Part shown: piece by piece, positions 1-64,000 of the stretch | How positions within the stretch are numbered: the first letter of the stretch is position 1 | Layout: each line of letters begins with the position of its first letter | DNA from: Taiwanofungus camphoratus | Taxonomy: Eukaryota; Basidiomycota; Agaricomycetes; Polyporales; Taiwanofungaceae | Assembly: GCA_003999685.1 (NCBI GenBank) | Contig: CP021230.1 | Span: forward strand, 1,426,001 to 1,490,000 | Reading direction: 5' to 3' | DNA: 64,000 nt | Translations under genes and position numbers: made by a program | Notes under the pieces: model-generated | The model's database searches: none | Seen by the model: only the letters and a program-made list of their open reading frames with translations | What the model was told of the DNA's origin: nothing

Positions 1-1473
1 GCTACTATGTCACTCATCCCGGGCTTAGCTAAGAAGTCTTAGCTAAGTCTCTCCTAGCTCTTGTGATTGCAGCCACCTCTGATAGGCTCTGAAACAGTCT
101 TAATTTCTGAAGGCTGGACTTAGGAAGCCTTGCACACCCCCTGGGTCTCGATCCTATGCCATAAGGTCCTTCTATGGCACATCCATATGATCCTTCACCC
201 ATTTAGGACACCTCCTACCCTGATTAGGCCAAGTCCCGCTACTAGAAACTTTGTACACTCTTAGCCCACTAAGATAGTTGATCACGGCGCATGGCTGCTC
301 TCAGATAGTCATCCCGCCCTCATGAATGGACTTGGTCACCTTTCTACCGTACGTAGTTCCCCTGTTTCAGTTCCTATTTAGTTTCTATCCTCCTCGTGTT
401 CACTTCAGAGCCTATGCGCTGTAGTACACATTTCAAAAGTGCAAGGATCACTTCGCGCAAGAATAGTTCATCTCACGCTCCCCTATTTAGTCAGAGGTAG
501 TTTACTATGTAAGACAGAGAGCCCTCAGTGCACGCTTCTCTCTTTGAAATACAAGTTCCCCTGTAGCTCCGATCTCAGGAAACTGCTGCAAGTACAACCT
601 TAGGAACGGTCCTAAGGCCCCTAAGTCTCCACCCCAGCTCCGTTTCAGTACCTTTGAACTACGTTTACGCTCACGAAATATCTACGAACCACGTCTACAC
701 TTCCCGAACTATGCACTACGATCCACGAAGCTGCCGTGACTTTGCACCCTTCAGCACCTTCTATAGCACCTATCCGGTGGACCTCCACCTTAGTTATACC
801 CTTAGGCTCACGTTGCATCATCCCTACGTCCTACAAATAGCCCTACGACTCTCCCATAGCCTTCATTTCAGGCTATAGTACATCTCCCTATGCCCTCAAA
901 CTCTCCGACCTACACCTCGAAGTCATCAGACACTTCAGAGCTTCCAGTAATCTCGTTCTTCCATTCTTATTCCAAGTATTAGCTCTCTGAACCATCCAAC
1001 CACTCCTACAGAGCTCCTACGCTAGCCAAACCTCGCCCACCTCGTTCTAACAAACCTCTAAGCCTTACGCCCTTTAGCTAACTCTAGCTAAAAGACTTCG
1101 CAGCAGTCTCGTACCCTCTGCCGCTTAGTTGAAACAATAGCCTATTGGCTTATTGTTCCCTAACTCCATACAGCCTACGAAGTCAGCTTGTGCGATTTAG
1201 CTAAAACTTCGAAGGACTTTGCAGAACCTCGAAGGACTTCGTGTACTTTGGAGGGCCTCGCAAGGCCTTAGGGATTGTATAGCACTTAGGAACAAGATCC
1301 TGTTGTGCAGGACCCTTGACCCCTTACTCCCCCACTTACAAAAACAAGACATACAGGTTTCCCGGTATCATACAGGTTGTAGCTCCTACCCTCACATCCC
1401 CACAGTTCACACACTACCTACCAGCCACGTTGCGGAGCACTCCCTAGGTGCCAGGGTCCCCTAGGTCGTATCA
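1..1473 (+). repeat. Dispersed ~1.6 kb LTR-like repeat, copy 1 (cut by window edge)
   Basis: This segment is repeated in direct orientation at 10685-12369 and inverted at 4496-6021. Compared with the full copy it lacks about 210 bases on the left, so it begins outside the window. It ends in TATCA followed by AC. It is rich in short AAGTC/GAAGTC and TTAGCTAA words and has no long coding frame. Its first ~340 bases are almost identical to copy 3, while the rest is clearly more diverged. The solo-LTR character is inferred from the size and from the flanking duplication seen at copy 3. It is a fossil with no coding content. Confidence 0.75.
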
Positions 1474-1984
1474 ACGTAAAAGGGATGCTAGGACGAGCTG
1501 AAAGAGTGCATTACAGAGTATGAGGGACTGCTCTGTGGGATAGGGGCACGCTGTAGAACTTCCGATATCCAAAGTCTGAATAATGATGTTTTGGTGCATT
1601 GACTGGGATTCTCGGATGGCGTTATGATGCACGGACAGTGGGTCTTTGTCCTGATGATCTGTAGAGTAGTCTAGAGGCACATAGAAAACCGAAAATGGGT
1701 GCTTTCGGGGCACAGAGGTATATCAGACCTATCAACAGCCTAGAGAAGCTGGAAAGCTATAGTACTAATTAGTGTGCAGGGGAGAGTCAGCAGCAAAGGG
1801 TTCCCAATCTCAAATAGGTCAAGAGATGTCTACGGAGGTCTTTGATGACCTACACGTGTGTCACGACTGCTCGATGTAGCTTCAATGTGCTATGGTATGG
1901 TACTAAGGGAAGGCTTAAACAGGTGGACTTAGCTGATATGCAGCCCCTCAGTTACTGTAGAGGGCGGGCTTGGGTTAGAGAAAA

Positions 1985-2215
1985 GATATAGACGCAACCC
2001 TTTGACAGATGTCGAAGGTGGATGTAAGACTGAGCGCAACCCTTCGATGGAGGTCGAAGATGGGCGAGATGCAACCCTTCAAGAGACTGTAGAAGGTGGA
2101 GTTGTAGAAGGCGGAGTGTAGACGCAACTCTTTGAACGTAATCGAAGATGGAAAGAAGCTGTAGAACACAGTAGGAGACTGTGTCGAAGGTGCTCTTCTT
2201 GAGCTCTGCGGAATG
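1985..2215. repeat. Degenerate tandem repeat in left palindrome arm
   Basis: About five loosely spaced units share the pattern GCAACCCTTCGA ... TCGAAGATGG at a period near 40-45 bases. The units are themselves partly palindromic (CTTCGA/TCGAAG). The mirror-image array lies in the right arm at 3235-3375. Confidence 0.6.
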
Positions 2216-3234
2216 GGGGAAAACTTCTCTGTTGGTCGGAGACGTCGTACATCACGTTTATACTACTTTTACTATAATGTAAGGCGCATCAGAAGTGGCG
2301 TAGTACGAGTGGCATCCTAACTACTTGCGTACTACGGAGTAGCTCGTAGAGGGAGTGGCTACTGACATCACTAGTAAGGCTGAGACAAAGGAACGTACAT
2401 AGACTAAGATGTGGTTGCAGCATTATCGAGCGCATCGAGTGGCACGTTGGAACTGATCAAGCAATATTGGGGTGGCGTGACTGGTCATGTACGAGGACTT
2501 TGAGTGGCAACTGCATGTGGCGCATTGTGCGTAGAGAGAGCTGTGCACCAGAATGTCAGACCAGAATTGGTGAAGTGGCTGTGGCGTGATTTGAAGCTAT
2601 CAGAGAGTCCCATGGTGGCCTTTCAGGCAGTATCGGACGCGTCAAGTGGCGTTGAAGCCATGACTAAGGTCCTAGGGTCGAGTGAGAGCGCTCCGCAGGG
2701 CCTAGAAGGGCCTGGCACCTATCAGCGTCCGATACAGCCCGAAAAGCCATCGTGAGACTCTCTGATAGCTTCAAGTCATGCCACAGCCACTCCACCAATT
2801 CTGGGCTGACATTTCGGTGCACCGTTCCCTCTATGCACAATACATCACATGCAGTTGCCACTCAAAGGCCCTCACATGTGACCGATCATGTCAACTGATA
2901 TCACTTGATCAGCTTCGATATGCCACTCAATGCGCTTGATAATGCTACGGCCACAGGTTTCGTCTTAGTCTATGTACATTCCTTTATCTCAGCCTTTCTA
3001 GTGATGTCAGTACAGTAGCCACTTCCTCTATAAAGCTACTCTGTAGCTCATAGTACGCAAGTAGTTAGGATGCCACTTGTGCTACGCCACTCCTGATGTG
3101 CCTTACATTATAGTAAAGTAGTATAAATGTGATGTATGATGTCTCGAAACAACAGAGAAGTTTTCCCCCATTCTGCAGAGCTCAAGAAGAGCACCTACGA
3201 GTCAGTCTTCTACTGTGTTCCACAGCATCTTTCC

Positions 3235-3375
3235 GTCTTTGATTACAACCAAAGAGTTGCATTTACTATCCGCCTTCTACAGTATCTTGAAGGGTTGCAT
3301 CTAAGTTCATCTTTGACATCCATTGAAGGGTTGCATCTAGTCTTACATCCACCTTCGAGCCACATTGAAGGGTTG
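3235..3375. repeat. Degenerate tandem repeat in right palindrome arm
   Basis: About four units contain TTGAAGGGTTGCATCTA-like words. This is the inverted counterpart of the array at 1985-2215 and must predate, or have been copied with, the inverted duplication. Confidence 0.6.
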
Positions 3376-3885
3376 TGTTCAGCTAAGTCTCACGTCTAAG
3401 CCTCTCCTTAGTACAAGCACATCACAGTAGTGCATCAAAGCTACGTCAAGTAGTCACGACACACATTGTAGGTCATCAAAGACCTTCGAAGATGTCTCTC
3501 AACCAATTTGAGATTGGGAACTCTTTGCTGCTGACTCTCCTTGCATACTAACAAGTTCTATAGCCTTTCAGCTTCTCTAGGACATACCCAGTTGAGGTTG
3601 GAGTGTTATAGAGCGTATCACTGTTGATAGGTCTGGTACTCCTCTGCACCCTGAAAGCACCCATTTTCGGTTTTATATGTGCTCCTAGGCTACTCTACAG
3701 ATCATCAGGACAAAGACCTGCTGTCCATACATCGTAACACCACTCGAGAATCCCAGTCAACGCACCAAAACATCGTTATTCAGACTTCGGATATTGGAAG
3801 TTCTACAGCACGCCTCTATTCCACAGAGCAGTCCCTCATACTCTGTAATGCACTCTTTCAGCTCGTCCTAGCATCCCTCTTACGT

Positions 3886-4495
3886 CCCCAAGTCCTTCTT
3901 ATTGGTCAAGGAAAACTGAGCAAAAGTCCTTCAGTCTTCAGTTTTTGGTCCTCGATCCCCAGTCCTTCAGTTTTTGGTCTTCAGTCCTCGGTTCTGGTTC
4001 TCAGTCCCTCGGTCCGGAGTCCTGGCCTCTTGTTCATGATGTCCACATGATCCCTTGGTATTGCCTAGACCCCCTACGCATCGGCTTGACGGTTCAGCAC
4101 TTTTAGGTCCCTGTTCCCCTCAAGGTCTGGTTAGATAGTCCATCTTCCATATGATGATCTCTAGATAAGCATCCCTCACCCTGTGCCATTCCCCAGTAAC
4201 CTTTCTACTGCATTCAGAGTTCCTGTTTCATGTCCTACTTCAGTTTAGTTCCCCATATGGTACGCTGATCAGATCCTAGATTTTACGATTTTTGGTTTCT
4301 TCAGTTTTATTTTGCGTAAGATACTTTGACACCACAGACCCCTTATATAGTCTCCTGTACCTACCAGATGGGAGAGAGAAGATATGCGCTCTCGTCTTGT
4401 CTCGCAAAATCTACAGACTTGTCCCCCAGAGTTCAGATTTGGGCTTCCCCTGCTCTAAGGCTTCCCTACAGTCTGACAAGGTTTCCCTCCATCGT
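3886..4495. other. Repeat-region segment present on one side of the palindrome only
   Basis: These 610 bases lie between the right palindrome arm and inverted repeat copy 2, whereas on the left side the arm joins copy 1 directly. The segment contains short TTCAGT/TTTTTGGT-rich words that reappear loosely around 6380-6430. No gene is visible. Confidence 0.55.
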
Positions 4496-6021
4496 TGATA
4501 CGACCTAGGGGACCCTGGTACCTAGGGAGTGCTCCGCAACGTGGCTGGGGGTAGTGTGATAACTGTGAGGGTGTGAGGGTAGGAGCTACTACCTGTATGA
4601 TACCGGGAAACCTGTATGTCTTGTTTTTGTAAGTGGGGGAGTAAGGGGTCAAGGGTCCTGCACAACAGGATCTTGTTCCTAAGTGCTATACTATCCCTAA
4701 GGCCTTGCGAGGCCCTCCGAAGTACGCGAAGTTCTTCGAGGTTTTGCGAAGTCCTTCGAAGTTTTAGCTAAATCGCGCGAGCTGACTTCGTAGATGCTGC
4801 GAAGTCCTTTTAGCTAGAGTTAGCTAAAGGGCGTAAGGTTTAGAGGTTTGTTAGAGCGAGGTGGGCGAGGTTTGGCTAGCGTAGGAGACCTGTAGGAGAG
4901 GTCGGAGAGTTCGAGGGCGTAGGGAGATGTACTATAGCCTGTAACTAAGGCTATGGGAGAGTCGTAGGGCTATTCGTAGGACGTAGGGATGACGCAACAT
5001 GAGCCTAAGGGTATAACTAAGGCGGAGGCCCACCAGATAGGTGCTATAAGAGGTGCTGAAGGGTGCGAAGTCACGGCGACTTTCGTAGATCGTAGTACGT
5101 AGTTCGGGAAGCGTAGACGTGGTTCGTAGATATATCGTGAGTGTAGACGTAGTTCAAAGGTACTGAAACGAAGCTGGGGTGGAGACTTAGGGACCTTAGG
5201 ACCGTTCCTAAGGTTGTACTCGCGGCGCTTTCCTGAGATTGGAGCTACAGGGGAACTGGTATTCCAAAGAGAGAAGCGTGCCCTGAGGGGTCTCTCTCGT
5301 ACATAGTAAACTACCTCTGACTAAATAGGGGAGCGTGAGGTGAACTAATCTTGCGCGAAGTGATCCTTACGAGTCCGAAATGTGTACTAAAATGCATGGA
5401 CTCCGAAGTGAACACGAGGGGGATAGGAACTAATTAGGAACTGAAACAGGGGAACTACGAATGGTAGAAAGGTGACCAACTTCATTCACGAGGGCGGGAT
5501 GACTATCCGAGAGCAGCCATGCGCCGTGATCACCTATCTTAGCGGGCTAAGAGCGCACGAAGTTCTTAGCAGCGGGACTTGGCCTAATCGGGGCAGAAGG
5601 TGTCCTAACTGGGTGGAGGGTCATATGGGTATGCCCTAGGATGACCTTATGGCATAGGATCAAGACCCATGGGGGTGCACAAGGCTTCCTAAGTCCAACT
5701 TCTGGAACTTCAGACCGTTTTGGAGCCTATCGGAGGTAACTGCAATCACAAGAGCTAGGAGAGACTTAGCCAAGACTTCTTAGCTAAGCCCGGGATGAGT
5801 GACGTAGTAGATAGGACCTAGATCCAATGGAACAGTATGGGAGGGCCGGCAGTGTCCGATAGTGGACTTAGCAGGAGTTAGGGACTTCGCGTCTAGCATT
5901 CGAAACCTCGTAGCACCTCGTGTGACTTCGCAAGACTTCGTAGGGTGTTAGAAGGGTTTAGGAAGAAGAGGGGGCGTTAGGAATATTATAGGGACCTATC
6001 CCTCCTGTCGTAGGCTGTAGG
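4496..6021 (-). repeat. Dispersed ~1.6 kb LTR-like repeat, copy 2 (inverted)
   Basis: This is the reverse complement of copies 1 and 3, starting at TGATACGACCTAGG and ending near GTCGTAGGCTGTAGGAG. It extends to the end that copy 1 lacks. It is more diverged from copies 1 and 3 than their shared left ends are from each other. No coding frame is present. Confidence 0.75.
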
Positions 6022-6852
6022 AGAGTCTTAAAGTGGTCGGTTGGGGGATTAGAAAGCTCCTAATAATCGCGATTCGGGGCCCAGGAGGCTACGGGACTCA
6101 TCATCGTATCTACGCATTTTGTCAGCCAGCAGTCCTATTATATCATATATTGCAGCAGTCCTATGTCCTCTACGTCCTACGTTTCTGAAGTTGGAGTAAC
6201 TTCGGTCTGAGTAACCAGCCCCCCTTCTCCTTCTCATCCGGCATGCCTCCACCCTCGTTATACCCCATAGGCACATGTTGCATACAGTTCAGTCTATCAG
6301 TCATTGTCTATGCCAGCTCTACATCCCATTCCTATGCCAGCAGCCCTCAGCAGTATCCCCTCTCCTGATTACATTGGTTTTTGGTTTATCCTTCAGTTCT
6401 TGGTTTACCATCAGTGCACCCTCAGTTCCTTCGACTCCTTTGCACCTGGCCAGAATTTGACCAGCCCGCTGCCATCGGATTAAAAGACCACACTTCTATC
6501 TTCCTGGGACTGTCTGCACCTCGGCATAAGATCCTGTCATGCAGGATTCATTGGCCCCTTACTCCTCTGCACACACTAGATTTTTAGGCCCCTGACTGTG
6601 GTCTAGATAGTTTCTCTGTCGTGTCCACTCACTCACCTTTTCCTTTGGTATCTCCCCTAGGTACCACACCACTTTAGCTCTCTCTACTCATTTGGACGCA
6701 TCGGACCTACTCCCTAGGTTCATTCCACTGTTCAGAACTCCCTAGGTTGTATCATTTTGATGATAAGACTGGGGAGTTTGAAGCCTTAAGTAATTTGTAC
6801 CCAGGGGGAGTTCGAAGCCTTCAGTGGTTTGTACCCACATCCATCTAACAAG
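6022..6852. other. Repeat-derived stretch without a gene
   Basis: About 6480-6754 is a diverged relative of the end of the dispersed repeat, ending CCTAGGTTGTATCA. At 6773-6838 there is a short tandem duplication of a unit beginning GGGGAGTTTGAAGCCTT. It sits just before the LTR-like segment and is purine-rich, as expected of a polypurine-tract region. No gene was found. Confidence 0.5.
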
Positions 6853-7250
6853 TGTTAGGTTTGACTGGCACTATAGCTTAATGGTCTAAAGCATCAAAAG
6901 GCCAGTTGAGGGGATGCAGGTTCAAATCCTGCTAGTGTTGCCCTTTTCTTGGTTTGGCCATTGTCTGTCCTCATCACTGTGCACAGAGTAGAATATGTAT
7001 ATAAGGCCCTGTACTTTGTAGGTTGGACCTTAAGTTCAATCTGGTTATCAGGTAGCTAGCTTCCACTAGCAATTCTATACTCATATCTTGCAACCTCTTG
7101 CTTCGTACCTGAGTACTCGCTCGACGTCTACATCGACTTCACGCTTTACAGACAACGGATCGTCCTTAAGTCCTTGCTACCACTATGGTAGTCAGGCCCT
7201 CACGTTTGAGGCTTCATGGTCATTGATACCAGCTTGTATCACCTAGTATA
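6853..7250 (+). mobile_element. LTR-like segment of a Ty3/gypsy-type element (fossil)
   Basis: The segment begins TGTTAGG directly after purine-rich duplications and contains a TATATAAGG box at about 6997 followed by the CTGTACTTTGTAGG type of sequence seen in fungal gypsy LTRs. The right edge is not defined by sequence and is approximate. It lies upstream of, and in the same orientation as, the gypsy coding remnants at 7968-10185. The family assignment is inference from this layout. Confidence 0.4.
6867..6940 (+). other. tRNA-like Pol III unit (pseudo-tRNA or SINE head) inside the LTR-like segment
   Basis: A 74-base segment can be folded as a tRNA. The acceptor stem GGCACTA pairs with TAGTGTT (two G-U pairs), the D-arm is GCT...AGC, and the T-arm GCAGG/CCTGC is perfect with loop TTCAAAT. 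The A box TAGCTTAATGG and B box GGTTCAAATCC fit the Pol III consensus. The anticodon stem has only four pairs, the loop has eight bases and the usual U33 is absent, so it is not a working tRNA of known identity. It may be a SINE head, a captured tRNA or chance conservation. Confidence 0.55.
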
Positions 7251-10185
7251 GTACTGCAAAGTAACCTATCAAAGCTACATCAAGCAGTTGCAACACACGT
7301 CATAGGTCATCGAAGACCTTTGTAGACATCTCTCAACCAATTTGAGTTGGGAACCCTTGCTGCTGACTCTTCCTCTTGCACACACAAGTTTTACAGCCTT
7401 CTAGCTTCTCTAGATCATACCCAGTAGAGGTTAGAGTGTTGTAGAGTGTTACTGACGGGTAGGACCAGGGACTTAATTGTTTTTTCTTTTCCTTTGTTTG
7501 TTACACCATGGATGTGCAGCATCCCTTCCATGCATTACTTACCCAGATTGACTGATGGGCCGACCGTCCCTGCTTATGCCATGGTAGTTTTGTACTTTCA
7601 GGCCGCTGACTCCTCTTGCCTTATGCTGTCTCTGAGGGACTGCTTAGTATACCTGGGGGTCAGCGGTGGCAGTATAAAGGAGGGACCCTCCACTGGAGGT
7701 TTCCCTAGTTGTATTCTCTTTGTTCATTCATTCCGAAGTGTACTACGCATTAGTACCAATATACGCTTTTCTTTACACATCTTCTTCTCGCACCAACAAG
7801 AAGCCCGTAAAGACTATTGCGACTACATAGGGCTTGTAGTTGAAGACTACTGAGGATCATGACTCATTGTCACTGCCGTTCCTCCTCGACCCTTCGCTGC
7901 ACACTGCTCTAAGCTTCTGCAGCATTATCAGGGTGAACCCCCCAGTAACATAGAGCATAACATCAAATTGCAGTGTTGGAGCATGAGATTCTTCAACTCA
8001 GACACAGAAGAGAAGTGTTTGATGGTGTTGCAGTGCTGCCACACCAACATTCTTCTCCTTCTAATCCTCCAGCAGTATCTCAGAATCCACCAGCTTCAGA
8101 TCCCCCAGTATCAGTGCACCCACAGCTTCCTGTTGCCAGTCTCTCACAGTCATCAGCCCCTGAACCAGCACAGCACCATCAGTGAGCAAACCAAAAAACT
8201 CAGTTTTGGCCAAAGTGTCATCCCCCCCAGCTAGCAATCCCACTCATCCACTGAATCATTCTACAACCACACCCCCGTCCAATTCCCAGTTCATTCCCCC
8301 TCTCCATCCATATGCTAATGCTAGAGACACTATTTACACACCACCAAATCTTTGGAACTTTGCTACAGCATCAAAGGCCAACCCAGAGAAAGATAAGGAT
8401 TCAGCTTACAAAACAGTAGTCCCAATACACCAAGACAGGCTCACGGAGGAGATCTTTGCTCAGTCTATGCATACCCCTACTGTGACTCTGACTCCTGAGG
8501 AACTCTTGTCTATCTCCCCTGATGTTCATGCCAAGTACTGAGAGGCAGTGACTTCTCATCATGTACCTGCTGATACTACTGCTATCAATATGGCACACAT
8601 TGTCGAGGTATCTGACAATCTCGGTTCAGATTCAGCTTTGGTCTCAGCTTTGGTTTCAGCCTCAGATGTCTTAGAACTCTCTTGCCATGGTGAACCACTT
8701 CTTCTCAGGGCTACCATTGTCCCTGATCCTTATGAAACATACCTTCAACATGTTCCCCATGATGAGAAGTCAGCCGAAATTGTAGTTGCTTGAGATTTCA
8801 ACACTATCCAAAGTATTGAGGCCCTCATAGATAACAAGAAGCGGATTGAGTGTATAGTTGATCCAGATTCCCAGGATGTCGCTATGTTCGAGCATGTGTG
8901 CCACGTATTAGGTCTTATCTATGATCCCTCTATCCAGCTGAATATGCAGTCAGCCAATGGTGGAATTGATCAGTCTCTTGGTTTAGTCAGGAATGTCTCG
9001 TTCCAGATCAGTGACATTGTTCTCTACCTCCAGATGCATGTCATTCGCAGTCCCTCCTACAACATCCTTCTCGATTGCATCTTCAATGTCATAACTGAAA
9101 GTGTAGTCAAAAACTTCAGAAATGAAGATCAGACCATCATGATTGTTTGCCCAAACACTGGAGAAACAGCAATGATTCCCACCATGCCTCGAGGCAGACA
9201 GAAGTTCCTACCCTCTCATCATCTACAGTCCTCATGCCAATCAACCCACTGCACTGAAATTGGGTTTTCACTTTTTGAGGATTTGAGAAATCAAGGAGAA
9301 GTTACAGTCATCATTAAGTCCAATTTTGACAAACTGAAAATTGTGTTTTACACCTCAGTAAACACTTCCAATACCCCTTCTGTTTCTGTGCTCTGTCTCT
9401 TTGTGTCTGATTCTGTGCCTGGTTATCTTCAGTCTCTTTATTCTAGCGATTCTTCAGCATCTTTAGCAGCTTTCCAGAATGCCTTCAAGTGGTTCTCTAG
9501 TTTTCTTACAGCTATCAAGCCCTCCAAGATCCCCTTATTCAATTCCAATAAATCAAACTCTCACCCTATTCCTTTGTCTTTCAGCTCTAAAGTAATGTCT
9601 TTTGGTTTAGTTTTCAGCAGTTCAAGTTCCAAGGATACTCCAAGATCAGCTCAAGAGTTGCCAAAGTTTTTGACTCTCACTCTCCCCCTTTCTTCAGTTT
9701 TGGATTCTCTCTCTGTTCCTATGTTTGCCGCCTTTAAGAAAAAGTATAAGCCAGTCACCTTGAAAACTCGGCCCATCTTAGGAGTGCTCAATGAGAGGTT
9801 CTAGATTGTGTGAGCTATTAAGGGTGATCCTCTAGATACCATGCCAAAATTATCCCCTCAGCCACTGACCTTCATCCCTACAAGCTGTTATGTGCAGGAG
9901 CGTCAAGAATTGACTGATAAATTATATAGCAGAGACTTCCTTGGGCCAGCAGAAAAAGAGCTCCTACACCATTTTATATCAGTCTATGCCAAAGCTTTTG
10001 TCTGGAATGATTCTGAAAGGGGTTGTTTCAAAGCTGAGTTTTTCCCTCCTATTGACTTCTCAGTTGTTCTGCACATGCCTTGGGTACAGAAGAATATCCC
10101 TATCCCTCCTGGCATTTACAATAAGGTCTGTGCAATAATCAAAAAGAAAATATCAGCCGGTGTTTATGAGCCATCTACATACTAA
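7251..10185 (+). mobile_element. Ty3/gypsy retrotransposon, internal region (broken fossil)
   Basis: The leader at 7251-7460 is similar to part of the palindrome right arm. Coding remnants at about 7968-8541 resemble the C-terminal Gag/linker region of Agaricomycete gypsy elements (TVTLTPEELLSISP motif). The region 8800-9200 resembles the protease domain (GLIYDPSIQLNMQSANG type), and 9720-10185 the linker before reverse transcriptase (IPIPPGIYNKVC, then AGVYEPS). Reverse transcriptase, RNase H and integrase are absent, and the element stops where the polymerase domain should begin. It is plainly broken, with roughly half a dozen interruptions plus the loss of its 3' half, and looks old. Confidence 0.85.
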
Positions 10186-10226
10186 GTACTAATCATTTGT
10201 ATTTTCTATTTTATATTATGCTAGCA

Positions 10227-10424
10227 ACAAAACCATTGCAATGAACTTTCTGAAAGAATGATAGATAACTTCACATATACTTGTCCATTTTTTATGATAG
10301 ATACCATGTTGGAAAGCCATGATGCAGGGCTTTTTAATGGTCCAACATTTGAAGCTATCACATATCTGATGACTGAGATATAGACCAAACAGTCAGAAAG
10401 TGACAAACATTGCAATGGTTTTGT
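10227..10424. mobile_element. MITE-like element with 17 bp perfect terminal inverted repeats
   Basis: The left end ACAAAACCATTGCAATG (10227-10243) is the exact reverse complement of the right end (10408-10424). The interior is AT-rich and has no coding frame. The 198-base length fits a non-autonomous DNA transposon. No convincing target-site duplication is visible, perhaps because the unit sits exactly at the junction of the gypsy fragment and the LINE fragment, so the superfamily cannot be named. The inner palindromic word CATTGCAATG makes the repeat partly self-complementary. Confidence 0.6.
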
Positions 10425-10427
10425 GAG

Positions 10428-10679
10428 TCACTGTATGTTGTTAACGAAAGTCAATATCGCATCTTTTGTGGAACTACATGGTCTGCCTCCAAATTGGTTT
10501 GCTGGGACTAGGTTGTGTGTTGTGACCAGATATGCTAATCTAGTGGCCATGATGCGTTTGAGGACCTTGCCTAGGCACTCAAGAAGTTGGATCAGTCTGT
10601 ATGCGCTGATGAGTCCTGTAGCCTCCTGGGCTCTGAATTGTGATTTTAGGAGCTTTCTAATCCCCTCACAGACCATCCT
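10428..10679 (-). mobile_element. LINE reverse transcriptase fragment (downstream part of the split LINE)
   Basis: The minus-strand frame carries the conserved RT block YRLIQLLECLGKVLKRI, then LVPANQFGGRP and SSTKDAILTFV, typical of fungal Tad1/jockey-like reverse transcriptases. The frame is open for 82 codons and stops at the border of the MITE-like unit. It continues the LINE at 12370-16195, from which it is separated by repeat copy 3. The catalytic FxDD region and everything after it are missing. Confidence 0.8.
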
Positions 10680-10684
10680 ATGAT

Positions 10685-12369
10685 CATTCTACAGCCTACG
10701 ACAGGTGGGATAGGTCTCTATGATGTTTCTAACAGTTCCTCTGTCTCCTAAACCCTTCTAACACCCTACGAAGTCCTGTGAAGTCACACGAGGTGCTACA
10801 AGGTTTTGAATGCTAGCCACGAAGTCCCTAACTCCTGCTAAGTCCACTATCGGACACTGCCAGCCCTCCCATACTGTTCTATTGGATCTAGGTCCCAGCT
10901 ACTATGTCACTCATCCCGGGCTTAGCTAAGAAGTCTTAGCTAAGTCTCTCCTAGCTCTTGTGATTGCAGCCACCTCTGATAGGCTCTGAAACAGTCTTAA
11001 TTTCTGAAGGCTGGACTTAGGAAGCCTTGCACACCCCCTGGGTCTCGATCCTATGCCATAAGGTCCTTCTATGGCACATCCATATGATCCTTCACCCATT
11101 TAGGACACCTCCTACCCTGATTAGGCCAAGTCCCGCTACTAGAAACTTTGTACACTCTTAGCCCACTAAGATAGTTGATCACGGCGCATGGCTGCTCTCA
11201 GATAGTCATCTCGCCCTCATGAATGGACTTGGTCACCTTTCTATCATACGTAGTTCCCCTGTTTCAGTTCCTATTTAGTTCCTATCCTCCTCGTGTTCAC
11301 TTTGGAGCCCATGCACTTTAGTATACTTTTCGGACTTGTAAGGATCACTTCACGCAAGAATAGTTCACCTCACTCTCCTCTATTTAGTCAGAGGTAGTTT
11401 ACCATGTACGAGAGAGACCCCTCAGTGCACGCTTCTCCCTTTGGAATACAAGTTCCCCAGTAGCTCTGATCTCAGAAACGTGCTGTGAGTACCACCTTAG
11501 GAACAGTCCTAAGCCCCTAAGTCTCCACCCTAGCTCCATCTCAGTATCTCTAAACTACGTCTACACTCATGATATATCTATGAACTACATCTATGCTCCT
11601 CGAACTGCGCACTACAATCCATGAAGTCACTGTGACTTTGCACTCTTCAGTACATCCTATAGCATCTATCCGGTGGGCCTCCACCTTAGTTGTACCCAAA
11701 GGCTCACGTTGTGTCATTTCTACGTCCCACAAATAGCATTACGAATCTCCTATAGCCCTCATTTCAGATCATAGTACATCCCCCTACGTCCTTGAACCCC
11801 CCGACCTACACCTTGAAGTCAACAGGCACTTCAGAACTTCCAGCGACCTCATTCTCCTGTCCCTACTCCAAGTATCGATTCTTCGAACCATCCGACCTCT
11901 TCTACAGTCACCTACACTAGTCAAACCTTGCACACCTCGCTCTAACAAGCTTCGAAGCATTATGCCCTTTAGCTAACTCTAGTTAAAGACTTCGGAACAG
12001 TCTCGTACCCTTCACCGATTAGTTGAACCCATATTCCCTTGACTTATTGTTCCCTAACTCTACATAGCCTACAAAGTTAGCTTGTGCACTTTAGCTAAAA
12101 CTTTGAAAGACTTCACAGAACTTCAAAGGACTGCACACTTCAGAGGGCCCCGCAAGGCCTTAGGGATCATCTAGCACCTAGGAACAAGATCCTGTCGCAC
12201 AGGACCCTTGGCCCCTTACTCCCTCGCTTACAAAAACAAGATATACAGGTTTCTCAGTATCATACAGGTTGTAGCTCCTCCCCTCACATCCCCATAGTTC
12301 ACACACTACCTCTTAGCCACATTTCAGAGCACTCTCTAGGTACCAGGGTCCCCTAGGTCATATCAGCAC
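10685..12369 (+). repeat. Dispersed LTR-like repeat, copy 3 (full length, solo, inserted in the LINE)
   Basis: This 1.68 kb copy lies between two fragments of one LINE and is bounded by ATGAT on both sides (10680-10684 and 12370-12374). That fits a 5 bp target-site duplication. It has no coding capacity. Its left ~340 bases after 10897 are nearly identical to copy 1, while the remainder differs at roughly one base in ten. With no internal element attached, it is best read as a solo LTR or LTR-like non-autonomous unit. It is a fossil. Confidence 0.75.
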
Positions 12370-12373
12370 ATGA

Positions 12374-13952
12374 TTAGAATAGTCCAGTTTTCTTGGTTTT
12401 GGTAGTGCTATCACGATCACCTTTCTCCACGCCTTGAAATGGTATCCTGTCTTTATGCAATGGTGCATTAGTGCTAATATTGTCTCCAGGCTCACCTCTC
12501 AGGTCTATCTGATTGTATGGAACGTGTTCTGGGTTATGTCTGGTGCTTATTAGCTCCCTGATCATAGATTACATTCCTTATCTCTTCTCTTGTAGTTGGT
12601 ATATGTGTGAAGTCGTCTACTGCAGTGGTCATTAGATCAGAGAAGTGCACTCTTTGGAGTGGTGGTGGGGGTTGAAAAAGTTCTTCTCATAGGCTGTCGC
12701 ACTTATCTTTGTGCTGGACTGCAGGTGGTTTGTCTGGCCCTCTTGAGATTGCCAGTGATGGGTATGTCCATATATCTTTGTCCCATTTTGGAAAGCTCCA
12801 GATGTCCTTTGTCTTTGCTGATTCTAAAGTTTCAGTTATCCATCTGGTGTGTGCCTTTTTATAAAGTCGTTTGAAGTAGTTCTGCAATTTCTTAATCAGT
12901 GCTGATACAGGAGCTAATTGTGTACCCCAGTGCCTTTGATGATCCAGGTTCATTAAGCGTTGTTCAGCAATGCACTTATTTGCTGTCTCTAGTTGCTCAT
13001 TCCACCATGGCCTTGCCTTATTGCTCAGTTTTTGTATTGGAACTGCTTCCTCGTTCACTTCCTGCATGGCTTTGATCAGGCTTTCTGTGGCATTATCAAG
13101 CTGTTCTTCCATCAGGTCTGCCTCCAGATTGAGCAATATCTGGAGGTTCTCATTGTGATTTGCCATTGTCCTTTGGAACACTTCCCTCTATTTCTTTGGA
13201 TCAGCAGCCTTAAAGTTGAATCTTTTATCTATAGGGTTTTTGATTTCCTTTGTGCCGTAGTCCAGGTCCCATCTTAATGTGAAGTGGTCAGAGCTGAATG
13301 CTTTCATCCTGTCTATGATCCAGTTTCTTGCCGCATCCAGTGTTGTTGTTGTTGGATTGAGGAATGTTAGGTCGATTGTGGACCATGAGCTGTGGGCATG
13401 TGAGTAGAATGTGGGTTCACCTTTCTTGTTTTTGAGGGTGTAGCCTTCCTGATTCAGCCAGTCTACTGTTTGTTCCATAGACTCATTCGCCAGTGTTGCG
13501 TGCCTGGACCACATTGGATGGTGGAGGTTCCAGTCACCTGAGAGGATTATTGGTAGCTCCTGCAGAAGGTTGATATGTTGTAAGTGTTTCACTGTCAAAT
13601 CCCTACCTTGTCTTCTATTGTCATTATATAGATTCACAATGATTGTTGATGGGTGTGGGTTCTGTTGGACTTCAAGGATCTGCATGTCAAGGTCATTAGC
13701 TAGGTCCAAATGTAGGGTTACAGTGAAGTTGTCTCATTTTTGCACGTATGCTATAGCTTGTGGCCTTCTTCCCTCTAGGACTGTTGATACTGGGATTATT
13801 GGCATCCATCCTGCTGCCACTTCTGAAACTGGTCCTTTGTTCTCCCCTCCAATATTGCCCCACCACAGTTCTGTGATGAGAATAAGGTCAAAGCTCTCTG
13901 CACCTATCACTACATTGAGGAGTGCATGGATTGCTTGGTTTTGTATATTCAC
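12374..13952 (-). pseudogene. LINE ORF2 remnant: endonuclease and N-terminal reverse transcriptase
   Basis: The frame at 13952-13188 holds an endonuclease/exonuclease/phosphatase domain. It shows the glutamate block LILITELWW, the GDWNLHHPMW block and the C-terminal SSDHFTLRWDL block, so the catalytic signature residues are present. One TGA codon near 13733 interrupts it. Frames at 13181-12687 hold the linker (ARPWWNEQLETA, TYPSLAISRGPDKPP) and 12565-12374 the next part (RIPFQGVEKGDRDSTTKTKK). There the LTR-like repeat intervenes. The protein would act in target-primed reverse transcription but cannot be made from this copy. Confidence 0.8.
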
Positions 13953-14439
13953 ATCAAGTTGAAGAATTCAGATTGGTCTTGTGTTCATTGTCTCTAACAT
14001 ATTGTCTTGTCATCAGTGATCATCAGATGTTGCATTGCAGTCCTGTTTGTCTGTCGTGATCTCTTGATGTTTGCTACTGTAGCTGTGAAGTCACTGTCAG
14101 CTTCCTTTAGTGCACCTGCTTTCATTTCCATGTCCATCTCTGAGAATCATAGGTCAAGGGAATGTAGTGTGTTGGTCTGCTGTTCATCCTCCAGTTCTTG
14201 GAAGCAGTTCAGTTGCTGTTGTGAGTACTTATCTGTCTTACCAGGTATCCAGATTGTCATCTTGTCTTTTGTTCTTTCGTCTGTGTTCTCTGTTGCCTTC
14301 TCTTTTCAATTCTGTTTGTTAGCTGTTACCATGCTCCATGTATTTGGGATCTTTGCTCCTCCCACTGATGGTTTTGTGAGTTGTGACTTTGGGATACCCA
14401 CTTTTATGCAATCAGACTGGGCAATTTCTAAAGTTAGCT

Positions 14440-16154
14440 GTATGGGGTCCTTTACATGCTATGCAAACATAGTCATGTTTGCACTTGTCTAGGTCTATTG
14501 CATTGTTGCCATATTCTGCTGTGCACTCTCAACATATATGGTCAGTCTCCACATGCTTACCTGTGCACAGATGGCAGATTGTACTGTTTTTGCATCTGCC
14601 ACCTGAGTGGTTGTACTCCCAGCAGTTGTTGCACTAGAGAACAGGTGGGTGGTCAGCATATCTCCTGACTTCTGCAAACCTTCCTGCAATAACGAGGTTC
14701 TTGAGTCTCTTGACCAGGTGTTCTGTATCATCTTGGTTTGCTAAGCGATAACTACTAACAAATATAATAGCATCTTGAGGTCTGAAGGGTGTCGTATTCA
14801 TCTCAGAAACTGGAGGATCTCCATTCTTGCATAGTCTGGGTTATTGTCTGCAAGCTCTTGGTGTATTTCCTCTGGTGTGGGTATATTGTATGTGTTTTGA
14901 TTCCATATGCTTACCCCATTCACCTGTACTTTGTACCATGGGCAGTCTGCTCTAACTCATGTTGCTCGATCTCTGGCTATCAAATCTGTGAATTTATCAG
15001 CAAAGGGGAGCAGCTCTGTTGCCTGCTGGTCTGCGCATACAAAGACTATGCAGTTATTCTGGGGATTATACTTTATATTTACCACACGTAAGTGTTTGCT
15101 GTCTTCATGTTTCTGTAGCTGTTTGTTGATATCTTGAACTGTAGTTGCTTCTTTGGGCCTTTTGCCCTCTGGTAGGCTGTCTTGTATTTCTACAATGAGA
15201 TGCAATGGGTGGTGGGCTGCAAGTGGGTTTGTCAGTAGAATTTTGCCCTTTGACAACTCTGCTGTCACATTCTGAGGTTTTGGTATCATTGGTCTGGCAG
15301 TCACTCGAGTGTTAGCTATCTTCGGTGAAGCACTCATCATTTAAGCTGGTCTCTTTGGTTTGGTTGCCTCTGTCTCCAATGCTCCCTTCCTGTTGTTGTC
15401 TAGGTGATTATTTATCACTTCTCCCTAGGTGAGTCTTGGTGCTGGGATTGATAATTGCATTTCAATCTGGTCTATTCTCGTTGTGAGCTTTACAAGTGAT
15501 GCTGTGATTTATGCCAGGTGTTCTGTTCCTGTGCTTGTCCCATTCTTTGAGGTTTTCTCGCTGACCTTTTGCATTTGTCATCTTAGCAGGCTTGTACCAG
15601 TAAGGCTATCTATTTCTGGAGTCAGCCTCTGTGCAATTATGGTTGCCTTCTCAAGAATCAATGGTGTGAACTCAGTGTGGCTCAACATTTGCCCCAGACC
15701 CTCTGCTGCTCTTTCCATTGCCTCTTCGAGGTCTTTCATTGTGCTCTTTCTGGTCTCTCTTCTATCTATCTCTGTTATCATCTCCATTGCTTGTTTTGCT
15801 TCTCTTCTGGTGTCGAATATGTCCATGCCAGTGCTGACATCAGTAGGTCCCTCATATGATACTATGCTCACATTGTCTCTTTCGGGCTCCTGTATTTTTC
15901 TGGTGTTGTTATCTTCTCCTGATATCATTATTCCTTCCATGCTCCCCTCATGTCTGGGTTTTGTAGGGGTTCTAGATAGTCTCTCTCTGATCCTCTTGGT
16001 TATCATCTGTTTTTTCGGGGTACTCGGTCACTGCGTTCTCAGCTTCCATTCTCACTGTCCCTTTTTCTACTATACTCTTTACGCTCTTGTTTGCTTTTTT
16101 GGGATACGGACTAGGTCCGTGTCCCTGTTGGCCTATGGCCTTGTCCTTAGGCAT
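14440..16154 (-). pseudogene. LINE ORF1 (gag-like) remnant with CCHC zinc knuckles
   Basis: Frames at 16154-15972, 16006-15578 and 15340-14957 give a charged N-terminal region, an RRM-like stretch (LRVVNIKYNPQNNCIVFVCAD) and then a zinc-knuckle region around 14640-14450. The first knuckle is C-x2-C-x4-H-x4-C (CNNCWEYNHSGGRC), followed by a second CHLCTGKH cluster and a third, C-terminal Cys/His cluster. Frame changes and stops break the ORF in several places. LINE ORF1 proteins bind the element RNA, and this copy is inactive. Confidence 0.7.
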
Positions 16155-16195
16155 GCTTATTCAACTGTGATACCGTCTTTCTGCTTTTTCTGAGC

Positions 16196-16511
16196 ATGGG
16201 AAAAAGACAGCCGTTGGTGGTGGCAACCAGAGAAGCGGTTGCAGCAGCCTGCCAGAGCTTGGCCGTGGTCGATCAGCCTTATGTAATATGAATATTAAAC
16301 TCGAATAACCTCGCCATGAGTTTTACCCGAAACAGTAGAGCAACCTCACACCCGAGTCCTATGAATTTTGCATACCTACCCATCACAGTTGCATTGTGCC
16401 TGCAGAAGAGCAATGACTCTGAAAATATCTTAGAACTTTTCCGAGAGATCATAATTGGTTCAGAGGCTCGAATACAATATTACCAACCAATCACACCAAA
16501 GATATACGATA
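16196..16511. other. Intergenic, LINE 5' edge to FunK1 3' end
   Basis: Contains the presumed LINE 5' flank and the 3' untranslated region of the minus-strand kinase gene. Nothing else was recognised. Confidence 0.5.
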
Positions 16512-19029
16512 CTACGGCTCCACACCCAGTGCCTTCATGAAGGTCTCATATGTGACCACTTCCTTCCTCGTTTCTATAAGCTGTCGAAGCCGATCAGCTA
16601 TCATAGGTTCGTCTGGTTTTCCAGCAGCGCGTGAAAGACGCTCTCGCAGACGGCCATAACGGTCATCCGTTTCGTGAAGATCCCCGAACAGATCTCGCAG
16701 GCTGACCACCCATTCGTTGATGAGTGACTCGAAGCAGGAATTGGCACGTCCCATGACCCCTTCATACGCCTGCCGATACACCATAAAAAGTTGTTTGGCA
16801 GCACCAATTGATGTCAAGTCGTCATTCTGCCAGGTATTTATGAAACCGATATAGTTCCGGGTAGGATCGAATGAAGTACAGAACCAAACCAGGACATAGA
16901 AGAACGATTCAAGGTCGAAGCGGTATAAGTGCCGCGGCGTTTTGGTCTGCTTGAGAAGATCAAGAGCCATAAATGGGCCTGTACCAGTCCTATAGCGCGC
17001 TCTGCATTGCTTGACATGCTCATCATCGTCCTTTCCAGTCCCTTTGTTGTCTCCATCGACCCCATCGGCGGAGTTCTTCTGAGGCGGTGGAGGCTTTGGA
17101 ATGTCTCCCTCGACTGGCTCTACGTCGTCAGCTTTGGGCATCGTTGCTGCAAGGTCCCAGTCGCACAGGACACCAACAGCACGTCCATGCTCTCTGTAGA
17201 ACATGATATTATTGATGCTGATATCCCTATGCAAGATCTCCGATGTCTCCCATACATGATGGTGAGCTATGAGATACTTATATATTAGCACCATGACTAG
17301 TGGACTAGGAATCACATTGACAGACGTACCACGAACTACGGCAACGAAAATGTCCTTGAATTCCTCAGGACCGTTCACGAGTTCGAGAGGAGAATAGGCT
17401 TTGAGGACGAGTGTTCGACAGACACGCTCTTCCACATCGTCCACACCAAAATGCCGAAGATCGCCCATTGATGCTCGAGGTAATTTCATCTCCTGCATTG
17501 TGCGCGTGAGTGAACATTTGAGGTCAACTATGTGCTTGAGGTATTCCGGCCTGAGCTTTTTCCGGACCTTTCTTATGAAACAGTCTTCGGCCTCGCGCAT
17601 CTTCGACGGCCATGCAATTTTGGCGACTAATTTTTCCTCTCCCCACAACTGCTTTGCTTTGCCCACAGCTTTCACAGGCACGACCGTCGTCCCTCGGCCG
17701 ACAGCACCGTATGCCGTAAACACTCGCCTCTCTTCGTCAACGACAATGTCGAAGTGCAATTTCTTGATCTCCTCGTTGTCTAAGTCTCTAGCACTCGGCA
17801 GTACGAGCTTCGCTCCCGCGTAGCTGTTATATGTACGCGGAGGGAATCTGAGAAAGGGAGAGATTCCCAATTTCGCAAGATTGGCTGTTCGAATTGCAGC
17901 AACCACGAGCAGCAGCAGATACGGCTGTTCCAAGAAGTCAAAGCCGGCCGACTCGACCAGTCCCATCCGGTCAGCATACCATAGATAAACGCGGGTTTCG
18001 CGGATCAGAAATCCAGTGGCATAAGAGCGTACTCCATGAGACAGTAGCTCGTTCAGGTATTTCGTCGCCTGTATATCATATTGTGTTAACGCATTGCCTG
18101 TACCAGACTCTGTTTTGGATTTTTGTCCAGTGCCCTCGGATACCCGCCTGCGCTTTTTAGATGACTCTTCATCAGCGTCTGCATCGTCCCCGGGATGTTT
18201 CCGCTTGGAGACACTTGGGTTATTAGGCTAATCATAACAGTGAAAGAAAGCCTGCGCATCAGACAAAAGCATGGAGACGGCAACGAAGCCACATACGTTC
18301 TTCAGCATTCTCACATCTACCTTTACATCGGTGTCTTGGGTATATGTTGGCATTGCCACCTTCTTAACTTCTCCGACTGCACCAAGCCACTCCCAATTCT
18401 GCCGGAGCTTATCTTGGTCGACAGTGCCATAGGCAAAATCCGGTTTAAAAGCCGCAAAATTACCACCTACTTTACCGTCCCGCAAGTTGATGAATTCTGC
18501 TGACACAGCCGGTCGTCTGAGGGATAACTGCTGGATCAGCTCGTCGAACATAGCCTTCAGCCATTGGTAGCAGCCTCTTTCTCCCTTGGTGGTCCTCATG
18601 TAGTTTACGAGATTCGTATTTGACAGCGAATATATGCTTCTGTGCTTTGGAAGGTTGCCAGGGGTAAATCCCCACACTTCTCGAACAAAATCGATCACAG
18701 GGTAATCTCGTGCAATTTTCCCTTGGAATTCCCTCTGCAGGAACCTCTTGACCCTTTCATCCGTAACTCCACTCTCAGTCTGGAGACTGGACATGCCTGC
18801 TTTGCATGGCGTAGGCCAATCTTGTACCGGATGCGAAACAATGTTAAAATCATTTCTGTTTACAAGGTCGACTGATTCACTCACCAGATTGTGCATTACG
18901 ATCTGGTGGTGGCGTAACATATCGGGTAGGTTGCTGACCAGCGGATATGGGAACAAACTTGAGAGGAAAGCAGTCTGGAAGATCTCCAACGGTATCTCTC
19001 TCTTCGTTTGAAGTGTCGTTGTCGAGCAT
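16512..19029 (-). CDS. FunK1-type protein kinase
   Basis: Exons on the minus strand are 19029-18885, 18796-18297, 18227-17330 and 17266-16512 (765 codons). The C-terminal half has the fungal FunK1 kinase signature: catalytic loop HRDISINNIMF, then CDWDLA in place of DFG, and the RARYRTGTGPFMALDLL block. The N-terminal half is a typical FunK1 family region (KPDFAYGTVDQ, GEVKK). The 63-base intron 17267-17329 is a multiple of three and has no stop, so naive translation inserts 21 residues between VVR and AHHHVW. The acceptor of intron 1 could be AAAG or CAG (both in frame). FunK1 kinases are numerous in Agaricomycetes and substrates are mostly unknown. An upstream in-frame ATG near 19109 is an alternative start. 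Confidence 0.88.
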
Positions 19030-19580
19030 TGTTATATCAGAATCCGAAGAAGAATGTTGATGGGTACAAGGGTAGTAGTAACCGAACCAGAATGGAGGAA
19101 GTCTGACCATTTTGATAAACAAACGTAGCGCATATATATGTTTTTGCAGTTGTGGCCCGTGGCCGTGCTTGTGTGGCTTGGACGGGACAATGACGGTTAG
19201 GCGCGCGCCACCAACGCGTACATGGTGAACCACGCTCACGTGATAACCACCCTTCACATCGCTGCAATGACTCCGAGTCGGAAGATATCATTTCAAAGAG
19301 GACAACACTGGTGTCAAATCCATGTGTCATGATGTACAGAACGAGGTATTCTTGTCAGCAAATTTAAGACTGCTGTTAATGTCGAAAGGCTCCCTTCTCT
19401 GCAGACTTGTGGTCAACAGCTTAGAGATCTAGATGCCGGTGGCCGTAGAACCCAGAAAAGGACTAGGCTCCTCTACCACAAAAGACAAGTCGAGGGCGAA
19501 TTACTCTTTTCAGATAACGCCAAGCAGATTGTAAACATGCGCATAACCGTCGAAGCAAGCTTGACTAGTTTCCTGATAAG
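19030..19580. promoter_or_regulatory. Divergent intergenic region between FunK1 kinase and F-box gene
   Basis: About 550 bases separate two head-to-head genes and must hold both promoters. A TATATATG run lies at about 19132 and a CACGTG word at about 19228. No coding signal. Confidence 0.45.
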
Positions 19581-21365
19581 ATGCATCGTTGTCTCCTGGT
19601 GGCGGAAATTGTCGGCTCGATCATTGAATATGTGCGAGCGGGGCCTCCCAAAGACCACTGGCCCATTCCCGGATATTGTTCTGCTGCTTCCGTTGTCGCG
19701 CTTGCGCTGACATCTCGTAGTTTTTCCGAGCCGGCCTTGAACATTCTGTGGCGTACACAGTCGCACCTGGCAAACTTGGTAAGAACCCTACCAGATGATG
19801 CTTTATGTGAGGAGCACAAGGAGATAGCCAACTGGGGCACAAAGCATATATACGTAGGTGCTATCTCATCAACCTCTAAAGTACTGGCCCATCCATAAAA
19901 TCTTTCTCAGCATCTCGCAAGACCGTTAGTTCCATCGGATTGGACAAGATTTCAGACGTATGCCTCGCGTATCAAACGTCTGGGCTACATGAATTTCGAA
20001 TACGCAGAGCAAGAATTAGAGAACATGGTGATGTTGTGTGACTGGCCTCCACGCTTTGGTGTAGACCGGAGCATACTCGAAGCTTTGCGTCTGTATCATC
20101 CAACCCGTGTAGTTCTCCCTAACCTCCGCGAACTTCGATGGTACACCGAGGAGATGGACATTGCATATGCGCCCGTCTTCCTCACCCCAAATTTGACCAG
20201 CTTCGCGCTCGTCGTTTCTCGCTCACATGTTACGAGCGTCGATCCGGCCCTGCACGGACAAATCGTTTCTATATTGACGTCTCTGGCGGACATGTGTCCC
20301 TCGCTGCGTGAATTCGAGATGAACGGGACGGAACCCGACGAACAACACCGGTTTATCAGCGAGGCCCTTCAGGTCCTCGCGAACACATTACCTAGTCTTG
20401 AAACATTTTATGTTCACTACCAGACATGGCCCAAGGACTTCACGACCTACCTCTCCAGGATGCCCTATCTACGCAAGGTTTCGTTCGGATCTGACTACGA
20501 CCCATTTCTCTCGAACCCGACAGGCTTTCCTCCATTCGCGTCATTATGTGTGCTCTGCCTTACTGTGCCTGAAATGCAGTCAAGTATCCAATTGATTCAG
20601 GCCATGCAGACATGCCGGTTGAAAGCTATATGTATACAGACCATCGTGACACCTTCTGCTTCCCTTGTTCATAAGTTTCTGGTCCTGCTCCGTGACCGTT
20701 GTTCACATTCCACCCTTCAAATCATCAAGTTTCCTCCGGGGGACACAATGCCGCCAGAAGAAAGCGCGATTGACTACGGTATCCTCGAACCACTCCTGAG
20801 CTTTCCTAATCTGCAAGTGGTCTGGTTCAACTTCAGGCTAGCCATGAATCTGGATAATACCGCTATCATCAAAATGGCATCTGCCTGGCGCTCACTTGTC
20901 ACTCTCATCCTTGGGACGTACTGGGTGAAAACGGGCCTTACTTTCCAGGGACTCGCTCGGTTGTCAAGTTTATGTCCAGGACTCGCCTTCATTGCCGTCG
21001 CCATTGATACGTCTTGCGACGACGTCCAACCCGAGCACTTGGTAATGGAAACCCCAAACCACCGCCTTCTTGGAGTGGACTTGCTCAATTCGCGCCTCGG
21101 TGACCTCCAGATGATGGCTAAATACTTGTCTGCGATTTTCCCGATCATGCGCACCGTGAGCGGGTACAACCCGGATACGAACGGTTCAGGGATGGACACG
21201 TATAGCGCCTTGAGATATCTCGAGATGCTTTTGGGAGAGATCTACCACGAAAGGTGGGGGCTCAAGGAGCTCCATGCCAGAGTCAGAGCAGCCGAAATTC
21301 GTTCTCCCCTCTATCCATTCTATTTTTGTCATGTCTTGATTACTGTCGACCAGCGAATGAGATGA
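19581..21365 (+). CDS. F-box / leucine-rich-repeat-like protein
   Basis: Two exons, 19581-19853 and 19911-21365, joined in phase 0 across a 57-base intron (GTAGGTG...CTCAG), give 575 residues. The N-terminus is an F-box-like helix set (LLVAEIVGSIIEYV, then VVALALTSRSFSEPALNILWR). The long C-terminal part has irregular leucine-rich segments (LPNLRELRWY, CPSLREFEMNG, LPSLETFYVH, MPYLRKVSFG). This is the usual form of the large Agaricomycete F-box family, whose members are thought to recruit substrates to SCF ubiquitin ligases. It is divergently paired with the FunK1 kinase. No missing parts are evident. Confidence 0.85.
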
Positions 21366-24300
21366 ACCCCTGGGCATGACAATTTCATGATGCGCTGGTC
21401 TGCGGCGTCATTACTGAATACTTCTTGATAGAGGTAGCTTGAGCAGTATTGGGTTCTACTTTCACCACAGTTTGCGAGAAAAAAAGTGTTTAGAAAATTA
21501 AAAATGCGTTGACTTGTGTACTACGGATAGTAACTAATGTAGCCCTCCAGAATCACTGAGAATATGACACATGTATGTATATGTATATGAAGATGTAAGG
21601 GAACGACCATAACACGGGTTGGAACAATAGTAGAGCGGAAATGCGAATGAAATGGTTTGTTAAGAGGTTGTAGAATATGCAGACTATAGGAATAGTGTTC
21701 GAATTGAGTGCTAGAGATCGCAGCCATAAATTTATGATAATTGTGTCAGGAAGATGGCTCACAGCAATGCTAGAAACGTACATGTATTGTGTCAACGAGG
21801 GGGATACCACGGAGAACGAGACGAACAACGGCCGCATAGAGTGTTATCCTCTGTATCTATCAATATCCACCTGATGAGCGTTTACGGTGAGGCACGAACA
21901 GACTGTGACAACTTACGGGATACATGTACAGGTGTGGAATCGAAGCTGTTGCACCTCCGTTTTCCACATCGCTGTGAGTGCGTTGGCTACGTAGAAGAGA
22001 CATTATTGACTGATGTGAATATGCAGTCGACGATACATCGACTAACCGAGTTGACACTATGCCCGCAAGCCCTACGGAGGTGCGAATGTCTGTAATCTCT
22101 TCATATTAGACAACCTTGGAGTAGCACGCTCGCAGCTCGCGATATCGTACCTCCATTTTCGACAGTGTGTTTGCCCAGAGAAAAAAGTAGTACGCCCTGT
22201 ATCGATAAGTAACGACGAAGAGAATTGACAGTGAACATCATGAGAAGGGCCAGGGCAGCGAGTTATAACTATGCGTTAGTGGCGTTGAGTGCAGCAGGAA
22301 TACCATTCGCATACTGTTTACCGCGGCGCCACTGGCAGTAGCAGGACAGGGTCGACGCCGCATAGTAGAGACTGAATACTCATTGGGCCAAATGTTGGGG
22401 AGTCAGTGGGTGTACGCCAAAGAGGCAGTACTCCACCCACTGTCAGCGATAATTTTTCAAGTATCAGTATAGTCGGCTCATGACGAAAACGTACAGCCTA
22501 TGCTGGCGTTGAGTGCCTCATCTGGCAAACGGCAGAGATGATGACTAGCAGCAGCAGCACCACGCCCCAGACGCAACGGAGCATCTGAAGTGTGGGGCAG
22601 GCGAGGGGTGGATGTAGTCCGGTATAGAAAATGCGCATAGCCCCTGATTGCATCTTGACGAGCGGGTGTCGACGACACGTCCAATAAAGGGAGAAGAAGC
22701 ACTGCAGCGTTGCTCTCGGTCCTTCTAACAAGTAGCGCGTATATCTAGATGACGAGGACCGCGGCCCGGGAATGACGTTAGTAAATGGAGGCTCGCGTGA
22801 CGGAAGGATATGCTTGCCCGCAATAATGTGATGGGCAGAAAAAAGCAGGCTGGTCGCGCGCGGAAAGCCGGCAGCTTGTGGTCACCACTTGCAGAACTAG
22901 AGACGACGACGCAGCGATACTTCGCCCTGCCCATTGTCCACGGGCCCTGCCCTTCAACGACCCAGACAATGTCTCCGTGAACGGTGACAATGCCACGCAG
23001 GCTGCTGCTTAGCTACGCAGACGTTGCAGAATACAATAGTCAGACCAAGATCGAGACGCTCAATAGCATGGTTGCCATTTACGGAAGCACGCCGCACGGT
23101 GAAGTAGCGCGGAGTGCAGAAGCTATCGCACAGCAGCTTTCCACCAGCGGCTGCGCAGCGATATGAGGCCTTGAGGATCCGACTCAGCACCGTCTTGAGA
23201 AGCTTGAGCGCCGGAGACTCGCCCTTCGAGGCGGGATGCGGCGGGTCACGGTGATCGACGACAAACACCGAGCCAACATTGCTGCTTTGGCCGGTGCCGC
23301 CCATTGGCAAACACGCCTGTGCGTACAGTCGGCACTGAGAGTTCCTCGCAACACGCCAGGGCGGGCAGGTATAGCGCCACATATCCAGAGGGTGTCCAAG
23401 CGTTCCGTGGGCGACGCGCACGCCCGGCCGAGTTCTTCCCCAGCACAAGGCTGGTGCAGAACAGATCGACTCGGTGGCGCAAGTACGATGTGGGTGTTTG
23501 TGTATGCCCATTGGCGCCCGAACTGAATGCGCCCGGGCCTGTGCCGCGGCGTTCTCCAAGCTCCAAGTCCATATGTACCCGCACCCACAATACACCTCCC
23601 TTCGCCTGCGGCCTCTGAGCCCTCCTGCTTCATGTGTGCTCGGCGCGCAGAGACGACAGAAAATTTTGAGGCGTGGTTTGTATGTCAATCTTCAGGCTTT
23701 CGAGTTGCTTGTGGTCGACTACATTCCGTGCGAGAATGACATGCTTTCACCGACGGACCCTTTCGCGCTATGGGGGCGGTCCTCTGCAACGACACCAGCG
23801 TCACCTTGGGGCTGGACCTAATCACTGCAGATAACTTTTCCAGCTGCCCCAACGACTAAGCTGTACGTCAACGACATCTATGTAAAAACAGCTGTTTCTT
23901 CCTCAAAAAGCTCTGACCTAGAGCGGCGCAGAGAAGGGCCCGAAGGATCAAATACAGGGACGATCTCACAGAAATCTCGCAATTGTGCCAGGATTCGACG
24001 CTGTCAAGCCAACTGTGGGCTCGAGCCATCTCTCTGTAAAGCCATGTCGCGAATACATAATTCGTGTCGGACAATGGTCCCATGCAACTTGTTGCACTGT
24101 ACGCACGTGGTGCGCAAGCTCAACATTGTCCATATCACACAGTTAGGTGCGTGAAGGTCACCAGACAAATACCTGCACGTCCAGTCGAATTTCGCCCTTC
24201 GTCCGTTGACTTTGCATTTCCTGACCGATCCCGCACTGTCGCTGGGGTAACTACGGCGCCTGTGGCTGAAATAGGACAAACCCAGGGGTAGACAACTAGA

Positions 24301-25892
24301 ACGGTAATTCTGAAGTCATGCTTCAGGTTCATGTTGATGTGCATTGGAGATCCAAGAGTGCGTCTCGAATTTTCTGCGATGGCCGGCTACAGTGAATTGC
24401 TTCCCTTGGCTGCGTGAGGACATCGTAACCCATCTACCGGATGGGCCAGCAAAGTCCTGCGTTTGATATACGACCATGAAATTGTAGGCGGCAATTCACG
24501 AAGCCAGGGAACTATTTCAATTTGAGCCCCTACTTTACTACCACCGATCGTGACGCGTGGATAGAATCACTCTCAGAATCCCAAAGGTGTCTCGGATTAT
24601 ACTTAAGGGAGGTTGATCGTATCGCTCTCTCACCCCTAGATGCAGCGTTTCCCAGCTACCGATTCTGTCTTCGAGCCTGGTTGCAGCCGTGCATTGTTCT
24701 GCAGATGGTGCTTCGCTTCTGTGCTCGTGCTGGTCGCTTCCCGCCCGGTATATGCGAACAAGCCTCCCACGAGCGTCTCGCAACAAGTCACCTCTCCAGC
24801 CCGCAGCCTTGCCTGACTGAGGACGGACCGACGGTGGAGTAACATGCTACAGATTGCTGGAATCGCGCGCAGGAAGAGACTCGAGTGGGCTTTACTCACG
24901 GCGGCGACTGCGCGCCTTCACGCGTGAGTCCCGATCAATGCATCAGTCGGATCTGTCGCGCTCCTGTCAATACTGTTTCTGGCCGAGGTTGGGCATCGCT
25001 GCATCGCGCTGCGGCCGAACTGCACAAGCACCCTAGTCTCTGGGAGACTTGCCGCGGAAGACGCGCGATGCCATGCAGCTTGCTGGGTCAGATGTTTCGC
25101 GGTGACCATATGCAGTCCGTCTCGTTTCACACCGTGCGGGCTCCTGCCCGAAATTTACTTTTTGGCATTTGGTGACTGTTGCACGCATCCGCGTTATCAG
25201 ATAGCGGTGCGGGCGTTGTTCATCCTGAACGGCGAGAGAGGCTGTCTTCTAGGCTGCTCGCACGACACTTATCGTACCAATCGCAGCTCTGGCCCGACCA
25301 GAGATGATAATGTCACTTTATGGTTGATGTGAAGGCGACACCGACCTGGTGACCGAGGCGCGCAGCCCCCGCGACGGCGATGGTGCTCCGTGTCTGCTTT
25401 AGACGTTTCTGGCAGCTCGCATGTGCTTCGCTCCACAACAGATACTCTCGATGAGTGTAAGGAAAAGAAGGGAACCAGAGAATAAGATGAGCAGTGCAAG
25501 CGACTTGTCTGCGAGGCCACGACCCGACAGAAGCGAGATAAGTCGGGGCAGAGTGCTATATGTAGTAATTAAGAGAGCAATGACGCCAGGAAGGGCTAAG
25601 TACGCGCGCACGGCTCAAGCGTTCCTATCTTCTCACGTGCGCCCTCATAAGGCTCCTGTCCTGTTTCACGCACGATGGCGCCTCTTGTCCGCTCTCTGGG
25701 CCTGCAACGTTGGCTCCGTCCCTCCTCCATATTCCCCGCAGCCCCCCTTTTCCCTTTTCCCTTTCTCCGTTTTATTGTTGGCCACGTCGCCATCTTGCTT
25801 TTCCAAGTTTTCCGCTTCCTCGTCCTGCCCACCATCTAATCCGCCATCACTATCGCCAGCACGTCTATCGCCCTTTACAGCCTACGCTCGCT
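21366..25892. other. 4.5 kb without a recognisable gene
   Basis: Several overlapping open frames exist on both strands, the longest being 22954-23688 on the minus strand with two other frames open over the same bases. None shows a known domain or a consistent exon chain. The first ~700 bases are AT-rich. From about 25600 the sequence becomes pyrimidine-rich and GC-rich and is the likely promoter/5' leader of the glucanase gene. Confidence 0.4.
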
Positions 25893-28800
25893 ATGTCCTC
25901 CGAGCACGAACCATCCTTCCAAGAGCTCCCGCCCCCGCCGTCCTTCTCCGACCTCTATCCGCGCCGCGCGTCCGTAGCGCACACCGACTCGCACTACGCC
26001 GAGTCCGCCCCACCCACCGGCTCGACGCCCTACCTCCCGCCAGCGGCCGTCCCCGGCCTCTTCCACGACGCCAGCGCACCAAGCACCCCGCGCGACTCCG
26101 CGTACGCCACGCCCGATGCCCTCTCCGACACCGCGCGCCCGCCCTTCGACGCCCTCGGCGGCGCGCCGCTCCTCGCGCGCCCGCTCTCCCGGGCCCCCGC
26201 CACGCCTCCAACGAAGGAGGTCGCGACGCCGCCCGGGTCCGACGCCGGCCTCGCCTCCGGCGCGTCGCGCTACCTCAAGACGCCGTGGTACAGGCGTCCG
26301 TTCGTGTGGCTTGCCGCGTTCGCCGTACTCGCAATTGTGGTGCTCGCGGTCGTGCTGCCTGTGTACTTCGTCGTCGTCAAGCCGAGGCGGCACCACGGCT
26401 CGTCCTCGAGCTTGGGTACAGGTGGGAGCGGGGATGGGAACGGGAACGGGGGTGGGAAGGGGAGCGGCGCGAACCCAGAGAGCCCGACGGGTGCGACGAC
26501 GGGCGGGAACGGCAGCGTGGTGGTCATGGATGACGGAACGAACTTTACTTACATCAACCCGTTCGGGGGCTATTGTGAGTGTCTCTACTTTCCGAACGTC
26601 ACTCGTGCCCTGCCCCGCCTTCAGTTCCAAATCCACCCATGATGCGCGCCGCGCGATCGCCCTGCCGTCTCATTCGCTGCATCACTAACCCATTCAACCT
26701 TCCCCTTGCCTTTCCGCAGGGGTCTACGATCCCAAGAACCCCTTCGACACGTCCGCGCGGGCGAACAGCTGGACGCCGCCGCTCAACACGTCCTGGGACT
26801 GGGGCGCGGACCGCATCTTCGGCGTGAACCTCGGCGGACTCTTCGTGCTCGAGCCCTTCATCAGCCCGGCGCTCTTCCAGGCGCACCCGGACGCGGCCGA
26901 CGAGTGGACCCTCAGCGCGGACATGGCCGCGGACGGCACGCTGCAGAGCACCATGGAGGACCACTACAGCACGTTCGTCACGGAGCGGGACATCGCGCAG
27001 ATCGCTGGTGCGTAAGGCGAGGGTCGTGCCGGCCGGCCGGCCGCGCTGGGTGGTGCTGACGCTCTGTTGGTCGTGCAGGTGCGGGCCTGAATTGGGTCCG
27101 GCTTCCGATCCCGTTCTGGGCAATCGAGACGTGGGCGAACGTCGGTGTGAGCGCGACGGGTTCGACTGTCGCAGAGCCATTCCTGGCGAGGACCTGCTGG
27201 TCGTACGTACCTTGTCACCTTGAATTTTCCGTTCCCTCTCCCATAGATTTCTGTGTCGGTGACTGTCGTACTGCTTAGCCAAAGTCGCAGTCCCTCCTTT
27301 ATCGCGCATTATAGCCCCCCGCCCCACGTTTCCCCTTGTCATTGCCTTCACGGATCCAGAACCCGGCCAACCGATGCCCCCCCCCAACACATGATTTTTT
27401 TCCACTCACATTGCTGGTAGTAAGTTCTGACGCCGCTTCACTTGTGCAGCTACATCCTCCGGGTCTTCGAGTGGGCGCGCAAGTACGGCATCCGGATTAA
27501 TCTCGACCTGCACACTATCCCCGGATCGCAGAACGGTCAGTCCCCTACCGCCCTATTCGTTCCTTCGTCGACGATGGAGCAGCCAGACTCATGTGCGGCT
27601 GTTGGTACAGGCTACAACCACTCCGGCAAGCTCGGTGAGATCAACTTCTTGAACGGTCCGATGGGCGTCGCCAACGCGGAGCGCGCGCTGGAGTACATCA
27701 GGGTCATCGCAGAGTTCATATCGCAGGTGCGCGCGCCATTTTCTCTCCGCCGCGGCACTCATCTAACGGTGGATTCACCGAAACATCATCGAATTCGAAA
27801 TCACGCCTTGGGCCAATTTTCACGGGAACGAAAACGGAACTGGTGTACGCCCGGGATGCGGTGCGATGACGTCATCGTGCGCCCGACAGCCTGAGTACAG
27901 GGACGTGATACCCATGTTCGGCATGGTGAACGAGGCGCTGCTCTCGACGATCGGCAAGGACCAGCTTACCACTTTGTGCGTCGTTCCTCTTTTTGTGCAG
28001 TTGTACGCATGACCCCCTTACCGGTGTCGCGGCGGAAAGCTACCTCCGCGCGTACGACGTTGTGCGCAACATCACGGGCATCGGCGCAGGCAACGGGCCG
28101 TTCCTCAGCATTCACGATGGCTTCATGGGCACGAACTACTGGCAGGGTTTCCTGGTAGGCTCCGACAGAATCGTGCTCGGTGCGCACATTTCGTTTCTGG
28201 AACTACATGTTGCTTGCTGACGGAATCGCTGAAATTCTTTGCTGACGTGACCGCATGGTGTTTGACGTGGTATATTCTATTCTGAATTCTCGTCTGCTTT
28301 GCGCTTCTGGACATCGTCTTCGCCTTCAATGCGATTGGGACCCTCTTTTCGATGGACGTCCTGGCGTTTGATGTGTTTATCCTGATGACGATGGTCGCCT
28401 CACGTTCTGATCTTCTGATCTTCCCTCGTGATATCTGATCTCGTACTGGACTTGCTCACCTTGACGTGCCCGACGCTTCTCATTCTGGAATGTGTCCCTT
28501 CGATGGCCCTACTTGTTCGCGGGTACTGACGTCCCGTCATCCTGAAACATCGCGGTCCCGCGAACAGATACACATCCGTACTTCGCATTCGACGGGCAGC
28601 CGAACAACCAGCCGATAGACATCCCGGCGACGGGTGGGAATGGTACGGTCTATGGTGGCCAGTGGCCCCAGCAGGCGTGCAATGCGTGGGGACCGGAGAT
28701 GAACCAGAGGTACGCTCGTTGTACGCCGACGCCTGCGGGATCTAATCTGACCGACTCCGACTCTCTCGCACTCTTTATCAATGACCGGACGTGCATCTCA

Positions 28801-29823
28801 ACAATTGGCCGCCGCCTACCTGTTTCCCGTTGACGCACGGCAATCCTCGGGGAACTGGCGTTCGCCAACTCGCGTCCCGCATCCCGCGTCCGCATCTCTC
28901 GTGCGAATCTTGCACTTGTGTGGTTCCGTTCGGCAGCCGAAACGCCTTCGGCGTCACCATCGCAGGCGAGTTTAGCAATGGCTGGAACGACTGCGGCCTG
29001 TGGATGCGCGGCGTCAACATCAGCGCGAGCTACGTCGGGAACTGCTCCGTGTGGGAGGACTACACGCAGTGGGACCAAGCGACGAAGGACGGCATCAAGG
29101 AGTTCGCGCTGGCGAGCATGGACGCACTGGGCGACTGGTTCTTCTGGACATGGAAGGTGCGTGTCGACTTATCACTGCAGCCGCCGTTGACACTCACTCC
29201 CTTCTCCCGCTTTCTCACGGTGAAATCGGTGCAATTGTGGATCGTGCTAATGGATGCGCTACTGTCGTGGAATGCAGATCGGCAACTCGTCCACGAGCAA
29301 CATGGTCGAGTCCCCGCTGTGGTCGTACCAACTCGGCCTCGAGCAGGGCTGGATGCCCACCGACCCGCGCGAGGCGGCGGGCACGTGCGGGGCGCTCGGC
29401 GTCAAGCCCGTCCCGTGGAACAACTCGTTCGCGGCGTGGCAGACGGGCGGGCCGGGCGCAGGCACGATCGCCGCGTCCTCGCTCGCGACGTACAGCGTGT
29501 GGCCGCCGACGACGCTCGCGAACGTGAACGCGGCGTCGCTCACGCTCCTGCCGCAGTACACGCCGACCGCGAGCGTCGTCTCGCTGCCGCCGCCGTCGTC
29601 GTACACCGCCGCGACGGCGAGCGTCGACGGCGGCTGGGCGGACGCGCAGGACGTTATGAGCGCGCCGACGCCCATCGCCGGGTGCGCGTACCCGGACGCG
29701 TGGAGCGCGGTCGGATCCCCCATCCCCACGGCGGGGTGCGGCGCGGTGGCGTACGCTGCGCAGGCCGAGCCGACACCGCAGCCCACGGCTCCTCCCGCAC
29801 GAAGGGCCCCGGGCTCTGCGTGA
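25893..29823 (+). CDS. Membrane-anchored GH5 exo-beta-1,3-glucanase
   Basis: Ten exons: 25893-26574, 26720-27007, 27079-27202, 27450-27535, 27611-27726, 27890-27975, 28040-28179, 28568-28709, 28937-29156 and 29278-29823 (809 codons). Residues 1-140 are a proline/serine-rich cytoplasmic tail. A single membrane segment (WLAAFAVLAIVVLAVVLP) follows, then a Gly/Asn-rich linker and the GH5 catalytic domain starting near YWVYDPKNPFD. Catalytic residues are visible in GMVNEALL (acid/base Glu) and AGEFSNGW (nucleophile Glu). LDLHTIPGSQNG and WPQQAC are family hallmarks. The topology, with no signal peptide and type II orientation, suggests a plasma-membrane enzyme that trims cell-wall beta-1,3-glucan. 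The long Ser/Thr/Pro-rich C-terminal tail is probably glycosylated. I chose the ATG at 25893 because the upstream in-frame ATG at 25710 would add an implausible hydrophobic leader. Confidence 0.93.
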
Positions 29824-30616
29824 TGGGCCTTCGCGATCTACTTATTCGGCTCCCCGCGCGATGACGACTTGGGCTGGAGAAGCTGCGAAGGCGGGGGTAG
29901 TGTGGTGTGCGTGTCATGGGGGGCTCCGGGCCTTCTTGACGTGACAAAACTTTGCGAAGTCGGTGGCGTGTGTGCGTGCTGCACGCCGGCCGACGGGGAG
30001 GCGTGGGGGATGTGGTGATAATGGCGGTGGGCGGCGCGGACAGTGCTTCTTCATACTTACTAACGCTTGTGTTCGGACTGGGCCTCGCTCATCATCGCTC
30101 TTGGACTAGCGTCGTGGCGGGCGATCACGGTCGCGTGCTTTATTTGTTTCCGCTAGGGATACCGGTGGCGCGACGCGGAGGGATCTTTACTAGCTATAGC
30201 GTGCGCCGTGTACCTTGCATTCCTTACTGTAGATCATGGGCTGGACGACGGATGTTCCGCTTATTATACCTACCCACACAGCTCTATACGCTTTTTTTTA
30301 TCTGTAAACATACGCTTTCGGTTAAGTGCGTCGCGCATAGCACGTACGCAGCGCACGAAATACATGGTCTAATGCCCCGGGCCTGCGGGTTTCAGCTAGA
30401 AGTAGCCAGTTGGGACGGCGCTGATATTGCAGCTGTGCCTGCAAGGCCCCCGCTAGCGTTCGTCCCGCTAGGCGGGGACCGACGCCCGCGCCAGCGTCCC
30501 CACCCGAGTCGTCCCGAGCGCACGCGCCAGAACCATCGCACGTAGCGTGTGCATCGCCTTCCAATCTTGCGAACCGCACGCGTGCGCGCGAGGGCTTCCG
30601 AGCGTCGAAGCCGCAC

Positions 30617-30679
30617 GAAGCAGGAAGCAGGAAGCAGGAAGCAGGAAGCAGGCAGCAGGCAGCAGGAAGCAGGAAGCAG
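30617..30679. repeat. Heptamer microsatellite, nine units of GAAGCAG/GCAGCAG
   Basis: Five GAAGCAG units, two GCAGCAG units and two GAAGCAG units stand in a row without interruption. The two variant units sit together, as expected of slippage after a point change. It lies in non-coding DNA. Confidence 0.85.
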
Positions 30680-30957
30680 GGCGCGCGACTCCGCGTCGAG
30701 GCAAGCGCGGTGCCGCCCGATCTTGATCACCATTCAATGTTGACGTTCGACGTTCAACACTCAGTAAGTACTCGGTGCTCGAGTCTTGACTCTTAAAGCT
30801 TAAGCCTCGCAAGCCAGAAGCACGCTCGCTTGCGGGAGAAGCGCACGCGCGTGCGCCCCCCCGTCCTCGGGCTCCCGGCCTTCATGCGCATGGCTCAGCG
30901 ACCGGTCGCTCAGGCTTAGGCTGGCTGGAATGTGATTTGTGTCTGACACGGCGGGAC

Positions 30958-31310
30958 GGGGGGGAGGGGGGGGGGGGGGGGGGAAATGTGATTTCTCGTC
31001 TAGCGGCACAGGCGCGCGGCATAGCGTATCTGGGCGTGCGCCCCCGTGCGAGATGGGTGCGGCGGGGGGGGGGGGGTTGCAGCCAAGCACGGCGAGCGGC
31101 GCGGATCGCCCGCCGCACGCGCGTCGCTTCCACTCCTCGCAGCCAAGAACCCCGCGCTGTCCAGCTGGGCAGCGCGCGCCGCCGTGACGTCGACGCCATG
31201 CGCCTCCCAGGGCGAGCACGCCCGCGATAGGAGCGGACACGGGCACCGAGTGCTGAGTGCTGATCAGCCCGGGCTGCCAGGCGCAAGATCCCCCCCCATC
31301 CCCCCCCCCC
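30958..31310. repeat. Cluster of long poly-G / poly-C runs
   Basis: There are G7-A-G18 at 30958-30983, G13 at 31064-31076, C8 at 31290-31297 and C11 at 31300-31310. Such tracts can form G-quadruplexes, on the plus strand for the first two and the minus strand for the last two, and are also places of sequencing length error. Confidence 0.85.
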
Positions 31311-31511
31311 GGCAGCGGACCCGGATTATCGTGCGCGTCGAATCTCAATCTCGCGCCATCGCTGGGGGAGGGGGGCGTTCTGGTGCACAGCCGTACTCGA
31401 GACTAAGCACTCACTAGCACTGGTGATCGAGGGGACGGGCGGACGCGTCGCGTTTGCGTCCGCGTCCGCCTGCCTCGGCTGGCTTAGCCTGGTGCCAACG
31501 CCAGGGCCTCC

Positions 31512-32196
31512 ATTGGCGGTGGCCGTAGCCTGGGCAGGCCAACGCGATTGGGCAGCGGCCGCCGCGCTTGCATCTGCGTCTGCCTGTCTCATGCTGCGGC
31601 CCCCCCGCCAATCCCGTCGCGCCCGCAGCCCGGTCTCTCCAGGCCAATCAACGTGCCCACCCAGGCCGGCTGCCAAGTTATCAGGTTGTAGCTCAGCTTG
31701 CGATTTCTGATTGGACGGGGGTTGGTGCGCGAGACAGGCTGCCCAATGATGTGACGCGATGGACGCGATAGGCGGGTCCCGTCCAGCTCCTATCGGTGTC
31801 GCCGTCCCCATCGCGTGGCGCAGGAGATTTGCGTCCGCGGGGACGGCGCCGCGCTGCCATTTGCGAGACGGATCGCGGTCGCATCGGGATATATTGCGAT
31901 GCATATGCGACACAGGTGCACCAGAACGTCCAATGCACGACATCAGAAGGCGCCGCGCGCATATGTTAATCGTGTGCACTAGCTAGGACACCGGGAGATC
32001 TCGCGCGGACGCGGAGGACGCGGGCGCAGCGGCAGACTGAGTATCAGCAGAGAGCCAGTCACTATCAGCGGGATGGACATATGCCCGCTTTCCAGAGAGG
32101 ACATAGTGGCCGCGGCAGGCTGTGATTGGCCCGTGCAGCCGCGCTTAGGGTGGTGCAGGGGACACGTGCAGGGAGGCCCACGGGCTGGTGTCCAAT
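31512..32196. promoter_or_regulatory. Cluster of CCAAT motifs
   Basis: CCAAT or ATTGG occurs at 31512, 31547, 31608, 31644, 31710, 32125 and 32192. These pentamers should be rare in such GC-rich DNA. They are the binding core of the HAP/NF-Y complex. The region is 1.5-2.1 kb upstream of the TEA gene. A regulatory role is inference. Confidence 0.4.
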
Positions 32197-33650
32197 GGGC
32201 GGGCACGGGCGCGCGCGCTTCGAGCCGTTCATTCTTCAATTTTGCGCGACCCGCAGGGCCGTGCCCGATTGTCCATATCCGGCACACGCGTGCGAGCGAA
32301 GCGGAGCGTATCCTCTTTGGGATCGACCGGGGAGATCGAATCGCGAGCGCGAGAAGAGTGGGCGGGCGTCTGCGTCCGTGCGCTGAGGCTGCCAGTGCTG
32401 GCGCCGGGGGACACAGGTGAGGTCAAGATGACACATGCAGCAGCCGCGCGAGGGGTCGATCCAGACTCCAGACCGCGCGACGGTTATTTGGAGGTGAATT
32501 CGAGCTCGGGCTGGCAGGCGAGGCGATATCAGGTGCCCGGGGGGGACGGGGCGTGCTGGGCCGTCGGGGACGCAATATCTCCATGTATGTGCATTACGGA
32601 ATGGCTGCGGTTGAAACGCGTCGAGCGGCTGGAGAATCTGCACTTAGGGACGGATGCAGGCCTGCATTTAGTGCGACATCAGTGTGTGATTAATGTGGGG
32701 CGTGCGCATCCCTCGGACGGGAGCTTCCGCGGTTAGGCTGGGATGACTAGAGACGAGGCACGCCGCGGCGGCTGCCAGTGGGCGCCAGGAGGGCGAGGCA
32801 GAGGCAGAGGAAGAGGAAGACGGGACGGACGGTGGATGTGTCCGCGCACAGGCAGAGGGCGATGCCGGCTATCGAGGGCTTCGGGGAGGGACGCGGACCG
32901 ACGAGCGAGCCAATGACGCGCCGGCTACGCAAATTTCATTGTCGGCCTCGTTGCGCGCTTAGCCGTGTGTGGGCAGATGAACCCAGCGATCGATGCCAGA
33001 TCGCGTCTCTGAGTGCGAGGCTCCCACTGCCAGTGCCAGCGTTAGTGCGAGCCAGAGTGCTAGTGCTAGCCAGTGCCCTGCTGCTGTTGCTGTGCAATGT
33101 GCGTCTGCGGGCAGCCACGAGGAAAGAAAACCTGTCATGACGGCACAGAAGGTGGCTGGGGCCGCAACGATTGTCTCACAGTGATTCTTTCTCTCTGTGT
33201 AGAGGTACCCGGAGGCCGAGTCCTCTGATTATGGCCGTCGCTGGCCCTGCTCCCCCCCCATCCGCACCACGCCCTCCGAACACTAGCCTCATCTGAAACC
33301 GTCCCTCAGATCTCACCACACCTCCCCATCCAACTCGGCCCATCCTCCTTCTAGCCCCTCCCTCCTCCTCGGCTCATCGCGGTCCATTGCATGCTCTATA
33401 TAGCAAGTCCTCCAACTGCCACACCCAGCCTTCCGGAGATCGCTCCCCCGCGTCTATCCTGCCGCGATACATCCCTTCCCTCGCCTATCCTCTATAAATC
33501 TCGCCCGTGCGCCTCCTCTCTCTTCTTCTTCTTCACCTTATATAGCGGCCCCTGCGTACTACATACACACCCACACCCACATACACACTCGCACGTCCCT
33601 CCTCCCCGCCTCCGCCGCCGCCGCCGCCACCACAGCCGCCGCCTCCCACC

Positions 33651-35380
33651 ATGTCTTCGTCCCGCCAGTTCGCCCAGCATGTCCGCGTCTCCTCCACCGA
33701 CGAGCTCTCCTACTCCTCCTCCGCAAAGGGCGAGATCAACGACACCATCCACACCATCGTCACAGGCCGCAAGTGCTGGAAAACAATGAAGGGCAAGGGC
33801 GAGGTCGTCTGGCCGCCCTACCTCGAGGCCGCCCTCGTCGAAGGTCTGCCTCCCACGTTCCCCGCGCCCGTCGGGGCATGCCTTGACACGCTAACCCCCT
33901 CCCCGCAGGTCTCGAAAAGTACCAGCCCGTCGAGTCGCGGACCACGCGCGCGTTCGGCCGCTTCCCCATGCGGAACAAGTTCATCTCGGATTACATCTAC
34001 AACGCGACCGGCAAGCGCAGGACACCCAAGCAGGTCGGAAGCCGCCTCCAGCAGCTCCGCGACACCGCAGAGGGAAAGCGCAGTACGTCCCGCCCCTCCC
34101 GCAGCCCCCCCCCCTCCGCATGCTCACCCCAGCCCGCCAGTCCTCCAACTCCTGTCCAGCCGGCACATCGCCATGATGCAGCCCTCCAAGGCCGACGCGC
34201 ACAGGGACACCGCCCCGGCGCGCACCCCCGAGCCCGCTCCCGCCGCCTCGCCCGCATCCTCGTCCTCCACCCCCGCGCCAAGCCGCCCGCCCTGCACCTA
34301 CGTCGCGATCGACGTCACGCTCGACAGCAGCGGCGCGCCCGCCGCGCTCTCCACGAGCCCGCTCGTGCCCACAGCAGGCGCGGGGCCGTCGAGCTTCCAC
34401 ACGGCGGGCGCGCGCCCACTGCGCGCGATTGACCCGACGATCACGTTCGTGTCGCGCACGCCCTTGAGCGGGTACGCCGCGTTCCGCGTCGCGCGCAGCG
34501 CGCGGACTGTGCACACGGAGCGCACGCCGCTCGAGCTGCTCTCGTCGCACTGCGTGCCTGCGCCCGTGTGGCCGTCGCAGATGGAGTGCCAGTTCCTCTA
34601 CCGCACGCCGTTCGTGCCCGGCTTCTGGGCGCACCTGTGCGAGTGCGGAGGTGAGCCCCTGCCCCCGGCGCGTGTGTCCTTCGCGATGTCTGCTCACGCC
34701 CCCGCTCTGCAGACCCAACGCCGTACACGATCGTCCAGGACGTCGTGCGCACCAGCAGCCCCGCGCCGCCCGCCGGACCGGCCGCCGAGGAGGTCCTCCT
34801 GTCCGTCGTCTACCAGTTCAACGTCCCCTCGTCGCCACCGCTCTCCCCCGCCTCCTCCTCCGGCAGCGCCGCCATCGACGCCGACAGCGTCCCCTTCACC
34901 GCCGAGTCCAGCGTGAGTACCCCCTCCCGCACGCACCGCTGCGCAGCTGACACGCCCATGCCCGCGCACACGCACATGCACACGCACACAGCCCGAGCTC
35001 GGCTCCGACTTTGACGACTTCCTCATGCTCGGCAGCTTCGACGCCGCGCCGCACCCGCACGCAGGCCGCGCGCCCGCGTACGCGCCGAGCCCGGACCTCA
35101 CCCCCGGGCTCATCCACCGCGACGAGGACGGCTACGCGAGCCTCCCGCCGAGCCCGCTCGACATGAGCTTCCCGCCCGTGCACGACGTCCCGCGCGCACC
35201 CGCGCCCGCGCTGTGCGGGAGCTACGCGCCCTTCGCCGCGGCGCCGTGCTACGACCAGCAATACGTGAGCGCCCCCCCACCCTCCGTTCCGCGCGCCGCG
35301 GCTGACCCGCGCTGTTTCTCTCTCTCCTCTCTTCTCTCCCCCTGCAGCACAGCTTCAGCCCGTCGTTCGCGACAGTCTAG
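33651..35380 (+). CDS. TEA/ATTS domain transcription factor
   Basis: Six exons, 33651-33843, 33909-34082, 34141-34650, 34713-34912, 34992-35264 and 35348-35380, give 460 residues. Residues ~40-122 form the TEA DNA-binding domain (WPPYLEAALVEGLEKYQP, GRFPMRNKFISDYIY, RTPKQVGSRLQQLRD), as in AbaA, Tec1 and TEF-1, which bind CATTCC/T-type sites. The rest is Pro/Ser-rich with a middle region (FVSRTPLSGYAAFRV, MECQFLYRTPFVPGFW) and an acidic patch (SDFDDFLMLGSFD) that may activate transcription. The last exon codes for only ten residues, HSFSPSFATV. Fungal TEA factors control development and filamentous growth; its role here is inferred. Confidence 0.9.
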
Positions 35381-37933
35381 CGCGCTGCCCCGAGTTCGCA
35401 GCGCGCGCGCGCTTGTATATACCTACCGCCCTCCCTGCAGGACGCGCGGGCGCAGGCCCGCGCCGGTGTGACAAAATGTATCGAGTACCCACCTACCCTC
35501 TGTATAATGCGGCGCCGCCGCCGCCCCCGTTATTTCCGCCGCATCGCATAGCATAGCACTTCGCATCCATTCATTTCTAGGACAGACGACTACATAGTGT
35601 AGAGTAATGCCACAGATTATCGCGCTTTCCCGTCCCCTGCAGTGCGCACCGAGCGCCCGCGCCCGCATCCGCATCCGCATCCGCCGCGCCTGCCTCGCCC
35701 CGGTGGCCCGCGAGTAGAGTCAGGGTATCGCAACGCTATCGTGCCCGATGGCGTGCCGATGGATCTCACTCAGCCACCGCACTTCTCGTGCTATGGCCAT
35801 AGCGCCGCGCAGGGCTCTCTGCTGCAAGAGACGCAGGCCCCCGGCCCCACCTAAGCCGACTGGCGAGGGCCCGAGCGTCTCGGCCATGTATATAGCGCTG
35901 CGACCACAGACAGCGATGCCGGCGAACGTGTGCGGCAATCGCGTCCAAAAAGGCGTCATTGAGTGCCGCTGCGCCGGGTTGGTGTGGCCCAGCACACGCG
36001 CAGGCGCACACACAGTGGCAGCGGCGTCTCGCAGGGCTGGCGGCGTGATCTCCACGAGAGAAGAGAAGCGCAGGGAGGCGCCGTGGCGTATACGGTATCC
36101 GTGCGACGCACCATCAACGAAATTGAGCACAGGACGGATATTCCACGGAGGAGCCCGATTCGGCGAAACTGATGCTGATGGCAGCGATCGCTGCTGCGCG
36201 CGACCCGGTGAACAAACCCCCCGATGGCGACCGTTGAGGAAGGAGATCACCTCCCCCGGCGCTTGCGCGTTTGTCGCCGTCGGCGTCCTCCTGGGCCCTC
36301 CTGGGCCCTCCCAGGACAAGGCAAATGCGAAACACGCATGCGGCTCATATGTTCCTGCGCTACGTTCCTGTGTCTCGCGCGCAGTCACGGGCCGCCAGGT
36401 CGAACAAGGGCCATGACAGGTGCCGCTGCTCCGCAATACGTACCATCTCCTGATATAGTACATACATAACACAGTCCAGGGCAGTGGCTCGAAGGCGAAG
36501 TGAGACGGGGTAACACTGCCCTTTCCTGGAATAGCGAGAGTGGAATAGGAGCAGAAGCGTCCTACCTGACATGCACAAGCCGCGTCGTCGACCAGTGACG
36601 GTGGTCTTGGCCTCGAACGACGAATTCGAGGTGCCGGTTCGTGGTGCTCGAGCGAGGGAATCCAGATGGCGCAGGGGACCGAACAGAAGTCGAAGCTGGG
36701 CCATTATGGCTACATTAGCGGCACCAAGAAGCATATCCTCGGCCGGACCATTTACTGATGAAGGCTTCGTTGTGGTCTGGTGCGGCGCACCTGCAGGCGG
36801 CGAACAATGCACTTTGGACCACCCTGCAACACGGGCGCTCAGACGGGCCTGCCGAGCGTCAGCGACGTGTGTCCGTTGCCTGGCGAGGGAAACAAGGACA
36901 GTCCGCAAAGTCCCGCAGCAGGCGCCGCGCATGTGTGCGGTTAGCCTCTCTGGCCCCGGTAGATCCCCTGCGGCGGTGAAGAGACAGACGCACATAACCC
37001 AACGCCGCTGCGATTGCCTGCCTCGGAGATCAACTGTGGGCGAGAGGACTCGAAGACAATCGCCTTGATCTGCTCACAGCAGGCGCTTCGCACGGGCGCA
37101 TGAGAGCTGGTTGAGCGCTGGCGATGATGCGTGGTGGACTGGGCGGCTGTGCCATATTCAAAGTCCGGGCCCGCAATACAAATTGATCCATCGCAGCTAC
37201 ACCAATTTGAACGTTGTTATGCGCGCGCGTGGAGAGGAAGAAAAGACGCACGATTAGGGTCGCATAATCGCAGAGCAGATAAGGGCCTTGCTCGTTGCGA
37301 TGCGTCAGGTCAACAAAGCACTAGCAAACGACCAATCAAGAAGTAGACGGATGGTGTCATATGAAGCCACGGTGCTAGTGCATGCATTAGACCCACCGCA
37401 TTTCCACGTCGATTGCGGTGGGACATGGCACGGGTCTGACTGCGAACCTGCGGGATCGATGCCTTTCAAAATACAGAACTTCGAGACGTGTGAGTGTGAG
37501 TGCGGTTCTGCATCTCGACAAACAGGATGTGGCCAAATCCTCGTGGCGAGAACGACACTGAATTGCGGACCCTTAGTCGTGACCTCTCCGTTCTCGCCTG
37601 GGGCTTGCCGTGTGGTGACAAAACAGTGGTCATGAGTCTCGCCGTGAAATGAACGCCCATGTATCGAAGGCATCAGACCCTACCGTCAGGAACGTGAAAA
37701 ACGCGGTCGGCAAAACACAGCTCAGCATAACTGTTTCGTTGTATATACTTCCGAGGAGAATCACATGTTGGCGTTCGCCCTCCTTAAGGCTTAGTTGTGT
37801 TCAGTAGGGACCGAAGGCAGGATACAGAGGCGCGTAATCTCTGATGAAGCAACAATCTAAGATGCCGTGTCATTGGGAGTATCAACCGATCGACGCTTCC
37901 CGTACAGATAACCGCAAGCAAATAAAAATGCAT
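35381..37933. other. Intergenic, no recognisable gene
   Basis: GC-rich until about 36400, then more balanced. Long frames overlap on opposite strands (35748-36416 plus, 35720-36472 minus) without any known domain or splice-consistent model. The remainder holds only short frames. Nothing can be supported. Confidence 0.4.
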
Positions 37934-38024
37934 TGCCCACTGGCTGGATTGAACAACCGACCTCACCATTGCCAAGAGTCAGACCTTCTACGAGTGGCGC
38001 GCTCTACCACTGAGCTAAGCGGGC
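37934..38024 (-). tRNA. tRNA-Thr (anticodon CGU) with a 19-base intron
   Basis: Reading the minus strand from 38024, the acceptor GCCCGCT pairs with AGTGGGC (one G-U), the D-arm is GCTC/GAGC, the anticodon stem CGCCA pairs with TGGTG, and the T-arm GGTTG/CAGCC has loop TTCAATC. The anticodon loop CTCGTA-A reads CGU, decoding ACG. An intron of 19 bases (37988-37970) follows position 37, the canonical place. Without it the variable loop is a normal five bases. The A box TAGCTCAGTGG and B box GGTTGTTCAATCC-like region are intact, and a T5 terminator lies just downstream (37928-37924). Confidence 0.92.
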
Positions 38025-41000
38025 AATATAATAAACTTGCCTCAAAATTTATATACATTATAAATGTCAGCGGCCGGCTGTGCAGCTTCGCTGCAAATTG
38101 ACAGACGGAAGCAACAGCATGAATGTCTCGTTATGACGGATGTCATTCCAGATGTCCTCTGAGCATTTTTCTCCCGAACGAGGAAGAGTCTTTTTCAAAG
38201 ACAGCGAAGAAAAGCGCCATGCGAGACATTCCTGCAATCCCCCACCGTGTAGCACCCACTGCAGTGAGCACTGCGGCAAGCTAACATCATCATTTCACCT
38301 CTACAGGTCCTCTGCCGCTCACGAAGGCCAGTTTGACATAAGCTATCCGAGCAGTGAGCCGGCGTTTGGACATGCCGTGATATTCATTTGCATCCTGCTT
38401 TCCATATTGTCAGCATGATCCGAGTAGGAGGGCATTCAGTCCGAGCATATTACAAGAAACTCGCGGAAGCAGGGTGCGTACCCCATCACACCTGGGATGA
38501 AGACGGCTATTGCAACTAGTCTCCTGGAAAAACAAAGGGGCGCAAAGGAACACAACCCTCGTGATAATTGCGGCGTGTTCAACCTGGATTTAACACATGT
38601 TGTATCGGATTCACTGCTATTTTCAGAAGGAATAAACGCACCTGGACTGGCAGGAACACGCACATCCCTCCCTGTGCATCAAGGGCGTCACAGCATCCTC
38701 GGTCATTCGCCCGGCCATTGGAATTAGACGTTATTTCCATTCATACACCCACCGGCAGCCCCTCGTTAGGATTCAGCATCAAGTACGGTGGTACGGCCAT
38801 GGGAGCTCATTTGTCTGATGCGAGAAGGAGAAGTGACATACAAACTTCCAGACTTGATTGCAGTCATCCAAGCCGAGTCCCAATATCTTTTGCTGTGCCG
38901 GGCATTGCATCACGGGGGTGTCGAGGTAAGAGAGCCGGTCTCACCTTTGTGCGATGGACACCGCCCTGTTGGGCAGACCCCAAAGCTCGGCTTCATAGGA
39001 TTTCTGGTGTTCAAGCATTCTTCGCCTGGCGAAAAATGGACCGCAAGTTCCGCGACCTATACAAACTCGCCTTCGTCCGGAACGCGGCAGTGCCAGTCGT
39101 CGACACCTTCAGTGATTTTGGCCAACGCTCCGGTGTAAGGCGTTGTTGATGTTAGAGTGGGTTGTATGTGTCATCTCCGTTTACCATATGTGTATTGGAC
39201 CCGGTTGACACCTGGGGTTCAACCCAAGAGCGTCAAGGTAATACCCTGGTGGGAGACCTTGCTGCTGTTAGAGCAGACAGTACGTGCAAATTCCAACTCT
39301 CTTCCTTCCATATGTGACACAGATATTTGATCCAATTGATTCCTACGGTGCAACTCAAGGGCATCAGAATAAACCCCTAGTGGTGTCACCATTTCGGAAG
39401 GCAACACCATAGTTGTCCCACAGGAATCACAAGTGCACGCACTAAGAACAAGTGGACAGAGCGCTTCATGGGACGGGGGCCCGAGGGTCTCCGGAACCTG
39501 AAATGCTCCCTAGGAACCCCAATTTCCTCAGGTGGCGACATTTTCCGGAAACTAGCGCCAAAATAGTTTGACGGATATCACAGCAGCCACATGAAAACCT
39601 TTTCCTGTTTGATGCGATCTTTTGGGATACCGAACAGATGGATACAATTGCTCACGAACCACTTATCAGTCCCCTGTTTATCGTAGAATGCATCGATGAT
39701 TTCGCACAGGATACACGGCAAATCCGGATTAGCAGGTCATAAATCAGCAAGGCCCTCACGGATAGCGTTTAGGCTTGAATGTGAACCGCCAGGAATCGGG
39801 TGACTCAGCCCAGACTGGGAGGGATATGTGGGAACGATAGCGAGGACAGGTCCAATCACGTCAGTATTTCTTCGAAGCGTCCTTTCGGTCGCGTTCTCTC
39901 CCGGTAGATAGGCTTCAAATGCTGCAAGGAAATCGACCACCGACGGAGTAGGCGCGGAGACAGCATCACCGCCAACGACTGGGCCAGGTGTGTTGTTCCC
40001 CGGCTTTTGCTATATTGCAATTGAGCTATAAAAAAAAGGGTTCAATTTGCATGTTTGTGGCCACGACTCCGACAAGGCATAGATTACGCAGCGTGCTTAA
40101 GATTTTCTTCGACGCATGCTTTCTGATGAACGGGTTAGCCGTGTCATGTTTGGAAAATGAGCGGGCGGCATGTCGATTGAGAAGTAGCTCTTACATCTGG
40201 TAGTGTGAAAATGGGGTACGAGTGCTAGACTATTTCAAGAGGCGGACCCGAATTTGGATCCCCACTTCCCTTGCTGGGGTAACGTCGAAGAACCTACAGG
40301 CCATTAGTGTCAGAATTAACCAGAAAAAAGATACATGTCATCAGAATCACCACACCGTGGATTTTGCAATACAGAAAGCGCCTGGAGGCCGCATTCGTGA
40401 TAATGATGGAAGGGTTAAACTTCTCCGGGGGAGAATTTATAAATGCCTCAAAAAAGGTTCGCATCGGACGATTCCCTTATGATCAGAAGAGGATCGTCCA
40501 GGAACAAAGACGGAGGATGACAGCAGAGAGAACGCTCTAAGAATGAACAGAACGTCCTGCCAACGGATGGTGGGACGCCTCTTGTGTTCGTATGCCCAAT
40601 AGTCAATCGCAACGGTCCGAGTCGCATCTGGAACGCAGCTCGGTGATCACCGTCAAGGTATCAATCGCGATGGCGGTGATTCTTAACGGTATCGGCATGA
40701 CTACGTTCAGAAACAAAGAACCAGGACTGCCCCGGGCGGCCAACATCGCTGATTTCTCACCACTGGCATGAATCGCGACTTGAGAGATTCAAACATGTAA
40801 AGAAAACTGGGAAATAACATCTCGCGGTCTACAAAGTCAGGGAATATTGGAGCTGCAGCAGACTGGATATGTTGGTCGGTCTTGGTACATTCACTGAACT
40901 CTGCTACAGACGTGTCGTCACTGTCGTGTTACGGCACACTGCGGGTAGCTAAGACATAGTAGTCAACGTTATTGACTCGAGAATTTGGAAAGTTCAACGA

Positions 41001-41529
41001 GCAGCTATTGCATCTGGTACACTCTAAGTAGTTTCTTTTGTATTCTACTACAGCACTGTCACCGGAGGAGAAAATTAAAGTCACGTACAATCGATACACA
41101 ACGGCGTGGCACAGTTCAGACAGGACCAGACAAAATATAGAAGAAACAAGCGAGCTGGGGGTAAGGGGATAGGTACACGAAGGGGATAAGATAACAGGCA
41201 GAAAGGCAGAGAAATCACTAGTATACAAGAACATGAAAAAAGGCGAGGTTGAGGAATCACGAAGGGCAGAAGGTCAAGCACAGGTCTCCAGGTAGATCAG
41301 CCGCGTCGAGCGCACCAAGTGTCGAAAGTCCTCGCTTATCATCGCATCGCGATCGATGGAGGGGCTCACAGACGGAGACTCAACTGCGCCAATTCACCTA
41401 GGCCTTGAGTATACTCCGCGACACCCTTGGCCTCGATGAACAACTTGAGGAAACCACGAGGTTCGCCTGCAAGACGACTGCAGCCAGAAAGCTCTTATGG
41501 CCTGCGGTGCCGGTCGAGCGACCGGCCTC
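38025..41529. other. Intergenic, mostly featureless, with traces of decayed sequence
   Basis: Short frames only. About 39190-39410 contains two diverged copies of a ~140-base unit (CCGGTTGACACCTGGGGTTCA against CCAATTGATTCCTACGGTGCA). At 39590-40014 there is a decayed reading frame, listed separately. The end of the stretch, 41235-41529, is the 3' flank of the minus-strand F-box gene. Confidence 0.4.
39590..40014 (-). pseudogene. Unidentified reading frame with one internal stop
   Basis: On the minus strand a frame runs from an AG boundary near 40010 through PGNNTPGPVVGG, VVDFLAAFEAYLPGE and NTDVIGPVLAIVPTYPSQSG to GLADL, meets one TGA, and continues in the same frame through PANPDLPCILCEIIDAFY, WFVSNCIHLFGIPKDRI and KVFMWLL to a final stop. 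TGA for an original CGA (Arg) would explain the break. The composition looks like a real protein but I do not recognise the family. It could be the last exon of a dead gene, or part of a mobile element. Confidence 0.4.
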
Positions 41530-44500
41530 CTAACCAGAAGCATCCACTACGGCTGCCACTTTGCTCGGCTTTTGCGTGACAGGCATAGTAGTTGGCACCG
41601 CGCGATCTGCTCTTAATCTCTTTGCATCGCCGTTTCCGGCCTGCAAAGCGGGGCCATCGTCGTCCTCAAGATCCTCTGAGGATCTTTTCCGGAGTCTGGC
41701 AGATGGAGGAGTCACTGCGGTCATTGGTGAGTACGTTCCGTCTGTACGTGCACGTTTTGGAGGACTACCGGATCTGTTATGGGTGCTCCTGCTGTATTCA
41801 TCGCTTTCAGCCGCGTCGGAGAACGCATCGGCGTCCAGCTCCTTCGAGCGCCGCTTGCGAGGGGTTATAGGTAGAGCTGGAGGACGAGGGGGCGATTCTG
41901 GGACAGAGGTGTCGTCCCCCTTCTCAGACTCGCCGTCCTCCTCCTCATCTTCTTCCTCCTCCTCTTGCACAAGATCAGCAGGGAAGTCTTGGATCCGAAT
42001 CTCCACAGGTTCTTGTGTCACAGCTGTTACCTGTTGGTCGGTAGCAGGAACCTGTTGTGCTTGGGAGGGCACGACGGTACCAGCTTCAACGCTGGCTTTC
42101 AAGTTGGCCCTCAAAATGGCGCGCTCACAAATAGAACATCTGCAATGGTACAGTGGCGCGCATGCCTCGCGCCACACCTGACAACCGATTGTTAGATAAG
42201 CACCGTACAAAGAGCAGAGGAGAAAGCGCACATATTCAAACGCAGACAAACTCCACTGTGGCATATGAGAAATTGTGACGGGAATGTAAGGTATGGGGTG
42301 CAGAGGTTCCGGAGATTTGAGGACGGGCGATATCGGGATCGCAGGTGCAGTTGTCGTGATGGGGGACGCGACGGAGTCGTCATCTTTCGCGCTCGCGCTT
42401 CCACTTGGAGGAGGAGAAGGCGTGGTCTGTAGGGTGGTGGTGGATAATACCGGGCTTGTTGTGTGAGACCCGTCCGATCTTGACGAAGTAGAAGAGTCGT
42501 CTTCATCTTTTCTCTGCCTTTGCGCCCGTTCTCGCTCCCGTACAAGTGCCCGCCGCTCGAGCCAATCGACGCCATTCAGCCACGTCGCTTCCTCGCGCAG
42601 CTCCCGCACCACGTCTTCCAAAGTCATGGGCGCCGTCCTGACCGTCGGGTCTATGCCATCTGCCGTACTTTCGATGACGACCCGTCGCACGATGTTCTTC
42701 ATCGCCGGTAGTAAGATGTCCCGCATTTGTTGCCTGAAAGCACGGAATGCTTGGTCACAGAGTGCGAACGACGGAGGAGTGATCGATTGGTATGTCTTCG
42801 GCCTCGGGTGCATCAACATTTCACCATCGCTGGTACATTCGCTCTCGCCGTCTTCCAGCGCACCAGAGTACAGTGATCCTGGGTGCCATGGGCATGGGTG
42901 CTCGGCAGGTACGACGTTCCTCTCGCTGGCGAATCCATACCACTGGTCCGCCGGGCTGATCCAATGCCCGTCCAATATTCTCGTCCGCGCCCAGTCGTTG
43001 ATCGCGATGTCACGCACACCACCCGCATCCTCCGTGATACTCATCAGCTCCGGATCGTCCTCCTCTTCTTCACTCAACTCATCTTCGCTCCCGTACTCAT
43101 CGCCTGCCTCTGCCCGCGATACGTACCGTGACGCCGCGAGCGCCTGCTGCAGCATGTCCGGTAGCTTCGTGTACAGCCGCAGCCAGTGCTTCTCCTGCGC
43201 AAGCGTCACCACCTCCCCGATCGTACCCTCTCCTAGGTCGATGAACGCCTCCACCGATTGCCGCGTCTCCCAATCCGCGCTGTTCCACCTGTAGCCTCCC
43301 ACCGCGTCCCGATCGAACGCGCTGTGCGCAACCCGTCGCCACAGCCACTCGCTCCGGCACATCCGACACGTCGCCTCCACCCCTGGCCACGTCTTGTTGT
43401 CCTCGTTTTCCACGCAGCACATCGCCGTCCCCGCCGCCATCTCCGCCTCTCCCTCCATCACCGGCGCCTCCCGCAGGCACACCCCGCAGTACCCGCTCTT
43501 CCCGTGCCCCCTGCACATCGCCACAGCGCCCAGCTCTGGCACCACCATCATCCGCCGCGCACTCATCAGGCCCTTGTTCGTCTGCGGCCAGTTCACCCGG
43601 CACACCACGCATGACCGGCTCGTGATCGTCCGGAACAACGCCCTCGGCGTCAGACGAACCGGCCCCACGTTCGTCGACCCTGCTGTCGCCGTCGTCTGTA
43701 CCACCGCGAGGTGCGTCAGTACGCTGTGCGGGTCGATCGTGAATATCGCGTGTTGCCAGAAGTTGTGTGTTTCCACTGGTGAAGGCAGCTCGTCAGTAAA
43801 TGTCCGCAACGGAACAACATGAAAATAACAGTCCCGATGAGATACGATACGATACGATGGTTAGTCTGCAAGACCCAGCTAGTCAACCGCAAAATAGCAG
43901 TCACGAGGCCCTGCGTGCGCCAACATCACTCTCAAAGCTTCGTCAGTTTTAGTAGGTAGATAGCAGTCCAAGCAGGGAGACAAAGCCGAACCGACGTCAC
44001 ATTCGACTAGATCTGCAAGCTGACACGACCCCGTGCGTCCGTGACTACAGGGTCGAGTAGCTAGGCCACGTACCAGTTACACCATTTCGGTAGAGAAGAG
44101 TGGCCAGGCTTCTGTTCGCAAATCCTGGCCACCCTCATCCAGTGAATAAGAGGCGCAAAAGAAACAGTAGACACGCCAGAAGCACGCCGCGCAGACCAAA
44201 CGGACATGATATGACGCGCGGACTTACGAGCGCTATGCCACAACGGGCATATGTATAGTCTTTCGAGGTCGACCGCATCGCGCAAAACGGCGTACATGTT
44301 GCGGTTCTGGTACATGTACCTCTGTTCCCATGTTCCTGGATAGTAGTTTGTCGCCGAAAGTTCGTAGAGATAGTGTGTGGCGATGAGTCTACAAGTGGTG
44401 TTCAGTGACGAGTGGCGTTATAGCGTGCAGAACAATCCCAACCTGATGACTTCTGGAGGCAGCTGCTGCCATGACCTTGACTGTTTTCCTTTGTAGACCA

Positions 44501-44546
44501 TCGTTGTTTTGGACGTCGCTGCCGAGGAAGACGACGTTGAGGACAT
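41530..44546 (-). CDS. Cysteine-rich F-box-like protein
   Basis: Exons on the minus strand are 44546-44443, 44388-44228, 43775-42232 and 42177-41530 (818 codons). The N-terminus reads SWQQLPPEVIRLIATHYLY across the first splice, an F-box-like motif. A Cys-rich middle follows (SCVVCRVNW, MCRGHGKSGYCGVC, CRMCRSEW, later CRCSICERAI) that probably binds zinc. The C-terminal third is acidic and Ser/Pro-rich with basic patches (TPRKRRSKELD, PPKRARTDG) that look like nuclear localisation signals. The 54-base intron 42178-42231 is in frame without a stop, so naive translation inserts 18 hydrophobic residues. The second intron (43776-44227, 452 bases) is unusually long and could hide another exon. Function unknown; SCF ligase adaptor is the best guess. 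Confidence 0.75.
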
Positions 44547-45853
44547 TGCGCAGGCGTCACGGCGGTGTGGGAGGTGACAGATCGCGACAAGGGGGCTGTC
44601 ACAAATTGCGTGGCCACCAGCCACATTGTATTCTCACGCACGGACCAGAACCATACAGGGATTCTCATTAAATCGAATTTGACAGTTTATTTACAACAAG
44701 ACTGTAAATAATTCTACTTGCCCGCTCTAAAGGATGGCAACTGCTCACATCAACTCAAAGACAGTGTTCCCCTGCCATCTGTGCCTCTTTAAGCCAAGCT
44801 CAAGATGATCTGTTTGAGGTCTACAGACTTCAGCTGATAGGACTGCTACTGATACTGCTCGACCAATGTCCAAGAAATTATGAATCGCCACTTCACATTC
44901 AGTCTTTGTGGATGGGCTGGCTCGCTGGCTGTCAAAATCGCACGATCGTGCCAGAATCGTTCACCTGAACGGTCTATTCGAGCAGAGAAGCTTCACTACC
45001 TCTGGCAAAAGGCAGCGAAGTACGGATGAAGCGCAGATATCTCTGTCACGCGACCGCCTTCACCCAATCAGTACTCAACTGAATCAAATGACATTGATGC
45101 GACAAGATCGATGTGCACAAAGCTTTCAATCGTAATCGATCTCAGTTGTTGAGTCCAGTCGCCCTTTGTGGGTTGCATGTCCTGGTAATTACTCTCGACT
45201 GCAACAGACCGTGAGTTCGTTTCTGGGAAAGCAAGTGGCTGATATTTTTATGCCGTGCACGCCGTGGATTCGATTAAATACTACCGGGTTGCTGATTACA
45301 CACGGTTTTGTCAGATCACAAAAGCGATTCGATGTCATGGTCATTCTCCCTAAGTCAAAAATATACTTGAGTCAAATCAAGGCTGCGGGACTTACGAGAT
45401 GGATACTCAGGCACTCATTCTCTTGGCAACAGTAGGTCAAACGAGATCAAACTCATTCCATAGTAAGCAGTCTACAAATTCACTAACACAGCAGTCACTC
45501 TCCACTCTTGGTCATCATACAACTACTGTTGTTGTAATAGCACAGGAAAGAGGAAGACCTCAGCCTGTTACCAAGATAGAAATACACCGCAGCTTTACTC
45601 ATCTCCACCGGGTAAAGATTACGCGTGTCTGAATTTGTCGTGAATATGAAGCTGCGTACCATGCGGCCATGTCTTTGGGTCGTTCTCTCAGGTCCCACGT
45701 CGTTATCAAGACCCTCAGAGGCACACAGGTCCCGGCTTGGCTAAGTAAATGCATTCCAAGCACGAAAGCGGTCTTACATCCCGATAGCTTATAATGGTCC
45801 ATTGTGCAGATGGGTGAGTAGCCCGTGGTACAGCTTCATCCTTGTCTGTCAGG
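44547..45853. promoter_or_regulatory. Divergent intergenic region, F-box gene to tripeptidyl peptidase
   Basis: 1.3 kb between head-to-head genes. Short frames only. It should contain both promoters, but no specific element is convincing. Confidence 0.4.
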
Positions 45854-48462
45854 ATGGTATTCATCTCCCACTTGACCCTCGCCCTGACCTTGGCTCTTTC
45901 GGCTGTGGCTTCTCCGTCTTCGCTATCGCCTCGCGTCGTTCATGAGTCGCGCAGCAGTATACCTGTTGGATGGACTCCCGTCCGACGAGCTGATCCTCTC
46001 ATTGTCCTCCCCTTCCGCCTCGGTCTTATGCAGCCCAACCTTGAGAACATCGAAGCTTTCATTCTTGACGTGTCCCATCCTGGATCGCCCAACTACGGGA
46101 AACACTGGAGCCCTGCTAAGGTCGCTCAGACGTTCCGTCCGTCATCAGAGGCAGTCGACGCTGTCCGTTCTTGGCTAGTTGAGAATGGCATAGGGACTCA
46201 GCGTGTGAAACTCAGTGCAGGCGGAAGCTGGCTAGAAGCCAATGTGACAGTAGCCGAGGCAGAACAGCTCTTGGGCACGGAATACTATGTTTACCAACAT
46301 GGTGAGGATGAAAGCAAGGAGCACATTGCATGCCACCAGAAGTACCACTTGCCCCAGCACGTCTCGAAGCATGTTGAGCTTGTGACGCCGACCTTGCATT
46401 TTGATGTGAAACTCAAGCGGAACTCCCCAGCTTTTGAAAAGAGGGGTGAACCCTTGGGTAATGCTCATTCTATAGGTCAGCCTGGTTTTGGAGCGAGTTT
46501 CCCGAAGACCTCAGGTACTATCCAAGTAAGCTGCAGAGTATAAATGCATCATCGGGTGCCCAATTTGTGTAATTTTCACCAGACGATCTCCAACGAGCTC
46601 TCAGACTGTGACGAGCAAATTGTTCCTGCTTGTCTCCGTGCCTTGTACGACTTTGAATACACTTACACCGCTCCTGAGGAGAACTCCATCGCTATCGGTG
46701 AGCTATATTTACCTGCGGATGTTGTCAAAGTCAATGTTGACATCTTTGGGCTTTCTATCTCGCTAGTCGAGTACACGCCACAGGCATATGTCGCTAGTGA
46801 TCTCGATATGTTTTTCGGAAATTTTTCTCCCGGTCAGGTTGGTGAAAGGCCTATACTCGTCGGCATCGATGGCGGTGAGTTTCCGAGTGTTATCTTACTG
46901 CGAACTTCAATTTTCCCACAAAGGCTACTGCGATATCTGCACAACTACGATGTTGCCGCATAATCCATGAACTTTCTAATATGTTGTATCTCTATTTTCA
47001 GGGTTCGTCCAAACTAACCAAACTGGCTTTGACTACAATGGTGAATCCAACTTGGACCTACAGTATTCCATGACGATGGTCGGTGCTGCACAACCGGTCA
47101 CTCTATATCAAACGGGAGACGACGTCGAGGGTGGGCACGACGAATTTTACAGGTCTCATCACACACTAACATGTATCAAACCGAATACGTACCATGTATT
47201 TCAGGGGCGTCTTTCAACAATTTACTCGATGCTCTTGACGCTTCCTACTGTACCTTCGAAGGTGGAGACGATCCAACTGAAGACGGCATTTATCCCGATC
47301 CTTATGGAGGCGGATACGAAGGTCTGAATGCGTCGTTTTATTGGCTAGTCCTGCTGACCAAACTATCCTTGTTCCTTGACTCACGGTGCAGGTCCGGAGG
47401 ACTGTGGAACTGTCAAACCAGCTTATATCATGTCCACTTCGTATTCGTACAATGAGGCCGATTTAACTCCCGCATACATGGAGAGGCAGTGTGCTGAATA
47501 TGCGAAGGTTTGTGCCTATATAAGCTACACAGAATGACTTGGCTATATTCCGTGCAGCTTGGCCTCATGGGCACGACAATTTTTTACTCGTCCGGAGATT
47601 ATGGAGTTGCAGGCAACGACAACTACTGCCTGGAACCGAACGGCACTCAAGCACAGGGCGCACCGATTTTCAACCCTACTTTCCCCTCGTCATGTCCTTA
47701 CATCACTAGCGTTGGTGCTACGCAGGTCAATCCCGGTGCTAGTGTATGCAGTTATTTCGATCACAACCGGATACATAATACTCTAATCTACTTTCTGGTT
47801 TGACCTTGCAGGTATATCAACCTGAGAGCGCATGTGAACAGGTCATATACTCTAGCGGTGGCTGGTCAAATGTCTTTGCGATGCCAAGCTACCAGAAAGC
47901 TGCGGTTGAGACATATCTGACTGATTACCCACCACAATATCCGCCTGATATCTGGAACTCAACGGGCAGGTCGCGTGCGTTCCCAGATCTTGCTGCAAAC
48001 GGGTATGTTCATTCCGCTATCGTTATTTGGCTAGTTTCTCTTTCTCAGGGCCCTGGCCTGGTGCTCGATATTCAGCAGCTGATATGCATCCCCAACAGTG
48101 CGAACTATGTAGTAGCTATACAAGGGGAATTCTACCTTGTGTACGGTACCTCCTGCTCCTCTCCCGTCACCGCCTCCATATTCTCCGCTGTCAACGATGC
48201 TCGTCTTGCTGCTGGGAAGTCGCCGGTTGGGTTCATCAACCCCACTGTATGACCATACTTTATCTCTCACTACTACGCTTGACACCTCGCATCTTAGATA
48301 TACACTTCGTCGTTCATGGCAGCATTCAACGATATCACCAATGGTACAAACCCCGGCTGCGGAACTGTTGGATTTTATGCTGAGCCTGGCTGGGATCCGG
48401 TGACTGGTGTTGGTACCCCCAATTTTCCCAAACTGCTTGATCTCTATATGCAATTGCCGTGA
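45854..48462 (+). CDS. Secreted tripeptidyl peptidase (sedolisin, family S53)
   Basis: Ten exons: 45854-46525, 46583-46697, 46767-46874, 47002-47130, 47205-47321, 47392-47507, 47558-47743, 47812-48002, 48099-48246 and 48298-48462 (648 codons). A hydrophobic signal peptide (ISHLTLALTLALSAVAS) is followed by the S53 propeptide (HPGSPNYGKHWSPAKVAQTF, GTEYYVYQH). The catalytic domain shows the Glu/Asp pair in GESNLDLQYSM, the oxyanion Asp in SSGDYGVAG and the nucleophile Ser in GTSCSSP. PGWDPVTGVGTPNF near the C-terminus is the usual sedolisin end with the calcium site. The enzyme should remove tripeptides from proteins at acid pH outside the cell after losing its propeptide. All key residues are present, so it looks functional. 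The ATG chosen is the first that gives a full signal peptide. Confidence 0.93.
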
Positions 48463-50529
48463 ATGCGGCTTATAGAGTCTAGATAAGCTACATTTTGTCG
48501 AATTGTGAATCTCAGTAACATCGTCTGTCAGGAAATTCCGATGACTATCTAGACTCCGCAGACTTGATTACCCAGCACATACAAGTAGAGATTCCATTGC
48601 TTCACATCATTACATCGGCCATACAATGAAGCGAACAATATGAGAGCTTTTTTGTACTTCCAGTTCATGGAAAAAAATAGTAACAAATAAGAACCTTACC
48701 GTCAAGTAGCCGGAACAGTCAGCAAATATGTATCTCGTTGCTCAACGTTCAAAAGACTGCGTATGTCAAGTGATTTCTGTGAGTTGTTCCTCGTGTATCT
48801 GACCCATGAATGATCTCTGTATTCTACTTTGTTTCGGTACAGTTTGCTTTCAAAGGTAAATTCCACAGGCCGTCAATGATTATCAAAATCGGCGCTGCGG
48901 TTATCATGTTGACATCATAATCTGAAGATAGTGAGCACTGACCAGTTCCCCCGTCCGTAACAAAGTCATCAACATCATTATGAGTCCGTTGGGTGAATGC
49001 GTACAAGATATGGAGCGAAAGAAATGCGATTGGACGTGGCTTGGAGTCCAAAAGAAGTGATCGAAGACAAATGATCCTGGATTGGCTATTGTTTCGGATG
49101 CAGGAAGATATGTAGTACTGTATGATATAAACAAGAGATTTGCAGGAACTTGGCTAAATGCATACCAGCACTATGGACCGAGAATTTTGGTGGCAATTTC
49201 TCTTGACGCTCTCTGCAGCCACCTGCGTGTCACAGGCCGCCGAATAAAGCAGTACAAGGTACGTCTTCAGAACGGAACTCGCGTATACATAGCAGCTTAT
49301 GTGCCAGTTTGAATCTAATCTAAGCAGTGCATCAGTCATTAACATCTCAGATCAGCTGGCGGAACAGAAAGAATGACTTTCGAATTTCTGCGCCAGTATC
49401 ATTCGACACACGTTATGTCAGACGGACATTGGTCCCCAGTTCTCTTGGGTAGCATCAGCTCGCTTAATCTCGTATCCAGAACATATACGGATGCTCAAGG
49501 GACCGTCCTGATAGATCTTACCAGGCGGCTTGAGTTCACGATCCATCAGGCCATACCTGAGAGGTTGGTCGAGTACCTTGGGGCAGAAGCACCTAGGAAT
49601 CAATTGAAAGCAGGGCATGGCTGGAGCAATGATCTGCAAAGGCCACAAACGCGCTCCAATCTGGGCGGTGTTTCTGACAGCTCGACAATCAGTGTCAGTT
49701 GTAGCTCGAGTGGCACAGATAAAGACCCGGCGTATACGGAGATCGAGAAGGCTTCGATGACACAACATGGGCGTTAACGCGTTACCCCATCGCGAGAAGA
49801 CCCGAAACTACTCACCATCATTAGAGCCTTTTTGATAAGTCGTTCGTCTTTCCGAGACTGCGCAGGCAGTGAGCGTAAGAAATCGTTACCGACTGGCGTT
49901 GCGAACGCTCATCGTATGCCAATATATAGACATGGACCACACTCCATTTATCTCCTTGACTATTAAGCTCTGTCGCTCTATTCGCAAGGTTGTAAATGGG
50001 GATACGACCACAGACGATCTCCATGCCTGACTTCTGCATGCTTGCCGCAATGCTTCTTTAGATTAGCGTGGGACCCTCGGATTAAACCTTTCACGGTCGC
50101 ATCATCAGAAGAGAAGTTGCAGCTCTGAAAATGAGGAAGTATTGAATACTGGATAACGCTGCGGCAGGTCCTACATTTGCAAATGCAAGTCATCTAGAAA
50201 AGCGGGGACACGAACAGTTCTCACCATCCCATGATCACATTATATTTTAACTGATATCTGTGTCAAAAAATCGTCAGCATCTTTTCCATTGCTATATAAA
50301 TGCCTCGCTGGATGAGCCCATCCGTACTGGAACACCCTGTGCTGTAATCCGCTTGAAGTATGAACAGAATTTTGGGACCAACCTGGTACCAAAATCCAAT
50401 GGCATGTTGCAGCGCCCTGAGACCTACGCAACATGCTGGTCGATGGCGAATGAGCGTTCTCCCAGAAGAAGGAACTGGCTTGCATTATGGATATGGTTTA
50501 TTATGAAGTGAACGAGCACATTTCAAATC
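48463..50529. other. Intergenic, no supported gene
   Basis: Frames on both strands (for example 49373-49777 plus with 49418-49768 minus) overlap and resemble nothing known. Short minus-strand hydrophobic frames at 48824-49134 could be remnants of a membrane protein, but I cannot support this. Confidence 0.4.
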
Positions 50530-51425
50530 TACGTACCGTCCAGCCCGCAACAAGGTTACTATACAATATTTGCACAATCTCCGCAAGAGCGGTACACCTA
50601 TCACGATGCTCACAGCGCACACCCTTGCAACCGGACGTGCGTGTGATGCCCATGGCATTAATACTACATTCGTGGGCGACTCCCTCGCGCAAGTCTGTCT
50701 GGGATACGACTCCATCACTCGTCTCACCCTTGACGAGATGTTACACCACTGTCGCGCCGTCACACGCGGGAGTAAGACTCCATTTCTTTTAGCGAATGTG
50801 CCGTTTGGCACATATCAGATCGCAGAAGAAGCAGTGTGGAACGTTGTCAGGCTTATTAGTGAGGGTGGTGTGGAGGGGGTCAAAATCGAAGGAGGTCGTC
50901 GATGTCGTGAAGGGTTGAACGAGCATTGGGATTCCGGTCATGGCGCATATCGGCTTGCTGCCTCAGCGGCATGCGTCTCTCTCTGGATACAAAGCTCAAG
51001 GCAAGGACGCAGAATCCGCGCTCGATATTTTCGAAAATGCGCTTGCCCTAGGATACGCAGGAGCATTTGCCATAGTCCTCGAGGCGATCCCTGGTGCCCT
51101 TAGATCGTACGTCACTCGTAGGCTTCATCATGTGCCCACGATCGGTATAGATGCAGGTTGGGAGACGAATGGACAGGTGCTTGTATGGGACGACGCCATG
51201 GGCACATGGAGCGGGCACAGGGCAAAGTTTGTGCGCCGATTCGCGGACATCAAGGTGGGGTAAAAAATATGTTCGTGGAGTCAAGGACAGAAGCTTCCCG
51301 TCGATCAAAGAGAGCTGCAAGGTGTCAGAGACAGAGTTGGAGAAGTTTATGAGCTTGGCGGACAAATTCGATCCGCAACATAGAGCAGATGTCATGGCGG
51401 CCATAGTCGTACAATTGTGCTAGAG
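50530..51425 (+). pseudogene. Decayed copy of panB (ketopantoate hydroxymethyltransferase)
   Basis: Three plus-strand frames match successive parts of the intact panB at 54451-55491: GRACDAHGIN...VGDSLAQVCLGYD (from about 50570), GHRAKFVRRFAD (to 51262) and SFPSIKESCKVSETELEKF (to about 51360). The match starts at the TIQHLHNLRKSG equivalent, so the first ~70 codons, including the mitochondrial presequence, are missing. Frameshifts separate the three parts, and about 15 bases are lost near 51262. The Mg-binding Asp of VADMTFG is Asn here (LANVPFG). It lies in inverted orientation to the intact gene, with one gene between them. Confidence 0.9.
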
Positions 51426-51923
51426 CAAGTACTATATTGGCGGCGAAAGCACCAAGTACTTCGAGCTCACGGGCTTTGCGCTTTCCAATCCACTATTAAT
51501 TACAATGGAAGGACTTCTGGTAATACCAAATGACAAGTTTTTTGACCTCAGAACTGAGGAGACAGAGTGAAAGTTCTTGATATAAACGCACCATCTTGAG
51601 AGTGACTTGCAAGGAACTGAATGCGGCTGTTAAAGCAGGGGTCACATGGATTTGTGACATTTTGTGACTTAACTGTCACGTATAGTAAGTTGATTCGACT
51701 TGTTGTCTTTTCGTCATTACCAGCAATCTTGGATATTGCACTGTTCATTTTTTCGTCAATCTTGCAGAAGTTCCTTGGAGTCCGTAACAAACCTGTCTAT
51801 CTAGTATCCAAGCACGCAGCGATCTACAATTAACAGTTTCTGGCATTTTTGTATCAGCCTAGTACGGTTGGTCTAGGTTGTGCCACTCTCGTTCTGCCAG
51901 TGTAACCTGTACACTACCTTGAT
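51426..51923. other. Intergenic, promoter side of the KEN-box gene
   Basis: 500 bases, AT-rich, no coding signal. Confidence 0.4.
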
Positions 51924-53857
51924 ATGCGAACTAGAAGAAGACCCGTCTTGCAAGATAAGACGCCGGGGAATACTCCTCAGTCTGCCAAGTCTCAGCGTAC
52001 CTATGTCGCTGGCTCGAAACAGAGCTCGCGCAGCAGCTCCAAACGTAGCCCTCTGGGGGCACTCAAGCTTCTTAAGCGAGAGGACCCATACGTTTCACGA
52101 GAGAATGTCGCTCCTGCACTTGTTCCGCCTCCGTCTCCTAGACCAGTTCATGTTCGCACTGACCCGCCGTCCGGCATCCCTGATCTGGAGCCAGATCTGC
52201 TCTCCAGCCCTTCTCTCGTCAAATCAGCGAAGCGACTAGGCATAGCACCTGTGCTCATGCAGTCAACGCCTCTTGCACTTCGTCGTAGGAAGATCCGTCT
52301 TCCGCTCCATAGACTCCCCATCCGTGACCGGGACGGCGATCGTGGTCCCACCGGGAATGAGGCTCATGCCATTAACTCACTGAGACGCGATCCATCGCCT
52401 CTGCCACCCTCGTCTCCTCCCTCTAACTCGTCATTCTCTCAACGGTTTGTCCTTCCGCCGGTTCATCCCCGGGACTACCATCGTCCTGCAGAGGTAGAAG
52501 ACGAAGATGAAGACAAAGAGAACATCAATATGGGAACAGACGCATTTTACGTACATAAAGACAAAGTCTCAGAGGAGGAAGATCCGTTCGGGTTCTTTGC
52601 GACCGAGAACAAACTGAAAGCATTACGAGCTCAGCACCCACTACGTTCGGGGCAGAGCTCGCGCAAGGGCAAGGAACCAGCTGTACCGTGCCGCGCGCCG
52701 TTGGGGACCTTATCTCTCGTGGAACCCACTCCTCTTTCAGCATTAACGGCATCTGCGCAGCCACCCTCACCCGAGGATGAGCACGACATCGACGACTTTT
52801 ATCTCGATATATATAGCCCGCGCCCCGGCGGTGAACTGTTGACGGAAGACGTGCACGCGGTACCTAAGCAGTCGCCTGGTTTGGGAAGCGTGAGCGACAA
52901 CGATGTGGACGAGGACAAAGAGAATGCGGCTCCGCTCCCAGCTCCCGCCCTGATACCGTCCGCGCTCCTCCCCTTCTCCATCGCACCTTCATCTTCGTCG
53001 TCCGCCGATCCTCTGCGCACGCCCCACAAGCCACGCAGTGCACGCAAGCGCATGCCACTTCCCTCCGTTACCTTTTCCCGCTCGGGCTCGAGCTCTTCCC
53101 CTGCCGTCAGCGAGATGCGGAGCCTCGTCCCCGACAACTTGTCGTCTCCCTCGCCAAGTAAAGCATCTGCTGCCAGGCGTGCGAGTGGTCCGCTACCACT
53201 GGTCAGGGGCTCTGCTAGTCTGCACAGAGCTTCGGCAGCCACTCACAATGTCGCGAAGGACGATGTCAATGACAAGGAGAACGAGCTTCCGAGGCTGACT
53301 GGCAAGAGACGGCGCGCAGCTGATGCGGGCAGCGACAGTGAAGTCGACCCTATAATTAAGTCGCGTCGGTTGGAGGAACTACTACCGAAGAGGCCAGCCA
53401 AGCGTCCCACACGTACCACGGCAGGTCGGGGGCGGGGTAGGGCGAAGGTTCAGGTTTCGGAGATGGAGAGTGATGGAGGGAACGATAGCAATACCGATGA
53501 AGACGCAGAAATCAACAAGAAGCGCTCTACGTCGGAAAGAGGCAGGGGAAGAAGTAGAGGCCGGGGCAGAGGCAGAGGTAAAGGCAGAGGAGCAGCCGCG
53601 AGTAGTCGCCCAGCGACAACTCGAGCTGCCGAGAGTAAGGAGAGACAGAACGGGAAGAAGAGAGCGAGGGCAGACGATGGCGAAGAGATCGATCCGGAGC
53701 AGGAAGAAGTATGTTAAGTATGCTTTAAAGACTTAGCTTCCTGAGTGCTGACTGCCGCATGTAGGAACGTGCTCGCGCACGCCAGGCGCGGCTCGAATAC
53801 TTTCGAAAGCTGGACGAGGAATATAGTCTGGAGAAGGAAGACATATATGTTATTTGA
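51924..53857 (+). CDS. KEN-box nuclear protein, candidate sororin-like cohesion factor
   Basis: Two exons, 51924-53708 and 53765-53857, phase 0, 625 residues. It is almost entirely disordered, basic and Ser/Pro-rich. Three DKEN motifs stand at residues ~198, 332 and 451; KEN boxes are APC/C degrons. An FGF motif occurs at ~222-224 in an acidic context (EEEDPFGFFATEN). An RG/GR-rich stretch (GRSRGRGRGRGKGRG) precedes the end. The short second exon gives EYFRKLDEEYSLEKEDIYVI, which resembles the C-terminal end of metazoan sororin (aromatic, then M/L-N/D-x-E-F/Y, then E-x2-D-L/I). In animals sororin binds Pds5 through FGF and antagonises Wapl. The combination of KEN, FGF and tail is what I see; the sororin assignment is inference and could be wrong. 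A generic cell-cycle-degraded chromatin protein is the alternative. Confidence 0.6.
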
Positions 53858-54450
53858 ATGAAACTTGGGGGACTGTAGTTTGACCACTCTGCATCGTTTG
53901 TTGTTACATTGCTTTTGTTTGTTCTCTCGAGTCGCTTTCTCACAAATTGAAACATGACTGTAGTTTAGCAATGATTCGCTAGCTGGACAATACTTTACTG
54001 TACGATATTTTTTGATACATACGAAGACTAATGCGGATTATTACCACCCCTTGAACCCATATGCTTGGATGTATAAGCAATCGGGCCTTAGAGGAAAACC
54101 TAGATCAAGAGTGCGAGACTGAACTCTGTTTATGTCTCAAAACTGCTGATTGTATCGTGTGCTTGGAGAACAGGGCTTGGTGGTAGTAATGGATAAGAGT
54201 GACTGCGGATTCCACGAAAACCCACATAATCATTCTTGCATTCGGAATGTACTACATGAACAAATGAATCTAACTCACATACAGTTGCTGGGGCAATCAT
54301 ATGAGAAGACAAGGCATCACCCAGTGACCGAATACCGCAGTGATAAATGTACTCACAGGTATAGTACATATGCATTTATTCAGGCTCGTTATAGATACTC
54401 CAATAACTTTACAAAGTCCACATCGCTATAACGGCAGCAAGTACTCGCCG
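53858..54450. other. Intergenic between convergent genes
   Basis: AT-rich 3' flanks of the KEN-box gene and panB. Nothing else seen. Confidence 0.45.
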
Positions 54451-55491
54451 TCAAGGATCAAATTTGTCCACCAGATTCATAAACTTTTCCAACTCTGTCT
54501 CCGACATCTCGTAGCTCTCTGCGATCGATGGGAAGCTTCTGTCCTTGACTCCACGAACATATTCTTTTACTCCATCCTCGACATGGCCCTTGACATCCGC
54601 AAATCGGCGCACAAACTTTGCCTTGTGCCCGCTCCATGTGCCCATGGCGTCGTCCCACACAAGCACCTGCCCATTCGTCTCCCAGCCAGCGCCTATGCCA
54701 ATAGTGGGCATATGATGAAGCCGACCAGTAATGCACGATCCGACAGGGTGAGGGACAGCTTCAAGCACGATGGCAAATGCACCTGCGTCTTCTAGCGCAA
54801 GCGCACTACGAAAAATATCGAGCGCAGACTCCGCATCTCTGCCTTGCACTTTGTATCCAGAGAAAAATGTATGCCGTTGAGGTAGCAGCCCGACATGGGC
54901 CATGACCGGGATACCGACACTCGTCAGCTTCCTGACAATGCCGACAACTTCCATGCCCCCTTCGATCTTGACACCCTCTACGCCGCCTTCTTTGATAAGT
55001 CTTACAGCGTTTCGCATCGCGTCTTCTGCATTAGTTTGATATGTGCCAAAAGTCATATCCGCGACAAGGAAGGGAGACTTGCTGCCCCGGGCAACAGCGC
55101 GGCAGTGGTGCAGCATCTCATCGAGAGTGAGGCGAGTGGTAGAATCGTAACCCAGACAAACTTGCGCGAGAGAGTCGCCCACGAGAGTGATGTCGATGCC
55201 GTGAGCTTCACATGCGCGTCCAGTTGGAAAGTCGTAAGCTGTGAGCATTGTAATGGGGGTACCGCTCTTGCGGAGATTATGCAAATGCTGTATGGTGACC
55301 TTTTTTCGGGCTTGACGGGCTCTATCAACATATGGGATATACCACGACATGGGTTGGTACTCACAGTAGGGGACGGATCCCTCTTCTGGGCGCACGCTCA
55401 TCCATCTTCGGCCAGAAAGGTGCACAGGTCTCGAGACACTACACCGTGCCGCACTATATAGGTGTCGAATAGGTGTTAAATGCCTATTCAT
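54451..55491 (-). CDS. panB: 3-methyl-2-oxobutanoate hydroxymethyltransferase (ketopantoate hydroxymethyltransferase)
   Basis: A single exon of 346 residues. It adds a hydroxymethyl group from 5,10-methylene-tetrahydrofolate to 2-oxoisovalerate, making ketopantoate for pantothenate and coenzyme A. The first ~35 residues are Arg/Ser-rich without acids (HLTPIRHLYSAARC), a likely mitochondrial presequence. The TIM-barrel motifs are complete: ITMLTAYDFPTGRA, LVGDSLAQV and VADMTFGTYQ (metal-binding Asp residues), GVKIEGG (Lys), GLLPQR, IVLEAVP (Glu) and PTIGIGAGWETNGQVLVWDD. Length is usual for the fungal enzyme. A dead copy lies 3 kb away in inverted orientation. Confidence 0.95.
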   Translation of the reverse strand: MNRHLTPIRHLYSAARCSVSRPVHLSGRRWMSVRPEEGSVPYCEYQPMSWYIPYVDRARQARKKVTIQHLHNLRKSGTPITMLTAYDFPTGRACEAHGIDITLVGDSLAQVCLGYDSTTRLTLDEMLHHCRAVARGSKSPFLVADMTFGTYQTNAEDAMRNAVRLIKEGGVEGVKIEGGMEVVGIVRKLTSVGIPVMAHVGLLPQRHTFFSGYKVQGRDAESALDIFRSALALEDAGAFAIVLEAVPHPVGSCITGRLHHMPTIGIGAGWETNGQVLVWDDAMGTWSGHKAKFVRRFADVKGHVEDGVKEYVRGVKDRSFPSIAESYEMSETELEKFMNLVDKFDP

Positions 55492-55664
55492 GATTCCAGG
55501 CTACAGACCAAACGATGAATGTCCACATCGACAAGGCCTTATGTAGAGTGAGAAAAACGCTTGATATTTCTTTGACATAGCTGTGGGTGAAAGTGTGGTG
55601 TGATCGTGGTATGGTAAACCTTTTAGGCCTGACTCCCTGCTACTAGATCGCGTGCATATGTGCA

Positions 55665-55904
55665 TTGTCACTGCTTAGCGTTGAGCAGCTCACAACATCG
55701 TACGATTCTCTCGGGTTACTCAAAAGTCACAGAGAGCTCCCTACATTGACCGTACGAGTCCGCTGCATGGATGTGTCCCGAGCGCTCCGAGCGGTTCGGG
55801 CCCTACACAATCTTAATCTGGTAACGAAGCCAGCAAACACGGGCAAGAAAGGCAAGGTCATAAGGACAGAAATTCAGGAGGTTGTCGATAAGCTACGACG
55901 ATGA
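55665..55904 (+). CDS. Small basic open frame, doubtful
   Basis: The open frame has no early ATG; from its ATG near 55768 it would give a 45-residue basic peptide (MDVSRALRAVRALHNLNL ... EIQEVVDKLRR). No family is recognised. It lies between the 5' end of panB and the 3' end of RPB9 and could be part of a transcript leader or chance. The remaining 55492-56016 holds nothing else. Confidence 0.2.
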   Translation: MSLLSVEQLTTSYDSLGLLKSHRELPTLTVRVRCMDVSRALRAVRALHNLNLVTKPANTGKKGKVIRTEIQEVVDKLRR

Positions 55905-56016
55905 TATACAATAAAGTTCTCGGGACAAGTATTCTATGGTAGAAGAGCACAAGAATGGAGACCTATAAATAAGGACCACAAGCTCTGGATCCCCACAACC
56001 CATGGTCCTATTAACA

Positions 56017-56778
56017 CTACTCCAGCTCTTGCCGTGGCAGCGTCGGATCTGTGAAGCTATGATTACACTTTGTGCAGACATAGAAGAGAATCATTCGGGT
56101 TTCTTTTCGTTTCGACTGGTCTTGGAACATCACAGCACTGAAGGGTGCCTCGCGGTGCTTAGTTCTGATATTGAGCGGAACGAAAGGTCTGGTGCGTACT
56201 CATCATGGCCGCACTGTGGGCATTGGATATTCGAATGGGCCTGAAGACTGTCAATAACTTCGATAAGGAATTTATTTTGGAGTAACTCACCAAAGTAGGA
56301 TCATTCATCAGGTCCGTGGTTACACCAACTTGTTCTCTTTACATACCATGTAAGTATAGGATCAAAGAAGCTGTGTATGGCATAGAGTTCGTTGTGCGGT
56401 GGGGCATATGAGGAACTCTACGTGTGATCCAGTTGCCCAGCAAGCCGGGCATCAAGCCACCTTGCCACAATTTAATAGGGTTACTCACTTTGTGACCGTC
56501 AACAAGTCATTCCTATAAACACATTTGTTTTCTCCAATTTCATCGTAGTTGCATATCCGACAGGCATAAACCATTATGCGTCGCTGCTGGTCGGCCTTGG
56601 GATACAGAAGGTTGTTGCACTCTGAGCAGAAATGCAGTGAGGCCTGAGATTGATCGGCAGTTTCGTGAAAATATTCGCGGGCAGGGTCAAACAGAACGAG
56701 TGCAATATCGTCACATGTAGGTCGAAAAGTCAGGAAATCCCATAACAAATTATAAAGCAGTCACGAAAGACCGACCAT
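56017..56778 (-). CDS. RPB9: RNA polymerase II subunit RPB9
   Basis: Exons on the minus strand are the main exon ending at 56489, then 56336-56291, 56240-56200 and 56137-56017. The protein shows the N-terminal zinc ribbon (LHFCSECNNLLYPKAD ... YACRICNYDE), the linker CVYRNDLLTVTKEQVGVTTD and the C-terminal zinc ribbon (IQCPQCGHDDAVMFQDQSK, then ILFYVCTKCNHSF). All eight zinc cysteines are present. The second and third coding exons are tiny (46 and 41 bases). The start is uncertain: the main exon probably begins after CTCAG at 56643 and joins a very short first exon (ATG at 56778-56776), or translation starts at ATG 56748 with an atypical 35-residue extension. RPB9 acts in start-site choice and transcription fidelity. 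Confidence 0.9.
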
Positions 56779-57163
56779 TTTGTCGAGCAAGGCAAGTGCA
56801 GAAGTCGAGATCCGTTTCTGTCGATCCGTCGACGCTCTCAATCTAAAGTTCAATCACGTGCGGAAACGTTATTATCACTCATTGGGATCTCGGACACTTA
56901 TACATCAAGGCCAACTTGTACATTCATTGTGTAATTTTTTTTCGAAACTTATTCACCGGCTTATAGCACTTAGTCTTCTACATCGTCCACTATAGCACAT
57001 ATAAATTTTCTGCGTGTAGCAATTACGAATTGAGAGCTGCGCGATTAAGGATTTTCAAGTGTCCGACATCCTTCCGGACACGTGAGGAACCATAGTATTT
57101 AGTTTTCTGGTTTTCCGAATATCCACAAAGCTACCACAGTTTCTTGCGCCGAAAAGTTCCGCC
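56779..57163. promoter_or_regulatory. Divergent promoter region RPB9 / KRI1
   Basis: About 385 bases separate a polymerase subunit gene and a ribosome-biogenesis gene. CACGTG E-boxes occur near 56855 and 57080. Co-regulation with growth is plausible inference. Confidence 0.5.
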
Positions 57164-59744
57164 ATGTTTTCAGAAGACTCAGATGCTGAGAATATTCACG
57201 AGCCTACTCTCAATGACAATATTCACAGCCTCACTATTAATGAGTATTATGCCAAGGCGTATGAGTACCGCAAGGAGCGTGAAGAATTGGCCAAACGTGA
57301 GCACTTCTCATTCTGTACTGTTCACCATTATCTGATAAAGAAGTGAAGTGAAAGAAAAGTATGGCGCCGATTTGGACGAAGAAGACGTTGATGAGGATGA
57401 CTCGGAGGAGGCGGAGTCGGAGGATGAGGATGGAGAGGACCTCACACCCGCTGTAGACGCTGCAATTCTGAGAACGCTAGCGCGAATACGAAGGAAAGAT
57501 CCTTCGATATATGAACAGGATAAAGATATCTTTGAGGGTATGTTAGCTTGATCTACACTATTTCTTTATACGGCTCGTCATCTTGTGGGCAGAGGAAAGA
57601 CGGAAAACAGGAGATGCGGCTCCTTTGTCGCGTGTTCCGAAGGATAAGGTATGTTACACCGATTCGTCGCCGTCCTGACTTTTTGCTAACACCCGCGCAC
57701 AGTCGAAGCCTGTCACAATCCGCCAACACGCTCTTGCATCCGCACTTAACCCCGATTCACGAACCCCTTCTCCTGAGCCACTCACACATGCAGAGGAACA
57801 AGTAGCTCTGCGGAAAGAGACAATCTCGGCGTTCCATACCGCAGTGACTAAGAGTGAGGATGATGACGATTTCCTCGTGCCGCGGGAGAAGACGAAGGAC
57901 GAACTTGAGCGTGAGGAGGAGGAATATCGTGCATTCTTAGAAAGGGAAGTAGGTGAAGAGTTGAAAGAGATTGTGACAGTTGAGAGTACGAGCGCGATGG
58001 TGGATATCCAAGACGAAGCAGACCAGAAAGAGGCAAAAAAGAAGAATAAGAAGAACAAAACAAAAGCGAAGAAAAGCAAGCAGGAGGAGGACCAGGAATT
58101 TCTCCTCAAGTGCGTATTAGTCTTCCATAAAGCCGGTTAGTATCACCTTACTCCGATTGACAGCTACATTTTGAACCGTGGTTGGATTGACCGTTCCACC
58201 CGCCGTCTGCCCACTTACAAGGAGATTACTAGTTCAAAAACGAAAGGGAAGGGAAAAGCTAAGGAAGACCAGTCCGATGTGGATACGGCGTCAGGATATG
58301 ACGACGAAAACCGCAGGGCTAGTGAGTCTGAAGAAAGTGATGGCAAACCCGGAAACGAAGAGTTAGATGAAGACGAGTTTGACGAAATAGTGGACCGATT
58401 CGAAAGCTCGTATAATTTCCGTTTCGAAGAACCGTACGTAGCATCGGACTTCGGTTTGACACTTGCTCGCTTTCGCATACAACCTTATGTTATGTTCATT
58501 CTAGAGGAGCTGATTCAATTGCGCGATATCCGCGCAATCTCCCTTCGTTGGTGCGGCGACAAGATACCTCGCGCAAAGAAGCGCGTGACAAACGCAAGGC
58601 GCGCAAGGAGGAGGAGCTTTTGAAGAAGAAGGAGGAGGTAAAGCGGCTCAAGGCTCTGAAGCTGAAAGACCTACGCGCAAGACTAGAGAAGATTGGGAAA
58701 GAAGGTGGGAAGAGTCTGGAAGACAACAAAGGTCTGATTTCTGTTCCCCCTTTGTCTCCGTCTTCTCATGGATCTCTGCAGCACTGCAAGAACTTGACTT
58801 GGACGGCGATTGGGATCCTGAGGCGCACGACCGACAAATGGCACAGCTATACGAGAATGATGCGCATGGAGACGTAGAAGATGAGAAGCCGCAATGGGAC
58901 GATGATATTGATATTGATGACATTATTCCCCGCGAAGAAGAAGGGTTGCAAACTCGAGGTGGTAAGGCGAAGAAGTCGAAAAAGAAGAAAAAGAAGGAAA
59001 ATGGAGACGAGATCGATGATGGAGTGGACGTAGAAGAGATGGACGCGAATGTAGTGCACTTGCGTGCAGATGACGAAGAGTGGGACGGGACGGAGGAAAT
59101 GCGAAAGCGCAAATTGGAGGAATACATGGATGAAGCATATGGATTGGAGTTCAATGACATGGTATGGTCAATCCGGGCGAATGACATTCCATCTACTCTG
59201 TACCTGACTTTCTCGCATTCTTACCCTGTCATGTTAGGTTGGTGACCTCCCTACACGCTTCAAGTATACGAAGGTTGCGCCTCAAACTTTTGGACTTGCA
59301 TCCACGGAGATATTGCTCGCAACGGACGCTGAGCTGAACTCATACGTTGGAATTAAGAAGTATGCGCCGTACCGAAAAGAAGGGAAGGGAAAGCACTGGG
59401 ACAACACGCGCACGACGAGACTGAAAGAGTTGAAAGCGAAGTTATTGGATCGCGGAGTAGTCTCACAAGGCGGCAAGGCGGAGATAGCAGGCGAAAAACC
59501 GAAGAAGAGGAAGGGCAAGAAAGAACGGATGAAGGAGCGAGCTTTAGCAATGGTGCCAGCAGCTGCTGACGACCAGCAAGAGGACAACAGCATTGCTGAG
59601 GTTATGACAAATGGGAGAAAAGAGAATATCAAGCGGAAGGCGCTGGAGATGGATGAGGATGAGGATAAGGATGACAGCACTGCTGACGTCCCTATCAAGA
59701 AGAAGCGAAGAAGACATAAGAAATTCGAGCATACGGCCTCATAG
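57164..59744 (+). CDS. KRI1: Ribosome biogenesis protein Kri1
   Basis: Eight exons: 57164-57296, 57349-57537, 57593-57648, 57703-58109, 58164-58433, 58505-58731, 58782-59161 and 59238-59744 (722 codons). The N-terminus has the family block INEYYAKAYEYRKEREEL, followed by KEKYGADL and very acidic stretches. The middle shows YILNRGWIDRS and FEEPGADSIARYPR. The end carries the Kri1 C-terminal block (FKYTKVAPQTFGLASTEILL, NSYVGIKKYAPYR) and a lysine/arginine-rich tail. Kri1 acts in the nucleolus in 40S subunit maturation with Krr1. Introns are 50-76 bases, and each splice restores a conserved reading frame. Confidence 0.94.
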
Positions 59745-60775
59745 TATGATGTACCTCATGTGGACCCACCTTGATTCCCGCATTGGTTTCGATTCGTTGT
59801 TGGATGCACACACTCGTACTTGCCCATACGCATGAAACTTGGAGCTCTTGTAGCGGTCAACTTTCGCATAACAAAAATGCCTGGGTTCGAGTTTCGTAGA
59901 ACTACCCTGCGGTTCTCCACGAGGATTCAACGAAAATGCCGCTATCCACCGCTGAAGAGATGTAATCCGAGCAGTAGTATATTCCGTATGCACGAATGGT
60001 CTGTCTTGTTGTGTCGTATACATTGAGCCGTACAAATGTCATGTTGTGTTGTACTGTTACTCATCTACATACATGAAAAACAAGGTTACATATTGAACAG
60101 GGAAAGAGGACGCATAAATTCAAAACCCAGAGCTTGTCATTTACATGATAACGATAACAACTCCCATCATAATTTGTAGCTGTATCGGCCATATCGCAGA
60201 CTAAAGAAGTGCAAGAGATCTGTTGCTGTGCGACAAAATGGTAAGCCACAAGAATGCGAACACTATCTTATATCAAGCCCTACCAAGCAGGCCAAGAGCC
60301 TCTTGCGGTAGCTCGGCTCAGTATCGGCTGGGCTTATTGAATACAGCTGTTATGTCTTCCACTGACTTACCAAGTGTCCACAGTCTGGGTGGAAGTCGTT
60401 GGAACTGTTTTGAGGGTGTCTACGTTGTCTAAGCTTGGGCGTCTGAACCGCCCGACCGTTCGCTCTTTCCACCCCAGTGCAAGAAGACGCGGAGATCAAT
60501 CCGCTCTAGAAGCTCTCATGTTTCATAGATGGCTTGGCGGTTATATAGCATAAGGGACTCCTGATACCACTGAAGAAGTCAGTTCACAGACACAATGGTA
60601 GGGGAACGGCGACTACCAAGTAAGGATGGGTTTTCGTTCTGAATCTGCCATCCGGAGTCTCCATAAGGGCATACCGGAACTAATAACTTGAGGTGCTAGG
60701 GTGCCAAGGTCGATAATAGACAGTGCGGCTGATCTCAATCGCATCCTCCCTAAAGCTTGACGTTAAAAGTGAATA
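59745..60775. other. Intergenic, no gene seen
   Basis: 1.03 kb with only short frames. It holds the 3' flank of KRI1 and of the decayed hydrolase. Confidence 0.45.
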
Positions 60776-61783
60776 CTAAAGAGTAGTGTCATGACTAGTG
60801 CCTTGCATTCCAGCGCCAACGGCGTCCAAGACACAAGGCTTCGTATTTCGATGAGCGCCCTTGTACTTGATAAACTCTGGCAGCGTCGCAGACTCGACGA
60901 GATTAAGGGACGAAAACAGTGCAGAGTATTCCACGGCTGAATGTATTTTACGACTTGAGCTCTGGATGGAAAATGCGGAGGAAGAGGTGTACAGAACGAC
61001 TGCTCCACCTGAGCGACCGATCCCTATGACAGAACGCTCGGAGAATCCGACCGCTTTCCTTCTATCCGTCACTGACGGAGGGAATCGCGGTGGATTAATA
61101 GAAACAGTTCCCTTCTTAGCCTCTTCTGGGAGAAATGATATCAAGAAGTTCAAAATATCCCTCGAGTAATCGTTAAATTCAGCTGCAGAGAACCGTTACT
61201 TATTCTAATGTATACGCCTTTAATGCTCATACACTTACATGTCTCCTGATACACCTTTATTGAGGAGCCCACTGTCTGATGTTGAACGCAGTCGAGGGTC
61301 CAAATCTCCTGTATGTTGAATGGCGAAAGCAGAGACCCTAAGGCGGAGAAGAGGCGCTGCAACGTCAGTTCCCATGACTTAGAGAGACGAGCTCAATCAC
61401 AACGACAAGTAGCCCAACGGAAAAAGATACCTCTTCATGTGATTCAATGCCATGCAGGAATACGGGCGTCAATCCTACTGGCACCTCGTGCTCACATAGC
61501 GATTTGAAACCATCCATAGAATGCGTCGGCTCGGTGGGCGCACATCTTCTCCCTGCTCCTGGGACTCTTTGATTGCGCTCAGATACGTTACAGTATTGAC
61601 AATGCGCTCCTTCTTGTCATTAGGTGATTTATCGACGGGAGGCAGAACCCACACATCAGACGAATATCTAGGGCATGCAGCGGAGAATATATAAGCGGAG
61701 ACATGATATTCCGAGTTCAACGAGGCCCTCCACTGAGAGGGCAACACAGGATAGTCGCCGAGTTTCACAGGCGGAGCCTCCAA
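60776..61783 (-). pseudogene. Alpha/beta hydrolase, probably decayed
   Basis: Minus-strand frames match a common basidiomycete alpha/beta-hydrolase family in order. These are VKLGDYPVLPSQWRASLNSE and HVSAYIFSAACPRY (61783-61475), then GLTPVFLHGIESHEE, EIWTLDCVQH (about 61300), DYSRDILNFLISFLPEE and IGIGRSGGAVVLY (about 61000). The nucleophile motif is GRSGG instead of the usual GHSFGG. Near 61285 the reading shifts by one base relative to the expected sequence, and the C-terminal domain after FSSLNLVESATLPEFIKYKG is missing or scrambled. I call it a pseudogene. A divergent working gene with unusual introns is less likely. Confidence 0.6.
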
Positions 61784-63467
61784 ACGTGTGAGGGAGCGTG
61801 GATTGACAGTCTATCCATGGTCGTATCTCGGCAGGCCGTGAAGGAGTCCTTGGGGGACAACACATTATATCTTTACAAGGGCACCAATGCGACTGAAATA
61901 GCATTTATATGGGGACAGTAAGCGTGATATCCAGCGCCTGATACAAAAATCGCGATGGTTATCTCCATGCGCAGAAGCAGAAGCAGCAATAGGTTGATTA
62001 AGGATCATCCTGAAGCTCACGTATGTGCAAGGAACTAATTCCATCGGATCAAATCTAAAAAACAGAAGCGTAAAAGTCACTGCCCTACAATATGTAAACT
62101 GGGGTCATGAGCAACTGGAAATTATGCATCCTCATCGATTTTCTTTACCTTCTGCGAAACGGTTCACAAAGAAATTGCGCGTGAGGAACTGGACCAAAAT
62201 CGATCATGGTTAGAAAACAGTAGCCAGTGAGTACGACGGTGTTCCCATAGGTCCACTTGAATAGAATGAGGAGATGAGTATCAAGCACCATACGTAAAAT
62301 GACCGCACCGTGACGGACGCGTAGCACGCGTAAGTCACGTGCAGACGATGTGAATGGTGTGATCCTTCGCTCAGTGCACTCTTGATGACTGAGCGAGTCT
62401 GCGCTGAAGCGGAACTGGGCCCCGGATCATGTTTGAGACAATGTACAGTATTCGGATATCCTTAGCGGCTGTGTAATTGACTCGTGCATCTACGAAACTC
62501 GATGGACATGATTTCCCGCAGATGCGAAATTCTGGCTCTACGGGAACCTTTCCGTTGACCATGGGCGCAATGGCAACTCAGATGATGACGGCTAGAGTAT
62601 ATGCAAGAGCAGGCGATCAACGGTTCGGCATGCAGCAGATGGTCAGAATCCTCTCGAAAATTATCAACTTGTGCGGCGAAACGCGAATCTGACAGTGACA
62701 CGATGTGAGTAACGAACTTTAGACGCTTCGTACTGCTTTCAATTTATCACCAGCTGCCTGGCTTTGTGGCCGCAGATGTATGTGTGGCTACGTCACAGTA
62801 TCAAGGAGCATTCCTGAGCGTGAGCAAACCATCCGTTTGGGATTTTGAGAAGAACGGAAAAGAAGTTTGCCGAAACTCGTCCATAAGCTTAATCCGAGTA
62901 TATCAAAACTCTGTGGAACAAAAAGAAACAGCAAAATACAGCCTTAGATAGAGCTCAGCTCCGCAGTATGTTTGTAAGGGTGTATGCAAATCACAGCACG
63001 TTCTTCCCTTCCTCACTAACATAACCGCCCAAAAAGCGAGGCTTGAGGTATGTCCGGACCAAAATGGGAATTCTCGTATTTTCGGGATCAATCCTTTATA
63101 GGGATTATCGATGTCCCGTGCTTCAGGAACGCTCGAGATGCAATGAGAAACTCCTGCGCCCTGGAAGTCTTGGGCTATCTTAGGGTCGGTGAAACATGGG
63201 TCCTAGATGTGGGTCGTTTTGATAGCCTGTGTCGCGGTGTCTCACGAGCTAAGACACGTTCCTAAGGCCTATATTCAATACCACGCCTTGTCGGACAAGG
63301 TATCACGCCAGGATCCACCAAGGAAGTTACCTTTTACAGGCTTAACGCCGTTAGAAACAACAACAAAGTCCACGATATCCGCGGAGCGCTGAAAATGGTC
63401 TAATACAAGTGGCGTTTACCCAGTTTGCTGCCTAGGTTTCACGGTACATCTGTTTCCCTCGCCAACC
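61784..63467. other. Intergenic with unidentified coding-like traces
   Basis: Minus-strand pieces around 62990-63400 look protein-like (VVSNGVKPVKGNFLGGSW, DNPYKGLIPKIREFPFW; in another frame TYLKPRFLGGYVSEEGKNVL) but are interrupted and I cannot name them. Upstream of the acyl-CoA synthetase start at 63468 there is a normal-looking leader. Confidence 0.35.
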
Positions 63468-64000
63468 ATGACATTGTTTCGTTCAGCAGCTCCCAAGCTA
63501 ATCCCTCCCCCTGACAATATATCAGTCCCCCAATTCATTTTAGATGATCTTTCCAAGCATCCTACGAGGCCTATACGAAGTCGAGACATACCTTGTTTCA
63601 TCGAACAGGAAACTAACAGAACAGTGTTCTTCGATGAGGTCGGTGGTTTTAAAGTACGTGCTCCAAGCTAAGACAATGTTGTTCAGCTTTGCTCCCGTAC
63701 CGATGCCCTTGCGAGAGCGATGAAAGCGTGTTGGACGATCGGTGAGTGTCTGATATGGGATGATATAGTCATACGTAGTCTCAATTCCAGAAGGGGTGGA
63801 CGATATCAGTTCGTATCAAGTGCGATATAGCTCTTTTCTTCGGGTTAATTTTTGTGGCAGTTTCTGCTTTTACTCCAAACCATATAGGTGTGTCTTTCGT
63901 ACCACCACGCATGTGAAATCAACGCTGATCATTTGCAGATTATCCTGTTTGCGTCTGGGCCGCGCACAGGCTGGGAGCTATTGTTGCGTGAATACTCATT
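63468..64000 (+). CDS. Acyl-CoA synthetase / 4-coumarate-CoA-ligase-like protein, 5' part
   Basis: Exons 63468-63638, 63687-63741, 63791-63808, 63861-63887 and 63939-63987, then the gene leaves the window. The translation gives the N-terminus of the ANL adenylating family: NISVPQFILDDLSKHPTRPI, FFDELCSRTDALARAMK, ISAFTPNHIDYPVCVWAAHR and LGAIV. Exons of 18 and 27 bases are extreme but all splices restore the conserved frame. The family joins CoA to carboxylic acids through an acyl-adenylate; the substrate cannot be told from this part. The ATP-binding motifs lie outside the window. Confidence 0.88.

Follow-up and report, generated by a model that had tools for sequence, protein, structure and literature searches.

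A candidate sororin with KEN boxes, an FGF motif and a C-terminal box in the basidiomycete Taiwanofungus camphoratus

Sororin keeps sister chromosomes together until cell division and determines which cohesin escapes WAPL. In a stretch of 64,000 nucleotides of the T. camphoratus genome (assembly GCA_003999685.1, contig CP021230.1, positions 1,426,001 to 1,490,000, here called the window), a gene of two predicted exons encodes a protein that probably adds a new member to the sororin family, of which other fungi already have known representatives. That the gene encodes a divergent fungal sororin, a true orthologue, is the explanation to which we lean, with modest confidence. Along the protein lie KEN boxes, an FGF motif, a basic stretch and a terminal box, which is the order found in sororin.

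The preliminary description of this DNA took the common yeast models to lack a known sororin, which would make a basidiomycete homologue notable. That premise is outdated, since Schizosaccharomyces pombe Sor1 has been published and tested, with a role in cohesion, an interaction with Pds5 and a requirement for the box residue F299 (PMC11148194). A Sordaria sororin is also known, together with deletion mutants, and shields Spo76/Pds5 and Rec8 against Wapl in meiosis (PMC12758814). Candidates have been put forward in Pezizomycotina, Lipomyces and Yarrowia (PMC11148194), and the Aspergillus fumigatus sororin has been modelled (PMC10656103). An animal-based model initially gave no significant matches in fungi or plants. 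Candidates there were chosen by C-terminal position, hydrophobic pattern and absence of other domains; a significant match in Lipomyces came afterwards, from a model restricted to fungi (PMC11148194). The sororin box has been described as a short helix with its terminal 4-5 residues on Smc3, with predicted contacts between the box and Smc3-Scc1 in animals, Arabidopsis and Aspergillus, and between FGF and both WAPL and PDS5 in vertebrates (PMC10656103). FGF is found in vertebrates and, putatively, in S. pombe and is reported absent from Arabidopsis and Sordaria; KEN is found in vertebrates and in Dalmatian and is reported absent from S. pombe, Arabidopsis and Sordaria. In the main texts of open-licence papers (supplements excluded), no literature was found that joins sororin with Basidiomycota or Agaricomycetes.

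The product of the candidate gene is 625 residues long once 53709-53764 is spliced out, and ends ...QEEERARARQARLEYFRKLDEEYSLEKEDIYVI. Of six listed donor/acceptor pairs, two retain the C-terminal tail, YFRKLDEEYSLEKEDIYVI, one giving the 625-residue product and the other, with an acceptor 21 bases further downstream, a 618-residue variant; the remaining four drop it. The second exon translates as ERARARQARLEYFRKLDEEYSLEKEDIYVI. The tail had been described as a separately encoded 31 residues; these correspond to predicted exon 2, with 30 codons and a stop. Judged by eye, the protein is of low complexity. Its features are as follows.

51924..53708, + strand: exon 1, residues 1-595; 595 stop-free codons, beginning at the first in-frame ATG past the upstream stop
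51996..52019, + strand: RTYVAGSK, residues 25-32, a possible PDS5-loop-binding motif, proposed from its likeness to the WAPL of the same genome
52512..52523, + strand: DKEN box 1, residues 197-200, from motif search of the protein
52587..52595, + strand: FGF motif, residues 222-224, inside EEEDPFGFFATENKL, from motif search of the protein
52914..52925, + strand: DKEN box 2, residues 331-334, from motif search of the protein
53271..53282, + strand: DKEN box 3, residues 450-453, from motif search of the protein
53301..53642, + strand: residues 460-573, a K/R-rich stretch with RG repeats that precedes the box, from charge counts
53709..53764, + strand: predicted phase-0 intron of 56 bp, with donor GTATGT, branch-like TGCTGAC and acceptor TAG
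53765..53857, + strand: exon 2, residues 596-625 and stop, the putative sororin box, from the splice-pair listing

The gene is flanked on one side by a ketopantoate hydroxymethyltransferase gene (panB; 50507-51374, + strand) and on the other by a second, frame-broken panB copy in opposite orientation (54454-55500, - strand), the two copies being 77.6% identical over 865 aligned columns. Elsewhere in the window, on the - strand, are an Exo_endo_phos_2 domain of the endonuclease-reverse transcriptase type (13191-13733), which probably derives from a non-LTR retrotransposon; a fungal-specific protein kinase (Pkinase_fungal, 16515-18227), of the kind named FunK1; and an open frame of 776 residues (41533-43860) that contains acidic runs and matches nothing in Pfam at E ≤ 0.001.

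The internal motifs of the preliminary description were borne out by motif search of the 625-residue protein: KEN occurs at residues 198, 332 and 451, each time preceded by D, and FGF at 222-224. Among 20,000 shuffles of the protein, at least three KEN arose in 4 and at least three DKEN in none, which puts the triple DKEN outside what chance would give; FGF arose in 164, making the single FGF only mildly unusual. A 52-residue query around FGF matched its own locus alone in the 33.2-Mb genome (E ≤ 10, among the best candidates scored). No YSR motif occurs in the candidate, the only segment of note in this respect being RTYVAGSK, some 190 residues from FGF. In sororins a K/R-rich stretch directly precedes the box; here the densest K/R window, residues 532-551, ends about 45 residues short of exon 2, and the 36 residues preceding that exon (560-595) are non-basic, with 8 K/R against 10 D/E. 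As motif evidence, the three DKEN boxes point to likely cell-cycle degradation and say nothing of function, a point that would suit a nuclear protein unrelated to sororin, of low complexity and under APC/C control, such as a factor of replication, the spindle or chromatin; its charged C-terminal helix and its FGF would then resemble those of sororin by chance or convergence. The same explanation is favoured by the RG repeats, which match SmD1 and uS5 chains only: when the whole protein was compared with the PDB at E ≤ 1, seven chains were matched (six SmD1, one uS5), all at residues 526-560.

The likeness of the tail to that of sororin, also claimed at the outset, survives as a resemblance of pattern only; direct tests of homology gave no Pfam match and no significant alignment with the human tail. 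A profile search of the last 31 residues against the sororin family found nothing: PF25220 (Sororin_C) was matched by none of the 625-, 53- and 31-residue queries at E ≤ 10, nor by anything across the whole genome, in a scan whose control matched below the cut-off in one bacterium. Against this model the human sororin sequence gives 38.3 bits. PF09666 (Sororin_middle) was likewise without a match in the candidate protein (E ≤ 10) and in the genome, in a scan whose control matched in 0 of 14 genomes, so that the genome result by itself does not establish absence. Because the animal-based model at first missed fungi and plants, a failed Pfam test is expected for true and false fungal members alike.

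Direct comparisons were made against a background of 7,995 stop-ended segments of at least 20 residues, taken from 264 kb of the same genome (the window together with 20 loci of 10 kb, some 0.8% of the total). The human tail gave zero BLASTP alignments with the candidate at E ≤ 100. Its Smith-Waterman score was equalled or exceeded by 425 of the 7,995 segments and by 1,873 of 5,000 shuffled tails; since background and shuffles score as high, the tail has no detectable similarity to its human counterpart. YFRKLD in the tail does resemble YFRDIDAFE of the plant Haspin sororin domain, a 9-mer taken from PMC11148194. With gaps, 5 of the 7,995 segments (the tail included) and 48 of 5,000 shuffles score at least as high, this being the most favourable of the three tail comparisons made. 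Without gaps the figures are 22 segments and 169 of 5,000 shuffles, a weak result. From the strict animal core, FxE[A/Phi][E/D]x[F/Y]EL, the tail departs by an aromatic shifted by one residue and by K in place of an acidic residue. A relaxed core with a one-residue insertion, devised after the tail had been seen, has four matches overall in the six frames of the 264 kb, and lies near a stop only in the candidate tail. AlphaFold2, given the 30 tail residues alone as a single sequence, predicts a helix at residues 2-19 and then low-confidence coil (mean pLDDT 77.3; 57 over the last ten residues), a weak test because charged peptides often yield helix. No PDB chain was matched by the tail (E ≤ 10) or by the human tail (E ≤ 1).

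Among the best candidates scored, the tail query matched only its own gene in the 33.2-Mb genome, and the Pfam Sororin models gave no better sororin elsewhere. The canonical core, back-translated, has 15 matches in the 33.2 Mb against 4 for a reversed control pattern. The most sororin-like of the 15 translations by eye, FLNLDEFEF (C14, the one match of the 15 whose genomic context was viewed), was rejected: at least 50 residues follow before the frame ends, and it lies opposite a longer frame. Viral contigs searched with exon 1, by means of six peptide patterns all without FGF and tail, were matched 125 times, and none of these matches was confirmed as a relative.

A tail that fails Sororin_C and equals background against the human tail also fits the unrelated nuclear protein. 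Against that explanation stands an aromatic-containing box at the extreme C-terminus, placed in sororin-like fashion after a basic stretch and FGF, and no other Pfam family reaches the cut-off in the candidate, a weak PET117 match (E 5.6) lying far below it. We regard the unrelated protein as possible but rather unlikely. It is improbable that the candidate is instead a cohesin- or PDS5-binder of another kind, comparable to the plant Haspin proposal (PMC11148194) and not orthologous to sororin: of the two sororin pieces compared the plant Haspin box is closer than the human tail, and short boxes may move between proteins, but Pfam detects neither a kinase nor any further domain in the candidate, and Haspin is a separate gene in this genome.

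The partners of a sororin are encoded in the same genome. WAPL is found as two adjacent pieces (loci L003 and L004), the higher score of the two just equalling the cut-off of 24.6 bits; PDS5 carries the loop YAPDAPYT (APDAP); an Eco1-type acetyltransferase scores 60.5 bits; kleisin N-termini occur at two loci; and the acetylation site of Smc3 reads GLKKDE, with KK present. From WAPL, PDS5, the acetyltransferase, the two kleisins and Smc3, the pathway in which a sororin acts is present. The WAPL frames contain MKHTYSRK upstream and VRTYAGKSRSFLV ahead of the domain. RTYVAGSK of the candidate (51996-52019) resembles RTYAGKSR in the WAPL frame. In fungal WAPL, binding to the PDS5 loop has been ascribed to the motif TYxxxR[T/S]PhiL (PMC10656103); relative to it, the WAPL of this genome has one extra residue between TY and R, and in the candidate the remainder of the motif is missing. 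RTYVAGSK and RTYAGKSR might both address the PDS5 APDAP loop, and the candidate could compete for PDS5 if this segment binds it. The pattern [KR]TY.?AG, picked post hoc from the candidate and WAPL, occurs in 16 of 20,000 shuffled candidate sequences.

Read as a sororin, the candidate would be unusual in uniting FGF, KEN and a box. With vertebrate sororin (CDCA5) it shares KEN, FGF, a basic stretch and, at the C-terminus, a short box for which a helix is predicted. It differs from the human sequence in length (625 against 252 residues) and in having three KEN boxes against one, and it lacks the YSR that stands near FGF in vertebrates; its box has one extra residue relative to the human box, with 17 residues beyond its F against 11 beyond human F241. 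S. pombe Sor1 (SPAC9E9.05), compared by description, likewise has a putative FGF, a K/R-rich stretch and a C-terminal box (PMC11148194). The box of Sor1 has a single phenylalanine, F299 of 313 residues, and the candidate tail too contains one F (PMC11148194). The candidate is twice as long as Sor1 and has three DKEN, whereas KEN is reportedly absent from Sor1, which reportedly showed no degradation in Xenopus APC/C extracts (PMC11148194). Sordaria macrospora Sororin (SMAC4_08091), also compared by description, is similarly long (701 aa), with a C-terminal box behind a K/R-rich part; unlike the candidate, which has both, it is reported to be without FGF and KEN (PMC12758814). The sororin domain of plant Haspin, YFRDIDAFE, shares with the tail a box start of the form YFR-x-[I/L]-D (PMC11148194), but lies within a kinase, and between its D and the aromatic that follows there is one residue fewer than in the candidate tail.

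As a sororin, the protein would accumulate in S/G2, its C-terminal helix would clamp the Smc3-kleisin gate, and FGF, perhaps together with RTYVAGSK, would occupy sites on WAPL or PDS5. Acetylated cohesin would thereby be held on replicated DNA against WAPL until, after anaphase, the APC/C destroyed the candidate through its DKEN boxes. The motifs, their order and the partner genes are seen in the sequence; we infer family membership as well as each of these contacts, the degradation and the timing. We put forward more tentatively, judging it rather less likely than otherwise, that this is a basidiomycete sororin with FGF, multiple KEN degrons and a box. It would suggest an animal-style, APC/C-timed form in the ancestry of both fungi and animals, and a loss of KEN control in those ascomycete lineages (S. 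pombe, Sordaria) from which KEN is reported absent. Such a sororin may also bear a WAPL-like RTY-AG motif that competes for the PDS5 APDAP loop.

If this reading is true, what is new is a fungal sororin that keeps FGF, KEN and the box together. Two fungal sororins, those of S. pombe and Sordaria, are reportedly without KEN, so that destruction in the cell cycle might be taken for an innovation of animals. With a basidiomycete protein that has three DKEN, FGF and a box, the ancestral state could be tested in mushrooms amenable to genetics.
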